Of a stretch of 64,000 nucleotides of DNA, positions 1 to 64,000 are shown piece after piece. The position numbers and the translations under genes were made by a program. Numbering within the stretch: the first letter of the stretch is position 1; each line of letters begins with the position of its first letter. Under the pieces are notes generated by a model. That model saw nothing but the letters and a program-made list of their open reading frames with translations. It did no database searches and had not been told where the DNA came from. Location of the stretch: assembly GCA_019115165.1 (NCBI GenBank), contig DXEB01000014.1, positions 19,692 through 83,691 of the forward strand, given 5' to 3'. Source of the stretch: Candidatus Anaerotignum merdipullorum. Lineage in GTDB: Bacteria > Bacillota > Clostridia > Lachnospirales > Anaerotignaceae.

Positions 1-192
1 ATCTCCTTTTCCGGTTCCGTTTTTGTTTGTGGAATCAGTATAGCATAAGCGAGCGTAAGTTTCAATTTTCCCACGCATCTTTTTTGGGAAAGCTCTTTAC
101 AGTATTGCGGTTTCCGTATAAACTATAACTTAGCCGACGGCGTTTGAAGCAAGGCGCTGACAGAAAACAGAGATCGGAAAGGAAGATGAAAT

Positions 193-1647
193 ATGGAAGT
201 CAGAACCAGATTTGCACCCAGCCCTACCGGGTATATGCATATCGGGAACTTGAGAACGGCATTATATGAATATTTGATTGCGAAATCCCAAGGTGGAAAA
301 TTTATCCTGCGGATTGAAGATACTGACCAAGGGCGCTTGGTAGAAGGCGCGGTAGATGTGATTTACAATACCCTGCGCATGACAGGATTGCAGCATGATG
401 AAGGTCCGGATATTGGAGGAGAGTACGGTCCTTATGTGCAGAGCGAGCGCATGGGGATGTATATGGATTATGCAAAACAGTTGGTGGAAAAGGGAGAAGC
501 CTATTACTGTTTCTGTACAAAAGAACGGTTAGAGTCTTTGAAAGAAAGCAATGCCGAAGGAGATGCGTTTGCCAAATATGATCGGCATTGTTTGCATCTG
601 TCACCGGAGCAGATACAAGCGAACCTGGAGGCGGGAATGCCCTATGTCATTCGACAGAAAATGCCGGACAGCGGTACCACGACATTTTCTGATGTGGTTT
701 ATGGAGAGATTACGGTGGATAATGCGGAGCTGGATGACCAAATTCTGATGAAAGCGGATGGCTTCCCTACGTATAATTTTGCCAACGTGGTAGACGATCA
801 TTTGATGAAGATTACCCATGTGGTGCGTGGCAGCGAATATCTGTCCTCGACACCGAAATATAATTTATTATATCAAGCCTTTGGATGGGAGGCGCCGGTA
901 TATGTGCATCTGCCGGCAGTGATGCGCGATGCCCATCATAAACTTTCCAAACGCCATGGAGACAAGTCCTTTGAGGATTTGGTGAAGGAGGGATATGTGG
1001 TAGAAGCCATTGTCAATTATATTGCGCTGCTGGGATGGAGCCCGTCTGATAATCGAGAGATTTTCACCTTAAAAGAATTGGAAGAAGCCTTTGATGTTGC
1101 CGGTTTAAGCAAGTCGCCGTCTATTTTCGATATCAAAAAACTGACATGGATGAACGGGGAATATTTGAAGGCGATGGACTTTGACCGTTTCTATGCGTTG
1201 GCGGAGCCAAAGCTGAAGGAAGCGTTGGAAGGCACGACGCTGGATCTGAAGAAAATTGCCGCGTTGCTGCAAAAACGATTGGAAACATTGAATGATATTC
1301 CGGGTTTGGTGGCATTTTTCCGCACACTGCCGGAATACGGCATTGATTTGTATACGCATAAAAAAATGAAGACCAATGCAGAAATTGCATACACCTCTCT
1401 GGAGGCGGCGCTGCCGGTACTGGAAAGCCTGGAGGATTGGAATACAGACAGTATTCACGATGCGCTGATGGCGCTGGTAGGTGAGATGGGGATCAAAAAC
1501 GGTCAGCTGCTCTGGCCGGTACGTACCGCTTTGTCCGGAGAAGCAACTTCTCCTGGCGGTGCAATGGAATTGGCGGATATTTTGGGGAAAGAAGAAAGCC
1601 TGCGCCGCATACGGAAGGGAATGGAACTGCTGCAAAAAGCAGAATAA
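193..1647 (+). CDS. gltX: glutamyl-tRNA synthetase
   Basis: 484-aa ORF; class I aaRS signature [22 protein letters not shown] and KLSKRHGD (KMSKS-like); GGAAAGGAAG upstream of ATG. Confidence 0.97.
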
Positions 1648-1665
1648 ACAATATCATTGGAAAAA

Positions 1666-1701
1666 AGAGAGATTCGGGTACCAGAATCTCTCTCTATTTT
1701 T
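1666..1701 (+). terminator. intrinsic terminator after gltX
   Basis: agagagattc-gggtacca-gaatctctct followed by ctattttta. Confidence 0.75.
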
Positions 1702-2059
1702 ATGGGAAACAGTAAGGAATCAGATGGAACAGAGAGCAAGAATGAACGGCTTGGATACAGATACGGGAAAGAGCTACGGAAGGTTTGGCGCGAGAAAAAA
1801 TGTGGGAAATATCAAAAAGAAGAGGTTGATGACAACTGTAAAAGAGGGAAAGAAGCGGTTTGGATAAAAGAGGATGTTTCATAGTTACCGTATCGTTCGG
1901 AGGGTGATTTATAGCTGGAAACACGCAGGAAAGGACGTGTATAGACGGATCCTAAGAATTTCATCCAGATATCTTAATAAATTTGACAGGGTTTCGCAAA
2001 AGTTCCGTTAAAAATAAGTGTTATACTATCTTTGTCATCAGGAAACGGGGGCGTAGACG

Positions 2060-2794
2060 ATGCAAATATGGAGCGTATTGCGAATGATCCTATTGTGTAT
2101 CCTTTTTTTTCTTGCGGTGGTGCAGATCTATGTACATTGGTTTGCATCGCAGCGCAGACGCGGCGGGAAAAAGCGTTTTGTAGGAACCGCTGTGCTGTGG
2201 CTGATTGTTTTTCTCATTCCTTCTTGGAGTCTGCCCCCCGATTCTCCTGATACGACGGCACAAAAGGAGGCGGAATATCCCGCTTGGCTGGTATATTATA
2301 ACCAGACGGATCCTCGTTGGGCAGAAGAGCGCTATGGACAGACGGATCTGATCAAAGAGACGGGCTGTGGCCCTACGGTATTGGCGATGGCGGTCAGTTC
2401 TCTGACAGAGACAGAAATCAATCCAAAAGAAATGGCGGATTGGGCATCGGAGCACGGATATTGCAGTCCGGGTTCTGGCAGTTATCATACATTGATTGCA
2501 GATGGATTGGTGCAGTTTGGACTGACTTGTACTCCTAGTGATGATGCGCAGACAGTGAGGCAGGCGCTGCAAGATGGTTTTCCGGTCATTGTGTTGATGG
2601 GAGAAGGGCATTTTACCGGTGGTGGACATTTTCTGCTGCTGTGTGACATAGATGAGGCACAAACGGTTTTTGTAGCCGATCCCAAAAGCACGGTAAATAC
2701 CGAGAAACGATGGGCGTTTGACTTGATTGCTGGAGAAGCGAAAACAAGCCCTACGACTGGTGGGGCATATTGGATCATAGAAAAACAGGTTTAG
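2060..2794 (+). CDS. membrane-anchored C39-like cysteine peptidase domain protein
   Basis: 244 aa; N-terminal TM segments, then ETGCGPTVLAM (Cys), GGGHFLLL (His), VADPKS (Asp/Asn), the usual C39-like layout. Confidence 0.75.
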   Translation: MQIWSVLRMILLCILFFLAVVQIYVHWFASQRRRGGKKRFVGTAVLWLIVFLIPSWSLPPDSPDTTAQKEAEYPAWLVYYNQTDPRWAEERYGQTDLIKETGCGPTVLAMAVSSLTETEINPKEMADWASEHGYCSPGSGSYHTLIADGLVQFGLTCTPSDDAQTVRQALQDGFPVIVLMGEGHFTGGGHFLLLCDIDEAQTVFVADPKSTVNTEKRWAFDLIAGEAKTSPTTGGAYWIIEKQV

Positions 2795-2831
2795 ATTGAT
2801 ATAGAATAAATACCCCCCCTCTCTCAAAACA

Positions 2832-2863
2832 GACAAAGGGCTACCGTACGGTAGCCCTTTGTC
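2832..2863. terminator. bidirectional hairpin between convergent genes
   Basis: 32-bp perfect palindrome gacaaagggctaccgt/acggtagccctttgtc; T-tracts weak on both sides. Confidence 0.6.
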
Positions 2864-2864
2864 A

Positions 2865-3038
2865 TTATGTTTCTAATAAATCATCCATCATATCGTCAAT
2901 GACTTCTTCTGCTTTGACTGCCATTTTTTTTCCTTTTTTTACCATTTTACGATATGTTTTTTTGTCCTGCATCAGATAACCGATGCCGGCAAGCGTCGCA
3001 GCGCCGCCAATGATCAGACCGGTAGCAAATTTATTCAT
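2865..3038 (-). CDS. small YtxH-like protein
   Basis: 57 aa translated by hand: MNKFATGLIIGGAATLAGIGYLMQDKKTYRKMVKKGKKMAVKAEEVIDDMMDDLLET; strong SD aaaaggaggc; absent from the supplied ORF track because of the length cutoff. Confidence 0.7.
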   Translation of the reverse strand: MNKFATGLIIGGAATLAGIGYLMQDKKTYRKMVKKGKKMAVKAEEVIDDMMDDLLET

Positions 3039-3435
3039 GGATTGCCTGCCTCCTTTTTTCTTTTTAGTATGGACACAACATGCAGGATTATACGGAAGAA
3101 GAATTGGAATAAAATAGAAATTTTCTGTGGTGTATGACAGTTGCTATACAAAGAAAGAGAAGAGAAATACAAAAGCCAAAGCAAACAAAAGAGTATGCTG
3201 GGATAATATCCAAAAAAAGAACCCGCCATTCAGGAGAAACTGGAGGATGCAGGTTCTTTGTTTAGATAAAGAGATGGGGAATGTATGCATTTTTGTAAAA
3301 GCAAACGGAAATGGAATGCTTCTATTGCCGCAAACAGATAGAGAAAACTTCCTTTGCAGCAGTAAGAACAGGAAGCGGCTGAGTGCAGAAGCAATTTGGT
3401 TCATTGCTATAGTGCTATGTTTGTGACAAATGGAT

Positions 3436-4698
3436 TTAGGAATCCGTAGGATCCTTTTCCAAATCATGTATGAAAAAACCGCTGCGCAGTTTTGGCTCAA
3501 ACCAAGTGGATTTTGGCGGCATGGTGCGCTCTGCATCTGCCACTGACATCAATTCTTTCATCGAGGTGGGATACATAGAAAATGCTACCCGCATTTCTCC
3601 GCTGTTTACTCGTTTTTCCAGCTCGGACAGTCCGCGGATGCCGCCGACAAAATCAATGCGTTTGTCCGTGCGGGGATCGCCGATGGCAAGGATTGGCGTG
3701 AGCAGATGGTTTTGCAGGATGGAAACATCCAGTCCGTCTACCGGATCGTCGGAGAGCACATGAGGTTTTGCTTCCAACAGATACCAAGTGCCGTCCAGGT
3801 ACATGCCGAAGGTATGGCGTTTCGGTGGGCGACAGGGAGTATCTACTGCCGGATGGACCGTAAAGTTTTCTGCAATCGCTGCTAAGAAATCCGAAACGCT
3901 GTGCCCATTCAGGTCAGTGACGACGCGGTTATAGTCCATGATCCGCAGTTCATCAGCAGGAAAAAGTACCGACAAATAATAATTGAATTCTTCCTCTCCG
4001 GTATAGCCAGGATGGGCTTCCCGACGCTTTAAGCCGACTTTGACGGCGGAAGCGTTGCGATGATGTCCATCGGCGATATACAGTGACGGTACAGCGGCAA
4101 AGCATTCTGTCAGCATACCGATTTCTGTGTCGCTGTCAATGACCCAGATGGTATGCCCAATGCCGTCATCGGAAACAAAGTCATAAACCGGTGGAACAGA
4201 AGTCACCCAACCGTCTAAAATCGCGCGGATATCCGGATGATTATCATAGGCAAGAAAAATCGGACCGGTATTGGCATTGAGGGTATCCACATGACGGATA
4301 CGATCCGCTTCTTTGTCTGCGCGAGTAAATTCGTGTTTTTTGATGGTATGATTCAGATATTCGTCAATGGCAGTGCAGACCACCAAACCTGTTTGGCTGC
4401 GTCCGTCCATGGTCAGACGGTAAATATAGTAATTGGGCAGCAGGTCCTGAATGAAAACACCGGTCTCTACCATTTCGTGGAAGAGATTCTTGGCCGTTTC
4501 ATATACCTCGTTGCTGTACGGATCGGTACCGGGCGGCAGATTGATTTCCGCGCGGTCAATCCGCAGGAAAGAATACGGGTTTCCCTGTACCATGCTGCGG
4601 GCTTCTTCTGTATTCATAACGTCATAGGGCAATGCTGCGACATCCCGCGCATAGTCAGGCGCCGGGCGGATTGCCCGAAACGGTCGAATGGTTGCCAT
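3436..4698 (-). CDS. DUF1015 family protein
   Basis: 420 aa beginning MATIRPFRAIRPAPDYARDVAALPYDVMNTEEAR, with IADGHHRNASA motif; directly downstream of serA. Confidence 0.88.
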   Translation of the reverse strand: MATIRPFRAIRPAPDYARDVAALPYDVMNTEEARSMVQGNPYSFLRIDRAEINLPPGTDPYSNEVYETAKNLFHEMVETGVFIQDLLPNYYIYRLTMDGRSQTGLVVCTAIDEYLNHTIKKHEFTRADKEADRIRHVDTLNANTGPIFLAYDNHPDIRAILDGWVTSVPPVYDFVSDDGIGHTIWVIDSDTEIGMLTECFAAVPSLYIADGHHRNASAVKVGLKRREAHPGYTGEEEFNYYLSVLFPADELRIMDYNRVVTDLNGHSVSDFLAAIAENFTVHPAVDTPCRPPKRHTFGMYLDGTWYLLEAKPHVLSDDPVDGLDVSILQNHLLTPILAIGDPRTDKRIDFVGGIRGLSELEKRVNSGEMRVAFSMYPTSMKELMSVADAERTMPPKSTWFEPKLRSGFFIHDLEKDPTDS

Positions 4699-4713
4699 AG
4701 GATCGCTCCTTTC

Positions 4714-5877
4714 TTATTTCAAAATGCGTACTTTCAAAACGCTGTGGATATTATATAAATCTTGGATTAACTGATTTTCGTCTTCAGGGAGATTATCGCA
4801 GACAATGATATTGTATGCCAGCTCTCCTTTGGAGTTATTCACCATCTTGTCGATATTGATGTGATGCTTCGTAAATACAGCGCCCAATTGTCCAATCATG
4901 TTGACGATGTTGGAATGAGAAATGGCAACACGGGGTTTGCCGGAATAGGGTACGATGCATCCGGGAAAATTGACGGAATTGCGGATATTGCCATAACGCA
5001 GGTATTCCCGCAACTCCACTGCTGCCATTTCTGCGCAGTTTTCTTCCGATTCCGGAGTGGATGCACCTAAGTGCGGCAGTACGATAATGTTGGGATTGCC
5101 CAGCAGCGAGCTGTCCGGGAAATCTGTAACGTATCGGGAAATGATACCAGCTGCAATGGCGCGCTGCAAGGCTTCGTTATCCACCAGTCCGCCGCGGGCA
5201 AAGTTCAGCAGACGTGCACCCTTTTTGGTTACGGCAAACAGGTTTTTGTCGAAGGTATGCCGTGTCTTGTCGTTCAGGGGGATGTGCAGTGTGATATAAT
5301 CGCTGGCAGCAGCCAACTCTTCCATGCTGTCAGCTTTATCTACGGAAGCAGACAGGTGCCATGCAGATTCCAGTGTCAAAAACGGGTCATAGCCGATCAC
5401 GTTCATGCCTAAATTCAGCGCGGCGTTGGCAACCAATACACCAATGGCGCCAAGCCCGATGACACCCAGGGTTTTTCCGGCAATTTCCGGTCCGAGAAAT
5501 TGTTTTTTTCCGTTTTCTGCAGCTTTTTCCACGTTGCCTTCCAGCGTTTGTACCCATGCGGCACCGTCAATGATGCGGCGTGAAGAAATCAGAAGCCCGG
5601 CAAGAACCAGCTCTTTTACCGCGTTGGCGTTGGCACCGGGGGTATTAAACACGGGGATGCCTTTTGCCGTGCATTTGGCGATAGGGATATTATTGGTGCC
5701 GGCACCAGCACGGGCAACTGCTAGTAAATTATCGTTTAATTCCATCGAATGCATATCAAAACTGCGCAGAATGATGCCGTCAGGGCAGCTGGTGTCCGGA
5801 TCAATGCAAAATTCTTCTTCCGGCAGCTTTCTCAGCCCTGTTTGCGCAATTTGGTTCAATGTTTTAATGGTATACAT
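4714..5877 (-). CDS. serA: D-3-phosphoglycerate dehydrogenase (ACT-domain type)
   Basis: NAD-binding GVIGLGAIGVLVANAA, FARGGLVDNEAL, C-terminal ACT-like segment; start set at MYTIKTLNQ with SD aaaggaga. Confidence 0.93.
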   Translation of the reverse strand: MYTIKTLNQIAQTGLRKLPEEEFCIDPDTSCPDGIILRSFDMHSMELNDNLLAVARAGAGTNNIPIAKCTAKGIPVFNTPGANANAVKELVLAGLLISSRRIIDGAAWVQTLEGNVEKAAENGKKQFLGPEIAGKTLGVIGLGAIGVLVANAALNLGMNVIGYDPFLTLESAWHLSASVDKADSMEELAAASDYITLHIPLNDKTRHTFDKNLFAVTKKGARLLNFARGGLVDNEALQRAIAAGIISRYVTDFPDSSLLGNPNIIVLPHLGASTPESEENCAEMAAVELREYLRYGNIRNSVNFPGCIVPYSGKPRVAISHSNIVNMIGQLGAVFTKHHINIDKMVNNSKGELAYNIIVCDNLPEDENQLIQDLYNIHSVLKVRILK

Positions 5878-5893
5878 AAATGGCATTCTCCTT

Positions 5894-6976
5894 TTAGATA
5901 TGTTCTGCTTCAAATTGTTTCATAAAGGCAACCAGCTGCTGCACGCCTTCTTTTGGCATGGCGTTGTAAATGCTGGCGCGCATACCGCCAACGGTACGGT
6001 GACCTTTCAAATTTACAAAACCTGCAGCCTGTGCTTGTTGTAAAAATTCTGCATTCAGCTCTTCCGTAGGCAATACAAACGGAACGTTCATCAAAGAGCG
6101 ATCCTCTTTGACAACGGTGCCGCGGAACAAGGCGGAAGCATCCAGAAAATCATACAGCAATGCTGCTTTTTCTTCGTTGCGCTTTTGCATGGCGGATACG
6201 CCGCCCTGCGCTTTTACCCACTGGAACACGCGACCCATAAAATAGATGCCATAGGTGGGAGGTGTGTTATAAAGGGAATTATGCTTTGCATGAATGTCAT
6301 AGCGCAGCATGGTCGGGGTAAACGGCATGGCATTGCCTAATAGGTCATCCCGTATGATAACAACCGTAACGCCGGCAGGTCCCAGGTTTTTCTGGGCGCC
6401 TGCATAAAGCAGACCGAATTTGGTGATATCAATTTCTTCAGACAAAATAGAAGAAGACATATCTCCGATTAGAGGGACATCGCCGACATCAGGCAATTTT
6501 GTCCATCTGGTGCCATAAATCGTATTGTTTAAGGTGATATAGAAATAATCCGCGTTGGAATGAAATGCCGCAGGATCCAATTTGGGGATACGGTCAAATG
6601 TGGTATCTGCAGAAGACGCTACCACATGGACGGTACCGTAACGTGCAGCTTCTTCTGCCGCCTTTTTTGCCCATTGTCCTGTAATGACATAGTCGGCGCA
6701 ATGGTTGTGGTTCATCAGATTCATGGGAATCATGGCGAATTGTGTGGAGCCGCCGCCCTGTAGGAACAGGATATGATAGTTTTCTGGAATTTGCATCAGT
6801 TCCCGCAAATCTGCTTTTGCCTGTTCCAAAATGCCTTCAAACACTTTAGATCGATGGCTCATCTCCATTACGGACATGCCGGAAGAGCCGTAACAGAGAA
6901 ATTCGCTTTGCGCCTGTTCCAGAACTTCTAACGGCAGCATGGATGGTCCAGCTGAAAAATTAAATACTCTTTCCAT
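5894..6976 (-). CDS. serC: phosphoserine aminotransferase
   Basis: MERVFNFSAGPSMLPLEVLEQAQSE...YAGAQKNLGPAGVTVVIIR; start set 24 aa inside the ORF with SD gaggaggc. Confidence 0.95.
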   Translation of the reverse strand: MERVFNFSAGPSMLPLEVLEQAQSEFLCYGSSGMSVMEMSHRSKVFEGILEQAKADLRELMQIPENYHILFLQGGGSTQFAMIPMNLMNHNHCADYVITGQWAKKAAEEAARYGTVHVVASSADTTFDRIPKLDPAAFHSNADYFYITLNNTIYGTRWTKLPDVGDVPLIGDMSSSILSEEIDITKFGLLYAGAQKNLGPAGVTVVIIRDDLLGNAMPFTPTMLRYDIHAKHNSLYNTPPTYGIYFMGRVFQWVKAQGGVSAMQKRNEEKAALLYDFLDASALFRGTVVKEDRSLMNVPFVLPTEELNAEFLQQAQAAGFVNLKGHRTVGGMRASIYNAMPKEGVQQLVAFMKQFEAEHI

Positions 6977-7430
6977 AAATAAGCCTCCTCTAAATGGTAG
7001 TGTGATTGAAGCGAGGGCATCTGTCCAAGTGGGACGAAAAAAGACCAACGCCAGTATTTGTTTATGAAGTAGATTATAACACTGGGAGAGAAAGCGTCAA
7101 CCGAAAAACGCGTTTTTTTGCAGACTGAAAAAATTTTTGGAGGATAGCGCAAAAAAAAGAAAAAAAGACAGAGAAAAAACGTAAATAATATACAGACATA
7201 TGTTTTCGAATGAGAGACAAAAAAGAATACTGTCTTTTGTATACAAATAAGAGGGGCGATTGTTCTCACTTGGCTGTCATAGACAGGGACATAGAATGCA
7301 TGCCTGCAGAAGAAAAGGTATCGGTTTGTTTGCAGATGTTTTTGTGTTGAATCAAATAGGGTTTTACTTTATGTCGAAGGTTCGATATACTACTATAGAG
7401 AAAAAAACATGGACAAGGAGGCAAATAAGG

Positions 7431-8330
7431 ATGAAAAACGGAAAAGCCAGTATACTGGTGATTGCGGCGGGATGTTTATGGGGACTGATTGGTTTATTTA
7501 CCCGCCGTATGACGGCAGCAGGGCTGGATGCCATACAAATCACTGTACTGCGCAGTCTGGTAACGGCAGTCGGGCTGGGGGCGTTGCTGTTGTGGAAAGA
7601 CCGCGGAAAATGCCGAATTGTTGGGAAAGATATTTGGATGTTTATGGGGACTGGTATTTGCAGCATAGCGGCATTTAATACGTTATATTTTATTACCATG
7701 GAACAGACGACGCTGTCTTTGGCAGTGGTTTTGTTGTATACGGCACCGTTTTTTGTGTTGTTGTTGTCTGCCGTTTGCTTTGGAGAGAAGCTGACGCGGC
7801 AGAAATGGAAAGGATTGTTGTTGGCGCTGATCGGCTGCATCTGCACCACGGGTCTACTTCATGGCGGGCTGCATGCGACGGCGGTCGGACTGCTTGCCGG
7901 AATCGGTTCTGGTTTTTGCTATGCGCTGTATAGTATTTTTGGAAAATTTGCGCTGAGAAAATATAGCTCGGAGACAGTGACACTATATACTTTCCTGGTA
8001 GCTGCGCTGGCGTTGCTGCCGCTATGCCATCCGGTGCAGATGGGACAGGCGGTATTTTTGCATGCGGAATTGTCTGTGCAGATTTTGCTGCTTGGCGTGG
8101 GAGTGACGTTATTGCCTTTTTTGCTTTATACCAAAGGATTGTCGCAGATCGATCCCGGGAAAGCATCCGTGCTGGCATTTTCCGAACCGCTGACAGCAAC
8201 GATGATGGGAATGATTGCATTTGGGGAAATCCCAGATTTCTTTGGCTGGATGGGAATCGGACTGCTGTTTGCTGCTTTGATTGTGGTACAGATGCCGGAG
8301 AAGCGAAAAAATAAACAGAGCATAAAATAG
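7431..8330 (+). CDS. EamA/DMT family transporter
   Basis: MKNGKASILVIAAGCLWGLIGLFTRRM; two EamA repeats, about 10 TM; SD aaggagg. Confidence 0.88.
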   Translation: MKNGKASILVIAAGCLWGLIGLFTRRMTAAGLDAIQITVLRSLVTAVGLGALLLWKDRGKCRIVGKDIWMFMGTGICSIAAFNTLYFITMEQTTLSLAVVLLYTAPFFVLLLSAVCFGEKLTRQKWKGLLLALIGCICTTGLLHGGLHATAVGLLAGIGSGFCYALYSIFGKFALRKYSSETVTLYTFLVAALALLPLCHPVQMGQAVFLHAELSVQILLLGVGVTLLPFLLYTKGLSQIDPGKASVLAFSEPLTATMMGMIAFGEIPDFFGWMGIGLLFAALIVVQMPEKRKNKQSIK

Positions 8331-8342
8331 AGTGCCGCTTGG

Positions 8343-8367
8343 AAAAGACCGTTTCCGTCTTTTTTTT
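8343..8367 (+). terminator. intrinsic terminator
   Basis: aaaagac-cgtttcc-gtctttttttt. Confidence 0.6.
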
Positions 8368-8405
8368 GTGCTCCCGTCATACAATACAGACAAGGGGGAG
8401 TGGAT

Positions 8406-9122
8406 ATGAAAAAATGGCGGCAATATTGGCGGCAGTATGTTCTGTTTTTGTTATGCGGCATGATTTGTTTTTGTGTAGCAGGGCAGCAGCAGGTGACAGA
8501 AGTGATGCTGCCTGTAGCAGCGAAAACCATTGTACTGGATGCGGGTCATGGTGGCTGGGATCCGGGGAAAACAGGAAGTGCAGGGCGGGATGAACAGGAA
8601 TTGAATCTTGCGATTGTGCAGAAGCTGCAGGCGTATTTGGAACAGGGCGGCGCGCGGGTATATGTGACTCGCGCAGATGACAAGGCCTTGGGAGAGAATA
8701 AACAGGAAGATATGCGGGTACGGAAGGAAATTTCCAACGGCAGTGGTGCAGACCTGTTGATTAGTGTGCACCAAAATGCATTTCCATCCTCATCCGCAAA
8801 AGGTGCACAGGTATTTTATCATACGAACAGCACAGAAGGAAAAGCCCTTGCAGAATGTATTCAAGAGAGTCTGCGGCAGCGAACGGATACAGAAAACACC
8901 AGACAAGTGAAGGCAAATGGAGACTATTATATTCTGCGCACGACAGAAATTCCGGCAGCCTTGGTGGAATGCGGATTTTTATCCAATGCAGAGGAAGAGC
9001 GCAAGTTGAATGAAGAGGAGTATCAGGAACGAATGGCTTGGGGAATTTATTGCGGCATTTTAGCGTATTTTGCTGCAAAAGAAGACGGCGGCGGTTTACA
9101 GGCGAACCAAAAGCAGATATAA
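8406..9122 (+). CDS. cwlD: N-acetylmuramoyl-L-alanine amidase, CwlD-like
   Basis: N-terminal anchor then KTIVLDAGHGGWDPGKTG, ISVHQNAFP, ALVECGFLSN (Amidase_3); candidate sigma-E -10 CATACAAT upstream. Confidence 0.85.
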   Translation: MKKWRQYWRQYVLFLLCGMICFCVAGQQQVTEVMLPVAAKTIVLDAGHGGWDPGKTGSAGRDEQELNLAIVQKLQAYLEQGGARVYVTRADDKALGENKQEDMRVRKEISNGSGADLLISVHQNAFPSSSAKGAQVFYHTNSTEGKALAECIQESLRQRTDTENTRQVKANGDYYILRTTEIPAALVECGFLSNAEEERKLNEEEYQERMAWGIYCGILAYFAAKEDGGGLQANQKQI

Positions 9123-10492
9123 TGGGAAAAATAAACAAAGAGACAGAAGGAAAAAAGGAAGGATTTTGCGGCATGATAGAGCATTTTGCAGCGCTGGGCA
9201 TTTCTCCAGCGTTGATACAGGGACTGGAAGCACAGGACATTACAGTACCGACGGACATTCAGCAAAAGATGATCCCGATGGTATTGTCGGGCAGGGATGT
9301 GATAGGCAGATCGGAAACAGGTTCTGGAAAAACATTGGCGTATTTGCTGCCGATACTGATGCGGTGTGATCCGCAGATACGAGGAACGCAGGCGATTATT
9401 TTGACACCTACCCATGAATTGGCGTCACAAGTATATCGGCAGGCAGAGCGGTTGATCCAAAACGCGGGACTGCCGCTGGGCTGTGCACTGATTATTGGGA
9501 CGGCGGGCATACAGCGGCAGATAGAGAAACTAAAGGAAAAACCTGCACTGGTGATTGGTTCGGTGGGGCGGATTTTGGACTTGATCCGCCGCAGGAAAAT
9601 ACAGGCACATTTGGTGAAAACCATTGTGCTGGATGAAGGAGACCGTCTGTTGGAGGACGGAAATTTTGCCGCTGTACAAGCAGTGATTAAAACCACGCTG
9701 CGGGAGCGTCAATTGGTTCTGCTGTCCGCATCTGTATCGGAACAGACACGGGAGCGGGCGAAAGAAATGATGAAAGCGGATGCCTGTTTCGTAGAAGCGG
9801 GAGTCGGTCAGCCGTTGGTACCGGAAGGGATTCTGCATGATTATATTTTAGCGGCACCGAGAGAAAAATTCTTGATGCTGCGCAAGGTATTGGCAGGAGA
9901 AAAGCCGCAAAAGGCCATCGTATTTCTCAATAATCCGGAACAAATTGAAGTGACGGTGGACAAGCTCTGTTTCCATGGGATTCGAGCGGCAGGCATTTAC
10001 GGTCAGGCAGGAAAACTGGATCGAAAAACAGCATTGGATGATTTTCGAGAAGGACGGATTTCCGTGCTGGTGTCATCGGATATTGGCGCCCGTGGGTTGG
10101 ATATTGCCGGTGTGACGCATATCATCAATCTGGATATTCCGGAAGATCCAACGCATTATTTACATCGGGCGGGACGTTGCGGCAGACAGGGCGCAAAAGG
10201 GATTGTTATTTCCATTGTGACGCCTTATGAACGTCGCTGGATTCATAAGTATGAGAAGGCATGGGGATTGCAATTTATACAGAAAGATATGGTATATGGC
10301 AAATTGACAGATAGCAACAAAACGAAAAAGGACCTGCATTTGCCAGCAAAATCCCGAACCCGGACGACAAAAAAAGCGGGAAATGAGAGAAAGCAGATAC
10401 AAAAAGGAACCGATTCCCGTTCCGAAAGCCGTCCACAGAGCAGCAGACAAACGGCAGGAAAGGCTGCCAACGGAAAAAAGAGGAATTTCTGA
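9122..10492 (+). CDS. DEAD-box RNA helicase
   Basis: Q motif, GRSETGSGKTLAYLLP, VLDEGDRLLE, SAS, HRAGRCGRQG; basic C-terminal tail. Start overlaps the cwlD stop; alternative start MIEHFAALG at 9173. Confidence 0.9.
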   Translation: MGKINKETEGKKEGFCGMIEHFAALGISPALIQGLEAQDITVPTDIQQKMIPMVLSGRDVIGRSETGSGKTLAYLLPILMRCDPQIRGTQAIILTPTHELASQVYRQAERLIQNAGLPLGCALIIGTAGIQRQIEKLKEKPALVIGSVGRILDLIRRRKIQAHLVKTIVLDEGDRLLEDGNFAAVQAVIKTTLRERQLVLLSASVSEQTRERAKEMMKADACFVEAGVGQPLVPEGILHDYILAAPREKFLMLRKVLAGEKPQKAIVFLNNPEQIEVTVDKLCFHGIRAAGIYGQAGKLDRKTALDDFREGRISVLVSSDIGARGLDIAGVTHIINLDIPEDPTHYLHRAGRCGRQGAKGIVISIVTPYERRWIHKYEKAWGLQFIQKDMVYGKLTDSNKTKKDLHLPAKSRTRTTKKAGNERKQIQKGTDSRSESRPQSSRQTAGKAANGKKRNF

Positions 10493-10568
10493 AAAAATGA
10501 TTGTGGAAACAGGAAAAATCATGTATCATAAATAAAGAAAAACAGAAAACGATACAGGAGGTAGTGAA

Positions 10569-10874
10569 ATGGGAGACAAATGCGGATGTGGATGCGGACA
10601 TGACCATGAAGAAGAAATCATGGATTTGGAAACCATGTTTTTGACATTGGACGACGATACGGAAATGGAATGCGGCATTTTGGGTGTATTCGAAGTAGAA
10701 GGGCTGGAAGGCAAGGAATACATTGCGCTGCTTCCGCTGGAAGATGAAACTGTGTTGCTGTACGAATACAAAGAAGCAGGCGATGAGATCGAACTGAACG
10801 TCATTGAGGATGATGATGAGTTTGACAAAGTTTCCAATGCATTTTATGATATGTACGAAGAAGAGGAAGCATAA
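10569..10874 (+). CDS. DUF1292 family protein with CGCGCGHDH N-terminus
   Basis: acidic 101-aa protein MGDKCGCGCGHDHEEEIMDLETMFLTLDDDTEMECGILGVF; SD aggagg. Confidence 0.8.
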   Translation: MGDKCGCGCGHDHEEEIMDLETMFLTLDDDTEMECGILGVFEVEGLEGKEYIALLPLEDETVLLYEYKEAGDEIELNVIEDDDEFDKVSNAFYDMYEEEEA

Positions 10875-10969
10875 ACAAGCGAATACAGGCGGGGGCAGGC
10901 AAGCAATTGCTGAGAGCCTCTGCCTTTTGCATCTGCGCAAAAAATTACCAGATAATGGAGTGTGATGGC

Positions 10970-12232
10970 ATGAGAACAAAACGTTGGAGCGCGATGGTGC
11001 TGGCTGTGCTTTTGGGGGTTTTGGCGATACCGACTCAGGCACTGGCTGCGCAATGGACGCAAGAGAATCCGTTGATTGCCCATGCATTAGGGGAAGTGGA
11101 TGGAAAAATCGAGACCAACTCCAAGGAAGCTTTTATTGCCTCTTGGGAAAACGGCTATCGTGTGCTGGAAGCGGATTTTGTATACACATCGGATGGCGCA
11201 CTGGTGGTGCGGCATGATTTTGATGTAGACGGCAGTTATTATCGTCTGGAAATAGAGCCGGGCAGTCCATTGGTGATGGACAGTAAGACGTTTCAAAATG
11301 AAAAAATCATTTATGAACAGACACCGATGACAGCGGCGGATTTGATGTATTTGATGACGCAGTATACCGATGTCTATTTGGTAACAGATACCAAAGACAC
11401 AGAGGAACAGACGGTGAAAAAACAGTTCACAGATTTGAAAGCCATTGCCAACAATATTGGACATCCGGAAATTTTGGATCGTTTGATTCCACAGATTTAC
11501 CATGAGGAAATGTTGGTATGGATACAAGAGATTTATGATTTCCCGCAGTGGATTTATACGTTGTATCAGCAAAACGATGTGGATTATGCAGCAGTGGCGG
11601 ATTTTTGTGCACACAATGGGATTGATGTGGTTACTGTTGAAAAAGAGCGCATCACGGCAGAAATAGTGGATGTGTTCCGTACCAGGGGCATTACGGTATA
11701 TGCACATACGGTCAATCGGTACCTGCAAATGGAAGAATTGTTGGAAATGGGCGTCAGTGGAGTCTATACGGATCGGATCAAACCTTACGAACTGGATTGG
11801 GTTGGTTTAGAACCGATGCGGCAGAAGCATACCCGTGCCGTTAAGATGGGCAATGGCTTATATACGATACAGACCATCGACGTTATGGGGACAGAATATG
11901 CAAGACTGCGGGATGTTGCACAGATGCTGTCGGAAAATGGCGGATTTTCTGCTAAATATGATCCGCAGACAAAAACGCTTGCTCTGCAGAACAGCGGTAC
12001 CTTTACAACCTTGGGAAATGAACTGCTGTTGACAGACAGTGACCGTTGTATTACCAAACAGGCAGATACCTTGCTGACGTATAATGGAGCGGAAATCACG
12101 ATGGAGGGATATACGGTAGACGGAGATTTGTTTTATCCGCTGCAGGGGATATTGGATATGACCGGTTGCGTGATGACAGAATCAGAACAAGGCGCTGTGA
12201 TTTCCAAACAAGCAGCAGAAACGGCAAATTGA
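10970..12232 (+). CDS. secreted glycerophosphodiester phosphodiesterase-family protein with C-terminal stalk (copper amine oxidase N-term-like) domain
   Basis: signal peptide MRTKRWSAMVLAVLLGVLAIPTQALAA; GDPD features IAHALGEVDG..TNSKEAF..VLEADFVYTSDGALVVRHDF; C-terminal stalk-like repeats. Confidence 0.8.
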   Translation: MRTKRWSAMVLAVLLGVLAIPTQALAAQWTQENPLIAHALGEVDGKIETNSKEAFIASWENGYRVLEADFVYTSDGALVVRHDFDVDGSYYRLEIEPGSPLVMDSKTFQNEKIIYEQTPMTAADLMYLMTQYTDVYLVTDTKDTEEQTVKKQFTDLKAIANNIGHPEILDRLIPQIYHEEMLVWIQEIYDFPQWIYTLYQQNDVDYAAVADFCAHNGIDVVTVEKERITAEIVDVFRTRGITVYAHTVNRYLQMEELLEMGVSGVYTDRIKPYELDWVGLEPMRQKHTRAVKMGNGLYTIQTIDVMGTEYARLRDVAQMLSENGGFSAKYDPQTKTLALQNSGTFTTLGNELLLTDSDRCITKQADTLLTYNGAEITMEGYTVDGDLFYPLQGILDMTGCVMTESEQGAVISKQAAETAN

Positions 12233-12428
12233 TACATCGGAGAGCAGAGTTAGACCGAATACAGGTTGTCAGAGAAGCAGGCGGCAAGTCGTTGACAGAA
12301 CGGTTGGACAGTGGTATGCTGGATATATCTCATGATCGGATGATTCTTTGCCGAAGACGCCTGAAAGAAGGGAAAAGCAGAGGTGACTTTGCCCAAGAGA
12401 GGAAAAAGGATTTTTTTTGCAAAACAGG

Positions 12429-12463
12429 CGCAGCAACGGCGTGTTCCGGAGCTGCGTTTTTTT
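12429..12463 (+). terminator. intrinsic terminator
   Basis: cgcagc-aa-cgg-cgtgtt-ccg-ga-gctgcg + ttttttt. Confidence 0.75.
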
Positions 12464-12599
12464 GATGGGATTGCGGCGATCAGAACCACTGAACCCCGAT
12501 AGAAAAGAGGCGGCGTAGTCGGCAGAACATCCATGGATGGGCATCATGTACTGGCAAAGAGAACATCTGTGCCAGAACCAGACAGGAGGCAGAAAATAA

Positions 12600-13415
12600 A
12601 TGAAACATGTGTTGACCATTGCCGGTTCGGATACGTGTGGCGGCGCCGGCATTCAGGCAGACTTGAAAACTTTTTGTGCGCAGGGGACATATGGTATGAG
12701 TGTGATCACTGCGGTTACGGTGCAAAATACCCAAGGGGTGTTTGGATGTCAGGATATCGATCCGGATATCATTCGGGGACAAATTGACGCTATTTTTACA
12801 GATATTGTTGTAAGCGCCGTTAAAATTGGTATGGTTTCCCAAATTCCGACGATTCATGCCATTGCAGATAAATTGGAACAGTATCGTCCGCAGAATATTG
12901 TATTGGATCCGGTTATGATTTCGAAAAGCGGCTTTGATTTGATGCAGCCGGAGGCGAAGGAAGCGTTGATAAGCAGACTGATCCCATTGGCATATGTGAT
13001 TACACCGAATTTACCGGAAGCAGAAGTCATTACTGGGCGCAGAATTCAGAATTTGGAAGAGATGGAACAGGCAGCACGAGATATTTATGCGATGGGAGCC
13101 AAAAATGTGCTGATCAAAGGCGGACATCTGGAAAATGACGCAACAGACCTTTTGTTTGATGGAACATCCGTTACGACACTGCATTCTGAGCGCATTGCCA
13201 CAAAAAACACCCATGGCACGGGTTGTACCCTATCCTCCTGTATTGCGGCAAATCTGGCGAAAGGCAAAACGGTCGAAGAAGCAGTGCGGATTGCCAAAGC
13301 CTATATTACCACCGCCATTGCCCATGCATTGGAGATTGGAAAGGGTGTGGGACCGACCAACCATTTTTATGAACTGTATACCAAAGCAGGGATCTGGGAT
13401 GAAATCAAAGACTGA
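12600..13415 (+). CDS. thiD: hydroxymethylpyrimidine/phosphomethylpyrimidine kinase
   Basis: MKHVLTIAGSDTCGGAGIQADLKTF..., NTHGTGCTLSS ribokinase-family signature. Confidence 0.93.
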   Translation: MKHVLTIAGSDTCGGAGIQADLKTFCAQGTYGMSVITAVTVQNTQGVFGCQDIDPDIIRGQIDAIFTDIVVSAVKIGMVSQIPTIHAIADKLEQYRPQNIVLDPVMISKSGFDLMQPEAKEALISRLIPLAYVITPNLPEAEVITGRRIQNLEEMEQAARDIYAMGAKNVLIKGGHLENDATDLLFDGTSVTTLHSERIATKNTHGTGCTLSSCIAANLAKGKTVEEAVRIAKAYITTAIAHALEIGKGVGPTNHFYELYTKAGIWDEIKD

Positions 13416-13433
13416 TTCCGTATTGTTTTATGG

Positions 13434-13464
13434 ACTGCCTTCTGTGAGAGAAGGCAGTTTTTTT
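13434..13464 (+). terminator. intrinsic terminator after thiD
   Basis: actgccttctgtgagagaaggcagttttttt. Confidence 0.85.
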
Positions 13465-13652
13465 CATGAGGAATGTTTCGACAGTCATGGATGGAAAAAA
13501 TGGGAAAATGCATATTTTGCATTGTGTTTTGATGGAAAGCAAGATATAATGGTATTCACCATAACAGATTCGACAAATATCGCGAAAGGGCGACATATCA
13601 CACAATAGATGTCGAAAAAACGGCAGAGGACAGAACATATGGAGGCGGCAGA

Positions 13653-14660
13653 TTGAGAACAGAGAAGAAAAAAAGATTGCGGAGGCTGTATTTTCGGACA
13701 TTATTCATCACGTTGGGGATATTGGTTGCTATGATGCTGTTGGCATATGGCGTATTTTCCTATTTGCTGGGCGGACTGAACCGTACCACTCTGGATGAGA
13801 GCAAGCTGTCCATCCATACTGGATTATCGCAAAACAATGAAAAGATTACCAATATCGCACTGTTTGGTTTGGATTCCAGAAATCATGACTATGTGGGGCG
13901 TTCCGACGCCATTTTGATTGCTTCGATCAATGGAAAAACTGGGCAGGTGAAACTGGTTTCTGTTGCGCGGGATACCTATGTAACTGTTCCGGGATACGGC
14001 AGAACCAAAATCAATCATGCCTATGCATATGGCGGGGCAGAATTGGCAATTCAGACGCTGAATGAGAACTTTCGATTGGATATTACGGACTATGTGTCGG
14101 TAAACTTCGATTCTTTGGCGACGGTGATTGATGAGATGGGCGGAATTGATTTGGAGATCACGGAAGAAGAACGCTATCAGATCAATGCATATCTGCTGGA
14201 AGGAGAACCGCTGCGGGAAAGTGGGCTGGTACATTTGAACGGACCACAAGCGGTCAGCTATGCACGTATTCGAAAAATTGACAGTGACGCCATGCGTGGG
14301 CAACGACAGCGAAATGTACTGGAATGTCTGTTTGAAAAGGCAAAAGCAATCAATCCCCTGGAGTATCCATCTTATATTCGAAAATTTGCCCCTTTGGTGG
14401 AAACTTCATTGACCAATGAGGAAATTTTGCAGTTGGCTGCAGTCGGCGCCAGCGGCAAAGTGACGCTGCAGGAAGATGGATTTCCAAATGCATATATTTA
14501 CAGCGAAGGGCAGACCATTGGCGGCGTGTGGTACTATGTGTATGACTTGGATCAAGCGGCGGATATGCTCCATGATTTCCTTTATGAAGATATTCCGTTC
14601 TCTCAGTATGGCAAACCGGAAGAAAATGCAGCAGACGGAGAAATGGTTGAAAGTGAATGA
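13653..14660 (+). CDS. LytR-CpsA-Psr (LCP) family protein
   Basis: N-terminal TM; DSRNHDYVGRSDAILIASI, VSVARDTYV, GPQAVSYARIRKIDSDAMRGQRQR; TTG start after SD ggaggcgg. Confidence 0.9.
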   Translation: MRTEKKKRLRRLYFRTLFITLGILVAMMLLAYGVFSYLLGGLNRTTLDESKLSIHTGLSQNNEKITNIALFGLDSRNHDYVGRSDAILIASINGKTGQVKLVSVARDTYVTVPGYGRTKINHAYAYGGAELAIQTLNENFRLDITDYVSVNFDSLATVIDEMGGIDLEITEEERYQINAYLLEGEPLRESGLVHLNGPQAVSYARIRKIDSDAMRGQRQRNVLECLFEKAKAINPLEYPSYIRKFAPLVETSLTNEEILQLAAVGASGKVTLQEDGFPNAYIYSEGQTIGGVWYYVYDLDQAADMLHDFLYEDIPFSQYGKPEENAADGEMVESE

Positions 14661-14847
14661 AATTATATAAGATGACATATTTTTATCATATATTCTAATG
14701 ATAATTAGTAAAAATGACGGAAAACATCCTAGTAAGCGCAAAAGGAAACAGGGAGAACTGTGAAATAGCGTGCATGCAAACTGGGACAGTTTCCGCCCGC
14801 TTTTGTGAATTTTTTCTCTGTTTTGCGCGTGGGAAGAAAAAAAGTGG

Positions 14848-14875
14848 TTGACAAAGTGAAAGGAAACGGTATAAT
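14848..14875 (+). promoter_or_regulatory. sigma-A-type promoter for the T-box/metNIQ unit
   Basis: TTGACA (14848-14853), 16 bp, TATAAT (14870-14875). Confidence 0.8.
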
Positions 14876-14884
14876 GATGGATAA

Positions 14885-15187
14885 CTGATACAGAACAAAG
14901 GCTGTGAAAAGAAGAGTATGCTTTGGATGCTTTTACAGAGAACCTCCTGTTGGCTGAGAGGGAGGAAATGCGGAATGAGCGGAAGATGGTCTTGGAGCTG
15001 CGCACCGAGAGGGGATTTCCTTTAGGCTGCGACGGGAGCGCCCGTGACAGCGCTACGATATCGGCGATTTTTGGATCGCCCGTACCGGATGAGGTCGTTT
15101 ATCGCAAGATAGCGGCGAATTAGGGTGGTAACACGAAGCGATGCTCTCGTCCCTTGGGTTTTGTTTGAACCGGGGCGAGAGCTTTTT
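14885..15187 (+). promoter_or_regulatory. T-box leader, probably tRNA-Met-responsive
   Basis: agaagagtatg (AGTA), cagagaacctcctgttggctgagagggagg distal stem I, T-box core tagggtggtaacacg (15121-15135), terminator gctctcgtccc...ggggcgagagcttttt; candidate AUG specifier in ggaagATGgtcttggagctgc (14986-14988). Confidence 0.9.
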
Positions 15188-15215
15188 ATGTATTCGGAAA
15201 AAAGGAGAGAGAACA

Positions 15216-16235
15216 TTGGAGCACAAAGAGATTATGATTCAGCTAAAAGGAATCACAAAAACTTTCTCGCAGAAGAAAGGGACGCTGGAAGTGCTGCATG
15301 GCATTGACCTGGATATTGCAAAAGGCGAGATATTCGGGATTATTGGTATGAGCGGCGCAGGCAAGAGTACATTGGTACGCTGTATCAATCTATTGGAGCG
15401 ACCCACTGCAGGAGAGGTATATCTGGATGGACAGGAGTTGACGCAGCTGTCTGAAAAGGACTTGCGGCAGGCGCGCCGTTCCATGGGCATGATTTTCCAG
15501 CAGTTTCATTTGCTGATGCAGCGGACAGCGTTAGAAAATGTATGCTTTCCGATGGAGATTGCAGGAGTGAAAAAAGGAGAAGCCAAACAGCGTGCGAAGG
15601 AGCTTCTGGAATTGGTAGGATTGGGAGAAAAAACGGAATCTTATCCGTCTCAGCTTTCCGGCGGGCAGAAGCAGCGGGTTGCGATTGCCAGAGCGTTGGC
15701 AACAAATCCAAAGGTACTGCTTTGTGATGAAGCCACCAGCGCACTGGACCCGAATACAACGGTTGGCGTGTTGGAGTTGCTGAAAGACATCAATCAACGT
15801 TTGGGGATCACCATTGTGGTCATTACGCATGAAATGAAAGTCATTCAGGAAATTTGCAATCGCGTTGCCATCATCAGCGGCGGGCAGATTGCAGAGATTG
15901 GCAGTGTGGAGGATATTTTTCGTTCGCCGAAAACGGAAGCAGGGCGCGAGCTGGTGTTTCATGAAGGCAACAGTCGCGAGGGGTATCTGGGGCAGATTCC
16001 CCACTGCTACCGAATCGTGTTTGACGAGAGCAATTCCGGCGAGCCGCTGTTGGGCAGCATGATGATCGAATGTAATGGTCTTGCCAATATTTTAGCGGCA
16101 AATACCAGAAACATTGACGGAAAGGTGTATGGGCAGATGATTATTCAACTGCCGGAAGATGAAGAACTGCGGGGGCGTATGATTGCAAATCTGCAGGCAA
16201 AGCATGTAATTGTAGAGGAGGTAGACCATGTTTGA
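15216..16235 (+). CDS. metN: methionine ABC transporter ATP-binding protein
   Basis: Walker A GMSGAGKST, LSGGQKQRVAIARAL, DEATSALDP; C-terminal NIL-like domain; TTG start after ggagagag. Confidence 0.92.
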   Translation: MEHKEIMIQLKGITKTFSQKKGTLEVLHGIDLDIAKGEIFGIIGMSGAGKSTLVRCINLLERPTAGEVYLDGQELTQLSEKDLRQARRSMGMIFQQFHLLMQRTALENVCFPMEIAGVKKGEAKQRAKELLELVGLGEKTESYPSQLSGGQKQRVAIARALATNPKVLLCDEATSALDPNTTVGVLELLKDINQRLGITIVVITHEMKVIQEICNRVAIISGGQIAEIGSVEDIFRSPKTEAGRELVFHEGNSREGYLGQIPHCYRIVFDESNSGEPLLGSMMIECNGLANILAANTRNIDGKVYGQMIIQLPEDEELRGRMIANLQAKHVIVEEVDHV

Positions 16236-16887
16236 GAGTGGTATGATTTCCCTGGTCGGCATAGCCTTTTGGGAAAGCGTGTATATGACAATCATTTCTT
16301 CTTTGTTTGCTTATATCATTGGGCTGCCGTTGGGCTTGATTTTGGTAGCGACAGACAAAGACGGCATCGCGCCGGCACCAGTGTTTAATCAGGTACTGGG
16401 GGTTATCATCAATATTCTGCGCTCGATTCCGTTCTTGATTTTATTGGTAGCAATGATGCCCATTACAGAGGCGGTGGTTGGTACGGTTATTGGGGCAAAA
16501 GCAACCATTGTCGTATTGGTGGTGGCAGCAGCACCTTTCATTGCCCGTTTGGTAGAGTCGTCTCTGAAAGAAGTAGACCGGGGCGTAGTGGAAGCAGCGC
16601 AGTCGATGGGCGCATCTCCGTTTGAAATTATGACAAAGGTATTGCTGCCAGAGGCAAAACCATCTCTGTTGGTAGGAAGCGCGATTGCGATGACAACCAT
16701 ATTGGGTTATTCTGCAATGGCAGGCTTCTGTGGCGGTGGCGGTCTGGGTGCGGTTGCGATCAATTATGGATATTATCGCAGTCAGAGAGATATTATGCTG
16801 GTGATGGTCGTTCTGCTGGTTGTGATTGTACAGGTATTGCAGGAATTGGGACTGCGGATTGCAAGCAGAACGGATAAACGATTGTAA
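16228..16887 (+). CDS. metI: methionine ABC transporter permease
   Basis: five-TM permease, EAAQSMGASPFEIMTKVLLPEAKPS; overlaps metN stop. Confidence 0.93.
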   Translation: MFESGMISLVGIAFWESVYMTIISSLFAYIIGLPLGLILVATDKDGIAPAPVFNQVLGVIINILRSIPFLILLVAMMPITEAVVGTVIGAKATIVVLVVAAAPFIARLVESSLKEVDRGVVEAAQSMGASPFEIMTKVLLPEAKPSLLVGSAIAMTTILGYSAMAGFCGGGGLGAVAINYGYYRSQRDIMLVMVVLLVVIVQVLQELGLRIASRTDKRL

Positions 16888-16946
16888 CTCGTCAGAGATT
16901 ACATATAAAAAATAAAAACGTGCATATTTTAAGGAGGAACGGTAGT

Positions 16947-17810
16947 ATGAAAAAATTATTTGGTATTGTTTTGACAGCAGCACTGGCATTTGGTGCAGTA
17001 GGCTGCGGTGGCACCACGACAACAACAGATGAAACTGGGGATACGACAACAAATACGTCTGCAGAGAGTGTGACCATTAAAGTGGGCGCAAATCCTACTC
17101 CTCAGGCAGAAATTTTGAAAGCAGCTCAGCCGGCGCTGGCAGAACAGGGGATTACGTTGGAAATTGTGGAATTCAATGACTATGTACAGCCTAACCTGGC
17201 ACTGAATACAGGAGATTTAGATGCAAACTATTTCCAGCATCAACCGTACCTGGATCAGTTCAATGCGGACAATGGTCTGGATTTGGTTCCGATTGGCACG
17301 GTACACTATGAACCGATGGGAATTTTCGCAGGCAACAGCACAGACCTGGCTGCTCTGCCCGATGGTGCCAAAGTAGGTGTACCGAATGACCCGACGAATG
17401 AAGCGAGAGCATTGTTGCTGCTGGAAGAAAATGGTCTCCTGACACTGAAGGAAGGCGCAGGTGTTGCAGCAACCAAATTGGATATCGTGGAAAACCCTAA
17501 GAATCTGGAAATTGTAGAAATGGAAGCAGCACAGCTGGCATTGTCTCTGGGCTCTCTGGATATTGCGGTTATCAACGGGAACTATGCATTGAGCGGCGGG
17601 TTGGACATTGCGAATGCTTTGGCAATGGAAGAAGCAGGTTCTTTGGCAGCAGATACTTATGCAAACGTGGTTGCAGTGCGCAGCGGGGATGAAAGCAGAC
17701 CGGAACTGCAGACATTGATTGAAGTATTGCAGTCTCAGGAAATTGCAGACTTTATTACAGAAACATTCAATGGTGCAGTAGCACCTGCCAATACAGCGGC
17801 AGCAGAATAA
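16947..17810 (+). CDS. metQ: methionine ABC transporter substrate-binding lipoprotein
   Basis: lipobox AVGCGG; YFQHQPYLDQFN, VPNDPTNEARALLLLEENGL; SD aaggagga. Confidence 0.94.
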   Translation: MKKLFGIVLTAALAFGAVGCGGTTTTTDETGDTTTNTSAESVTIKVGANPTPQAEILKAAQPALAEQGITLEIVEFNDYVQPNLALNTGDLDANYFQHQPYLDQFNADNGLDLVPIGTVHYEPMGIFAGNSTDLAALPDGAKVGVPNDPTNEARALLLLEENGLLTLKEGAGVAATKLDIVENPKNLEIVEMEAAQLALSLGSLDIAVINGNYALSGGLDIANALAMEEAGSLAADTYANVVAVRSGDESRPELQTLIEVLQSQEIADFITETFNGAVAPANTAAAE

Positions 17811-17867
17811 TCAAGGGACATTCGAATACAGAAGAGAAAAAAGTCTCTGTGGAAAGATACAAAGAAG

Positions 17868-17906
17868 ATCGGATATATCACAATGATGGTATATCCGATT
17901 TTTTTT
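17868..17906 (+). terminator. intrinsic terminator after metQ
   Basis: atcggatata-tcacaatgatgg-tatatccgat + ttttttt. Confidence 0.85.
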
Positions 17907-18394
17907 GCTGTAACCAATCAAAACATTTGAAGGATGCTAAAAAGAGGGACTGGGATGATTTCTGATGACAGCGGATGGCGCATTCAACAGGGAAGACAGG
18001 AGGCTGGTTTTTCCAGTATCTTTGCAAAGTACTGCGGTGGTGAGAATAAAATAAGAAGAAGACGTTGTACCATTTACATCATACGTGCCGGGAAGATGGA
18101 TGTGGATAAAGGGGAAGGAGTTCCGATTGATTCGATGAGATTTGATTTGTATTTGAGGGGTTGCAATATTCCAAAACCAATTGGGGCGTGTTGCCGCCCC
18201 AAAGGATACGATATTTTTTGGCGGTTTGTATCACTGGTTTTCGTCCAATCACATGGCATGGGCGCATGATTTGATAAAAAACCAAGAGAGACTTCATTGC
18301 AGGTGGAAAGGTCGCCGGTTGACAAACAGGATAAAACTTGCTTTGAAGCTGAAGGCAAAAGGAATACAACGGAAAGGAGACAATGAACTACCAA

Positions 18395-18601
18395 TCAGTT
18401 TGATTCCTCCTCTACAGTGAAGATTTCTTCGATTGCAACGCCGAATACTTTTGCAATGTTCCATGCCAGAACAAGAGAAGGATTGTACCTGCCATTTTCC
18501 AAATTGCCGATGGTTTCCCGGCGTACGCCCACCAGTTTTGCCAAATCTTCCTGCTTCATGTTGTACTTGGCGCGAAATTCTTTCATTCTATTTTGAATCA
18601 T
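18395..18601 (-). CDS. XRE-family HTH regulator
   Basis: MIQNRMKEFRAKYNMKQEDLAKLVGVRRETIGNLENGRYNPSLVLAWNIAKVFGVAIEEIF. Confidence 0.85.
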   Translation of the reverse strand: MIQNRMKEFRAKYNMKQEDLAKLVGVRRETIGNLENGRYNPSLVLAWNIAKVFGVAIEEIFTVEEESN

Positions 18602-18959
18602 GTGACATGCCCCAGCTTTCCCGAAATCCGTAATATACATTGCCAATAGCGTGAACCAACACAGCAATGACCCATCCACAAGTAAATCCAAGCAAAAGTG
18701 CCTGTGCTCCGGTTTTTTCCATCGCGAAAAAACCAATCAATGCGGCAGCGGCAGTAGCGACCATGCCGCAGTAAAATGCTAGAGAAGCCGAGCGATTGGT
18801 ATAAGCCTCCAGCATTTCGTCGTTGGGAAGAAAAAAATACTGAAAATCAACGGCAAAAGCGAAGAACGCCAAAAAGGCTCTTTCTTCCGTGAAAATGCCA
18901 ATCCAGCCTAATAGAGACAACAGTCCCATCAAACCATGCAGATATTGTTTTCGTTTCAT
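18588..18959 (-). CDS. small multi-TM protein paired with XRE regulator (DUF3796-like)
   Basis: 123 aa, about 4 TM; SD aaaggagg; 14-nt overlap with the downstream XRE gene. Confidence 0.7.
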   Translation of the reverse strand: MKRKQYLHGLMGLLSLLGWIGIFTEERAFLAFFAFAVDFQYFFLPNDEMLEAYTNRSASLAFYCGMVATAAAALIGFFAMEKTGAQALLLGFTCGWVIAVLVHAIGNVYYGFRESWGMSHDSK

Positions 18960-19540
18960 TTGAATCCTCCTTTATGTGATGTATTTCGCTTATTATGTGA
19001 TAAATATACTACAAAATAAAAGCCTTGTCAATAAAGAAGGAAGCAGGTGTGTTTGTTGTGTGGGGAAGTCTATGCACTCAACGAAACAGATATGGTTTTT
19101 GTAGGAAGCCAGGATTATCTTACTGTGTGGAGCAAAAGAGGCGGCGTAGTGGGTACAAATTGGAATCAAGAGAATCCAATCGGAATGCGGGGGAGCGGGT
19201 GTGAACCTTTCGCTTTGATATGGTGATTAGGAAGGCAAAGGACAGCAGCGTTGATTTGGCATTGCCTGCACAGCTGCGGTAGGGAGAGCACGGGAAATCC
19301 AAATTGGATGAAACTGAGAGAGGGAAAAGGAGGGGGATATGCAGCAATATTTGTTGTATGTACCAAGACTTGCCGATACATTTTTTTATGATGGGAATGC
19401 TTCCGGGAATGAGGGAGGTGTGGAACATTTGCCTAAGCCTAGATATCCATTTCAGAGAAAGAGGTTTCTTTTAGAGAATCTTTTGGAATAAAATTTTCGT
19501 CATGGGAAATAAGAAGACAGAGATACCGAAGGAAACGCAA

Positions 19541-19574
19541 GAAAGAGAATCCCCGATGATTAAGGATTCTCTTT
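19541..19574 (-). terminator. intrinsic terminator overlapping the stop codon of the GNAT gene
   Basis: minus strand aaagagaatcc...ggattctctttc. Confidence 0.6.
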
Positions 19575-20063
19575 GTCATTTGCTGCCATATGCTGCAACG
19601 TTTTTCCAGCGAGACGGTAAACCGTCCAATCAGACATGGGCTCTGCGCCCATAGAGCGATAAAACGCGATAGAAGGGATATTGCTGTCCAGACACCACCA
19701 TTCCAAGCGCCCACAGCCGCGTTGTATAGCAATCTGCGCCAGTTTTTGCAAGATGGCTTTTCCACAGCCTTGCCCACGGTTAGCAGGAGAAACATATAAG
19801 TCCTCTAAATAAATACCGCTTCTGCCTAAAAACGTGGAAAAATTGTGAAAGAACAGCGCAAAGCCGATTTCATTGCCGGCTGCATCCATAGCGAACAGAA
19901 CTTCTGCTTTTTTCTTCTGAAAGATCCATTCTTCTAAAAGGGATTCTGTGGCAACTACTTCCGAAAGTAGCCCCTCGTAGTCTGCCAGTTCTCTGATGAA
20001 GCGCAGAATCAGAGAAGTGTCAGAAGGTTCTGCAAAGCGAAATAGGAAGTTTGATATCATCAA
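19560..20063 (-). CDS. GNAT family N-acetyltransferase
   Basis: YLEDLYVSPANRGQGCGKAILQKLAQIAIQRGCGRLEWWCLDSN. Confidence 0.85.
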   Translation of the reverse strand: MMISNFLFRFAEPSDTSLILRFIRELADYEGLLSEVVATESLLEEWIFQKKKAEVLFAMDAAGNEIGFALFFHNFSTFLGRSGIYLEDLYVSPANRGQGCGKAILQKLAQIAIQRGCGRLEWWCLDSNIPSIAFYRSMGAEPMSDWTVYRLAGKTLQHMAANDKENP

Positions 20064-20069
20064 AACACC

Positions 20070-20504
20070 TCAATTTTTACCGGTGGAGCCGATTCCGCCG
20101 CGGTCGTTGTTGCCCAATGTTTTGGTTTCCGTAAAAGAGAGGGTGGGCTGATGGGCAAAGATCCGGAACTGGCAAATACGGTCATTGACTTCTATAACTG
20201 TGTCCCGCATCGCCAGAGCAGGGAAAAACCACTGGTCGTTGTCCCCGCAGTAACTTTCATCTACAATACCGCAGTGATTGGTCTGCAGGATGCCGAATTG
20301 CTTGAAGGTAGAGCTGCGCGGCACAATATGTGCTTCATAGCCTTTGGGCAGCTCCATGGCAATGCCAAGCGGAATCAAACGAAATTCCCCTGCCCGTAAT
20401 TCCACGCGCTCTGCTGCCCGCAGATCAATCCAGTCAGACTTGCCGTCGATATAGCGTAGCCGTTCGATGTTGTCGTTGAAATATTTGATTTTGATGGTAA
20501 GCAT
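20070..20504 (-). CDS. dut: dUTP diphosphatase
   Basis: dUTPase motifs [44 protein letters not shown]. Confidence 0.9.
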
Positions 20505-20528
20505 AGATGTAAAGATTCCTTTCTGGTT

Positions 20529-21023
20529 TTATTCTGCATGATAGAGATAAAGCGTGCCTTTTTCCAGAGATTTCTGTACGTCAATGATGCGCTGGTTAAA
20601 GCTGCCTTTCCAGTGCAGTTGATTGTCTTTTAGTTCGTCTACAAATTTACCATCTACAATGACGTCCAGATAAGCCATAACAGGTAATGCGCTGATTTCT
20701 TCCCAAATGTAGCCGGTATATAACCATGTTGTTTTCTCCGGAAAGGTTTCTTTGATTTCTTTGGCAAGGATGGTCAATGCTTCGCGGTTGCTGATATAAA
20801 GCGGATCGCCGCCGCTGAAGGTGATGCCGCTGATATAATCTTTTTCCAGCTCTGCAAATAGCTCTGCCTTAGCGTCTGCATCAAAAGGCAGACCGCCGTT
20901 CGGATCCCAAGTGATGGGATTCTGACAGTTTTTGCAGTGATGAGAACAGCCGGCAAGCCATAAAACGACTCGCAGCCCTTCGCCATTGAGCATATCATCT
21001 TTGGTAATATTATGATAGTGCAC
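20529..21023 (-). CDS. nrdG: anaerobic ribonucleotide reductase activating protein
   Basis: radical SAM; GCSHHCKNCQNPITW, TFSGGDPLY. Confidence 0.93.
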   Translation of the reverse strand: MHYHNITKDDMLNGEGLRVVLWLAGCSHHCKNCQNPITWDPNGGLPFDADAKAELFAELEKDYISGITFSGGDPLYISNREALTILAKEIKETFPEKTTWLYTGYIWEEISALPVMAYLDVIVDGKFVDELKDNQLHWKGSFNQRIIDVQKSLEKGTLYLYHAE

Positions 21024-23141
21024 TTACATACTCTTCCTTTCTGCAATCTCTGCCATTTTCGCCTCGTTCAGGCGGGTATCGCCTTTCACGCGGGAATAGG
21101 AGAGATATCCGTTCATCCGGTCGATTTTGGTTAAGTTGCGGCTGCCGCATTTCGGGCAGACGTCCATTTCCAGTTCCTGGTGACCGCAGTCGTCGCAGTA
21201 CGCCAAGGAAAGGTTGACGCCTTCATAGAAGCCCAGCTTCATGGCACGGCGCACCAATGTGCGGATGGCGTCCAGATTATAATCAATGGGATATTTCACA
21301 TACTGTATCTTCCCGCCGTTGGAGAGATCCCAGAACCGCTTTTCCAAATCCTGCTTCTGGATGGGGGAAATGTCTTCGGTCACATGGCAATGGAAAGAAT
21401 TGCTGACATAAGGGCGGTCGGAAACATGTTCCACTACGCCGTATTTTTTACGGAACTGTGTGACCTGTAAACCGCACAGACTTTCGGCAGGTGTGCCGTA
21501 GATAGCGTACAGATTGCCGTCTGCTTTTTTGAATTCTGCAATTTTATCGTTGATGTGCTGCAGGGTATCAATGGCAAACTGACCGTCTTCTACGAGAGAT
21601 TTGCCATTGTGCAGCTCTTGCAGTTCATTGAGTGCCGTGATGCCAAAGGAGGCGGTGGCTGATTTGAGCAGTGGTTTGATTTTATCGTGTATGCCCAGAC
21701 GTCCGCCATAAAATCCGCCTTCGCAGTATGCCAGCGGATTGGTAGAGGCCCGCATTTCGCCTAGATATGCATAAGTACGAATATGTAATTGGCGGATCAG
21801 CTCCAGATAATAGTCCAGAACTTCGTAAAATGGTCTGCTCTCCTGTTTTGCCTTTGCATAAATCATAGGTAGATGGAGACTGACTGCGCCGATATTGAAC
21901 CGTCCCACAAAAACAGGTTTGTCCTCGTCGTCGGCAGGTTCCATACCGCCTCTCTCAAACCATGGTGACAAAAATGCCCGGCAGCCCATCGGACTGATGA
22001 TGGCGCCATAGGTTTTATACATGTCTGCGACATAGCCTTCGCCAGTGAGGGAAAGCCAGTCGGGATACATGGTTTTAGAGGAGCATAAAATTCCGGCTTC
22101 GAAAACATCTTCCAACTCTTTTCCTTTTCCATGCAGATTTTCGTCATACAAGAATACCAGTTTGGGGAAGAGCACGGGTTTTTTGCAGGTTTTCTTTCCT
22201 TGTCCTTTGCGGCGGACATTTAACATAGTGATGGAGGCGAGCTTTGCAAACTTGCCGGTACCAGTGCCGAAGGTCATGGTGATAAAAGGGTAATCGCCGC
22301 GGCTGGATGCTACGGTATTAAATTTGTATTCCCAGCCCTGGAATCCCTGTTCAAAGTCGTTGAGAATGTCCGCCATCGCCTCTTTATCCGCTGCCTTGGG
22401 TGTCAGTCCCATGTCAATATATCGGCGGTAGAATTTTTCATAGCTTTTTTCTGCAAAAGGCTCCAGCAGCAGATCCACAGAAGGTACGGTAAACCCGCCG
22501 TACTGCTGGCTGGCCGCGGAAAGCACAATATCTCCGATGACGTCAAAGGCAACATTCAGTGTTTTGGGTTCATTATACCAGAGATTTCCCATCTCAAAGC
22601 CGCCAGTCAGGACGTTTTTGACATCAAACAGGCAGCAATTCATGGTATCCCTTCTGGCTGACATATCGTGAATGTAAATATAACCATCCCGACATGCCTG
22701 CAATTCTTCGGTTGTCATAAAGAACTTTTGGTACAGTTCTTTGTTGAGCTGATTAAATACCAAGGAACGCTTGGTGGAAACCAGCGCGCTGTCGGTATTG
22801 CTGTTTTCTTTATCGCCAATGTACATGATGGACTGGCTTTTTTTGTAGACTTCATCCAGCATACGCACAAAATCCTGTTTATAATTCCGGTAATCCCGAT
22901 AGCTTTTGGCAACTTCCGGTTTGACCCGTTCCAATGCGCTTTCCACGATGTTATGCATTTCTGCAATCGGGATCCCCTCTTTGCCTAAAGAGCTGGCTTT
23001 ATCCTCTACAAATTGGCAAATGAAGTCCAGTTCGTCTTGAGTAAACTTCACCAGTGCCCGGTAAGCGGATTTATTGACGGCAACTACGACCTTTTGTACA
23101 TTCCAAGGTTCGTGAGTATTATCTTTTTTGATTACATACAT
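21024..23141 (-). CDS. nrdD: anaerobic ribonucleoside-triphosphate reductase (ATP-cone plus class III NrdD)
   Basis: N-terminal ATP-cone VIKKDNTHEPWNVQKV; DDCGHQELEMDVCPKCGS Zn site; glycyl-radical motif RMNGYLS; start at MYVIKK with SD aaggagga. Confidence 0.95.
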   Translation of the reverse strand: MYVIKKDNTHEPWNVQKVVVAVNKSAYRALVKFTQDELDFICQFVEDKASSLGKEGIPIAEMHNIVESALERVKPEVAKSYRDYRNYKQDFVRMLDEVYKKSQSIMYIGDKENSNTDSALVSTKRSLVFNQLNKELYQKFFMTTEELQACRDGYIYIHDMSARRDTMNCCLFDVKNVLTGGFEMGNLWYNEPKTLNVAFDVIGDIVLSAASQQYGGFTVPSVDLLLEPFAEKSYEKFYRRYIDMGLTPKAADKEAMADILNDFEQGFQGWEYKFNTVASSRGDYPFITMTFGTGTGKFAKLASITMLNVRRKGQGKKTCKKPVLFPKLVFLYDENLHGKGKELEDVFEAGILCSSKTMYPDWLSLTGEGYVADMYKTYGAIISPMGCRAFLSPWFERGGMEPADDEDKPVFVGRFNIGAVSLHLPMIYAKAKQESRPFYEVLDYYLELIRQLHIRTYAYLGEMRASTNPLAYCEGGFYGGRLGIHDKIKPLLKSATASFGITALNELQELHNGKSLVEDGQFAIDTLQHINDKIAEFKKADGNLYAIYGTPAESLCGLQVTQFRKKYGVVEHVSDRPYVSNSFHCHVTEDISPIQKQDLEKRFWDLSNGGKIQYVKYPIDYNLDAIRTLVRRAMKLGFYEGVNLSLAYCDDCGHQELEMDVCPKCGSRNLTKIDRMNGYLSYSRVKGDTRLNEAKMAEIAERKSM

Positions 23142-23308
23142 GATGGATTCCTCCTTATGTTCCCATTTGAGAACCAACGATCGTTCGTCATTTACTGTAT
23201 ATAAACTTACCATATCTAGTGATGCATTGCAATAAAATTTCTAATTCATACAAGATATTGTGAAAACTGGAAGAAGCCAGCAGCATTTTTTACAAAAAAT
23301 TTGTCAGG

Positions 23309-24790
23309 TTATTTCTGCAAAGCCTGTCGGACGGCTTTTTGCCATCCCTCCAGTCGCCCGGCGGCATATTCTTTGGAAGCCTTGGGAGAATAGGCATGGG
23401 ATACGCCCCAGTTGCGGCGAATTTCTGATAAGTCCTTCCAATAGCCCACCGCAAGCCCTGCCAGATATGCGGCACCCAAAGCGGTGGTTTCCAGTGTTTT
23501 GGGGCGCAGCACCGGCACGCCGGTAATATCTGCCTGAAATTGCAGCAAAAATCCATTTGCCGCAGCGCCGCCGTCTACCCGCAGTTCCGCCAGTGGGATT
23601 TGCGCATCCTCTTCCATAGCATGCAGAACATCGTAAGTCTGGTATGCCATGGATTCCAGTGCGGCACGGACGATATGGCTGCGATTGGCGCCGCGGCTGA
23701 GTCCGGTGAGAATGCCGCGGGCATGAGGATCCCAATAAGGTGCACCTAAGCCGGTAAAGGCAGGTACCAGATAAACGCCGCAGGTATCTGGAACAGAAAG
23801 CGCCATCTGTTCTGTTTCTGCGGAAGAAGAAATCAACTGCAATTCATCCCGTAGCCATTGAATGGCGGCGCCGGCGACAAATACAGAGCCTTCCAGTGCA
23901 TACGAAACCTTGCCGTCCAATCCCCAAGCGATGGTGGTCAACAGACCGTTTTGAGAGGTGACTGGGGTATCACCTGTATGCATCAGCAAAAAACAACCGG
24001 TGCCATAGGTATTTTTGGCAGAACCGGGAGTAAAGCAGGCTTGTCCAAATAAAGCGGACTGTTGGTCGCCTGCAGCGCCGGCAATCGGAATCGGCGCGCC
24101 AAAATGATAAGGCAAGGTATGTCCGAAGATTCCGCTGGATGGCAGAACTTGAGGGAGAATGGAGGCGGGGATTTGCAGCATTTCCAATATTTCTGTGTCC
24201 CATTGAAGGGTATGGATATTAAACAGCATGGTGCGGGAGGCGTTGGAGTAATCCGTTGCATGTACTTGTCCGCCGGTTAGATTCCAAATCAGCCAAGTGT
24301 CTACCGTGCCAAAGAGTAAATTGCCTTCTTCTGCCAGTTTTTGAGCGCCGGGCACTTGCTCCAAAATCCAGCGGATTTTAGTAGCAGAAAAATAAGCGTC
24401 TAACAGCAGACCGGTTTTTTCCTGCAGCGGCTGCGTGTATCCTGCTGCCGCCAACCGTTCACAGTCTTCTGCGGTTCGGCGGCACTGCCAGACGATGGCG
24501 TTATAGATTGGTTTGCCCGTGCGTTTATCCCATAAAATGGTGGTTTCCCGTTGGTTGGTGATACCGATGGCGGCAATATCTGCCGCACATAATCCTGCCT
24601 GAGTCAAAGCGCGCTGGGCAACTTCCAGCTGGCTTTGCCAGATTTCCATGGGATCCTGTTCTACCCAGCCGGGGTGAGGATAGATTTGGCGATATTCTTT
24701 TTGTGCGGTACTGACAGCAGTTCCTGTTTTATCAAACAGGATACAGCGAGAACTGGTAGTGCCTTGGTCGAGGGACATGATATACTGCAT
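23309..24790 (-). CDS. glpK: glycerol kinase
   Basis: [52 protein letters not shown]. Confidence 0.95.
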
Positions 24791-24814
24791 GAAATATCCT
24801 CCTTTCACAGGATA

Positions 24815-24834
24815 AAAGCCCCAAGCGGGGCTTT
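24815..24834 (-). terminator. hairpin after MBL-fold gene, before glpK
   Basis: aaagcccc-aagc-ggggcttt; minus-strand T-run follows. Confidence 0.65.
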
Positions 24835-24839
24835 CGGGG

Positions 24840-25448
24840 TTATAGGTAAGGGTTGGTACGGCGTTCGATTTCCAGCGTGGTGGCGGGACCGTGACCGGGA
24901 TATACATGGTAATCGCCAGGCAGATTCCGCAGGCGCTGAAGGGAACGCAGGATGGTTGCCCAATCTCCGGTGGTCAAGTCTGTACGCCCGCAGGAGCCTT
25001 GGAACAAGGTATCTCCGGAGAAGATGTTGTCTCCCAGTAAGAAACAAACGCTGCCTTCTGTATGTCCGGGTGTATAAAGTACCCGAAAGCGCAGATCGCC
25101 AACAGCGATGGTATCGCCGTCTTCCACCCAGATATCCGGATGGATGGCAATGGGATGACCGCTTTGCAGGGAAAAGTTTACGGCCGGATCGGTCAATACC
25201 CGCTGTTCCTGCCGGCAGGCGCAGATTTTACAGCCATATTTTTGCTGTACCGCTTCTACAGCGCCAATATGGTCAAAATGACCATGCGTCAACAAGATAT
25301 GCGTTGGATGCAGTCCGTTGTCGGCAATATATTGAAACAAGGGTGCTGGGTTGCCATCGCAGTCTATGATGGCACAAACGCCGTTATCATCGGAAATTAC
25401 ATAACAGTTGGTACCGATAAAACCGATTTCCAGTGTTTTTATGTTCAT
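24840..25448 (-). CDS. MBL-fold metallohydrolase, glyoxalase II-like
   Basis: [47 protein letters not shown]; start [18 protein letters not shown] with SD aaggagga. Confidence 0.92.
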
Positions 25449-25654
25449 ATGGATATCCTCCTTTTTTGCATGTCGTAGTAAGAGCAGTATCTTGCCGTTT
25501 GCTTTCAGCATTCATTATAGCAGAAAATATCATGGAAAGGATAGCCCTTTTATCGGAATTTTTTTAGCAGAGGATTGGAGAGTGTTCTGTTTTTTATGAT
25601 AATTTTGTATCAGATGATGGAAATATCTAGACAAGCAAGGAAAAGGAGAGTAAT

Positions 25655-25717
25655 ATGGAACAACAAAGGAAAAACAGGAGGAACGGGATTTGGACGCGAA
25701 GCAAAAGGCACAGCTGA
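25655..25717 (+). CDS. putative 20-aa basic upstream ORF
   Basis: ATG with SD aaggagag; translation MEQQRKNRRNGIWTRSKRHS; overlaps the start of the next ORF in another frame. Confidence 0.35.
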   Translation: MEQQRKNRRNGIWTRSKRHS

Positions 25718-26124
25718 CAGAGGGCTGTCGGAGATTACAAAAGGAAATTGGTGCATGGTTTGTGATGGGACTGTGGGTGATTTGCAGTGTCAAAGGCGCC
25801 CAATGGCTATGGGGTGAGCGACTGCCGTCATGGGCGACGGTTGGCGGTATGGTGCTGTGCGGTGTGTTTGCAATAGCGGCGCACCTGGATAATCCGTTGC
25901 GTCATGGCTATAAACTGCGCCGCCCAAAACGATATTTGGCAGGAAGCCTCATCTTGGTCATCGCTGCTATTTGGATTGTGATCTGTCAGGTGACATGGAT
26001 GCAGCATTTGCAGGTAATTGCCGTACCTTTGGTATTCATCTGGAATCCCATCTGTGTCTGGCTGGAATGGAACGAAGCTTTGCGGCAGGCGCAAGCGGAC
26101 GAAGCAAACGGAGGAAATGGATGA
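25690..26124 (+). CDS. small integral membrane protein of unknown function (1)
   Basis: 144 aa, about 4 TM; TTG start 8 nt after AGGAGG. Confidence 0.65.
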   Translation: MDAKQKAQLTEGCRRLQKEIGAWFVMGLWVICSVKGAQWLWGERLPSWATVGGMVLCGVFAIAAHLDNPLRHGYKLRRPKRYLAGSLILVIAAIWIVICQVTWMQHLQVIAVPLVFIWNPICVWLEWNEALRQAQADEANGGNG

Positions 26125-26519
26125 ACGACAGAAGAAGTACAAAACCGACAGGATATTTGCAATGGCTGCGGCTGGAATTTCTGGCATGGCTTTGTTTGTG
26201 CGCGGATGCGATTATTGTTTACTGGGCGCCACAGGCATGGGATACAGGGAAAATTTTCCGTGGCTTTGTTCTTTTGGTGTTAATTTCTGGGATATTAGCG
26301 ATAGTTCTTTGTTGGTTGCGCAATCAAAAAAGATGGCATGTTATGCGGCAGCCGTCCTGGTTATATCGTGGGACGCATGTGATTTGTTTGCTTTGCTGTA
26401 TCGGGCTTTTGTTTTGGTTGGCGACACTGTCCTTGCCGCTGTTTTTTGTGTGGAACACGGGATATCTGTTGCTGGAAGAGGAAAAACGGCACTGGAAAGA
26501 GCGTCACAGACGATCCTGA
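26121..26519 (+). CDS. small integral membrane protein of unknown function (2)
   Basis: 132 aa, about 4 TM; ATGA overlap with preceding stop; SD ggagg. Confidence 0.65.
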   Translation: MNDRRSTKPTGYLQWLRLEFLAWLCLCADAIIVYWAPQAWDTGKIFRGFVLLVLISGILAIVLCWLRNQKRWHVMRQPSWLYRGTHVICLLCCIGLLFWLATLSLPLFFVWNTGYLLLEEEKRHWKERHRRS

Positions 26520-26612
26520 GGGGCAATGGCATAAGAAATCGTAGGAATCAGACAGCTGTGGCAGAATAGGAACAGATTCTGAAGCACACAGATAGAAAGA
26601 GGGATAGATAGA

Positions 26613-26641
26613 AAACGCATCAACAGAGATGTGTTTTTTTA
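26613..26641 (+). terminator. intrinsic terminator
   Basis: aacgcatc-aacaga-gatgtgtt + ttttttt. Confidence 0.6.
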
Positions 26642-27253
26642 TTGGGTGGATGTTGCTGTAAGCGGCTGTTTGCGAAAAGTGTGTCTGCAATGGGGATAGA
26701 AGACGTGGTGGTATCGGAATGGCAGGTATCGCAGTCCGTTTTGACGAACCCAATGCATTTTTTGGAGAAAACAGAAAAGAACGCCGTTGGCATAAGCAGA
26801 GCCGTGTTTCTGTTGAGAGGGCGTTGCTGGATCCATTCTGTATGATTTGAAAAATAGAAAAGATATTGCTTCCGCTGCGACGTGTTTGATGGTTGGTTTT
26901 GTAGACCGACAGGTGGAGAGGAGTTTGGGAAGATGGTGCATCGTAGATGCCATACGCCTGCGGACCAAGAGAACAAAGAAATCCTGAGGAAAGTTTTTGG
27001 TTTTTGTAACGGATATAACAACAGCGTGGCAGGAGCTTGGGAAGACACGGTTGTTTGGTAGAATTTTTGAATATGAGAGAATGTGGAATACATTTGAGAA
27101 AAGGAGGTTTGTTTTCTGTATTGTATTATTGATGAATTTTGTCCGCAGCAGTGAGGAGAAAGGAAGATAAAAAATTGAGGAGCGCGGCAATGTCGGAACA
27201 GAGAAGAAAGATACTGCCTGCCATATGGTTGTAGTCTGTTTCATCGAATGACG

Positions 27254-27285
27254 AAAACAGACCACCAAAAGGGTTTGGTGGTCTG
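27254..27285 (-). terminator. intrinsic terminator after nfnB
   Basis: minus strand cagaccacca-aaccctttt-tggtggtctg + tttt. Confidence 0.8.
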
Positions 27286-27305
27286 ATACTTCGCAGTTCA
27301 GTAAA

Positions 27306-28697
27306 TTATTTTTGCTTTAAGTAAGCATCAATGGCTGCTGCAGCTTTTTTGCCAGCGCCCATTGCTAAAATTACTGTTGCAGCGCCGGTTACTGCATCAC
27401 CGCCGGCGTATACACCTTCTCGGGTAGTCTGATTGGTTTCTTCTTCTACGACTAAACAACCTTTGCGATTTGCTTCCAGCCCTTTGGTAGTACTGCGAAT
27501 GAGTGGATTGGGAGAAGTACCGATGGACATAATGACGGTATCTACATCAAGAACATAATTAGAGCCTTCCACAGGGATGGGACGTCTCCTGCCGCTGGCA
27601 TCGGGTTCGCCTAATTCCATTTTCAAACATTCCATACCGCAAACCTGTCCGTTGCCGTCGTCCAGTATTTTGACCGGATTGCGCAGCAGATGGAATTCAA
27701 TGCCTTCTTCCTTGGCATGATGAATTTCTTCCAGACGTGCGGGCATTTCTGCTTCCGAACGACGGTACACAATATATACGTTTTCTGCTCCCATTCTTTT
27801 TGCACATCTGGCAGCATCCATAGCAACGTTACCGCCGCCAACGACGGCGACTGCTTTGCTTTTACGGATGGGTGTATCATAATCGGGCAGATATGCTTTC
27901 ATCAAGTTGATTCTGGTCAGATACTCGTTAGCAGAATAAACGCCTACCAGTGCTTCCCCGGGAATGCCCATAAAAGAAGGCAGACCGGCGCCGGTGCCGA
28001 TAAATACGGCGTCAAATCCCATATCTTCCATGATTTCGTCGATAGAAAGGACTTTTCCAATGACCATGTTGGTCATGATTTCTACACCCATTGCCGTCAG
28101 TTTGTCAATTTCTTTCTGTACAATGGCTTTGGGCAGACGGAATTCGGGAATGCCATATACCAATACGCCGCCGGGGGTATGGAAGGCTTCAAACATTGTT
28201 ACGGCATAGCCCTGTTTTGCCAAATCACCTGCACAGGCAAGGGAAGAAGGACCGGAACCAATAACGGCTACTTTTTTGCCGTTTTGCGCAGGTTTTTCGG
28301 GCAGTTCATCATGATTTGCCATATACCAGTCTGCTACGAATCGTTCTAACCTGCCGATGGCAACAGCTTCGCCTTTGATACCTCTGACACATTTTGCCTC
28401 ACATTGGCTTTCCTGTGGACAGACACGACCGCAGACAGCCGGCAGGGCATTGGTAGAGGTGATGATCTGATAGGCAGCCAGAAAATCGCCTTTGGCAACT
28501 TCCGCAATAAATTCGGGAATCTGCACGTTTACGGGACATCCGCTGACACAGGGTTTATGTTTACAGTTCAGACAGCGCGTTGCTTCTTCTATTGCCATTT
28601 CTGCAGTATAGCCTATCGCCACTTCTTCAAAGTTTTGATTTCTAATATCCGGAGCCTGTTCCGGCATTTTGATTTTTTCCAAGCTCATATTTGCCAT
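27306..28697 (-). CDS. nfnB: NADPH-dependent glutamate synthase small-subunit-like / NfnB
   Basis: CLNCKHKPCVSGCPVNVQIPEFI, GSGPSSLACAGDLAKQGYAVTMFEA; adjacent to the NfnA-like gene. Confidence 0.88.
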   Translation of the reverse strand: MANMSLEKIKMPEQAPDIRNQNFEEVAIGYTAEMAIEEATRCLNCKHKPCVSGCPVNVQIPEFIAEVAKGDFLAAYQIITSTNALPAVCGRVCPQESQCEAKCVRGIKGEAVAIGRLERFVADWYMANHDELPEKPAQNGKKVAVIGSGPSSLACAGDLAKQGYAVTMFEAFHTPGGVLVYGIPEFRLPKAIVQKEIDKLTAMGVEIMTNMVIGKVLSIDEIMEDMGFDAVFIGTGAGLPSFMGIPGEALVGVYSANEYLTRINLMKAYLPDYDTPIRKSKAVAVVGGGNVAMDAARCAKRMGAENVYIVYRRSEAEMPARLEEIHHAKEEGIEFHLLRNPVKILDDGNGQVCGMECLKMELGEPDASGRRRPIPVEGSNYVLDVDTVIMSIGTSPNPLIRSTTKGLEANRKGCLVVEEETNQTTREGVYAGGDAVTGAATVILAMGAGKKAAAAIDAYLKQK

Positions 28698-28712
28698 TGT
28701 TTCTGTCCTCCC

Positions 28713-29567
28713 TTATCGAATCAAGTCTTGTGCCAGTTTGTCCATCCGGCAGATGTGGGTTTGTGCCAATTCTGCTTCTCTGGTTTTATAGATGGAATTT
28801 CGGTTCATCAGTTCATCAAAGTCCACGGCATGTCCGTCAAAGTCTGGACCGTCCACGCAGGCAAATTTGATTTCGCCGCCTACCGTTACACGGCAACCGC
28901 CGCACATCCCGGTACCGTCGATCATGATGGGGTTCAGGCTGACAATGGTTTTGATGCCGTATGGTTTGGTAGTCAAGCTGACGAATTTCATCATGGGGAT
29001 GGGTCCGATTGCAATCACAGCGTCATAGGAAGTACCGGCTTCGATTAAAGCTTTTAATTTGTCGGTGACAAAGCCCTTTTCTCCCTTGGTGCCGTCATCG
29101 GTCATCAAATAGTAGTGGTCCGCGACTGCCTTCATTTCTTCTTCCAAGATGACGATATCTTCACTGCGGAATCCGGCAATGACATCTACGGCGATACCCA
29201 GTTCATGAAGCGCTTTTGCCTGAGGATAAGCGATGGCACATCCAACACCGCCGCCAACGACGGCAACTTTCTGGAATCCTTCGTATTCTGTAGCAACACC
29301 CAGAGGTCCAACAAAGTCGCGGATGGTGTCTCCCACTTCTTTTGCTGCCAGCAGTTGGGTAGAAAGACCGACTTTCTGGAAAATAATGGTCACGGTGCCC
29401 TTTTCCCGGTCATAGTCGGCAATGGTCAACGGAACCCGTTCGCTGTACTCATCTACACGGAAAATAATAAATTGCCCTGCTTTGGCTTTTTTTGCCACAA
29501 AAGGAGCTTCGATTTCCAGCAGAGTGACCATGCTGTTCAATTCTTTTTTATTGACAATGCGAAACAT
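28713..29567 (-). CDS. nfnA: ferredoxin-NADP+ reductase-like FAD/NAD-binding subunit (NfnA)
   Basis: MFRIVNKKELNSMVTLLEIEAPFVAKKAKAGQFI; Fe-S binding GTGMCGGCRVTVGGEIKFACVDGPDFDGHAVDF. Confidence 0.9.
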   Translation of the reverse strand: MFRIVNKKELNSMVTLLEIEAPFVAKKAKAGQFIIFRVDEYSERVPLTIADYDREKGTVTIIFQKVGLSTQLLAAKEVGDTIRDFVGPLGVATEYEGFQKVAVVGGGVGCAIAYPQAKALHELGIAVDVIAGFRSEDIVILEEEMKAVADHYYLMTDDGTKGEKGFVTDKLKALIEAGTSYDAVIAIGPIPMMKFVSLTTKPYGIKTIVSLNPIMIDGTGMCGGCRVTVGGEIKFACVDGPDFDGHAVDFDELMNRNSIYKTREAELAQTHICRMDKLAQDLIR

Positions 29568-29769
29568 GAGGTGCAACATCCTTTCTGTTTTGATTGATTT
29601 GTGCTACTTTCCTTTACGCTGTATTTTTGATAAAATTATCATACCATAAATTCCGGCATAGGGATAGGGAAAAAACGCTGTTTTTTCCAGAAATGCAAAA
29701 ATGAAAGTTTATGGCTTTTGAATAAAATATGGGACAAAAAATGTCCCGATGAGAAAAGGAGAGAATCAA

Positions 29770-30561
29770 ATGCATCAATCCTATACATGGAAGGACTTGC
29801 AAGACATCATTGAACGGCTGCGGGGAGAAAATGGCTGTCCCTGGGATCGGGTGCAGACCCATGAGAGTCTGCGGGCAGATTTGCTGGAGGAAGCTTATGA
29901 GGCTGTGGACGCCATTGACCGAGGGGATATGGAAAATCTGAAAGAAGAATTGGGTGATGTGCTGATGCAAGTCGTTTTCCATGCTTCTTTGGAAGCAGGC
30001 AAAGGCGATTTTACGTTGGACGACGTGGTACAGGGAATCTGCGAAAAAATGATTTATCGCCACCCTCATGTATTTGGCGATGGTTCTGCGGACACGGCGG
30101 AACAGGTGCTGATCAACTGGGAAGCGCTCAAAAAGAAAGAAAAACAGCTGGAAACACAGACGGATGTACTCAAAAGTGTGCCTGCAGCCTTGCCGGCACT
30201 GACACGTGCAAGGAAAGTGCAGAAAAAGGCGGCGGATGTCGGATTTGATTTTGACGATGTGGGCGGTGCATTGCGTAAAGTGGAGGAAGAGATTCGAGAA
30301 TTGCAGGAAGCATGGGAACAGCCAGACGGTAATTTAGAGGAAGAGTTTGGAGATATTTTATTTGCGCTGGTCAATGTAGCAAGGTTTTTGAAAATAAATC
30401 CTGAGTTTGCCTTGACAAAAGCCACTAAAAAGTTTATAAATAGATTTGAGTATGTTGAGAATTCAGCCCTTTCGGAGGGAAAGCAGCTTTCCAAGATGAC
30501 TCTGGAGGAAATGGATTTGCTCTGGGACAAAGCAAAAGAGGCATTGTCCAAGAAAGTTTAA
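29770..30561 (+). CDS. mazG: nucleoside triphosphate pyrophosphohydrolase MazG
   Basis: LRGENGCPWDRVQTHESLRADLLEEAYEAVDAID; SD aaaggagag. Confidence 0.94.
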   Translation: MHQSYTWKDLQDIIERLRGENGCPWDRVQTHESLRADLLEEAYEAVDAIDRGDMENLKEELGDVLMQVVFHASLEAGKGDFTLDDVVQGICEKMIYRHPHVFGDGSADTAEQVLINWEALKKKEKQLETQTDVLKSVPAALPALTRARKVQKKAADVGFDFDDVGGALRKVEEEIRELQEAWEQPDGNLEEEFGDILFALVNVARFLKINPEFALTKATKKFINRFEYVENSALSEGKQLSKMTLEEMDLLWDKAKEALSKKV

Positions 30562-30586
30562 TGAAGTATTGAGGAGGAACAGAACC

Positions 30587-30862
30587 ATGAACAAATCTGA
30601 ATTAGTTGCAGCAATCGCAGAAAAGGCGGAAATGAGCAAGAAAGACGCAGAAAAAGCGTTGAAAGCGTTTGAAGATGTTGTAACAGAAGAACTGGCAGCA
30701 AACGGCAAGGTACAGCTGGTCGGTTTCGGTACATTTGATGTTGCAGAAAGAGCAGCACGTGAAGGCAGAAACCCTCAGACAGGCGAAGCAATGCCGATTC
30801 CTGCTTCCAAAGCTCCCAGATTCAAAGCAGGTAAAGCTTTGAAAGATGCAATCAACAAATAA
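30587..30862 (+). CDS. hup: HU family DNA-binding protein
   Basis: MNKSELVAAIAEKAEMSKKDAEKALKAFE...GRNPQTGEAMPIPASKAPRFKAGKALKDAIN. Confidence 0.96.
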   Translation: MNKSELVAAIAEKAEMSKKDAEKALKAFEDVVTEELAANGKVQLVGFGTFDVAERAAREGRNPQTGEAMPIPASKAPRFKAGKALKDAINK

Positions 30863-30876
30863 TTAGATTGGTATGA

Positions 30877-30909
30877 AAACGCTTTCTCTCAGCGAGAAAG
30901 CGTTTTTTT
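30877..30909 (+). terminator. intrinsic terminator after hup
   Basis: aaaacgctttctc-tcagc-gagaaagcgttttttt. Confidence 0.9.
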
Positions 30910-30938
30910 GGAAAAATTTTTGAATAGGAGGCAGTAGC

Positions 30939-31267
30939 TTGGCTACCAGAAAAGAGTGTTTGCAGTTTCTTTTGGATTAGCTTTCTGAAATGGAGCAAAT
31001 CAGATATCGTGCCATGATGGGAGAATATCTCTTATTTATTGTGAAAAGATCATCGGGTATCTTTGTGACGACTGCTTTTTGGTAAAGCCGGTACCTGCGG
31101 CAAAAAGATTGCTGCCGCAAGCACCATTGGTATCGCCGTATCCAGGCGCAAAAGAATTGTTGCTGGTGGAAGATGTGGAGGATGAAACATCTCTGCAAAC
31201 GCTGCTGGAAAATATGTATCCACAACTGCCGATACCAAAAAACAAAAAAACATCAAAGGGGAATTGA
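30939..31267 (+). pseudogene. TfoX/Sxy N-terminal-domain protein, pseudogene
   Basis: TTG start after GGAGG; LATRKECLQFLLD*LSEMEQIRYRAMMGEYLLF [1-nt deletion] YCEKIIGYLCDDCFLVKPVPAAKRLLPQAPLVSPYPGAKELLLVEDVEDETSLQTLLENMYPQLPIPKNKKTSKGN; stop TAG at 30978-30980. Confidence 0.85.
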
Positions 31268-31270
31268 TCT

Positions 31271-31513
31271 ATGCGCATTGACAAATTTTTGAAAGTTTCC
31301 CGCATCATCAAGCGAAGAACCATTGCCAATGAAGCCTGCGACGCGGGACGAGTGTCTCTCAATGGCAAGGTGGTTAAGGCTGGTGCAGAAGTGAAATGCG
31401 GTGACATCATTGAAATACAGTTTGGCAGCAATACCACCAAAGTGGAGGTATTGAGTCTACAGGACTCCACCAAAAAGGAAGATGCGGCAGGGATGTATCG
31501 TGCCGTGGAATAA
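31271..31513 (+). CDS. rqcP: S4-domain RNA-binding protein RqcP (YabO)
   Basis: MRIDKFLKVSRIIKRRTIANEACDAGRVSLNGKVVKAGAEVKCGDIIEI; synteny with yabP-yabQ-divIC. Confidence 0.92.
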   Translation: MRIDKFLKVSRIIKRRTIANEACDAGRVSLNGKVVKAGAEVKCGDIIEIQFGSNTTKVEVLSLQDSTKKEDAAGMYRAVE

Positions 31514-31515
31514 GG

Positions 31516-31544
31516 ACATAATGAACCGAAACCTCTCATATACT
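31516..31544 (+). promoter_or_regulatory. candidate sigma-E promoter for yabP
   Basis: ACATAAT (31516-31522), 14 bp, CATATACT (31537-31544), against the sigma-E consensus kmATATT-N14/15-CATAcAmT. Confidence 0.45.
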
Positions 31545-31573
31545 GTAAAAACAGTATGGGAGGTTTTTGTTTT
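31529..31573 (+). terminator. intraoperon hairpin/attenuator overlapping the yabP Shine-Dalgarno
   Basis: aaacctctcatatactg-taaaaa-cagtatgggaggttt, 15 bp with a 2-nt bulge, then ttgtttt; GGGAGG in the 3' arm. Confidence 0.65.
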
Positions 31574-31853
31574 GGGGGAAGAAAAAAGAAATCCGAGAGA
31601 GCATTGGATACAAATGACAGACAGGGAACGGATGCAAATTTTCGGTGTGACGGATGTCTTAAGTTTTGACGAAGAAAATGTAACGGTGGATACGACCTGT
31701 GGAATGCTGTTTTTGAAGGGTGTGGGTCTGCATGTGGGGCGTCTGAATCTGGAAGACGGAGAAGTAGCGATAGAAGGGCATATCGACGCAGTGACTTATG
31801 CAGATAGCATGGATTCTGGGAAACATCCGCTGTTGGCGCGGTTGTTTCGCTAA
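31572..31853 (+). CDS. yabP: sporulation protein YabP
   Basis: REHWIQMTDRERMQIFGVTDVLSFDEENVTVDTTCGMLFLKGVGLHVGRLNLEDGEVAIEGHIDAVTY; TTG start proposed at 31572 after GGGAGG; ATG at 31521 is the alternative. Confidence 0.85.
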   Translation: MGEEKRNPREHWIQMTDRERMQIFGVTDVLSFDEENVTVDTTCGMLFLKGVGLHVGRLNLEDGEVAIEGHIDAVTYADSMDSGKHPLLARLFR

Positions 31854-31870
31854 GAAAGGGGGCGGCGGGT

Positions 31871-32383
31871 GTGCAGGTAAGCGTACAAGGACAGGCGGCG
31901 CTGTTTTTGTTGTGTGCGTTGCTGGGCGGCAGTATGGGGCTGCTGTATGATGGTCTTCGCCTGCTGCGGCGCATGATTCCCCACCGCCGGATGCTGGTGC
32001 AGGCAGAAGATGGCATTTACTGGATGACAGTGGCGGTGTTGGTGTTTGCGGTGCTGCTGCGTCAGAACCATGGGCAGATCCGCTTATTTTTGCTGCTGGG
32101 CATTTTTGGAGGAATGGGATTGTATGGATTGACCCTGAGCCGACTGGTGATGGCAGTAGGAGAAGGGGTACTGCGGTTGGTCAAGCGGTTGCTTCTATTG
32201 CTTTTGACGATCGTACTGACACCTTTTCGCTTATTATGCCTGCCCTTTCGCAGACCTGCTGCAAAAATTGCCGCTTTTTGCGCAAAACAACGGAAAAAAT
32301 ACTTGCAATTATGTAAAGTATATGTGAAAATAAAGGCAGGCACACTGCGGCGGGATATTCGCTTTTTGCGCCGAAAACCATAG
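31871..32383 (+). CDS. yabQ: spore cortex biosynthesis protein YabQ
   Basis: multi-TM; GGSMGLLYDGLRLLRRMIPHRRMLVQAEDGIYWM; position after yabP; GTG start. Confidence 0.85.
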   Translation: MQVSVQGQAALFLLCALLGGSMGLLYDGLRLLRRMIPHRRMLVQAEDGIYWMTVAVLVFAVLLRQNHGQIRLFLLLGIFGGMGLYGLTLSRLVMAVGEGVLRLVKRLLLLLLTIVLTPFRLLCLPFRRPAAKIAAFCAKQRKKYLQLCKVYVKIKAGTLRRDIRFLRRKP

Positions 32384-32397
32384 AAAGGGTGGCTGCC

Positions 32398-32691
32398 ATG
32401 GAAGGCAAGATCAAAAGCAGAAAAAAAAGCGGGTGGTTTGTGCGGATATTTTTGCTGATATTCGTATTGGCAGTAATTGTGGGCGTCTATTGGCAGTATC
32501 AGAAATACCGCGCACTTCAGGTGGAGATGGCAGATCTGGAGCAGCAAATTGCACAAGAACAGCAAAAAATGTTGGATTTTGAGGCGAAAAAGGATTATTA
32601 TAATAGTGACAGCTATATTGAACAGATTGCACGAGAAAAGCTTGGGCTGGTAAAAAGCAACGAGGTATTGTATATCAATCGTGGTCAATGA
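32398..32691 (+). CDS. divIC: septum formation initiator DivIC/FtsB family
   Basis: short N-terminal TM plus coiled coil LEQQIAQEQQKMLDFEAKKDYYNSDSYIEQIAREKLGLVKSNEVLY. Confidence 0.88.
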   Translation: MEGKIKSRKKSGWFVRIFLLIFVLAVIVGVYWQYQKYRALQVEMADLEQQIAQEQQKMLDFEAKKDYYNSDSYIEQIAREKLGLVKSNEVLYINRGQ

Positions 32692-32737
32692 AGGAAAAGA
32701 ATGATTCAAAAAAAGTGAAATATTTGTAAAAAAAGAG

Positions 32738-32766
32738 TTGACAAACGAAAAAGAACTGGATATAAT
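32738..32766 (+). promoter_or_regulatory. promoter of tRNA cluster
   Basis: TTGACA-17 bp-TATAAT. Confidence 0.85.
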
Positions 32767-32782
32767 GAACTAGTCGACTTGA

Positions 32783-32856
32783 GGCGGAGTAGCTCAGGTG
32801 GCTAGAGCATGCGGTTCATACCCGCAGTGTCGGGGGTTCAAATCCCTCCTCCGCTA
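32783..32856 (+). tRNA. tRNA-Met (CAT)
   Basis: 74-nt cloverleaf; anticodon loop ttCATac between tgcgg/ccgca; acceptor ggcggag/ctccgct. Confidence 0.92.
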
Positions 32857-32869
32857 CTTCAGTTTCTTT

Positions 32870-32941
32870 GGCCCGTTGGTCAAGCGGTCAAGACGCGACC
32901 CTCTCACGGTCGAATCAAGGGTTCGACTCCCTTACGGGTCA
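32870..32941 (+). tRNA. tRNA-Glu (CTC)
   Basis: acceptor ggcccgt/acgggtc; loop ctCTCac between cgacc/ggtcg. Confidence 0.9.
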
Positions 32942-32975
32942 TTACCGTCTTTCTAACAGAATAGGGAAAAATTAT

Positions 32976-33048
32976 GGAAGTTTAGCTCAGCTGGGAGAGC
33001 ATCTGCCTTACAAGCAGAGGGTCACAGGTTCGAGCCCTGTAACTTCCA
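32976..33048 (+). tRNA. tRNA-Val (TAC)
   Basis: acceptor ggaagtt/aacttcc; loop ctTACaa between tctgc/gcaga. Confidence 0.93.
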
Positions 33049-33624
33049 TTTTTTTGTTTTTAGAGAATATTGCAAGAAAGATAGAAGTTTTTTGTATGGA
33101 TTAGATGAAAGCGGTTGCCGGAGGATGTCGAATGCAGACAATCGAAGGCATGGAAAGCGGATTTGATTCAGGAATCCACCGATAGTTCTTGACCAGAAAA
33201 AATTGGCAGGGACAGCAATGATTGGGGCAGAGAAGATAATAAAAGCGGTATCAGATCAGATGGCATTGCGGAAAAGAAATGGGTATATAGGCAGTGTCTA
33301 TGGTTGTTTGCATGACCGCTGCACTTCCTTTGTGTTTGGCTTTCTGGTGATTATTCTGTTCGATTCTGGGATGAAAATGCGTTTGTTTGGAGAGAAGATA
33401 GAATTTGATGTACATACAGGAGGGGCATATGGACTGCATGGATATCGGTTTGATAGGGTAGAAAGTCTGTGAAAGACGGGAGGGCGAAAACAGGCAATGC
33501 TATATTGTATGGGAACAATTTTGCATTTTGTACCGTCAGGTCTGGGCAGCGCCGCAGGAAATGTGATATGCTGATTTTGTCAGTAAAGAACCGATAGAAA
33601 CAGAGAAACAAAGAGGGTGGAGAG

Positions 33625-34143
33625 ATGAAGACAAAGGAGTTATGTTTACAGGGATTGATGATCGCGTTGGTAACGGTATCTACGATGGTATTACAGATCC
33701 CGGTTTCAGCAACCAACGGATATATTCACTTGGGCGACAGTATGATTTTGATCATTGGTATCTTTTTCGGTGCACGCTATGGTATGATTGCTGGCGGCGT
33801 AGGAGCGGCGCTGGCAGATTTGCTCAGCGGATATGCACACTGGGCGCCGTTTACGTTGATTATCAAAGGATTGATGGGATATTTGATTGGTAAAATTGGA
33901 CACAGGTCCATGGAAGAACAGCACTTTTTTACCGTCCGCACTTGGCTTGGCGCAGTGATTGGTATTCTATGGATGGTGATGGGATATTACCTTGGCGGCG
34001 CTGTTCTGCAGAGCAGCTGGACAGTAGCATTGACTTCGATACCGGAAAATCTGGTGCAAGGCGGCGCAGGATTGGTGATCTTTTTGGTGGTTGGCTATGC
34101 TTTTTACAAAGCCAAAATCTATAAATATGTTTCCGTGAAATGA
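33625..34143 (+). CDS. ECF transporter S component
   Basis: 172 aa, about 5-6 TM; YIHLGDSMILIIGIFFGARYGMIAGGVGAALADLLSGYAHWAPFTLIIKGLMGYLIG. Confidence 0.85.
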   Translation: MKTKELCLQGLMIALVTVSTMVLQIPVSATNGYIHLGDSMILIIGIFFGARYGMIAGGVGAALADLLSGYAHWAPFTLIIKGLMGYLIGKIGHRSMEEQHFFTVRTWLGAVIGILWMVMGYYLGGAVLQSSWTVALTSIPENLVQGGAGLVIFLVVGYAFYKAKIYKYVSVK

Positions 34144-34171
34144 TGGCGTCATACCGATGAAGGGATAAAAG

Positions 34172-34202
34172 AGAAGTGTCTTAGAAAGACGCTTCTTTTT
34201 TT
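34172..34202 (+). terminator. intrinsic terminator
   Basis: agaagtgtct-tagaa-agacgcttct + ttttttt. Confidence 0.8.
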
Positions 34203-34342
34203 GTGAGAAGTATGCGGCAGGCATTGACCGCAAAAAACATCGCGTGGTATATTTATAGGACGATTGGATTATACTGAATTACAGTGAAAATACAGTGAAA
34301 AGAATAAAGAAGGTTTGCAGTAGAAAGAATGGAGGCATTTGT

Positions 34343-34903
34343 TTGGAAGAGATTACCATATTTTTGATTGCGGTCAGTCTGGCGATGGATGCGTTTGCCG
34401 TATCCATATCCAATGGGGTGTCCGTTCGTGGGTTCGACACACAGCAGTCAGCGGTACAGGGACTGTATTTTGGCGGATTTCAGTTTTTGATGCCGGTTGT
34501 CGGATGGTTTTTGGGCAGTCGCGTGAAAACATACATAGAGTCAGTGGATCATTGGATTGCATTTGCGTTGCTGGCAGTCATTGGAGGAAATATGATTCGT
34601 GAGAGTTTCAGAGAAGAAGAGGGCGGACAAACAGAACTGACAGGCAGAATATTACTGCTTCAGGCGATTGCAACCAGCATAGACGCTTTGGCGGTGGGGA
34701 TCAGCTTTGCTATTTTGGATGTCAATATCTGGATGGCGGCGGCGATTATCGGCGTGGTATCGTTTGTGATGTCTTTTTGCGGCGGGATGCTGGGCAAAGG
34801 GCTGGGCAATTTTTTACAGGCAAAGGCGGAATTTGCCGGCGGTATCGTTTTGGTTTTGATTGGCATAAAGATTCTCGCAGAGCACTTGTTTTTCGGCGGA
34901 TGA
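34343..34903 (+). CDS. mntP: manganese efflux pump MntP
   Basis: LAMDAFAVSISNGVSV..., ATSIDALAVGISFAILDVNIW; TTG start after GGAGG. Confidence 0.9.
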   Translation: MEEITIFLIAVSLAMDAFAVSISNGVSVRGFDTQQSAVQGLYFGGFQFLMPVVGWFLGSRVKTYIESVDHWIAFALLAVIGGNMIRESFREEEGGQTELTGRILLLQAIATSIDALAVGISFAILDVNIWMAAAIIGVVSFVMSFCGGMLGKGLGNFLQAKAEFAGGIVLVLIGIKILAEHLFFGG

Positions 34904-34924
34904 GCAAGGAGGAGGAAAACGCAC

Positions 34925-35485
34925 TTGGATTGGATACAGCATATGGATGAACAGATCATCTGGTGGATACAGGAATACTTGTTGCGGGAAGAATGGAACG
35001 GAGGAATGATTCTCATCTCCCGATTGGGCAATGGCGGATTTTTGTGGATTGCGTTGGGGATTTTATTTTTGCTTTGCGGCATACGCAATCGGAAATTTCT
35101 CAAATACGGCTGTATACTGCTGCTTTGCTTAGGGGTGACTGCTTTGGTGTGTAATGTGGTACTCAAACCTTTGGTAGGAAGAATACGACCGTATGATTTA
35201 TTGGGATTTCCTATATTGATACCGCCGTTGTCTGATTTTTCATTTCCATCGGGACATACATCAGCGTCATTTGCTGCCGCTACAGCGCTGTTTGCCATGC
35301 ATCGTACCTGGGGCGCCGTGGCGTATGTTTTTGCCGGATGGATGGGAATTTCGCGATTGTATTTAGGGGTACACTTTCCGTCAGATGTAGTGGCGGGGGC
35401 GCTCATTGGATTTGTTTTAGCAAAAATAACAATTTTTTGTTTTGCCAAAATAACAGAAAAGATGGCACAACAATCGTTCTCTTAG
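34925..35485 (+). CDS. phosphatase PAP2 family protein
   Basis: KPLVGRIRPYD, FPSGHTSASFAAA, SRLYLGVHFPSDVVAG. Confidence 0.92.
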   Translation: MDWIQHMDEQIIWWIQEYLLREEWNGGMILISRLGNGGFLWIALGILFLLCGIRNRKFLKYGCILLLCLGVTALVCNVVLKPLVGRIRPYDLLGFPILIPPLSDFSFPSGHTSASFAAATALFAMHRTWGAVAYVFAGWMGISRLYLGVHFPSDVVAGALIGFVLAKITIFCFAKITEKMAQQSFS

Positions 35486-35617
35486 TGGGATAACGTGTAA
35501 ACATGTTGCAGATAGAAGGACACAGGGTGGATGAATACAAACCCACCGAGGAAAGAATGGAGATCGTTTGCAAAACCGGATATCCTTTCGGACTTTGCTG
35601 AGACAACAGAAGGAGAG

Positions 35618-35661
35618 ACAGGGAGTTCCAGCAACAAAAATGTATGGAAACTCCCTGTTTT
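35618..35661 (+). terminator. hairpin terminator
   Basis: acagggagttcca...tggaaactccctgttttc. Confidence 0.6.
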
Positions 35662-36136
35662 CGTCTGAAGGCAATCGATCACGCTTGTAGAGGCGATTGC
35701 GTCAAGTACCAGCGTCAATCCTTATTTTGGTATTCTTTTTTGCATACAAATCTTGTTTTGGTATGCGGAACAGTGCCTGTCTGGTACTGCCGTTTGCATG
35801 GTTTCGAAACGGGAATATCATCGCGATAAAGCGTGGTATACAAAAAATTGTTTGGGAACGATTATGGGAAAGAAGTAATTTTTTTATGCCGCGGAGAACC
35901 AACGGTATGAGGAAAGGAAACTGGCATATGGGAAGCAGGCGGAAAGAAGCGGAATTGTACCAGACGGGCGAGAAATGCTCGGCAAAAGCAAAGTATTTGC
36001 AGAGAAGAGGACAACGGTTGGTGGAACTTTGCCGAAAAGAAGAAAAAATGGATTGCATTTTACAAGGTAAATGATACAATAAGAATGTTTGCGGATATAT
36101 TTTGGAACAAAAAGAGACAAAGGAGGCGGGAGGAAC

Positions 36137-37075
36137 GTGGCGTTACCGGTGATTTCCCAGTTGATAACCATGGTGTTGTTGATGGCGGTTGGAGTGATAT
36201 TACATCGGAAGCAAATGTTGACAGAAAGCAATGCAAAGGGGTTGTCGATTGTATTGACACGGGTTGCGGTTCCTGCCAATATGATTGTTCTGATGCAGCG
36301 TCCGTATTCCCATGAGATTTTCATGGGATTCTTGAAAACATGCGGCGGTACCTTTTTGATGTGCTCCCTTGGCGCAGTGTTATTTTTCTTAATTGGGAAG
36401 ATGATGAAAATGCAGTTTCCGGAATTGGGGTTGTTTTCCGGCGGCGGTGTATACAGCAATGTTATCTTTATGGGTCAGCCGTTGATTATGGCGATGTACG
36501 GAGAAGAAGGGCTGATTTTTTGTGTGGCAGTCATGTTCACTTCCAATGTGTTTTTGTTTACGGTCTGCTCTGTGCTGTTTGCCATTGGAAGCGGAAAGAG
36601 AAAAACAGTTGGACGGATGCTGAGAGAGGCGTTTCTTAATTTGATTTGTATTTCAGCTGTAATCGGAGTATTTTGCTTTGTTCAAGAGATTTCACTGCCC
36701 GCGCCGATTTATGATACGCTGCAATTTTCTGCCAATACGACGGTTTGCCTCTCTATGATCTATATCGGGTCACTACTGGCAGCTGCCAATGTAAAAGAAA
36801 TTTTTCAGGATAAAAAAGTATACATATTTAGCTTTACTACATTATTGATTATACCGCTTTTTACCAAACTGGTTGCCGGATGGTTTATGGATGGAATTGC
36901 ACTGAGTGTATTGGTGGTGCTGATGGGCACACCTGCTGCAGCTGCGCTTCCTTCTTTTGCGGAAATTTATGGAAATGATGAAAAACGAGCTTCAGAGTAT
37001 GTATTTGTATCAACGATTTTTTCTGTCTTGACGTTGCCTTTGGTGGCGGAATTGTTGTGTATTCCTGTGTCATGA
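36137..37075 (+). CDS. AEC (auxin efflux carrier) family transporter
   Basis: about 10 TM; MALPVISQLITMVLLMAVGVILHRKQMLTESNAKGLSIVLTRVAVPANMI; GTG start after ggaggcgggagg. Confidence 0.85.
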   Translation: MALPVISQLITMVLLMAVGVILHRKQMLTESNAKGLSIVLTRVAVPANMIVLMQRPYSHEIFMGFLKTCGGTFLMCSLGAVLFFLIGKMMKMQFPELGLFSGGGVYSNVIFMGQPLIMAMYGEEGLIFCVAVMFTSNVFLFTVCSVLFAIGSGKRKTVGRMLREAFLNLICISAVIGVFCFVQEISLPAPIYDTLQFSANTTVCLSMIYIGSLLAAANVKEIFQDKKVYIFSFTTLLIIPLFTKLVAGWFMDGIALSVLVVLMGTPAAAALPSFAEIYGNDEKRASEYVFVSTIFSVLTLPLVAELLCIPVS

Positions 37076-37378
37076 CGAATAGAAGTGAAGTTGGGAAGGT
37101 TGTTTTCTTTGACCGCATAATTGGCAAAATACAATCCGGGGATGTTCCGCGCTGGCTGATAGACATCCAGCCACAAAACAACAAGGACTGGTAAAGGGAA
37201 GGAGAGCGTTGGAACGAGGCAGAGATAACCGCGTTGTTCATAAGGGTATTTTGGCACAGCAGTGCGGAACACGAAATATCTGTGCAGGGCAGTGCCCAAC
37301 GACTGGTGGTTTATCTGAAAATTTGCTTTCTTTTTTTGATTTTTTGCGGTATCATACCTCCAAAGGAAGGTGAGAAGT

Positions 37379-38059
37379 ATGGCGCAATTTACGGGATTTT
37401 TACCGGAGACCATAGATTTTCTGTGGGAGCTGCGGATGAACAATCATAAGGCGTGGATGGAAGAAAATCGGGAGCGGTACCGCCGGGTACTGAAGGAGCC
37501 GTTTGACGCCCTGTCGGCAGAGCTGACCCAACGGCTGCTGGCAGAAATGTCAGACTTGCAGATGGAATACGCAGTCTCCAGGATCAATCGGGATGTTCGC
37601 TTTTCGAAAGATAAAAGCCCTTATAAGGCAAGAAAATGGGTCGTGCTGAAAGAACCGGCAATGATGACAGGACAATGGAAAACACGTCCTGTGTTTTATT
37701 TTGAGTTGATGCCGGAGGGATATGAGTGCGGTATGGGATTTTATGAGGGAAAGCCCGCATATATGCAGGCGTTCCGCAGAAAAATCGATGCAGCACCCAA
37801 GCGGTTCGCTCGTCTGGCGGGCGCACTGGCGAAACATACGGAATTTCAGCTGTATGGGGAGTGCTATAAGCGTCCGATGGGAAAGGGCGGATACCCGCCG
37901 GAAATAATGGAATGGTATCAGCGCAAAACATTAGGGCTTTCCATGAGTCGTCCGGTGGATGAGAGATTGTTTTCGGCAGATTTGATAGACTTTGTACTGC
38001 AAGAATGGAAAAAACTAGAACCAATGTATCGATTTTTGCGGGAAATTCCCACAGAATAG
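37379..38059 (+). CDS. DUF2461 family protein
   Basis: FLPETIDFLWELRMNNHKAWMEENRERYRRVLKEPFDAL, INRDVRFSKDKSPYK. Confidence 0.88.
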   Translation: MAQFTGFLPETIDFLWELRMNNHKAWMEENRERYRRVLKEPFDALSAELTQRLLAEMSDLQMEYAVSRINRDVRFSKDKSPYKARKWVVLKEPAMMTGQWKTRPVFYFELMPEGYECGMGFYEGKPAYMQAFRRKIDAAPKRFARLAGALAKHTEFQLYGECYKRPMGKGGYPPEIMEWYQRKTLGLSMSRPVDERLFSADLIDFVLQEWKKLEPMYRFLREIPTE

Positions 38060-38091
38060 GCTGTGGATGCAAAATAGCATGTAAAATCAAG

Positions 38092-38138
38092 AAGAACGCA
38101 CGGAAATTCTGTATTGCCAGAGGTTTCCGTGCGTTCTT
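38092..38138. terminator. bidirectional terminator between convergent genes
   Basis: 15-bp perfect arms aagaacgcacggaaa/tttccgtgcgttctt. Confidence 0.75.
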
Positions 38139-38179
38139 AATTTTCTGCGTAAATCGCGTTTTTCTGCCGTTGACTCAGG

Positions 38180-38836
38180 TTATTCTTTACCAAAGCTTGT
38201 GGCAAGAGTTTTGACTGCCTTTTCTGCAATCAAACTTTCACCGTGTTCCGCCAGATAGTATTTGGAGAGCAGAGTGGACACATGTTTTTGTCCGTATTCT
38301 TCCAGAATAATTTCCAAATCATCCATAGGTTCTTCTGCGGTATATGTATTTCCTTGTAAAATCAGGAAATATCTGCCGTTGTTTTTATAAAGAGAGGAAC
38401 CGCCGTGGAACAGCGGCGCGATGCGGACGGATACGTCGATGACATCGTCCAGATGCGTAAAGGAATATACCAAAATATCATCATCATCCTCTTTTGCTTC
38501 TGCATCTTCCACAGCAAGCGGTTTTTTCTTGAAGCGGTGTGTATCTTTCATTTGAGAGAACAGATCCAGAGAGGAAGCGTTTTTATCTTTATTTTCCACT
38601 TTGGTTACAATAATCATGATTCCGTCCAGCCCAATGGGAACCGCCTCTACCATCAGCGGTGTGTTTTCGGTGATGAAATCACATTCTTCCATTGCTTGTT
38701 CCATAATGTCGCGGAACAGCTGTTGTGTTTTCTCGCCGGGACGAATCAAATCTTCCAGTTGGATATCCCGTTCTGCCAGATCCGCCTTGGTCAGTGTCAG
38801 TTTTAACTGTGTATCGCTTACTTTTTCTATTTTCAT
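38180..38836 (-). CDS. mecA: adaptor protein MecA
   Basis: MKIEKVSDTQLKLTLTKADLAERDIQLEDLIRPGEKTQQLFRDIMEQAMEECDF. Confidence 0.88.
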   Translation of the reverse strand: MKIEKVSDTQLKLTLTKADLAERDIQLEDLIRPGEKTQQLFRDIMEQAMEECDFITENTPLMVEAVPIGLDGIMIIVTKVENKDKNASSLDLFSQMKDTHRFKKKPLAVEDAEAKEDDDDILVYSFTHLDDVIDVSVRIAPLFHGGSSLYKNNGRYFLILQGNTYTAEEPMDDLEIILEEYGQKHVSTLLSKYYLAEHGESLIAEKAVKTLATSFGKE

Positions 38837-38902
38837 GGCTTATCACTTCCTTAGCAGTATGATTATGTTTTTCAGGACAACCGTGCGATTTTTTTCTCTG
38901 CT

Positions 38903-38936
38903 CTATACTATACAATTTACTAGAAATATAGTATAG
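38903..38936. promoter_or_regulatory. inverted repeat in divergent promoter region
   Basis: ctatactata N14 tatagtatag between mecA and the + strand gene. Confidence 0.4.
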
Positions 38937-39065
38937 TATAATGAATTGCAGGGGATATGTAAAGAGGATAATGCTGAGAATTCCTATAAAAGCCTATAAA
39001 ATTTATATTTTTTTGGAGCAGGTGAAAACGGAACGTGGCGTTCCAGAAAGAAAAGGAGTGTGTAC

Positions 39066-40679
39066 ATGACAATGAAGAAAAAATTCATTCCGCCGCTTTT
39101 GACGCTGGTGGTATGGGCGGCGATGTATTATTATTATCTGCCGCCGCTGAATATCCACAGTCAGGAAAGCTGGCTGTTTTTTGTGGTGATGGTCGCTGTT
39201 GCACTGGTGATCAATTTTTGGGCAATCGCCAAAACACTGCTGTTTCATCGCCCTGCGAATTGGGAAAGCAGTAAAAAACTGCGCCGTCTTTGGATTCTGC
39301 CGGTGGCGCTTTGTTTGGTTTATGGCATTGGATTGCTGCTGTCTTCGCCGATTTTGCGAGCATCCAGCTATCATCAGTTGCTGGCGGTGCAAACGGGAGA
39401 TTTTGCATCCGATATTCATGAGGTGAATTATAGCCAAATTCCGATTTTGGACAGCGACTCGGCGGCACGGCTGGCGGAGCGGGAAATGGGCAGTATGGTA
39501 GACATGGTGTCGCAATTTGAAGTTAGTGATTATTACAATCAGATCAATCTAAACGGCAAGCCGGTTCGCGTGACACCGCTAGAGTATGGGGATTTGATTA
39601 AGTGGTTGACCAATCGGGATACCGGAATCCCAGCTTATATGAACATTGATATGACCACACAGGATGTGGAATTGGTGAAGTTGCCGGAAGGAAGCGGCAT
39701 CCGCTATTCGCCGTTTGAGCATTTCGGCAGGAATTTGTATCGCCATGTACGGTTTCACTATCCCACTGCAATGATTCGCAGCAGTAATTTTGAAGTGGAT
39801 GACAATGGTACGCCCTATTGGATCTGTGCAGTGGAAACAAAAACCATTGGGTTATTTGGCGGGACAGATATACAAGGGGCGATTATGGTCAATGCTTCTA
39901 CCGGCGAGCATCAGTACTATGATGTAGCAGATGTGCCGCAATGGGTAGACAAAGTATTTGATGCGGCGCTGCTCATCGAGCAGTATGATTATTACGGTAC
40001 ACTGGCAAATGGCTGGCTGAACAGTATTTTTGGACAGAAGGGCTGTTTGCAGACCACCGAGGGATATAATTATATCGCGCTGGACGATGATGTCTGGGTG
40101 TATACCGGAGTGACATCCATTGGCGGGGATGAGTCTAATGTGGGATTTGTGCTGATGAATTCCCGTACCAAGGAAGCCAATTACTACCAAATTTCGGGTG
40201 CGAAAGAAATTTCGGCAATGGCATCGGCAGAAGGTGAGGTACAGCACCTGGGTTATCAGGCGACCTTCCCGATACTGGTCAATATTGCGGATGAGCCGAC
40301 GTATTTCCTGTCGTTGAAAGATGCGGCTGGCTTGGTAAAGAAATACGCGATGGTTAATATCGAGAAATATCATATTGTTGCCATTGGCGACAGTGTGGCG
40401 GAATGTGAGCAGGTGTACCGGGATTTGATGGAAAATAACGGAATTGATGCGTCGCCGGCAGGAGAAAATTTGACAGCGGAAGGGGTGATTTCGCTGATGC
40501 GGGAAATTGTGTCCGATGGGGATACGTATGTTTACTTGCTGCTGGAAGGCAGAGAGGAATGGTTTGAGGTAGAAGCGAGAGATCATCTGGAGATATTGAA
40601 AAAGCAAGTAGGTAGTAGCGTAGAACTGCATTATATGGATACTTCTGACGGTGTGTTGACGGTAACGGATGTGGCGTAA
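39066..40679 (+). CDS. membrane-anchored protein of unknown function (537 aa)
   Basis: N-terminal TM segments, long extracytoplasmic-like region; SD aaaggag. Confidence 0.7.
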   Translation: MTMKKKFIPPLLTLVVWAAMYYYYLPPLNIHSQESWLFFVVMVAVALVINFWAIAKTLLFHRPANWESSKKLRRLWILPVALCLVYGIGLLLSSPILRASSYHQLLAVQTGDFASDIHEVNYSQIPILDSDSAARLAEREMGSMVDMVSQFEVSDYYNQINLNGKPVRVTPLEYGDLIKWLTNRDTGIPAYMNIDMTTQDVELVKLPEGSGIRYSPFEHFGRNLYRHVRFHYPTAMIRSSNFEVDDNGTPYWICAVETKTIGLFGGTDIQGAIMVNASTGEHQYYDVADVPQWVDKVFDAALLIEQYDYYGTLANGWLNSIFGQKGCLQTTEGYNYIALDDDVWVYTGVTSIGGDESNVGFVLMNSRTKEANYYQISGAKEISAMASAEGEVQHLGYQATFPILVNIADEPTYFLSLKDAAGLVKKYAMVNIEKYHIVAIGDSVAECEQVYRDLMENNGIDASPAGENLTAEGVISLMREIVSDGDTYVYLLLEGREEWFEVEARDHLEILKKQVGSSVELHYMDTSDGVLTVTDVA

Positions 40680-41139
40680 GATAGAGAATGAAAACGGAAA
40701 ATTCGGCGACTTTGTCAAGCAGTACTGCGGAGTAACAAGAGTCCGGTGTTTTTAGAAGAAGACGAATGACGTGAACGCTTTTACTAGAATCAAGATATCA
40801 GCATTCCATACAGTTCTGAGCCAAATGATTTGAGATGTTCCCCAGAAGAAACGACTGTAGCAGCGCTTCCTTCTGGGGAATTTATATGCATGCAGCTGTT
40901 TTTTCATATGGCGAAAAGGAAGGCGACAGAAATTGCCGCTGGAAAGACAAAAACTGCCTTTGGAGGGGAACTGTCTCAATTTTGGCGGGAATTTACTGAA
41001 AATCCTTACAATTCGTTGAAAAAATGCGGCTTTTGTTGACACGTACTGCGGAAAAATGTAAAATGTATAAGATATGAAATAAATTCGAACATCATGGACA
41101 ATCTAAGAAAGAGGAAAGTACTGTCTTTGGAGGTATCAT

Positions 41140-42222
41140 ATGGAAGAAAAGGATAAAATGGAAAATGGCGGCAACCGTGGGTTCAGCGACACGGATAAAG
41201 AATACTACGCGGATCTGTACGGTGATTTGCCGAAGGAAGTACAGGATGTACTGATGCGTACCCATCCGCTGATGGGCAGAAATACAGACGATGCAGAAGC
41301 AACTGCCTACCGCACCAGACGTCCGCAGCGGGAAGATGTGGAAGAGGTGAAGGAAGCCAGAATGCAGCAGGTAAGCTCTGAAATTAACGAAATCAAAAAA
41401 GCGCCGCAGCAGGAAGGAGATCCGACTCGTTATGTCTCCCGTCGCGCAAGAAGTGCGGAAGGTAAGCATACATCCGATGATACATCGCATACAATGGAAG
41501 AAGATTATAATGAGGACATCCAATATGTCAGTGTGATGCCGGCAAGGAAAAAGTCCAAAATTGTGGAAGAGGTTACCATACAGACTGCTGCACCACCGAA
41601 GAAGAAAAAACAGCGCAAAGAACGGGAAGAAATGCCGTTTCGGGATTTGGAACGTTCTGGTAACCGTCCCAGATATGAGGATATTGACTTTGAAGAGCGG
41701 GCAAAACAGGAGAATCTGGACAGTTTGTACGATGATCGTTACGAAGACGATGATAGAGGCGGAAGAAGCAAGTTGCCTGTGATTTTGGGCATTGTAGCGT
41801 TGATTCTGATTGTCTTTTTGATTTTCCGTTATGTTAGCGTCAGCGGACAGTTGGAAGAAGTACAGCAGCAGCTGACAGAAGCGCAGGGATATCAGGAGCG
41901 ATATGAACAGATTCAGTTGGAAAAAATGCAGCTGCAGGAACAGTTGGATGCGCTGCAGAATCCGGACGGTGCATCAACAACAGATGGTGCTGATACTTCC
42001 GGAGGAGACAATACAGATACAACAACCAGTGGTAGTACGGCAGGCACAACAACTGGAAGCACACAGGATTATACTGTACAGCAGGGAGAAACGCCTTGGA
42101 GCCTTGCGCAGAAATTCTATGGAAACGGTGCGGAATATCAGCGGATTTTGGACGCGAACGGACTGAGTGAGGGCGATAATATCCAGCCCGGTGACGTGCT
42201 GAAAATTCCGGCTGCGGAATAA
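41140..42222 (+). CDS. single-pass membrane protein with C-terminal LysM domain
   Basis: TM LPVILGIVALILIVFLIF; LysM YTVQQGETPWSLAQKFYGNGAEYQRILDANGLSEGDNIQPGDVLKIP. Confidence 0.88.
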   Translation: MEEKDKMENGGNRGFSDTDKEYYADLYGDLPKEVQDVLMRTHPLMGRNTDDAEATAYRTRRPQREDVEEVKEARMQQVSSEINEIKKAPQQEGDPTRYVSRRARSAEGKHTSDDTSHTMEEDYNEDIQYVSVMPARKKSKIVEEVTIQTAAPPKKKKQRKEREEMPFRDLERSGNRPRYEDIDFEERAKQENLDSLYDDRYEDDDRGGRSKLPVILGIVALILIVFLIFRYVSVSGQLEEVQQQLTEAQGYQERYEQIQLEKMQLQEQLDALQNPDGASTTDGADTSGGDNTDTTTSGSTAGTTTGSTQDYTVQQGETPWSLAQKFYGNGAEYQRILDANGLSEGDNIQPGDVLKIPAAE

Positions 42223-42257
42223 AGGAACCGGAAAAACGGATAAAGGAGTAAGAATTC

Positions 42258-43664
42258 ATGGGGAATGAACACTTGGAACGAAAGACCCTGATGGAATTAC
42301 GGAATATGGCGAAGGAAATGGGACTAGGTTCCATTTCCTCGCTGAAAAAAGGCGAATTGATAGAAAAGATACAGCAAAAGCAGTCACAGGTGGCAGACAG
42401 TGCCATCAAACATGTGGCTGCTTATGGTTTTGACTTGAAACAGGAAGAAACGCCGGCAGAAGTTCCACAGGAGACAAAGCGGGAGGAGACGCGGGAACGG
42501 ATGTCACAGGAAGCGCTGGAAAACGGCGAGCAGGGTGGCGGCGTTTTGGAAGTGATGGCGGATGGATTCGGCTTTTTGCGGGCGGAAAACTTCCTGCCGG
42601 GAACGGGAGATATTTATGTTTCCCCTTCGCAGATTCGCAGATTTCGCTTGAAAACAGGGGATGCCATTCAGGGGAGTATCCGCCCTGCCAGAGAAGGAGA
42701 AAAATTTGGCGCACTGTTATTTGTAAAGACGGTCAACGGCGACCGACCGGATGTGGCAGCCAGACGACCAAATTTTGAGGATCTGACACCAATTTATCCA
42801 GAACGGAAGCTGCGGCTGGAAACGAAGAGAGAAGAATTGGCAGGGCGGATCATTGATTTGATATCGCCCATTGGCAAAGGACAGCGCGGTATGATCGTTG
42901 CACCGCCAAAAGTGGGAAAGACCATTTTATTGACACAGATTGCCAATGCGATTACCAAAAATCATAAAGAAGTGCATCTGATTATCTTGTTGATTGATGA
43001 ACGCCCAGAAGAGGTGACGGATATACAGCGTTCTATTGAAGGGGAGAATGTGGAGATTGTATACTCCACATTTGATCAGCAGCCGGAGCATCATAAACGG
43101 GTGACGGAGATGGTGTTGGAGCGAGCAAAGCGTATGGTAGAGCAAGGCAAAGATTTGGTGATCCTTTTAGATAGCTTAACCCGTTTGGCGCGGGCATATA
43201 ATCTGACCATTCCACCCAGCGGAAGAACGCTTTCCGGCGGGTTAGACCCAGCTGCACTGTACATGCCCAAACGATTTTTTGGCGCAGCGCGCAATATAGA
43301 AGGCGGCGGCAGTTTGACGATTTTGGCTACAGCACTGGTGGACACGGGAAGTAAAATGGATGAGGTGGTATTTGAGGAGTTCAAGGGAACCGGCAATATG
43401 GAACTGGTGCTGGACAGAAAATTAGCAGAGCGCCGCATCTTTCCGGCGGTGGATATCATCAAGTCCGGTACCCGTAGAGAAGATAAACTTTTGAGCACAG
43501 CGGAGATGGAATGTAATTATACGTTGCGGCGCATGGCGGCTTCTATGACGCTGATGGAAATGACAGAAGGATTTTATGATTTGATGCGCAAAACTCAAAA
43601 TAATGCGGACTTGGTGGAACGACTGCCTGTTTGGGAAAAGATGCTTTCTCTGCATGGGAAATGA
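42258..43664 (+). CDS. rho: transcription termination factor Rho
   Basis: [29 protein letters not shown]-like P-loop, [36 protein letters not shown]. Confidence 0.97.
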
Positions 43665-43791
43665 AATCCACAGAATTGCGGTTTTTGGGGAAAAATTGTT
43701 GCAAAGAAAAAGGAACTGTGATATAATACTAACGTTGTCTATAAATAATTTCGGATTATTGATCAACAAATGAGAGAATGAGGTGAAAAAA

Positions 43792-43995
43792 ATGAGAGAA
43801 GGAATCCATCCCGAGTACAAACAGGTGACAGTAAGATGCAACTGCGGCAATGAATTTGTAACAGGCTCCACAAAAGATGAAATCAGAGTCGAAGTTTGCT
43901 CCAAATGCCATCCTTTCTACACTGGCAGTCAGAAACTTCTGGTAGAAGCCGGCGGTAGAGTGGAAAAATTCAACAAAAAATACGGCAGAAAATAA
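43792..43995 (+). CDS. rpmE: 50S ribosomal protein L31 (zinc-binding form)
   Basis: [28 protein letters not shown]...[10 protein letters not shown]. Confidence 0.96.
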
Positions 43996-44128
43996 TCAGA
44001 AATGTGCGAAAGGGTTGGGCAAGATTGTCCGCCCTTTTTTTCGCAACAGGGCAAAAATTCGCGTTGCCTTGCTGCGAAAGGAAGGGGTTTTGGTTGATCT
44101 GAGTCAAACGAGAGAAAGGATGATGTGG

Positions 44129-45040
44129 ATGAAAAGAACCAATATCGGTGGTCAGGCGGTCATTGAAGGCGTCATGATGCGAGGAAAAAAGATATATGCC
44201 ATGGCAGTTCGCAATCCCGAAGGCGGGATCACGATAGAAAAAAAAGAATGTGGCGGTTTAGGCAGAAAAGGTGTGTTCCGGTTGCCGATTTTTCGCGGTG
44301 TTGCAGCATTTGTAGATTCTTTGGTAACGGGGACAAAGACTTTGATGCGATCTGCGGAAATTGCAGGAGAAGACTGGGCAGAAGAAGAGGAATTGAGCAA
44401 ATTTGAGAAATGGATCCAGGAAAAATTCGGAGACAGAATCAATGATATTTTGATTTACTGCAGTGTCACGCTTTCGCTGATATTGGGTATGCTGCTGTTT
44501 TTTCTGCTGCCAGTTTGGCTGGGAAATTTCTTCAAGGATATGGTGCCGGTATGGGCATTGGGAATTATTGAAGGATTGATCCGGATTGCAATTTTTTTGC
44601 TATATTTATTCGGGATATCCCGCATGAAAGAAATCCATCGGGTGTTTCAATACCACGGAGCGGAGCATAAAACCATTAACTGTTTTGAAAGCGAGAAAGA
44701 ACTGACAGTGGAAAATGTTCTTCCATGTACGCGGCTGCACAAACGCTGTGGCACGAGCTTTCTGCTGTTTGTGATGATCATCAGTATGGTGGTATTTTTC
44801 TTTGTGCGAACCGACAGCTTTTTACTGCGGCTTATTACTAGAATTTTGTTGGTGCCTGTGATTGCAGGGCTTTCTTATGAAGTCATTCGCTGGGCGGGCA
44901 ATTCAGAAAGCAAGCTGGTTGCGATGATCAGTTATCCGGGTTTATGCCTGCAAAAGATCACAACAGCAGAGCCAGATGCAGAGCAAATTGAGACGGCAAT
45001 TGCGGCAATGAAAGGAGTTCTGGAAGATGAGCCGGAATGA
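44129..45040 (+). CDS. yqhQ: DUF1385 family membrane protein YqhQ
   Basis: NIGGQAVIEGVMMRGKKIYAMAVRNPEG, HGAEHKTINCFE, RLHKRCGTSF; exact start among M44120/44123/44129 uncertain. Confidence 0.88.
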   Translation: MKRTNIGGQAVIEGVMMRGKKIYAMAVRNPEGGITIEKKECGGLGRKGVFRLPIFRGVAAFVDSLVTGTKTLMRSAEIAGEDWAEEEELSKFEKWIQEKFGDRINDILIYCSVTLSLILGMLLFFLLPVWLGNFFKDMVPVWALGIIEGLIRIAIFLLYLFGISRMKEIHRVFQYHGAEHKTINCFESEKELTVENVLPCTRLHKRCGTSFLLFVMIISMVVFFFVRTDSFLLRLITRILLVPVIAGLSYEVIRWAGNSESKLVAMISYPGLCLQKITTAEPDAEQIETAIAAMKGVLEDEPE

Positions 45041-45893
45041 TACCATAGGCTGGTGGCTGCGGGAAGGGACAGAGCGGCTGATGCGTGCAAAGAAAGACAA
45101 TGCGCGAAGGGAAGCGGCGATGTTACTGCAAAAAGCAACGGGGTTGACGCAGACAATCCTGTTGACAGAATCGGAACAGAAAATCAAACCAGAAGCGGCG
45201 CGGAAATACGTCGCTTTTCTGAATGAACGGGAAAATGGGCGACCGTTACAGTATATTCTGGGAGAATGGGAATTTATGGGACTATCGTTTTCGGTAGGAG
45301 AAGGGGTATTGATTCCGCGCGCAGATACGGAAGTGCTGGTAGAAACCATATTGGAGATGGCACAGAAGGAGAGGCTGCATACTGGATTGGACATTGGCAC
45401 TGGTACCGGCTGTATTCCCATCTGTTTGGAAAAGCTGGGCGGCATACAGATGACAGCGGTGGAATTGCATACAGACGCGCTGGCATTTGCGAAGAGAAAC
45501 AACGACAGAAATCGCACCCATGTAACGTTTGTGGAGAGTGATTTATTTGCAAATTTGCCGGAAAATATGGCACCTCTGGACTTTATCGTATCCAATCCGC
45601 CCTATATCCCGCAGGCGGACTGTGACAAGCTGATGCCGGAAGTGCGATTTTTCGAACCGCGCAGTGCGTTAGATGGCGGTGCAGACGGATTGGATGTTTA
45701 CCGGGCGATAATCGCGCAGGCGGGGACTTATCTGCGGGATGGCGGTTGGTTGTTTTTTGAAATTGGATATGACCAGCGGGAAGCGTTGTTTACATTGATG
45801 CAAGCGGCGGGATTTGTTTCTGTTGTATGCAGACAGGATTTGGCTGGGCTGGACAGAGTGGTGTATGGAAAGAAGGGGTGCAGAGATGTTTGA
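45027..45893 (+). CDS. prmC: peptide chain release factor N5-glutamine methyltransferase
   Basis: [39 protein letters not shown]. Confidence 0.95.
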
Positions 45894-46962
45894 CCGGTTG
45901 GCAGAACTGGAGCGAAAATATATGGATTTGGCGGATCAGGTCAACGATCCCGATTTGATTGCAAACCAGGCAGAATGGCGAAAAAGGATGAAGGAATACA
46001 GCGATATGACACCCATTATAGAGGCATATCGGGAATATGAATTGGTGAAAGCCTCTATTGCAGAAGAATTGGAGCTGTTAGAGGAAAAGTTGGAAGAGGA
46101 TTTTCGAGACTTGGTCAAGGAAGAACTGAATGTCAATAAATCGAGGTTAGAGGAACTGCAGAAAGAGATTACGCTGCTGCTGATTCCTAAGGATCCCAAT
46201 GATGAAAAGAATGTCATTATGGAAATACGCGGTGGTGCAGGCGGAGATGAGGCTGCATTATTTGCAGGAGATTTATTCCGTATGTATGCAAGATATGCAG
46301 AGCGGCATAAATGGAAAATCGAAGTGATGAATACCAGTGAAAGTGATTTGGGCGGATATAAAGAGATTTCTTTTATGATTACGGGACAGGGCGCATATTC
46401 CCGGCTCAAATACGAAAGTGGCGTGCATCGGGTACAGCGGATTCCGACAACCGAGAGCGGCGGCAGAATTCATACGTCTACGGTAACGGTGGCAGTTTTG
46501 CCAGAAGCGGAGGAAGTGGATGTGCATATTGACATGAACGATGTGCGGGTAGATGTATTCCGTGCATCGGGCAACGGTGGGCAGTGCGTCAATACAACGG
46601 ATTCTGCGGTACGGATGACGCATATTCCAACTGGCATTGTGGTATCCTGTCAAAATGAGAAGTCTCAGCTGAAAAACAAGGAACAGGCGCTGAAAGTGCT
46701 GTATGCCCGTGTGTATGAGCGGGAGCGGCAGGCACACGATGCAGCAATTTCCGCAGACCGTCGTTCGCAGGTGGGGACTGGTGACCGCAGTGAGCGGATT
46801 CGAACCTATAATTTTCCTCAGGGGCGTGTGACGGACCATAGAGTGGGGTTAACGCTGCATAAAATCGATGCCATACTGGATGGCGAATTGGATGAGATCA
46901 TGGATGTATTGATCACGACGGACCGAATGGAAAAATTAAAATCGGATTCCGCCGAAACATGA
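45886..46962 (+). CDS. prfA: peptide chain release factor 1
   Basis: [43 protein letters not shown] (GGQ). Confidence 0.97.
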
Positions 46963-46983
46963 AAAAAGTCGGGTGAGAAAATC

Positions 46984-47535
46984 ATGAAAGAATTATGGAC
47001 ATTGTTCCTTGCGTTTGCCAGAATCGGTGCGTTTACCTTTGGCGGCGGATATGCCATGCTTCCGATGCTGCAGCGGGAAGTGGTACAGAACCGGAAATGG
47101 GCAACGGAAGAAGAGGTGCTGGATTATTTTGCCATCGGGCAGTGTACGCCAGGCGTTATATTTGTGAATACGGCAACCTTCATTGGATATCGGCGCAAAG
47201 GGCTTCCTGGTGCCATCTGTGCAACGGCAGGCAGTGTATTTCCATCGTTGGTTATTATTACGTTGATTGCGGCACTGTTACAGAATTTTGCTCATTTACA
47301 GGTAGTGCAAGATGCATTCGGCGGTATTCGTGTCGTCGTAGGGGTATTGATTCTGCAGGCAGTAGCGGGTATGTGGAAAAAATCCGTTGTGGACAAATTG
47401 GGAATTCTCTTAGCGGCAGCGGCATTTGCCGTAGCGACCTTTACAGAACTTTCTCCGGTGTGGATGGTTCTTGTCGGTGGTGCGGCAGGAATTTGTATTC
47501 AAGCGCTGGCAGAACGGAAAAAGGGAGGGCGCTGA
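46984..47535 (+). CDS. chromate transporter, short form (1)
   Basis: FARIGAFTFGGGYAMLPMLQREVVQNRKW, FAIGQCTPGVIFVNTATFIGY. Confidence 0.9.
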   Translation: MKELWTLFLAFARIGAFTFGGGYAMLPMLQREVVQNRKWATEEEVLDYFAIGQCTPGVIFVNTATFIGYRRKGLPGAICATAGSVFPSLVIITLIAALLQNFAHLQVVQDAFGGIRVVVGVLILQAVAGMWKKSVVDKLGILLAAAAFAVATFTELSPVWMVLVGGAAGICIQALAERKKGGR

Positions 47536-47540
47536 GTGTG

Positions 47541-48116
47541 ATGCAGATGGTCATTTTGTTTTTGGAGTTTTTTAAGATCGGCTTATTTTCCATCGGCGGC
47601 GGATTAGCAACTTTGCCGTTTATGTATGATCTGGCGGAAAAATATGATTGGCTGCCTATGGAGCAGATTCCGGATATGATTGCCGTTGCAGAAGCGACAC
47701 CGGGTCCGCTTGGTGTGAATATGGCAGTATACGCGGGGTTTCAGTGCGCAGGCGTGGTTGGCAGTACCATTGCTACTGCAGGATTGGTGGCGCCTTCGAT
47801 TATTGTGATTATCTTGGTATATCTCTTTTTGGAAAAATTCCGCCAGAGCAAAACCGTAGACTGGGTGTTTTACGGTCTGCGTCCGGTGGTAGTGGGGCTG
47901 ATTGCTTCCGCCGGTTTTGGTGTGATGGTAATGGCACTGTTTTCTATGGATGCGATTGGCGCGCAGGGGAGGATTGACTGGGCGTCGTTGCTGCGTTGGA
48001 AAGAATGGATATTATTTTTGGTGGTATTGCTGGCAGCAAGAAAATGGAAAGAGATGCATCCAGTGGTATGGATTGCCATTGGCGCCGCAGCCGGGATCAT
48101 CTTTCATATGGCATAA
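47541..48116 (+). CDS. chromate transporter, short form (2)
   Basis: FFKIGLFSIGGGLATLPFMYDLAEKYDWL, AEATPGPLGVNMAVYAGF. Confidence 0.9.
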   Translation: MQMVILFLEFFKIGLFSIGGGLATLPFMYDLAEKYDWLPMEQIPDMIAVAEATPGPLGVNMAVYAGFQCAGVVGSTIATAGLVAPSIIVIILVYLFLEKFRQSKTVDWVFYGLRPVVVGLIASAGFGVMVMALFSMDAIGAQGRIDWASLLRWKEWILFLVVLLAARKWKEMHPVVWIAIGAAAGIIFHMA

Positions 48117-48427
48117 CAAGCAAATGCGCTGTAAGCGGCATGGCGAAACGGCTGCGCGTTTTAAGATGTCAAATCCCCTAAGTACGCAGAAGGGATGGAT
48201 GTTCACCGGAAAAATTTGGTATTGCAGGGCTTTGGCAAAGACAAAGCGGTAGGAAGGAATCTTGGAGGATATCGTGATCAAAAGACGGAAAAAAGAGAAC
48301 GGGCTTTTTTGGATTTGCTGGCATTGGTTTCGTTGGAAGCTGGTGCCTTTTTGATTGGAGGGAAGTTCTGTTTTCTAGACTCTTGCCATATGCTGAACAG
48401 AGAAGGGTTTTTGGAGGAGGTACGCAT

Positions 48428-48901
48428 ATGGCGGTATCTTTTTGGGCAGTCTTTTGTGTGATATATGGCATTTGTACGCTGCTTTTGCCGAGGAAGGCTG
48501 GTCGGATGTTTGTATGGCATGGATTTTTGGCGGGCATGTCGGTCGCCTTTTTTTGTCTGCATTTTCTGCCCGGCGTTTTTGAGCAGGATATGTTTTACAG
48601 TGTTATAGCAGGCGTTTTGGGCGGGGTTGCACTGGGGACGGCAGTGGAAAAACATCACCCGATTTCTGGCAGTCTGGTTTGCTTTTGGTTGGCGGCATTA
48701 TTATGGAGTTTATTCAGCACAGGAAATGTTGGAAAGCTGGAAATTATCCTGGGTGCCTTAAGCGGCGGCGCCTGTCTGTATGTATCCTGTGCCGCTGTGT
48801 TGCCAGAAGAAGCAGGACCGCGGGAATGTCTGTGGCGCGGCGCAGGTGGACTGCTGGGATTTTGGCTGGGGGTATGGCTGGATTTCATGCGGATATCATA
48901 G
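48428..48901 (+). CDS. integral membrane protein of unknown function
   Basis: 158 aa, about 5 TM; SD ggaggt. Confidence 0.65.
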   Translation: MAVSFWAVFCVIYGICTLLLPRKAGRMFVWHGFLAGMSVAFFCLHFLPGVFEQDMFYSVIAGVLGGVALGTAVEKHHPISGSLVCFWLAALLWSLFSTGNVGKLEIILGALSGGACLYVSCAAVLPEEAGPRECLWRGAGGLLGFWLGVWLDFMRIS

Positions 48902-49022
48902 GAATTGCGGAGAAATGTTTGCAAAGCAGCAGCGCTTTATGATATAGTGAATAACAAAGTGACGAATTCCGCTGGAAAGAGAAGGTGCGGAGGCGATCAA
49001 ACAAATACATTGGGGGATTCAT

Positions 49023-51485
49023 ATGAAACAGCTTTTGGAAAAAGAGACACTGAAGAAAATGATTCGAGAAAACGTGAAAACGTTGTATCGTAAGACACTG
49101 GAGACAGCGACGCCGGAAGAAGTATACCAGGCGGCGGTATTTGCGGTGCGGGACGTGATCACGGAAAAATGGATGAAGACCCATGACGAGTATTATGAAA
49201 AGGATGTCAAAGTGGTCTATTATTTATCCATGGAATTTTTGATGGGCAGATTTTTTGGCAATAGCTTGATCAATCTAGAGATGTATGAGGAAGTCAAAGA
49301 GGTTTTTGCGGAATTGGGAATTGATTACAATATGGTTGAGGAAGCGGAACCGGATCCTGGATTGGGAAATGGTGGTTTGGGGCGACTTGCAGCATGTTTC
49401 CTAGATTCTCTTTCCACATTGGAACTGCCGGCATATGGCTGCGGCATTCGGTATCATTACGGTATTTTTGAGCAGAAGATTGAAAACGGCTATCAGGTCG
49501 AGGCGCCGGATAATTGGCTGGAAGACGGTGATCCATGGGGGATTAAGCGCAGTGAATATGCGGTGGAAGTGAAGTTTGGCGGACATGTGCGGGCGGTTCC
49601 CAAAGGAAATGGGGAATATCGTTTTATACAAGAGGGTTACCAGTCGGTGATTGCGGTTCCATATGATTATCCGGTGATTGGATATGGTAATAACACGGTC
49701 AATACCCTGCGGCTGTGGGAAGCGCGACCGAAGAATCAGCTGGATTTGAAGTTTTTTAATGAGGGCAACTACCAAAAAGCTGCGGAAGAAGAGGTGCTGG
49801 CAAGTACCATGACGGATGTGCTCTATCCTGCGGATGAGCATATACAGGGCAAAGAGCTGCGTCTGCGTCAGCAGTATTTCTTCATTTCCGCAACGGTACA
49901 ACGTGTAGTGGAGCGGTTCAAAAAGCATCATACGGATTTTCGGGAACTTCCACAGAAAGCGGCATTCCAGCTCAATGATACCCATCCCAGTATGGCGGTG
50001 GCGGAATTGATGCGTGTGTTGGTAGATGACAATGATTTGCCTTGGGATGAGGCATGGGAGATTACCAAACAGGTATGTGCATACACCAATCATACCATTA
50101 TGTCGGAAGCGCTGGAGAAATGGCCGATGGAGCTGTTTAGCCGCTTGCTGCCGCGTATTTATCAAATTGTGGAAGAAATCAACCGCCGTTACTGTCTGGA
50201 ATTACAGGCAAAATACGGCGAAGATCCGGAAAAAATCCGGCAAATGGCGATTATTGCCGACGGGCAGATTCGTATGGCGTATCTTGCTATTGTAGGCAGC
50301 TATTCGGTCAACGGCGTGGCGGCGCTGCACACGGAAATTCTGAAACATCAGGAATTAAAGGACTTCTATGCGCTTTATCCGGAAAAATTCAATAACAAAA
50401 CAAACGGGATTACCCAGCGCAGATGGCTGCTGCACGCCAACAGGGGGTTGGCATCCCTGATTACCGAGACCATTGGAGATGGTTGGATTACGGATTTGTC
50501 CCAATTAGAGCAATTGCTGCCCTACGCGCAGGAGGAATCCTTCCGGCGGCGTTTTATGGAAGTGAAGCAGGCGAATAAAACGGCGCTGGCGCGCTATATC
50601 AAAGAAACAAAAGGGATTGAGATTGATCCGCATTCCATTTTTGATATTCAGGTCAAGCGGCTGCATGAATATAAACGTCAGTTACTCAATGTGCTGCATA
50701 TCATCGGGCTGTATAATCGGCTGAAGATGGAGCCGGGACTGGATATGGTGCCAAGAACGTTCATTTTCGGCGCGAAAGCAGCCGCAGGATATCGCCGTGC
50801 GAAGTTAATTATTAAACTGATTCATGCGGTGGCGGATGTGGTGAACCATGACGCAACCATTGGTGGGAAAATAAAAGTGGTATTTATGGAAAATTATCGA
50901 GTTTCTTTGGCAGAGCGGTTGATTCCGGCAGCGGATGTCAGTGAACAGATTTCTACGGCGGGGAAAGAGGCTTCCGGTACCGGCAATATGAAATTTATGC
51001 TCAACGGCGCGTTGACGGTTGGCACGATGGATGGAGCCAATGTGGAAATTTATGAAGAAGTGGGGAAAGACAATATCTTTATTTTTGGGATGTCTGCAGA
51101 AGAAGTGCAGAAACAATCACAAGGCGGATATGACCCATGGTCGGTCTATAACATGAATCAGGAAGTTCGGATGGCGCTGACTAGCTTGATTGACGGCACA
51201 TTTGACGCTAATACAGATTTATTCCGGGAATTATATGACGCATTATTAAACGGCTGCGGCGGCAGAGCGGATGAATACTTTGTGTTGGCGGACTATGCGG
51301 ATTATGCTCGCGCGCAATGGGATGTGGATGCGGCATATCGTGATTCAGAAAAGTGGGCGAAAATGGCAATTCATAATGTAGCAAAAAGCGGGAAGTTTTC
51401 CAGTGACCGAACTGTTCGGGAGTATGCATCGGAGATTTGGCATCTGCAACCGCTGCATATCGAACTGGAGGAAACAGAAGGATAA
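49023..51485 (+). CDS. glgP: glycogen/starch/alpha-glucan phosphorylase
   Basis: 820 aa; GNGGLGRLAACFLDS, EASGTGNMKFMLNGALTVGTMDGANVEI (PLP site). Confidence 0.97.
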   Translation: MKQLLEKETLKKMIRENVKTLYRKTLETATPEEVYQAAVFAVRDVITEKWMKTHDEYYEKDVKVVYYLSMEFLMGRFFGNSLINLEMYEEVKEVFAELGIDYNMVEEAEPDPGLGNGGLGRLAACFLDSLSTLELPAYGCGIRYHYGIFEQKIENGYQVEAPDNWLEDGDPWGIKRSEYAVEVKFGGHVRAVPKGNGEYRFIQEGYQSVIAVPYDYPVIGYGNNTVNTLRLWEARPKNQLDLKFFNEGNYQKAAEEEVLASTMTDVLYPADEHIQGKELRLRQQYFFISATVQRVVERFKKHHTDFRELPQKAAFQLNDTHPSMAVAELMRVLVDDNDLPWDEAWEITKQVCAYTNHTIMSEALEKWPMELFSRLLPRIYQIVEEINRRYCLELQAKYGEDPEKIRQMAIIADGQIRMAYLAIVGSYSVNGVAALHTEILKHQELKDFYALYPEKFNNKTNGITQRRWLLHANRGLASLITETIGDGWITDLSQLEQLLPYAQEESFRRRFMEVKQANKTALARYIKETKGIEIDPHSIFDIQVKRLHEYKRQLLNVLHIIGLYNRLKMEPGLDMVPRTFIFGAKAAAGYRRAKLIIKLIHAVADVVNHDATIGGKIKVVFMENYRVSLAERLIPAADVSEQISTAGKEASGTGNMKFMLNGALTVGTMDGANVEIYEEVGKDNIFIFGMSAEEVQKQSQGGYDPWSVYNMNQEVRMALTSLIDGTFDANTDLFRELYDALLNGCGGRADEYFVLADYADYARAQWDVDAAYRDSEKWAKMAIHNVAKSGKFSSDRTVREYASEIWHLQPLHIELEETEG

Positions 51486-51506
51486 TCTCATAGATAGGAT
51501 AGATGC

Positions 51507-51553
51507 AAAAAAAGGCACGTCATTGCGCAAAAAAGTGCGCGCGTGCCTTTTTT
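51507..51553 (+). terminator. intrinsic terminator after glgP
   Basis: aaaaaaggcacg...cgtgccttttttc. Confidence 0.8.
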
Positions 51554-51590
51554 CTATGCAGAGAGGAAACAGCAGGTTGCTTGGGAAGAT

Positions 51591-51914
51591 TCAAGATTCC
51601 AGCAAATCATCGATCAATGCCAGAATATGTTGCGCCTGTTTTGCATTCAAACGAGAGAATTTTTCTGTCAATTCTTGCGTGAGGGTAGGATTTTCCACGG
51701 TATCATTGAAAAAATCTTTCGGATGGATGCCGAGGTATTCACAAATATAGAAAAACACCGTCATAGACGGAAGTATGCGCTTGTTCTCGATGCTGTTGAT
51801 ATAGTTTTCACTCTGCCCGATCGAAAGACTCATATCCCGTGCAGACACTTTCTTTTGATTGCGAAGCTGGGACAGGCGGGAAGAGAGGAAGGATTCAAAG
51901 TCTTTTGTATTCAT
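51591..51914 (-). CDS. XRE-family HTH regulator
   Basis: LRNQKKVSARDMSLSIGQSENYINSIENKRILPSMTVFFYICEYLGI. Confidence 0.85.
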   Translation of the reverse strand: MNTKDFESFLSSRLSQLRNQKKVSARDMSLSIGQSENYINSIENKRILPSMTVFFYICEYLGIHPKDFFNDTVENPTLTQELTEKFSRLNAKQAQHILALIDDLLES

Positions 51915-52049
51915 ATTGCATCACCTGTTACTATTATAAGATGGAAAGGAAAACAGAATGTATTTTTATAATGTGTAAATATATTGAAATTATTATTTTG
52001 AATATATATAATGAGGGGGAGGGAGAAAAACAGAACGGGAGGAACGGAA

Positions 52050-52346
52050 ATGAGCAAAGATTTTGCGCAGCGGCTGCGGACACTTCGGAAAGAGAGTGGA
52101 ATTACACAGGCGAAGTTGGGGCAAATATTACATTATGGCTGTACGACGATTGCCAATTATGAATCCGGCAGGAATGAACCGTCATATGAAGATTTGATTG
52201 TCATTGCGGATTATTTTGGCGTTAGTCTGGATTATCTGTTAGGCAGGACAGAGGATCGTAAGAATGATTTGGCGGAATTGATGTACTGTTGTGAAGAGAT
52301 ATCTCTGGCAAAGGTGCTTCGAATGATTGAGGTATATCGAAAGTGA
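52050..52346 (+). CDS. XRE-family HTH regulator
   Basis: FAQRLRTLRKESGITQAKLGQILHYGCTTIANYESGRNEPSYEDLIVIADYFGVSLDYLLGR; SD gggagg. Confidence 0.88.
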   Translation: MSKDFAQRLRTLRKESGITQAKLGQILHYGCTTIANYESGRNEPSYEDLIVIADYFGVSLDYLLGRTEDRKNDLAELMYCCEEISLAKVLRMIEVYRK

Positions 52347-52382
52347 AGGGAAGGAATTTTTGGAAAAATAAGAAAAGAATGT

Positions 52383-52411
52383 TTGACAGATGGCAATTTT
52401 TCCTGTACAAT
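52383..52411 (+). promoter_or_regulatory. promoter of tRNA-Arg
   Basis: TTGACA-17 bp-TACAAT. Confidence 0.8.
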
Positions 52412-52425
52412 ATAAGTCACGGTTT

Positions 52426-52498
52426 GCACTCTTAGCTCAGGGGATAGAGCGTTCGGCTCCGGACCGAAAGGCCGCAGGTTCGAATCCTGTAGAGTGCA
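52426..52498 (+). tRNA. tRNA-Arg (CCG)
   Basis: acceptor gcactct/agagtgc; loop ctCCGga between ttcgg/ccgaa. Confidence 0.93.
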
Positions 52499-52500
52499 GA

Positions 52501-52538
52501 AAAAAAGAAGTCTTGGTTTTCCAAGACTTCTTTTTTTT
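52501..52538 (+). terminator. intrinsic terminator after tRNA-Arg
   Basis: aagaagtcttgg-tttt-ccaagacttctttttttt. Confidence 0.9.
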
Positions 52539-52617
52539 ATAAATGATAAGCAATATAAGCCATGAAAAAGAGTTATTCAGGACGAGGGAAGATAGATTGC
52601 ATGAAGATTCTTTCTGC

Positions 52618-53649
52618 TTATCCTTGGGCAGTGATGGTCAAAGAATGGTCCTCAGTGGTTACGGTATAGCCAACCAGTACACCAAAAGCGTCTGCAGGAA
52701 CATACATGGTTCCTTGACTGTCAATATAGGGTGCAGCACCGAATGAGATAGGAGCAGTCATACCGACGGCATGAGGGATGGTGGCGATGGAGGCATACAG
52801 ATCCATCCCTTCTGTCAGATCCATGGTGCGTGCATCGCTGGTCAGCGTGGCGGTTCTGGTATCTCGATCCCAAGATAGATGCAGTCCCAAAGCGTCGGCA
52901 GTTTCTCGCAGCGGCACGTAAGATATACTTCCTATGGTGGGCAGACTGTCTGCGGAATAAGAAATTCGAACAGGGGAGGCTGTGGTTTCCGTATGAGAGG
53001 GAAGCACGACCAGATGTTTGGCAAATGTCTGGGCAGGATCACTTTCTGCTACTGTCTCATACCAGGTGAAGAAACGATCGCCTGATTGCAAATCTGATAG
53101 AGAAAAGGAACTGTTATCGATATAAGTGGTGACGGCGGCGTCTATGGGTATGGAAATGTTTAAGCTGCCATTGTCAGTGGTAATGCAATAGCCAGTTTTT
53201 GTGGCAGAAATGTCTGTTACAGTATGCAGATGGGCGCAAGAAACATCCATGGGTATATTTGTGACGATGGCTTCTGCTGCTACTTGTGGCGGCAGGCTGG
53301 CTGTGGTGGCGGCGTGATGATAAATGTACACAGCATCTCCTGCTTGCAGATCAGACGAAGACAAGCGTATCCCCCTGCCGCTGTCCAAAAAAGCAGTACT
53401 ATCGCTGACCAGACAAAGTATGTTATTGTCATATTGGTCTGAGATCAGAAGAGAATCCACGGTTTCTCCATCAAAGGAAAAAGATTGTATGGTACCGTAT
53501 GTCAGAGAACGTTGAGGTGCTATGGCAGGCTGTGCGCCGGCGGTATCAGAGGCGGAAATGATGTTGTTTGCAGCAAAGGCTGCGGGGGCTGTACTGCAAA
53601 CGAAAATGACGCTGAGAGTAAGAATATTAGCGATGAGATGATGTTTCAT
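52618..53649 (-). CDS. secreted stalk-domain (copper amine oxidase N-term-like) protein
   Basis: signal peptide MKHHLIANILTLSVIFVCSTAPAAFA; YVPLRETADALGLHLSWDRDTRTATL; SD aggagga. Confidence 0.8.
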   Translation of the reverse strand: MKHHLIANILTLSVIFVCSTAPAAFAANNIISASDTAGAQPAIAPQRSLTYGTIQSFSFDGETVDSLLISDQYDNNILCLVSDSTAFLDSGRGIRLSSSDLQAGDAVYIYHHAATTASLPPQVAAEAIVTNIPMDVSCAHLHTVTDISATKTGYCITTDNGSLNISIPIDAAVTTYIDNSSFSLSDLQSGDRFFTWYETVAESDPAQTFAKHLVVLPSHTETTASPVRISYSADSLPTIGSISYVPLRETADALGLHLSWDRDTRTATLTSDARTMDLTEGMDLYASIATIPHAVGMTAPISFGAAPYIDSQGTMYVPADAFGVLVGYTVTTEDHSLTITAQG

Positions 53650-54090
53650 AAAAAGTCCTCCTTTTGTTTTTTGCAAAAACTCTTGTCTGTTGCCAGAAAA
53701 AGTCCTGCGAAATATGCTCGCGTGTTTTTCTCGCAATTGGTTTTGATTACATTTTTACATTTGGACGAGGAGAAATAAAAAAAGTTGCGTATGATTGGAA
53801 GAAATAGATAGGATGAATGATTGGAAAATGATGATTGGACTGTAGAGAGAAGGCTGACTGTTACGATGAAAGCGATTGTCATGGATATGTTTTGGAAAGA
53901 AAAGGAAACATGTGAATCGAATAAAATGGGAATGCGAAATGGGATGAAGTTCTTAGGTATGAAAGAAATGAATACAGGTGAGAGGATGCGACAGTAAGAG
54001 GAAAGCAGAATCAAAGAAAATCTCTGTAAAAACAAAGTAAAAACAGTATGATTTCATGGATAAGCCTTCTATATGTTTCTGTGATATTTC

Positions 54091-54122
54091 GCAAAATCAT
54101 ATCGGATACTATATGATTTTGC
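54091..54122. repeat. 12-bp perfect inverted repeat in a gene-free spacer
   Basis: gcaaaatcatat-cggatact-atatgattttgc. Confidence 0.7.
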
Positions 54123-54318
54123 ATTAGGCAGTTTGGTTCTATTTGACTGTTCGGTTTCCAGCAGTCGCACTTCTTGCGCTGACTTCTGCTAGAGCGATCC
54201 ATTTGTAAGGGCAAACATTTTCTCATACGGCAAATACTTCATTATCTTTCTTACTGCATATGCGATACTTTTGGATGCCAAGGGTTATTTTATGAGTAAA
54301 CAATCCAGGCATCAAAGT

Positions 54319-54364
54319 AAAAAAACGTGCGGATCAGCGTTTCTATTCAAGCTGTCTGCACGTT
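54319..54364 (-). terminator. terminator downstream of tRNA-Gly
   Basis: minus strand aacgtgcagacagc...gctgatccgcacgttttttt. Confidence 0.6.
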
Positions 54365-54415
54365 CCCTGTCCCATAAAAAAATTTACACGATGATACGTC
54401 TGCTGTATCTAAAAA

Positions 54416-54486
54416 AGCGGATGACGGGAATCGAACCCGCCTCTAAAGCTTGGGAAGCTTTCATTCTACCAATGAACTACATCCGC
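54416..54486 (-). tRNA. tRNA-Gly (CCC)
   Basis: acceptor gcggatg/catccgc; loop ttCCCaa between aaagc/gcttt; discriminator U. Confidence 0.92.
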
Positions 54487-54643
54487 AAAGTACATTAACT
54501 ATTATAACCAGAAGTGTGCAATCTGTAAAGCCCTAATTTTTTTACAAATTTTTTGTCAATTTCCTATGTTTTTTCAGGCTGTCTTTTTTTTCGTCGGGCA
54601 TACTAAGTGCAGATGATTTTTATAAAAAAGAGAGGAATGGGAA

Positions 54644-55906
54644 ATGGATAAATTTGTAATCAAACCCGGTGACGCACTGCATGGCAGCGTGGTGGTCAGC
54701 GGGGCAAAAAATGCGGTGTTGCCAATACTTGCGGCTTGTCTGTTGACGGAAGAATCCTGCGAAATCCAAAATGTGCCGGCGCTAACGGATGTGGAAGAAA
54801 TGATTACGCTGCTGGAAGGATTCGGCGCTGCGGTTTCTTTTGACCGAACCGGCGAAGTAATGAATATACAGGCAGGACAGCTAAATAGTATGCAGGCAGA
54901 TGTGGAAGCTGCGGGGAAAATGCGTGCATCTTTTTTAACGGCGGGACCCTTGCTGGCGCGATACAGACAAGTTCGGATTCCATTGCCGGGAGGATGTCAG
55001 ATTGGGACGCGGCCGGTAGATTTGCATATCAAAGGATTTTTGCTTTTAGGCGCGTCACAAAAGCAGGAGTATGGTATGGTGGAATTATGGAGTAAAAGCG
55101 AATTGCGAGGGAAAAATGTATATTTGGACTTTCCTAGTGTGGGGGCAACGGAAAATATTATGATGGCGGCTACGCTGGCGAGGGGCACAACAGTGATTGA
55201 AAATGCAGCGGCAGAACCGGAGATTTGTGATTTGGCTGACTTTTTGCGTAAAATGGGTGCGGATGTTCAGGGAGATGGAACAGATACGATTGTGATTCAT
55301 GGAAAGAAAAAACTTCATGGTGCGGTGCATCGTGTGATACCTGATCGGATCGAAGCAGGGACGTTTATGGTGGCGGCTGCGATTACGGGTGGAGATGTTT
55401 TATTGGAGCAGGTGCAGACAGAGCATTTGAAGCCGGTGATTGCGAAACTGGCAGAATGCAATGTCAAAACAGAACAGACGGAACAGGGACTGCGGATATA
55501 TCGAAAAGGGCGTTTGCGTCCCATGCATCTGAAGACAATGCCATTTCCTGGGTTTCCGACGGATATGCAAGCATTATTCATGAGTTTGGCAGCTGTAGCG
55601 AAAGGAACCAGCGTAATTACAGAAACCGTATTTGAGAATCGATTTTTGCATGCAGGAGAATTACGGCGGATGGGGGCAGATATTAAAATTGACAGCCGAT
55701 GTGCGGTTATTGAAGGCGTAGATACGCTGACAGGAGCGAGTGTGCGCGCTACAGATCTGCGGGCAGGTGCAGCATTGATTTTATCTGCGCTGGCGGCAAA
55801 GGGAGATACGGAAATCAGCGATATTTATCATATTGAACGAGGATATTATCATATTGAGGAAAAACTGCGAAATTTAGGAGCAGATATCCGCAGAGAAAAC
55901 AGTTAA
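54644..55906 (+). CDS. murA: UDP-N-acetylglucosamine 1-carboxyvinyltransferase
   Basis: MDKFVIKPGDALHGSVVVSGAKNAVLPILAACLL, GGCQIGTRPVDLHIKGF, FPTDMQA. Confidence 0.95.
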   Translation: MDKFVIKPGDALHGSVVVSGAKNAVLPILAACLLTEESCEIQNVPALTDVEEMITLLEGFGAAVSFDRTGEVMNIQAGQLNSMQADVEAAGKMRASFLTAGPLLARYRQVRIPLPGGCQIGTRPVDLHIKGFLLLGASQKQEYGMVELWSKSELRGKNVYLDFPSVGATENIMMAATLARGTTVIENAAAEPEICDLADFLRKMGADVQGDGTDTIVIHGKKKLHGAVHRVIPDRIEAGTFMVAAAITGGDVLLEQVQTEHLKPVIAKLAECNVKTEQTEQGLRIYRKGRLRPMHLKTMPFPGFPTDMQALFMSLAAVAKGTSVITETVFENRFLHAGELRRMGADIKIDSRCAVIEGVDTLTGASVRATDLRAGAALILSALAAKGDTEISDIYHIERGYYHIEEKLRNLGADIRRENS

Positions 55907-56018
55907 AGGGATATTGTTTACAGTTTGTTTACAATTTGTTCATGGAAAAGCGGAAAAAGGGTGCTATACTGTTCGACAGACATACAGTTAGTACCCTAAC
56001 ATATTAGGAGGTGCAGCG

Positions 56019-56471
56019 ATGGAAAAAGAATTTTCTTTTTATTTAGATTGGAAGAACTTAAATAATTTGATGCGCCGCAAATGTGCAGACTGTGCAGGAG
56101 ATATGGAGCTGGGAGATTTGACGGCTATGCAGATTTTCTTTCTGGATTTTTTGTACCGGAATCAGAATCAGCAGATTTTTCAGCGGGATTTGGAATCGGA
56201 ATTTCAAATTCGTCGTTCCACTGTAACAGGCATTTTGCAAGGCATGGAAAAAAAGGGCTTGGTGCTGCGTATGTCGGTGGAGGAGGATGCCCGCTTGAAG
56301 CGAATTGTATTGACAGAACAGGCGATGCAGCTGCATCAGGCGGTCACGTCGGCACTGCATCAGGCGGAGGAAGAGGCACTGGAAGGATTGACAAAAGAGG
56401 AACGGGATTGTTTGATCAGATTATTGGAGAAAATACGGAACAATCTTTCCAAATGTCAGGCAGATACATAA
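56019..56471 (+). CDS. MarR family transcriptional regulator
   Basis: winged helix FQRDLESEFQIRRSTVTGILQGMEKKGLVLRMSVEEDARLKRIVLTEQA; SD aggaggtg. Confidence 0.9.
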   Translation: MEKEFSFYLDWKNLNNLMRRKCADCAGDMELGDLTAMQIFFLDFLYRNQNQQIFQRDLESEFQIRRSTVTGILQGMEKKGLVLRMSVEEDARLKRIVLTEQAMQLHQAVTSALHQAEEEALEGLTKEERDCLIRLLEKIRNNLSKCQADT

Positions 56472-56501
56472 TGGAAATGGGAAAAAAGGAGAGGAGCGCT
56501 T

Positions 56502-58355
56502 ATGGAAAACAACCGCAAGCCGCTGATTTATTATTGGCTGATCGCGATTGCTGTGATGGCACTGATCAATTTGTTTGTACTACCGTTTTTTAGCGGACAA
56601 CAGGTGCAGGAGGTTGGGTATAACGTATTTTTGGATGAATTGGAAGCCCAAAATATTGATCAGGTAGAAGTCAATGAAGATGTCATTTATTATTCCTTGA
56701 AAGAAGAACCAAGTCAGGATACCACCGTGCAGTCATGGTCATCTCAGGATAAGATGCTGTATCGTACGGTTCGGATGCAGGATGCGATGTTAGTGGATCG
56801 CTTATATGAAGCGGGAGCGAATTTCACTGCCATCACACCCAAAGAAGTTTCACCTTGGATTAGTACGCTGGTGATGTTTTTCCTGTTTTTCCTGCTGTGG
56901 CGGCTGGTCTTTGACCGGATGATGAAGAAGTCGGGATTTGGCGGAAATGCAATGGCTTTTGGAAAATCCAATGCCAAGATTTATGTGAAGGCACAAACCG
57001 GAAAAACGTTTCAAGATGTTGCAGGACAAGATGAAGCAAAAGAAGCATTGCGTGAAATTGTAGATTTTTTGCATCATCCACAGAAGTATACGAATGTCGG
57101 CGCGAAAATGCCAAAGGGTGCGTTGTTGGTAGGACCTCCCGGGACAGGGAAAACGTTGTTGGCACAGGCGGTGGCAGGAGAAGCTAACGTGCCGTTTTTC
57201 TCTATCTCCGGATCGGAATTTGTAGAGATGTTTGTGGGCATGGGAGCAGCAAAGGTTCGGGATTTGTTCAAACAAGCAAACGAAAAGGCTCCCTGCATTG
57301 TGTTTATTGATGAAATTGATACCATCGGGAAAAAAAGAGATGGGAACGGTATGGGAGGCAATGATGAACGGGAACAGACATTGAATCAGTTGTTGACCGA
57401 AATGGATGGTTTTGACGCGGCAAAAGGTGTTGTAATTTTGGCTGCGACTAACCGCCCGGAATCGCTGGATAAAGCGTTGCTGCGACCAGGACGATTTGAC
57501 CGCAGAATTCCCGTAGAGCTGCCGGATTTACAGGGCAGAGAGGCAATTTTGAAGGTGCATGCCGCTAAGATTAAGATGGCGGATGGGATTGATTTTGGTG
57601 CAATAGCCAGAGCCACCAGCGGCGCTTCTGGTGCAGAGCTTGCCAATATTGTCAATGAAGGCGCGCTGCGCGCAGTTCGCTTGGGCAGAGATCGTGTTAC
57701 TCAGACGGATTTAGAAGAAAGTGTGGAAGTGATCCTGGCAGGATACCAGAGAAAGGGTGCCGTCATTTCCAAAGAAGAAAAAGCCATTATTGCATATCAT
57801 GAAGTAGGGCATGCACTGGTAGCGGCATTACAGAAAAACTCTGCTCCGGTGCATAAGATTACAATTATTCCCAGAACTTCTGGTGCCTTAGGATATACTA
57901 TGCAGGTGGATGAAGGCGAAAAGTTCCTAATGAGTCAGGAAGAAGCTTTTAATAAGATTGCTACATTGACCGGCGGTCGGGTGGCGGAAGAGATTCAATT
58001 CCATTCCATCACAACTGGCGCTTCCAATGACATCGAGCAGGCAACAAAGATGGCGCGGGCGATGATCACTCGCTATGGTATGAGCGATGAATTCGGTATG
58101 GTGGCATTGGAAACGGTGAACAATCCCTATTTGGGCGGAGATACTTCTTTGGCTTGCTCCAATGAAACCGCAACGAAAATTGATGCTGCTGTCATTCAGA
58201 TGGTGAAAGAAGCACATGATAAAGCGTATGCGATTATTCAAGGAAATAAAGACAAGCTGGATGAGATTGCGGCATATCTGTTGGAAAAAGAGACGATTAC
58301 CGGAGAGGAATTTATGGAAATCCTCAACCGCGAGCCGGAAGAGAGGAAGGAATAA
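56502..58355 (+). CDS. ftsH: ATP-dependent zinc metalloprotease FtsH
   Basis: [50 protein letters not shown] (HExxH), SRH-region RPGRFDRRI. Confidence 0.97.
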
Positions 58356-58418
58356 CAACGAATAAAAAATGTTTCTGTTTTCTGGGATCGGATGGGCGAA
58401 TCAGATGACGGAAACAAG

Positions 58419-58467
58419 CAGTCGCGGAAACTCTGGAATACAAAAGAGCAAAACGCGGCTGTTTTTT
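58419..58467 (+). terminator. intrinsic terminator after ftsH
   Basis: cagtcgcg...cgcggctg + tttttt. Confidence 0.55.
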
Positions 58468-58486
58468 GTGGGGAGAAAATATACTG

Positions 58487-58515
58487 GCACAAAAAATGCG
58501 CAGGGACATAGTATA
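58487..58515 (+). promoter_or_regulatory. candidate sigma-K promoter for the collagen-like gene
   Basis: GCAC (58487-58490), 16 bp, CATAGTATA (58507-58515), matching AC-N16/17-CATAnnnTA. Confidence 0.6.
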
Positions 58516-58521
58516 AGGTGA

Positions 58522-59712
<1,191 letters not shown>

Positions 59713-59752
59713 TGTTAATACAATGCGTATTGCGTTGATATGATCTGTATGA

Positions 59753-59789
59753 CATGTGCGGTATTTTGTTTGGCAGAATGCCGCACATG
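59753..59789 (+). repeat. imperfect inverted repeat in 3' UTR of collagen-like gene
   Basis: catgtgcggtatt-ttgtttggcag-aatgccgcacatg. Confidence 0.65.
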
Positions 59790-59919
59790 CGGATAAAAAA
59801 GAAAGAAGAAAAGGCGAGAAAGCAGTAAGTAAAATATGTTTTTTCCGTTCTGCGAAATTACAAGAATTTATGTTTTGTTATCACCTATGCGGAGATTATG
59901 TTTGGAAACAGATGCCAGA

Positions 59920-59963
59920 AAAAACGCACGAATTTTTAATACATGAGAAATTCGTGCGTTTTT
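59920..59963. terminator. hairpin between convergent genes
   Basis: 16-bp arms aaaaacgcacgaattt/aaattcgtgcgttttt followed by ctt. Confidence 0.75.
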
Positions 59964-60196
59964 CTTGTTGTGTTTGGAGATATCTTTGGCTTTTGCGGAA
60001 GAAACAACCAACTGTGTTGTGTGTATCAGAGAAAGAATTGGCAGACGTTCTGTATATGTGCCGTCCCATGTTTGTAGGATCCAGCAGGTGGTTTTGTGGT
60101 ACGCGTAACGATGCAAAAAGTATCAAGACAAAGCCATATAAAATATTGCTTGGAAAGAGATATGGTCATCTGGAACATCGAATAGGATTGTTCGCA

Positions 60197-61024
60197 TTAT
60201 TTTCCACAGGATTCCAGGTGTGCGATTCCAGTTGCCACAATTTGAATCTGTACCGTCAGGTACAGAGCAGTCAGCTGATGCTCATGATATTGCGCTGTAA
60301 TTTCCATGACACCGCCGGTTTGTTTTAGCTGTAATGTCAAAGAGGATTGTTGTTGCAGTGCCAGAGCGGCACCTACGGCAGTTGTGCCGCTGCCACATCC
60401 GTGTTCCCAAATTAGGCTGACGCCCTTGACGCATACGAGAGGTTCCAGTGTCATGGTATCTGCATCAAAGAGTAAAATTCCGAAAGCTTCAGAGGGAATA
60501 TCCCATTGTGCTGCTGCCAGCTCCGCCATCTGCTTTGCTTGCTCTCCCCACAGTGCCTTTGGCACAATGATATGATGAATCCCGGGCAGTTCTACAGTCT
60601 GTAATGCATAAGAGCGACCGCTGAGCCAATAGGTTTTGGTTGTGACACGTTGCGGCAAAGGCATGGATAATGTTCCCAGATAACCCTGTGCCTGTTTGGT
60701 GATACGACAGGAAACCGGCGCGTCTGCACCGGAAACTTCTAAATGGATTTCTGCTTGTTCTCCGGGATTTGGATGTTCTTTGGAAAACAGCCAACATGCT
60801 AAAGAAAGGGTGGCGTTTCCACAAAATTCTCCTGCCATCATTTGCAGCCGGGCTGCTGCTTGTGGATGGCGTGCTGGTTCGATAAAGCCTGCCTGTTCTG
60901 CGCCGACATGGTCCGTGGCAATTAGTCGTTTGCCAATGGCAAGCTGCCTGTTACGAGGGACAGGTGTTTCCACCAGAAGTGTCATATTGCCGTTGGGACT
61001 GAGTTTGATAAATGATAGTTCCAT
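60197..61024 (-). CDS. DapF-fold amino-acid racemase/epimerase, CntK-like
   Basis: SPNGNMTLLVE, AEQAGFIEP, MMAGEFCGNATLSLACW (catalytic Cys68), GILLFD, SLIWEHGCGSGTTAVGAA (catalytic Cys210), QTGGVMEI. Confidence 0.8.
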   Translation of the reverse strand: MELSFIKLSPNGNMTLLVETPVPRNRQLAIGKRLIATDHVGAEQAGFIEPARHPQAAARLQMMAGEFCGNATLSLACWLFSKEHPNPGEQAEIHLEVSGADAPVSCRITKQAQGYLGTLSMPLPQRVTTKTYWLSGRSYALQTVELPGIHHIIVPKALWGEQAKQMAELAAAQWDIPSEAFGILLFDADTMTLEPLVCVKGVSLIWEHGCGSGTTAVGAALALQQQSSLTLQLKQTGGVMEITAQYHEHQLTALYLTVQIQIVATGIAHLESCGK

Positions 61025-61043
61025 GTTGCCAATGCCTCCTCTA

Positions 61044-61805
61044 TCATTGTTGAAACCGGCTGAGAAATGCTTTGGTACGTTCCTGTTTGGGATGATTGAT
61101 CAATTCCAACGGTTCGCCTTCCTCAACGATCACACCGCCGTCCATAAAAATAATATGGTTGGACACATCACGGGCAAAACTCATTTCGTGTGTAACGATG
61201 ACCATGGTCATATGCTCACTTGCCAGCTCTTTGATGACACGCAGGATTTCTCCGGTCAATTCCGGGTCGAGAGCGGAAGTAGGCTCGTCAAAGAATAATA
61301 TTTTAGGGCGCATCGCAAGGGCACGGGCAATGGAAACGCGTTGTTGCTGTCCGCCTGATAGCTGATAGGGATAAGCGTCTTCTTTTCCAGAAAGCCCCAT
61401 TTTTTGCAGCAATTGTTTTGCTTCTGCAAAAACCTCTTCTTTTGGGCGCTTGCCGATGAGCAGCGGCGCTTCGGTAATGTTTTTCCATACTGTATAGTGA
61501 GGGAAGAGATTGAAGTTTTGAAATACCAAACCAAAATGCTGCTTGATTTTATGGAGTGCCGCTTTATCACTGTATACGGATTTTCCTTCCGTGTCTGCCT
61601 TTGCGGCATATTCTCCCAGATAAATCAAATCTCCGCCGTCCATGGTTTCCAGCAGCGTGGCGCAGCGCAACAGCGTGGATTTGCCAGAGCCGGAAGGACC
61701 AATGATACTGACTACCTGACCTTCTTCCACCGAAAGGGAAATATCTTTCAGAACTTCGTTTTCTCCGAATTTTTTATTGCAATGATTGATTTCCAATAGT
61801 TTCAT
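61044..61805 (-). CDS. polar amino-acid ABC transporter ATP-binding protein
   Basis: [53 protein letters not shown]. Confidence 0.94.
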
Positions 61806-61815
61806 GGCTGCCTCC

Positions 61816-62553
61816 TTAACGGTAATAATTCATTTTCTTTTCGATGCGATCCATAATAAATGCAACCACGTCGTTAAAGATGAAGTAGAATACGCCAGCC
61901 ACAATCAAGGGCATGATGGTGGTTTGTGCGGCAGAAATTTGCTTTGCGATCGTAAACATTTCCTGATAGCTGATGACAAAAGCTAAGGAAGTATCTTTTA
62001 CCAAGGTGATGGCTTCGTTGGTAACGGGGGGCAGAATGCGTTTGCACATCTGCGGAAAAATGATACGGAAAAAGGTTTGTGTTTTGCTGTACCCCAGTAC
62101 TGTTGCAGCCTCATACTGACCAACGGGAATGGATTCGATGCCAGAACGGTAAATTTCCGCAAAATAAGCCGCATAGTTAATGGAGAAGCCGATGATAACG
62201 GCGGTAAAACGGTATTCTAAGGAAAGGCTCATACCAAAGAGGTAGTAAGGACCATAGAAAATGGCAAACAGCTGCAGCATCAGCGGGGTACCGCGGACAA
62301 TGGCGATGAATCCTTTGAAAATACATTGTATGGGTTTGAATACTGCCAAAGCTTTGCGGCATTTGCCAACCGGAACGTCTTTTGGCGCTAAGCGGCGCAA
62401 AGGCGCCCATTTGGACATGCGTCCAAAGGTGATCAACAACCCCAATGGCATGGAGAACACCAGAGTCAAAACGAAAATGGCAATGGACGAAGTTAGTCCT
62501 CCCAAAAGTTGTTGTACAATATGAAGCAGGGATTGAAAATCCATAAATGTCAT
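61816..62553 (-). CDS. polar amino-acid ABC transporter permease (HisM/GlnP-type)
   Basis: [60 protein letters not shown]. Confidence 0.93.
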
Positions 62554-62676
62554 CCTTTCTTTTTGTGTTCCGCGCTCACATAAGAAAACAGAAAGAGGTT
62601 CTGTTTGTTTGCTTATGTCAACCTCCCTTTGTCAGTGCGGCTGAGCGCTTTGCAAAGGGCAGTCTGTACAGGGAAG

Positions 62677-62704
62677 AAGCGTGCAGGCAGCAGCCTGCAC
62701 GCTT
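62677..62704 (-). repeat. 12-bp hairpin between SBP and permease genes
   Basis: aagcgtgcaggc-agca-gcctgcacgctt. Confidence 0.75.
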
Positions 62705-62725
62705 AATTGTGTTGGAATCCCATTC

Positions 62726-63568
62726 TTATTTTCCAAGGCAAACCATTTGATCCAAGTTATAGTCTGCGTAGTTCGCAACAATGGTATCAAAGGTACCGTC
62801 TGCTACCATTTCGTCCAAAGTTGCCTGTACCTGATCCCGCAGTTCTTCATTGCCCAGTTTGAAAGCAATTGCGTATTGTTCGGTGGACAGCGGTTCTTCC
62901 AGCTGGCGGAAGATGTCGCTGCGGTTGGTCAGCTGATACTGTGCAACGCCAATGTCAACGGCAATCGCGTCCACTGCGCCGCTTTCCAGACTCATGAATG
63001 CAGTGTTATAATCGGGTGTCTGTTCCAAAGAAGCAAACGTAGCAGTCAGCGCCAGATTTTCTTCGTTGTCTTCTTCATTGGTCAGTGCAGTCAATGCGGA
63101 AGAACCTGCCTGTGTAATGACTACTTTGCCTGCCAGATCTGCCTCGGTCTGGATATCAGAATCCGCGCGCACCACAAAGACGATGCTGTTGTCTACATAA
63201 GGTTCGGAGAAAGTGTATTCACTTTCCCTGCCGGTCATGGTAAAGCCGTTCCATAAACAGTCAACGGTACCGCTGTTCAGCTCCATATCTTTCGAGCTCC
63301 AGTCAATGGGCTGCTTAATCAATTCCCAGCCGTTGCGATCGCAAACTTCCTGGGCAAGATCCAGGTCGAAGCCTACATATTCACCGGCTTCGTTTTTATA
63401 GCCGTAAGGAGGATATTCTGCATCGAACCCTACGGTAAATGTAGTGCGTTCTGTGGTTTCGGCAGTGGTGTCAGTATCTGCGGGAGTTTCGGAAGAACCG
63501 CCGCCACAACCGGCAAGCACGCCTGCGCTCAGTGCCAAAGTCAAAAACATAGCAAGATATTTTTTCAT
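62726..63568 (-). CDS. amino-acid ABC transporter substrate-binding lipoprotein (SBP family 3)
   Basis: lipobox VLAGCGG; FTVGFDAEYPPYGYKNEAGEYVGFDLDLAQEVCDRNGWEL; SD aggaga. Confidence 0.94.
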   Translation of the reverse strand: MKKYLAMFLTLALSAGVLAGCGGGSSETPADTDTTAETTERTTFTVGFDAEYPPYGYKNEAGEYVGFDLDLAQEVCDRNGWELIKQPIDWSSKDMELNSGTVDCLWNGFTMTGRESEYTFSEPYVDNSIVFVVRADSDIQTEADLAGKVVITQAGSSALTALTNEEDNEENLALTATFASLEQTPDYNTAFMSLESGAVDAIAVDIGVAQYQLTNRSDIFRQLEEPLSTEQYAIAFKLGNEELRDQVQATLDEMVADGTFDTIVANYADYNLDQMVCLGK

Positions 63569-63889
63569 CGTACAACCTCTCCTTTTTCCTGTTGGATGTG
63601 TTTTTGCGGAAGTGTTCCGCTGAATTCTTTATCATTTTATCACGTTATCATAGTAAAGTAAATCCGTAAATCTGGTTAATTTTTATCGATATTACAGTAA
63701 TATAGTTGGTAAAGATGAATAAGAAAAAAACAACCTTTTTATTTTATTATGATATATGGTATGCATGTAAGAAGCAATGGAGTACGCTTGAGCAAGGACG
63801 AATCATTGTGAAAAGTAAGCTTTTGTATCCAGAATTATCAAGTATGGCAAAGGGCTTATAGATAAAAAGTGCAATCGCATAATAAAATT

Positions 63890-63927
63890 AGCCGAGAGAA
63901 CGGCAATACTGTGTTGTTCTCTCGGCT
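63890..63927 (-). terminator. terminator for a minus-strand gene beyond the right edge
   Basis: agccgagagaac...gttctctcggct; minus-strand continuation aattttatt. Confidence 0.55.
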
Positions 63928-64000
63928 GGTGGTTAGTGAAATAGAGTATAAAGTGGTATATAGTGATCTATATTAGCAACGAAAAACAGGCATTAAGCTT

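Follow-up and report, generated by a model that had tools for sequence, protein, structure and literature searches.

In phage T4, the long early RNA of gene e folds over its Shine-Dalgarno (SD) sequence, and the RNA made from the late promoter, which is without the 5' strand of that fold, is translated, an effect of 100-fold (PMC3014915). For sigG (spoIIIG) of Bacillus subtilis, located downstream of spoIIG, a hairpin of 20 or more base pairs has been proposed to keep read-through RNA from PspoIIG from being translated, and it cannot form in the RNA from PsigG (PMC5942855). In the B. subtilis yabMNOPQ-divIC-yabR operon, yabPQ are controlled internally by sigma-E (PMC1925097), and sigma-E control of yabP and yabQ is also given in PMC3533761; an earlier reading of the DNA studied here (the original prediction), which had assigned both genes to the sigma-E regulon of Bacillus, agrees with these two papers. 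Here we describe an element between rqcP and yabP that is probably a promoter-in-hairpin silencer of read-through RNA for yabP, and with it yabQ, in which the 5' end, the use of sigma-E, the termination and the effect on translation are all predicted.

The rqcP-yabP locus and its hairpin

The window, i.e. the whole stretch of 64,000 nucleotides analyzed, belongs to a metagenome-assembled genome (MAG) of the Anaerotignum group (Lachnospirales). Within the genome collection used, its nearest named relative is Anaerotignum lactatifermentans DSM 14214, whose yabP locus (L002/L047) shows this layout too. The genome encodes sigma-E, with a score above the family cut-off. Domain searches gave the order MazG, HU, S4 (rqcP), YabP, YabQ and DivIC, and the features from rqcP to divIC lie on the + strand. 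The housekeeping gene rqcP, an open reading frame for an S4-domain protein (31271-31513; PF01479, E 3e-10), ends with the TAA stop codon at 31511-31513. Downstream lie yabP, read from a TTG start codon (31572-31853; TIGR02892, 78.6 bits, cut-off 75.4), the spore cortex gene yabQ (31871-32383; PF09578, E 3e-23) and a divIC-like septum gene (32389-32691; PF04977, E 7e-15). Because it adjoins yabQ, divIC possibly depends on read-through. A DivIC-like open reading frame is found 3' of yabQ in most relatives with a readable flank. A promoter scan of the + strand between 30000 and 32737 of the window listed no match of the sigma-70 type, which fits such a dependence and does not prove it. Downstream of divIC, at 32738-32766, is a perfect 12/12 sigma-A promoter (TTGACA-17-TATAAT) that probably serves a tRNA cluster, as there are tRNA-like translations in that region.

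Read-through RNA had been predicted to come from mazG-hup-rqcP. The gene order is as predicted, but the route is less simple, since a strong terminator directly follows hup (about 30875-30908, -18.5 kcal/mol) and a decayed gene, which we take to be tfoX-like, also precedes rqcP; it is therefore uncertain where RNA reading through into yabP would originate. The hup terminator is a perfect intrinsic terminator within the hup-rqcP gap (30863-31267). The decayed gene in this gap retains AGGAGG and a TTG, after which a stop codon in frame and a shift of the reading frame interrupt it, and its readable end is VKPVPAAKRLLPQAP... The gap is much shorter in the congeners examined than in the window.

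Directly after the rqcP stop codon, the original prediction had drawn a 15-bp stem with one G-U pair and a 2-nt bulge, followed by TTGTTTT, which proved correct to the base. The hairpin occupies 31529-31566. Its lower 5' arm, AAACCTCTC (31529-31537), contains the anti-SD and lies in the promoter spacer, with its final C being the first base of the -10. It is followed by the bulge AT (31538-31539), the upper 5' arm ATACTG (31540-31545), the 6-nt loop TAAAAA (31546-31551) and the 3' arm, composed of CAGTAT (31552-31557) and GGGAGGTTT (31558-31566). The SD of yabP, GGGAGG (31558-31563), is within the 3' arm, 8 nt 5' of the in-frame TTG at 31572, as had been claimed. A second G-run is found 3' of the SD at 31574-31578. 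The T-rich tail TTTTTGTTTT (31564-31573) follows the stable stem at once and gives it the form of an intrinsic terminator. The hairpin was missed by a simple scan of the window for terminators, probably due to the bulge and the G within the T-run.

The segment 31511-31590 folds at -23 kcal/mol with a z of -4.2, and only one of 200 dinucleotide shuffles was equally good. In this predicted fold the SD pairs with a segment upstream of it, as a read-through silencer requires. Relatives keep the structure although their bases differ. For the RNA from 31551, no stable fold is predicted (-7.1 kcal/mol, z -0.6). The computed probability that the SD is unpaired is about 0.01 in the read-through RNA vs about 0.5 in the predicted sigma-E RNA, the latter being only about half because of a weak alternative pairing. 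None of the Rfam families reached its gathering threshold on the hairpin (best rliE, 25.4 bits vs 90), and a known RNA family was rejected as its identity.

Sigma-E promoters have a -35 element with an ATA core, a spacer of 14-15 nt and the -10 element CATA(T/C)AnT. The window carries ACATAAT (31516-31522), 14 nt, and CATATACT (31537-31544), at exactly the positions given in the original prediction, and matches this consensus, taken as it stands without retraining, in the -35 core, the spacer and the -10. Reading the -35 one base earlier gives GACATAA-N15 for the same site. The -10 is inside the 5' arm, and counting seven from its last base puts the predicted start at 31551, the last base of the loop. 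A conserved, predicted promoter is thus placed across the 5' arm, and its predicted RNA would be without that arm.

Conservation in the genus and recurrence across Clostridia

The stem, the -10 and the SD are retained in all seven genus genomes and, with compensatory changes, in two other genera. A -35-like element is present at the same spacing in 7/7 congeners. L014 and L020 of a second genus and L015 of a third likewise have the stem, the -10, a -35-like element at a spacing of about 14-15 nt and the SD in the 3' arm. The -10 CATATACT is identical in the seven congeners and L014 and is CATATAAT in L020 and L015. The arms and loops vary among these genomes, and the loop sequences are unconserved between genera. 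The original prediction had proposed comparing this spacer across relatives for covariation and a conserved -10, and both were found. In the 9-bp lower stem, 93.7% of cells pair and three pairs are changed on both sides. The covariation score of 0.455 vs 0.277 in shuffles was reached by 2 of 500 shuffles and dropped at every slide of the lower-stem partner. The pair counts are limited to the lower arms, because MAFFT, when given the hairpin in full, aligned the variable upper stems wrongly. As it comes from seven distinct rows with arms aligned by hand, this covariation is moderate evidence when taken alone.

The layout was examined in 205 distinct clostridial yabP loci, many of them from MAGs. 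For each locus, the start codon and the SD were assigned from the sequence, and the sigma-E-like site with the best match was picked from the sequence only, with no regard to the fold. The promoter weights were hand-set from the known consensus and early examples, so the promoter calls are sequence matches. We then computed how probable it is that the SD hexamer is paired to bases lying upstream of the predicted sigma-E start. For the 99 loci with a promoter score of at least 18, the mean SD pairing was 0.593 vs 0.324 in dinucleotide shuffles (p 5e-10), and at a score of at least 19.5 (59 loci) it was 0.671 vs 0.347. The same code, applied to the same loci with a nominal cut point 15 nt before the SD, as a sigma-E site is absent there, gave no excess for the SDs of rqcP (0.221 vs 0.278 shuffled) and hup (0.165 vs 0.235), both of which show avoidance instead. 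Averaging by family, which limits and partly removes relatedness, gave 0.569 vs 0.279 for 28 families (p 9e-6). Shuffling the 14-15 nt promoter spacer alone left a difference of 0.593 vs 0.468 (p 7e-6), with a p of 1e-4 for the 92 loci outside the genus. The yabP spacers are C-rich, and a pyrimidine tetramer complementary to an SD is found in the spacer in 42% for yabP, 38% for spoIVA, 14% for yqfC and 9% for spoIIIAA.

We counted 55 strong cases, in which pairing exceeded 0.8 and no more than 1 of 20 shuffles was equally good, and 13 of the 28 families include one or more of them. The anti-SD site lies between the -35 and the -10 in 34 of them, on the -10 in five, on the -35 in five, upstream of the -35 in ten and downstream of the -10 in one; the entire promoter is within the loop in a few loci (L158, L159). 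The comparison thus supports the promoter-in-hairpin layout of the original prediction, which recurs in many clostridial families. About half of the sampled loci have the feature weakly or not at all, so yabP does not require it. Among these are several genera of the window's own family (g3, g5, g9, g11 and most of g17), and most of g17 retain the sigma-E-like site without it.

Other sigma-E genes gave graded results. An excess was absent at yqfC (0.25 vs 0.26, 14 usable loci) and weak at spoIIIAA (0.44 vs 0.24, p 0.011), where it was gone under spacer-only shuffling. At spoIVA, it was intermediate (0.53 vs 0.29, p 0.002) and not significant when the spacer alone was shuffled (p 0.25). The yqfC and spoIIIAA results led us to reject the same effect at every sigma-E gene, and the smaller excess of the same kind at spoIVA weakens a claim of specificity for yabP. 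The layout is strongest at yabP, with hints of use elsewhere.

Individual loci add to this picture. In two other families, the spoIVA loci L278 and L274 clearly resemble yabP in layout: in AATCCTCATATATTG...CAATAGGAGGATT, the 5' arm contains the -10 and the 3' arm the SD. Most members of the family have a conserved palindrome about TGTATNNATACA in the spoIVA leader, just 3' of the predicted sigma-E -10 (L302 of the window genome, L274, L275, L279, L283, L285-L290 and L294-L301). Its centre, GG, CC, TA or similar, is 2 nt long, which points less to an RNA hairpin than to a DNA operator at the start site. The window genome contains 23 matches to CATAYANT-N4..34-GGRGG, among which a good -35 together with a full hairpin was found only at yabP. 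A possible second case is L343 (C19), with the -10 CATACAAT and an SD whose pairing with bases upstream of the predicted start is partial (0.65); its open reading frame is presumably D-Ala-D-Ala-carboxypeptidase-like.

Termination, SD occlusion and the start of YabP

The original prediction had the hairpin both terminate transcription and hide the SD. The terminator signature held up within the genus, where the tract after the stem is T-rich in 7/7 genomes, and did not hold generally, as 27 of the 55 strong hairpins are without a T-rich tail. An ordinary intrinsic terminator of rqcP, with the promoter/SD overlap due to a short intergenic gap and the hiding of the ribosome-binding site without a role, would account for the tails of the congeners and for the larger share of strong hairpins than of hairpin-less loci with at least five T in the seven positions after the SD (51% vs 19%), and short intergenic gaps are frequent. 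Yet half of the strong hairpins pair the SD without such a tail (L114, L103, L079 and L025 among them), the excess persists when only the promoter spacer is shuffled, the SDs of rqcP and hup do not share it, and termination has no need for a 3' arm placed exactly on the SD. We consider this account unlikely. Predicted termination is common yet not general, and predicted SD hiding is the property shared by the strong cases; the latter is the more general because the U-tract, present in the genus, is missing from many other hairpins. As judged from the sequences, silencing of translation is the better supported of the two effects.

It is also conceivable that the hairpin acts in yabP mRNA from other promoters, as a binding site or a thermosensor, and that the placement of the sigma-E promoter is unrelated. 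Hairpins at a ribosome-binding site that damp their own transcript are known, such as the small one of sigG (PMC5942855). We find this very unlikely, given that the conserved partner of the SD lies upstream of the predicted start, that loops are unconserved between genera and that no Rfam family reached threshold. In a further alternative, YabP would be translated in read-through RNA from ATG 31521, coupled to the rqcP stop codon, and the ribosomes would open the hairpin. This ATG is in frame in the window and has AAGGA 4 nt upstream. Among the seven congeners, however, it occurs in the window's genome only; in L002-L004 the hairpin contains a stop codon in frame, 27 nt 5' of the TTG, L009 and L010 have no upstream in-frame start, L005 has no equivalent ATG, and homology to YabP starts 3' of TTG 31572. 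The in-frame stops and the confinement of the ATG to one genome make TTG 31572 the likely start, as originally predicted, and ATG 31521 was rejected; that YabP begins there in read-through RNA seems to us exceedingly improbable. The weak TTG start, shared by the window and most congeners, would add to a low leak of yabP.

A probable read-through silencer within a promoter and its known relatives

The promoter-in-hairpin silencer that we favour would work as follows. RNA from the housekeeping side would carry the sigma-E promoter spacer, whose pyrimidine tract would pair with the yabP SD, and the resulting stem would hide the ribosome site; in Anaerotignum, the U-tract 3' of the stem should also terminate much of this RNA. 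During sporulation, RNA polymerase with sigma-E would start at the loop or at the beginning of the 3' arm. As the anti-SD arm would be missing from that RNA, the stem could not form, the RNA should not terminate, and the SD would be exposed for TTG 31572. It is plausible that the purpose is to keep RNA that is needed at divIC in growing cells silent for yabP. Since yabP and yabQ lie between the vegetative genes rqcP (upstream) and divIC (downstream), transcription through them puts growing cells at risk of producing spore-cortex proteins. With a promoter spacer that also serves as anti-SD, such leak would be prevented without an extra factor or extra DNA, and one promoter choice would set both transcription and translation in a compact design. 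This would also account for the presence of sporulation genes within housekeeping operons, and the complementarity of spacer and SD provides a sequence rule by which other internal promoters can be scanned. More tentatively, clostridial sporulation genes in housekeeping operons may repeatedly have evolved sigma-E promoters with a spacer complementary to their own SD, so that RNA passing to a downstream vegetative gene, here divIC, would be silent for the spore protein and the sporulation RNA would be free, in effect an insulator within a promoter.

The B. subtilis yabMNOPQ-divIC-yabR operon agrees with the present locus in gene order and in the internal control of yabPQ by sigma-E, which is predicted for the window; the passages on this operon in PMC1925097 do not mention a hairpin at the yabPQ promoter. 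We found no earlier description of a hairpin at yabP in the open literature, and a subscription paper could hold one. The sigG hairpin follows the same logic as the yabP element, likewise in sporulation (PMC5942855). It differs in the gene, the sigma factor (sigma-F/G) and the compartment, its upstream operon is itself a sporulation operon, and the passages on it in that paper do not describe a terminator function. The same logic is also found at T4 gene e, and at soc, 49 and I-TevI, with the promoter within the 5' strand (PMC3014915). The T4 cases involve phage late promoters and the timing of lysis, whereas yabP has a predicted sporulation promoter of the sigma-E type. Unlike in T4, the anti-SD of yabP is mostly in the spacer between the -35 and the -10, and Anaerotignum adds a terminator-like tail. 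The principle is therefore already known from T4 gene e and was proposed for sigG; what is new is its location at yabP, an anti-SD supplied by the sigma-E promoter spacer, the terminator-like tail that one genus adds and its recurrence across many families.
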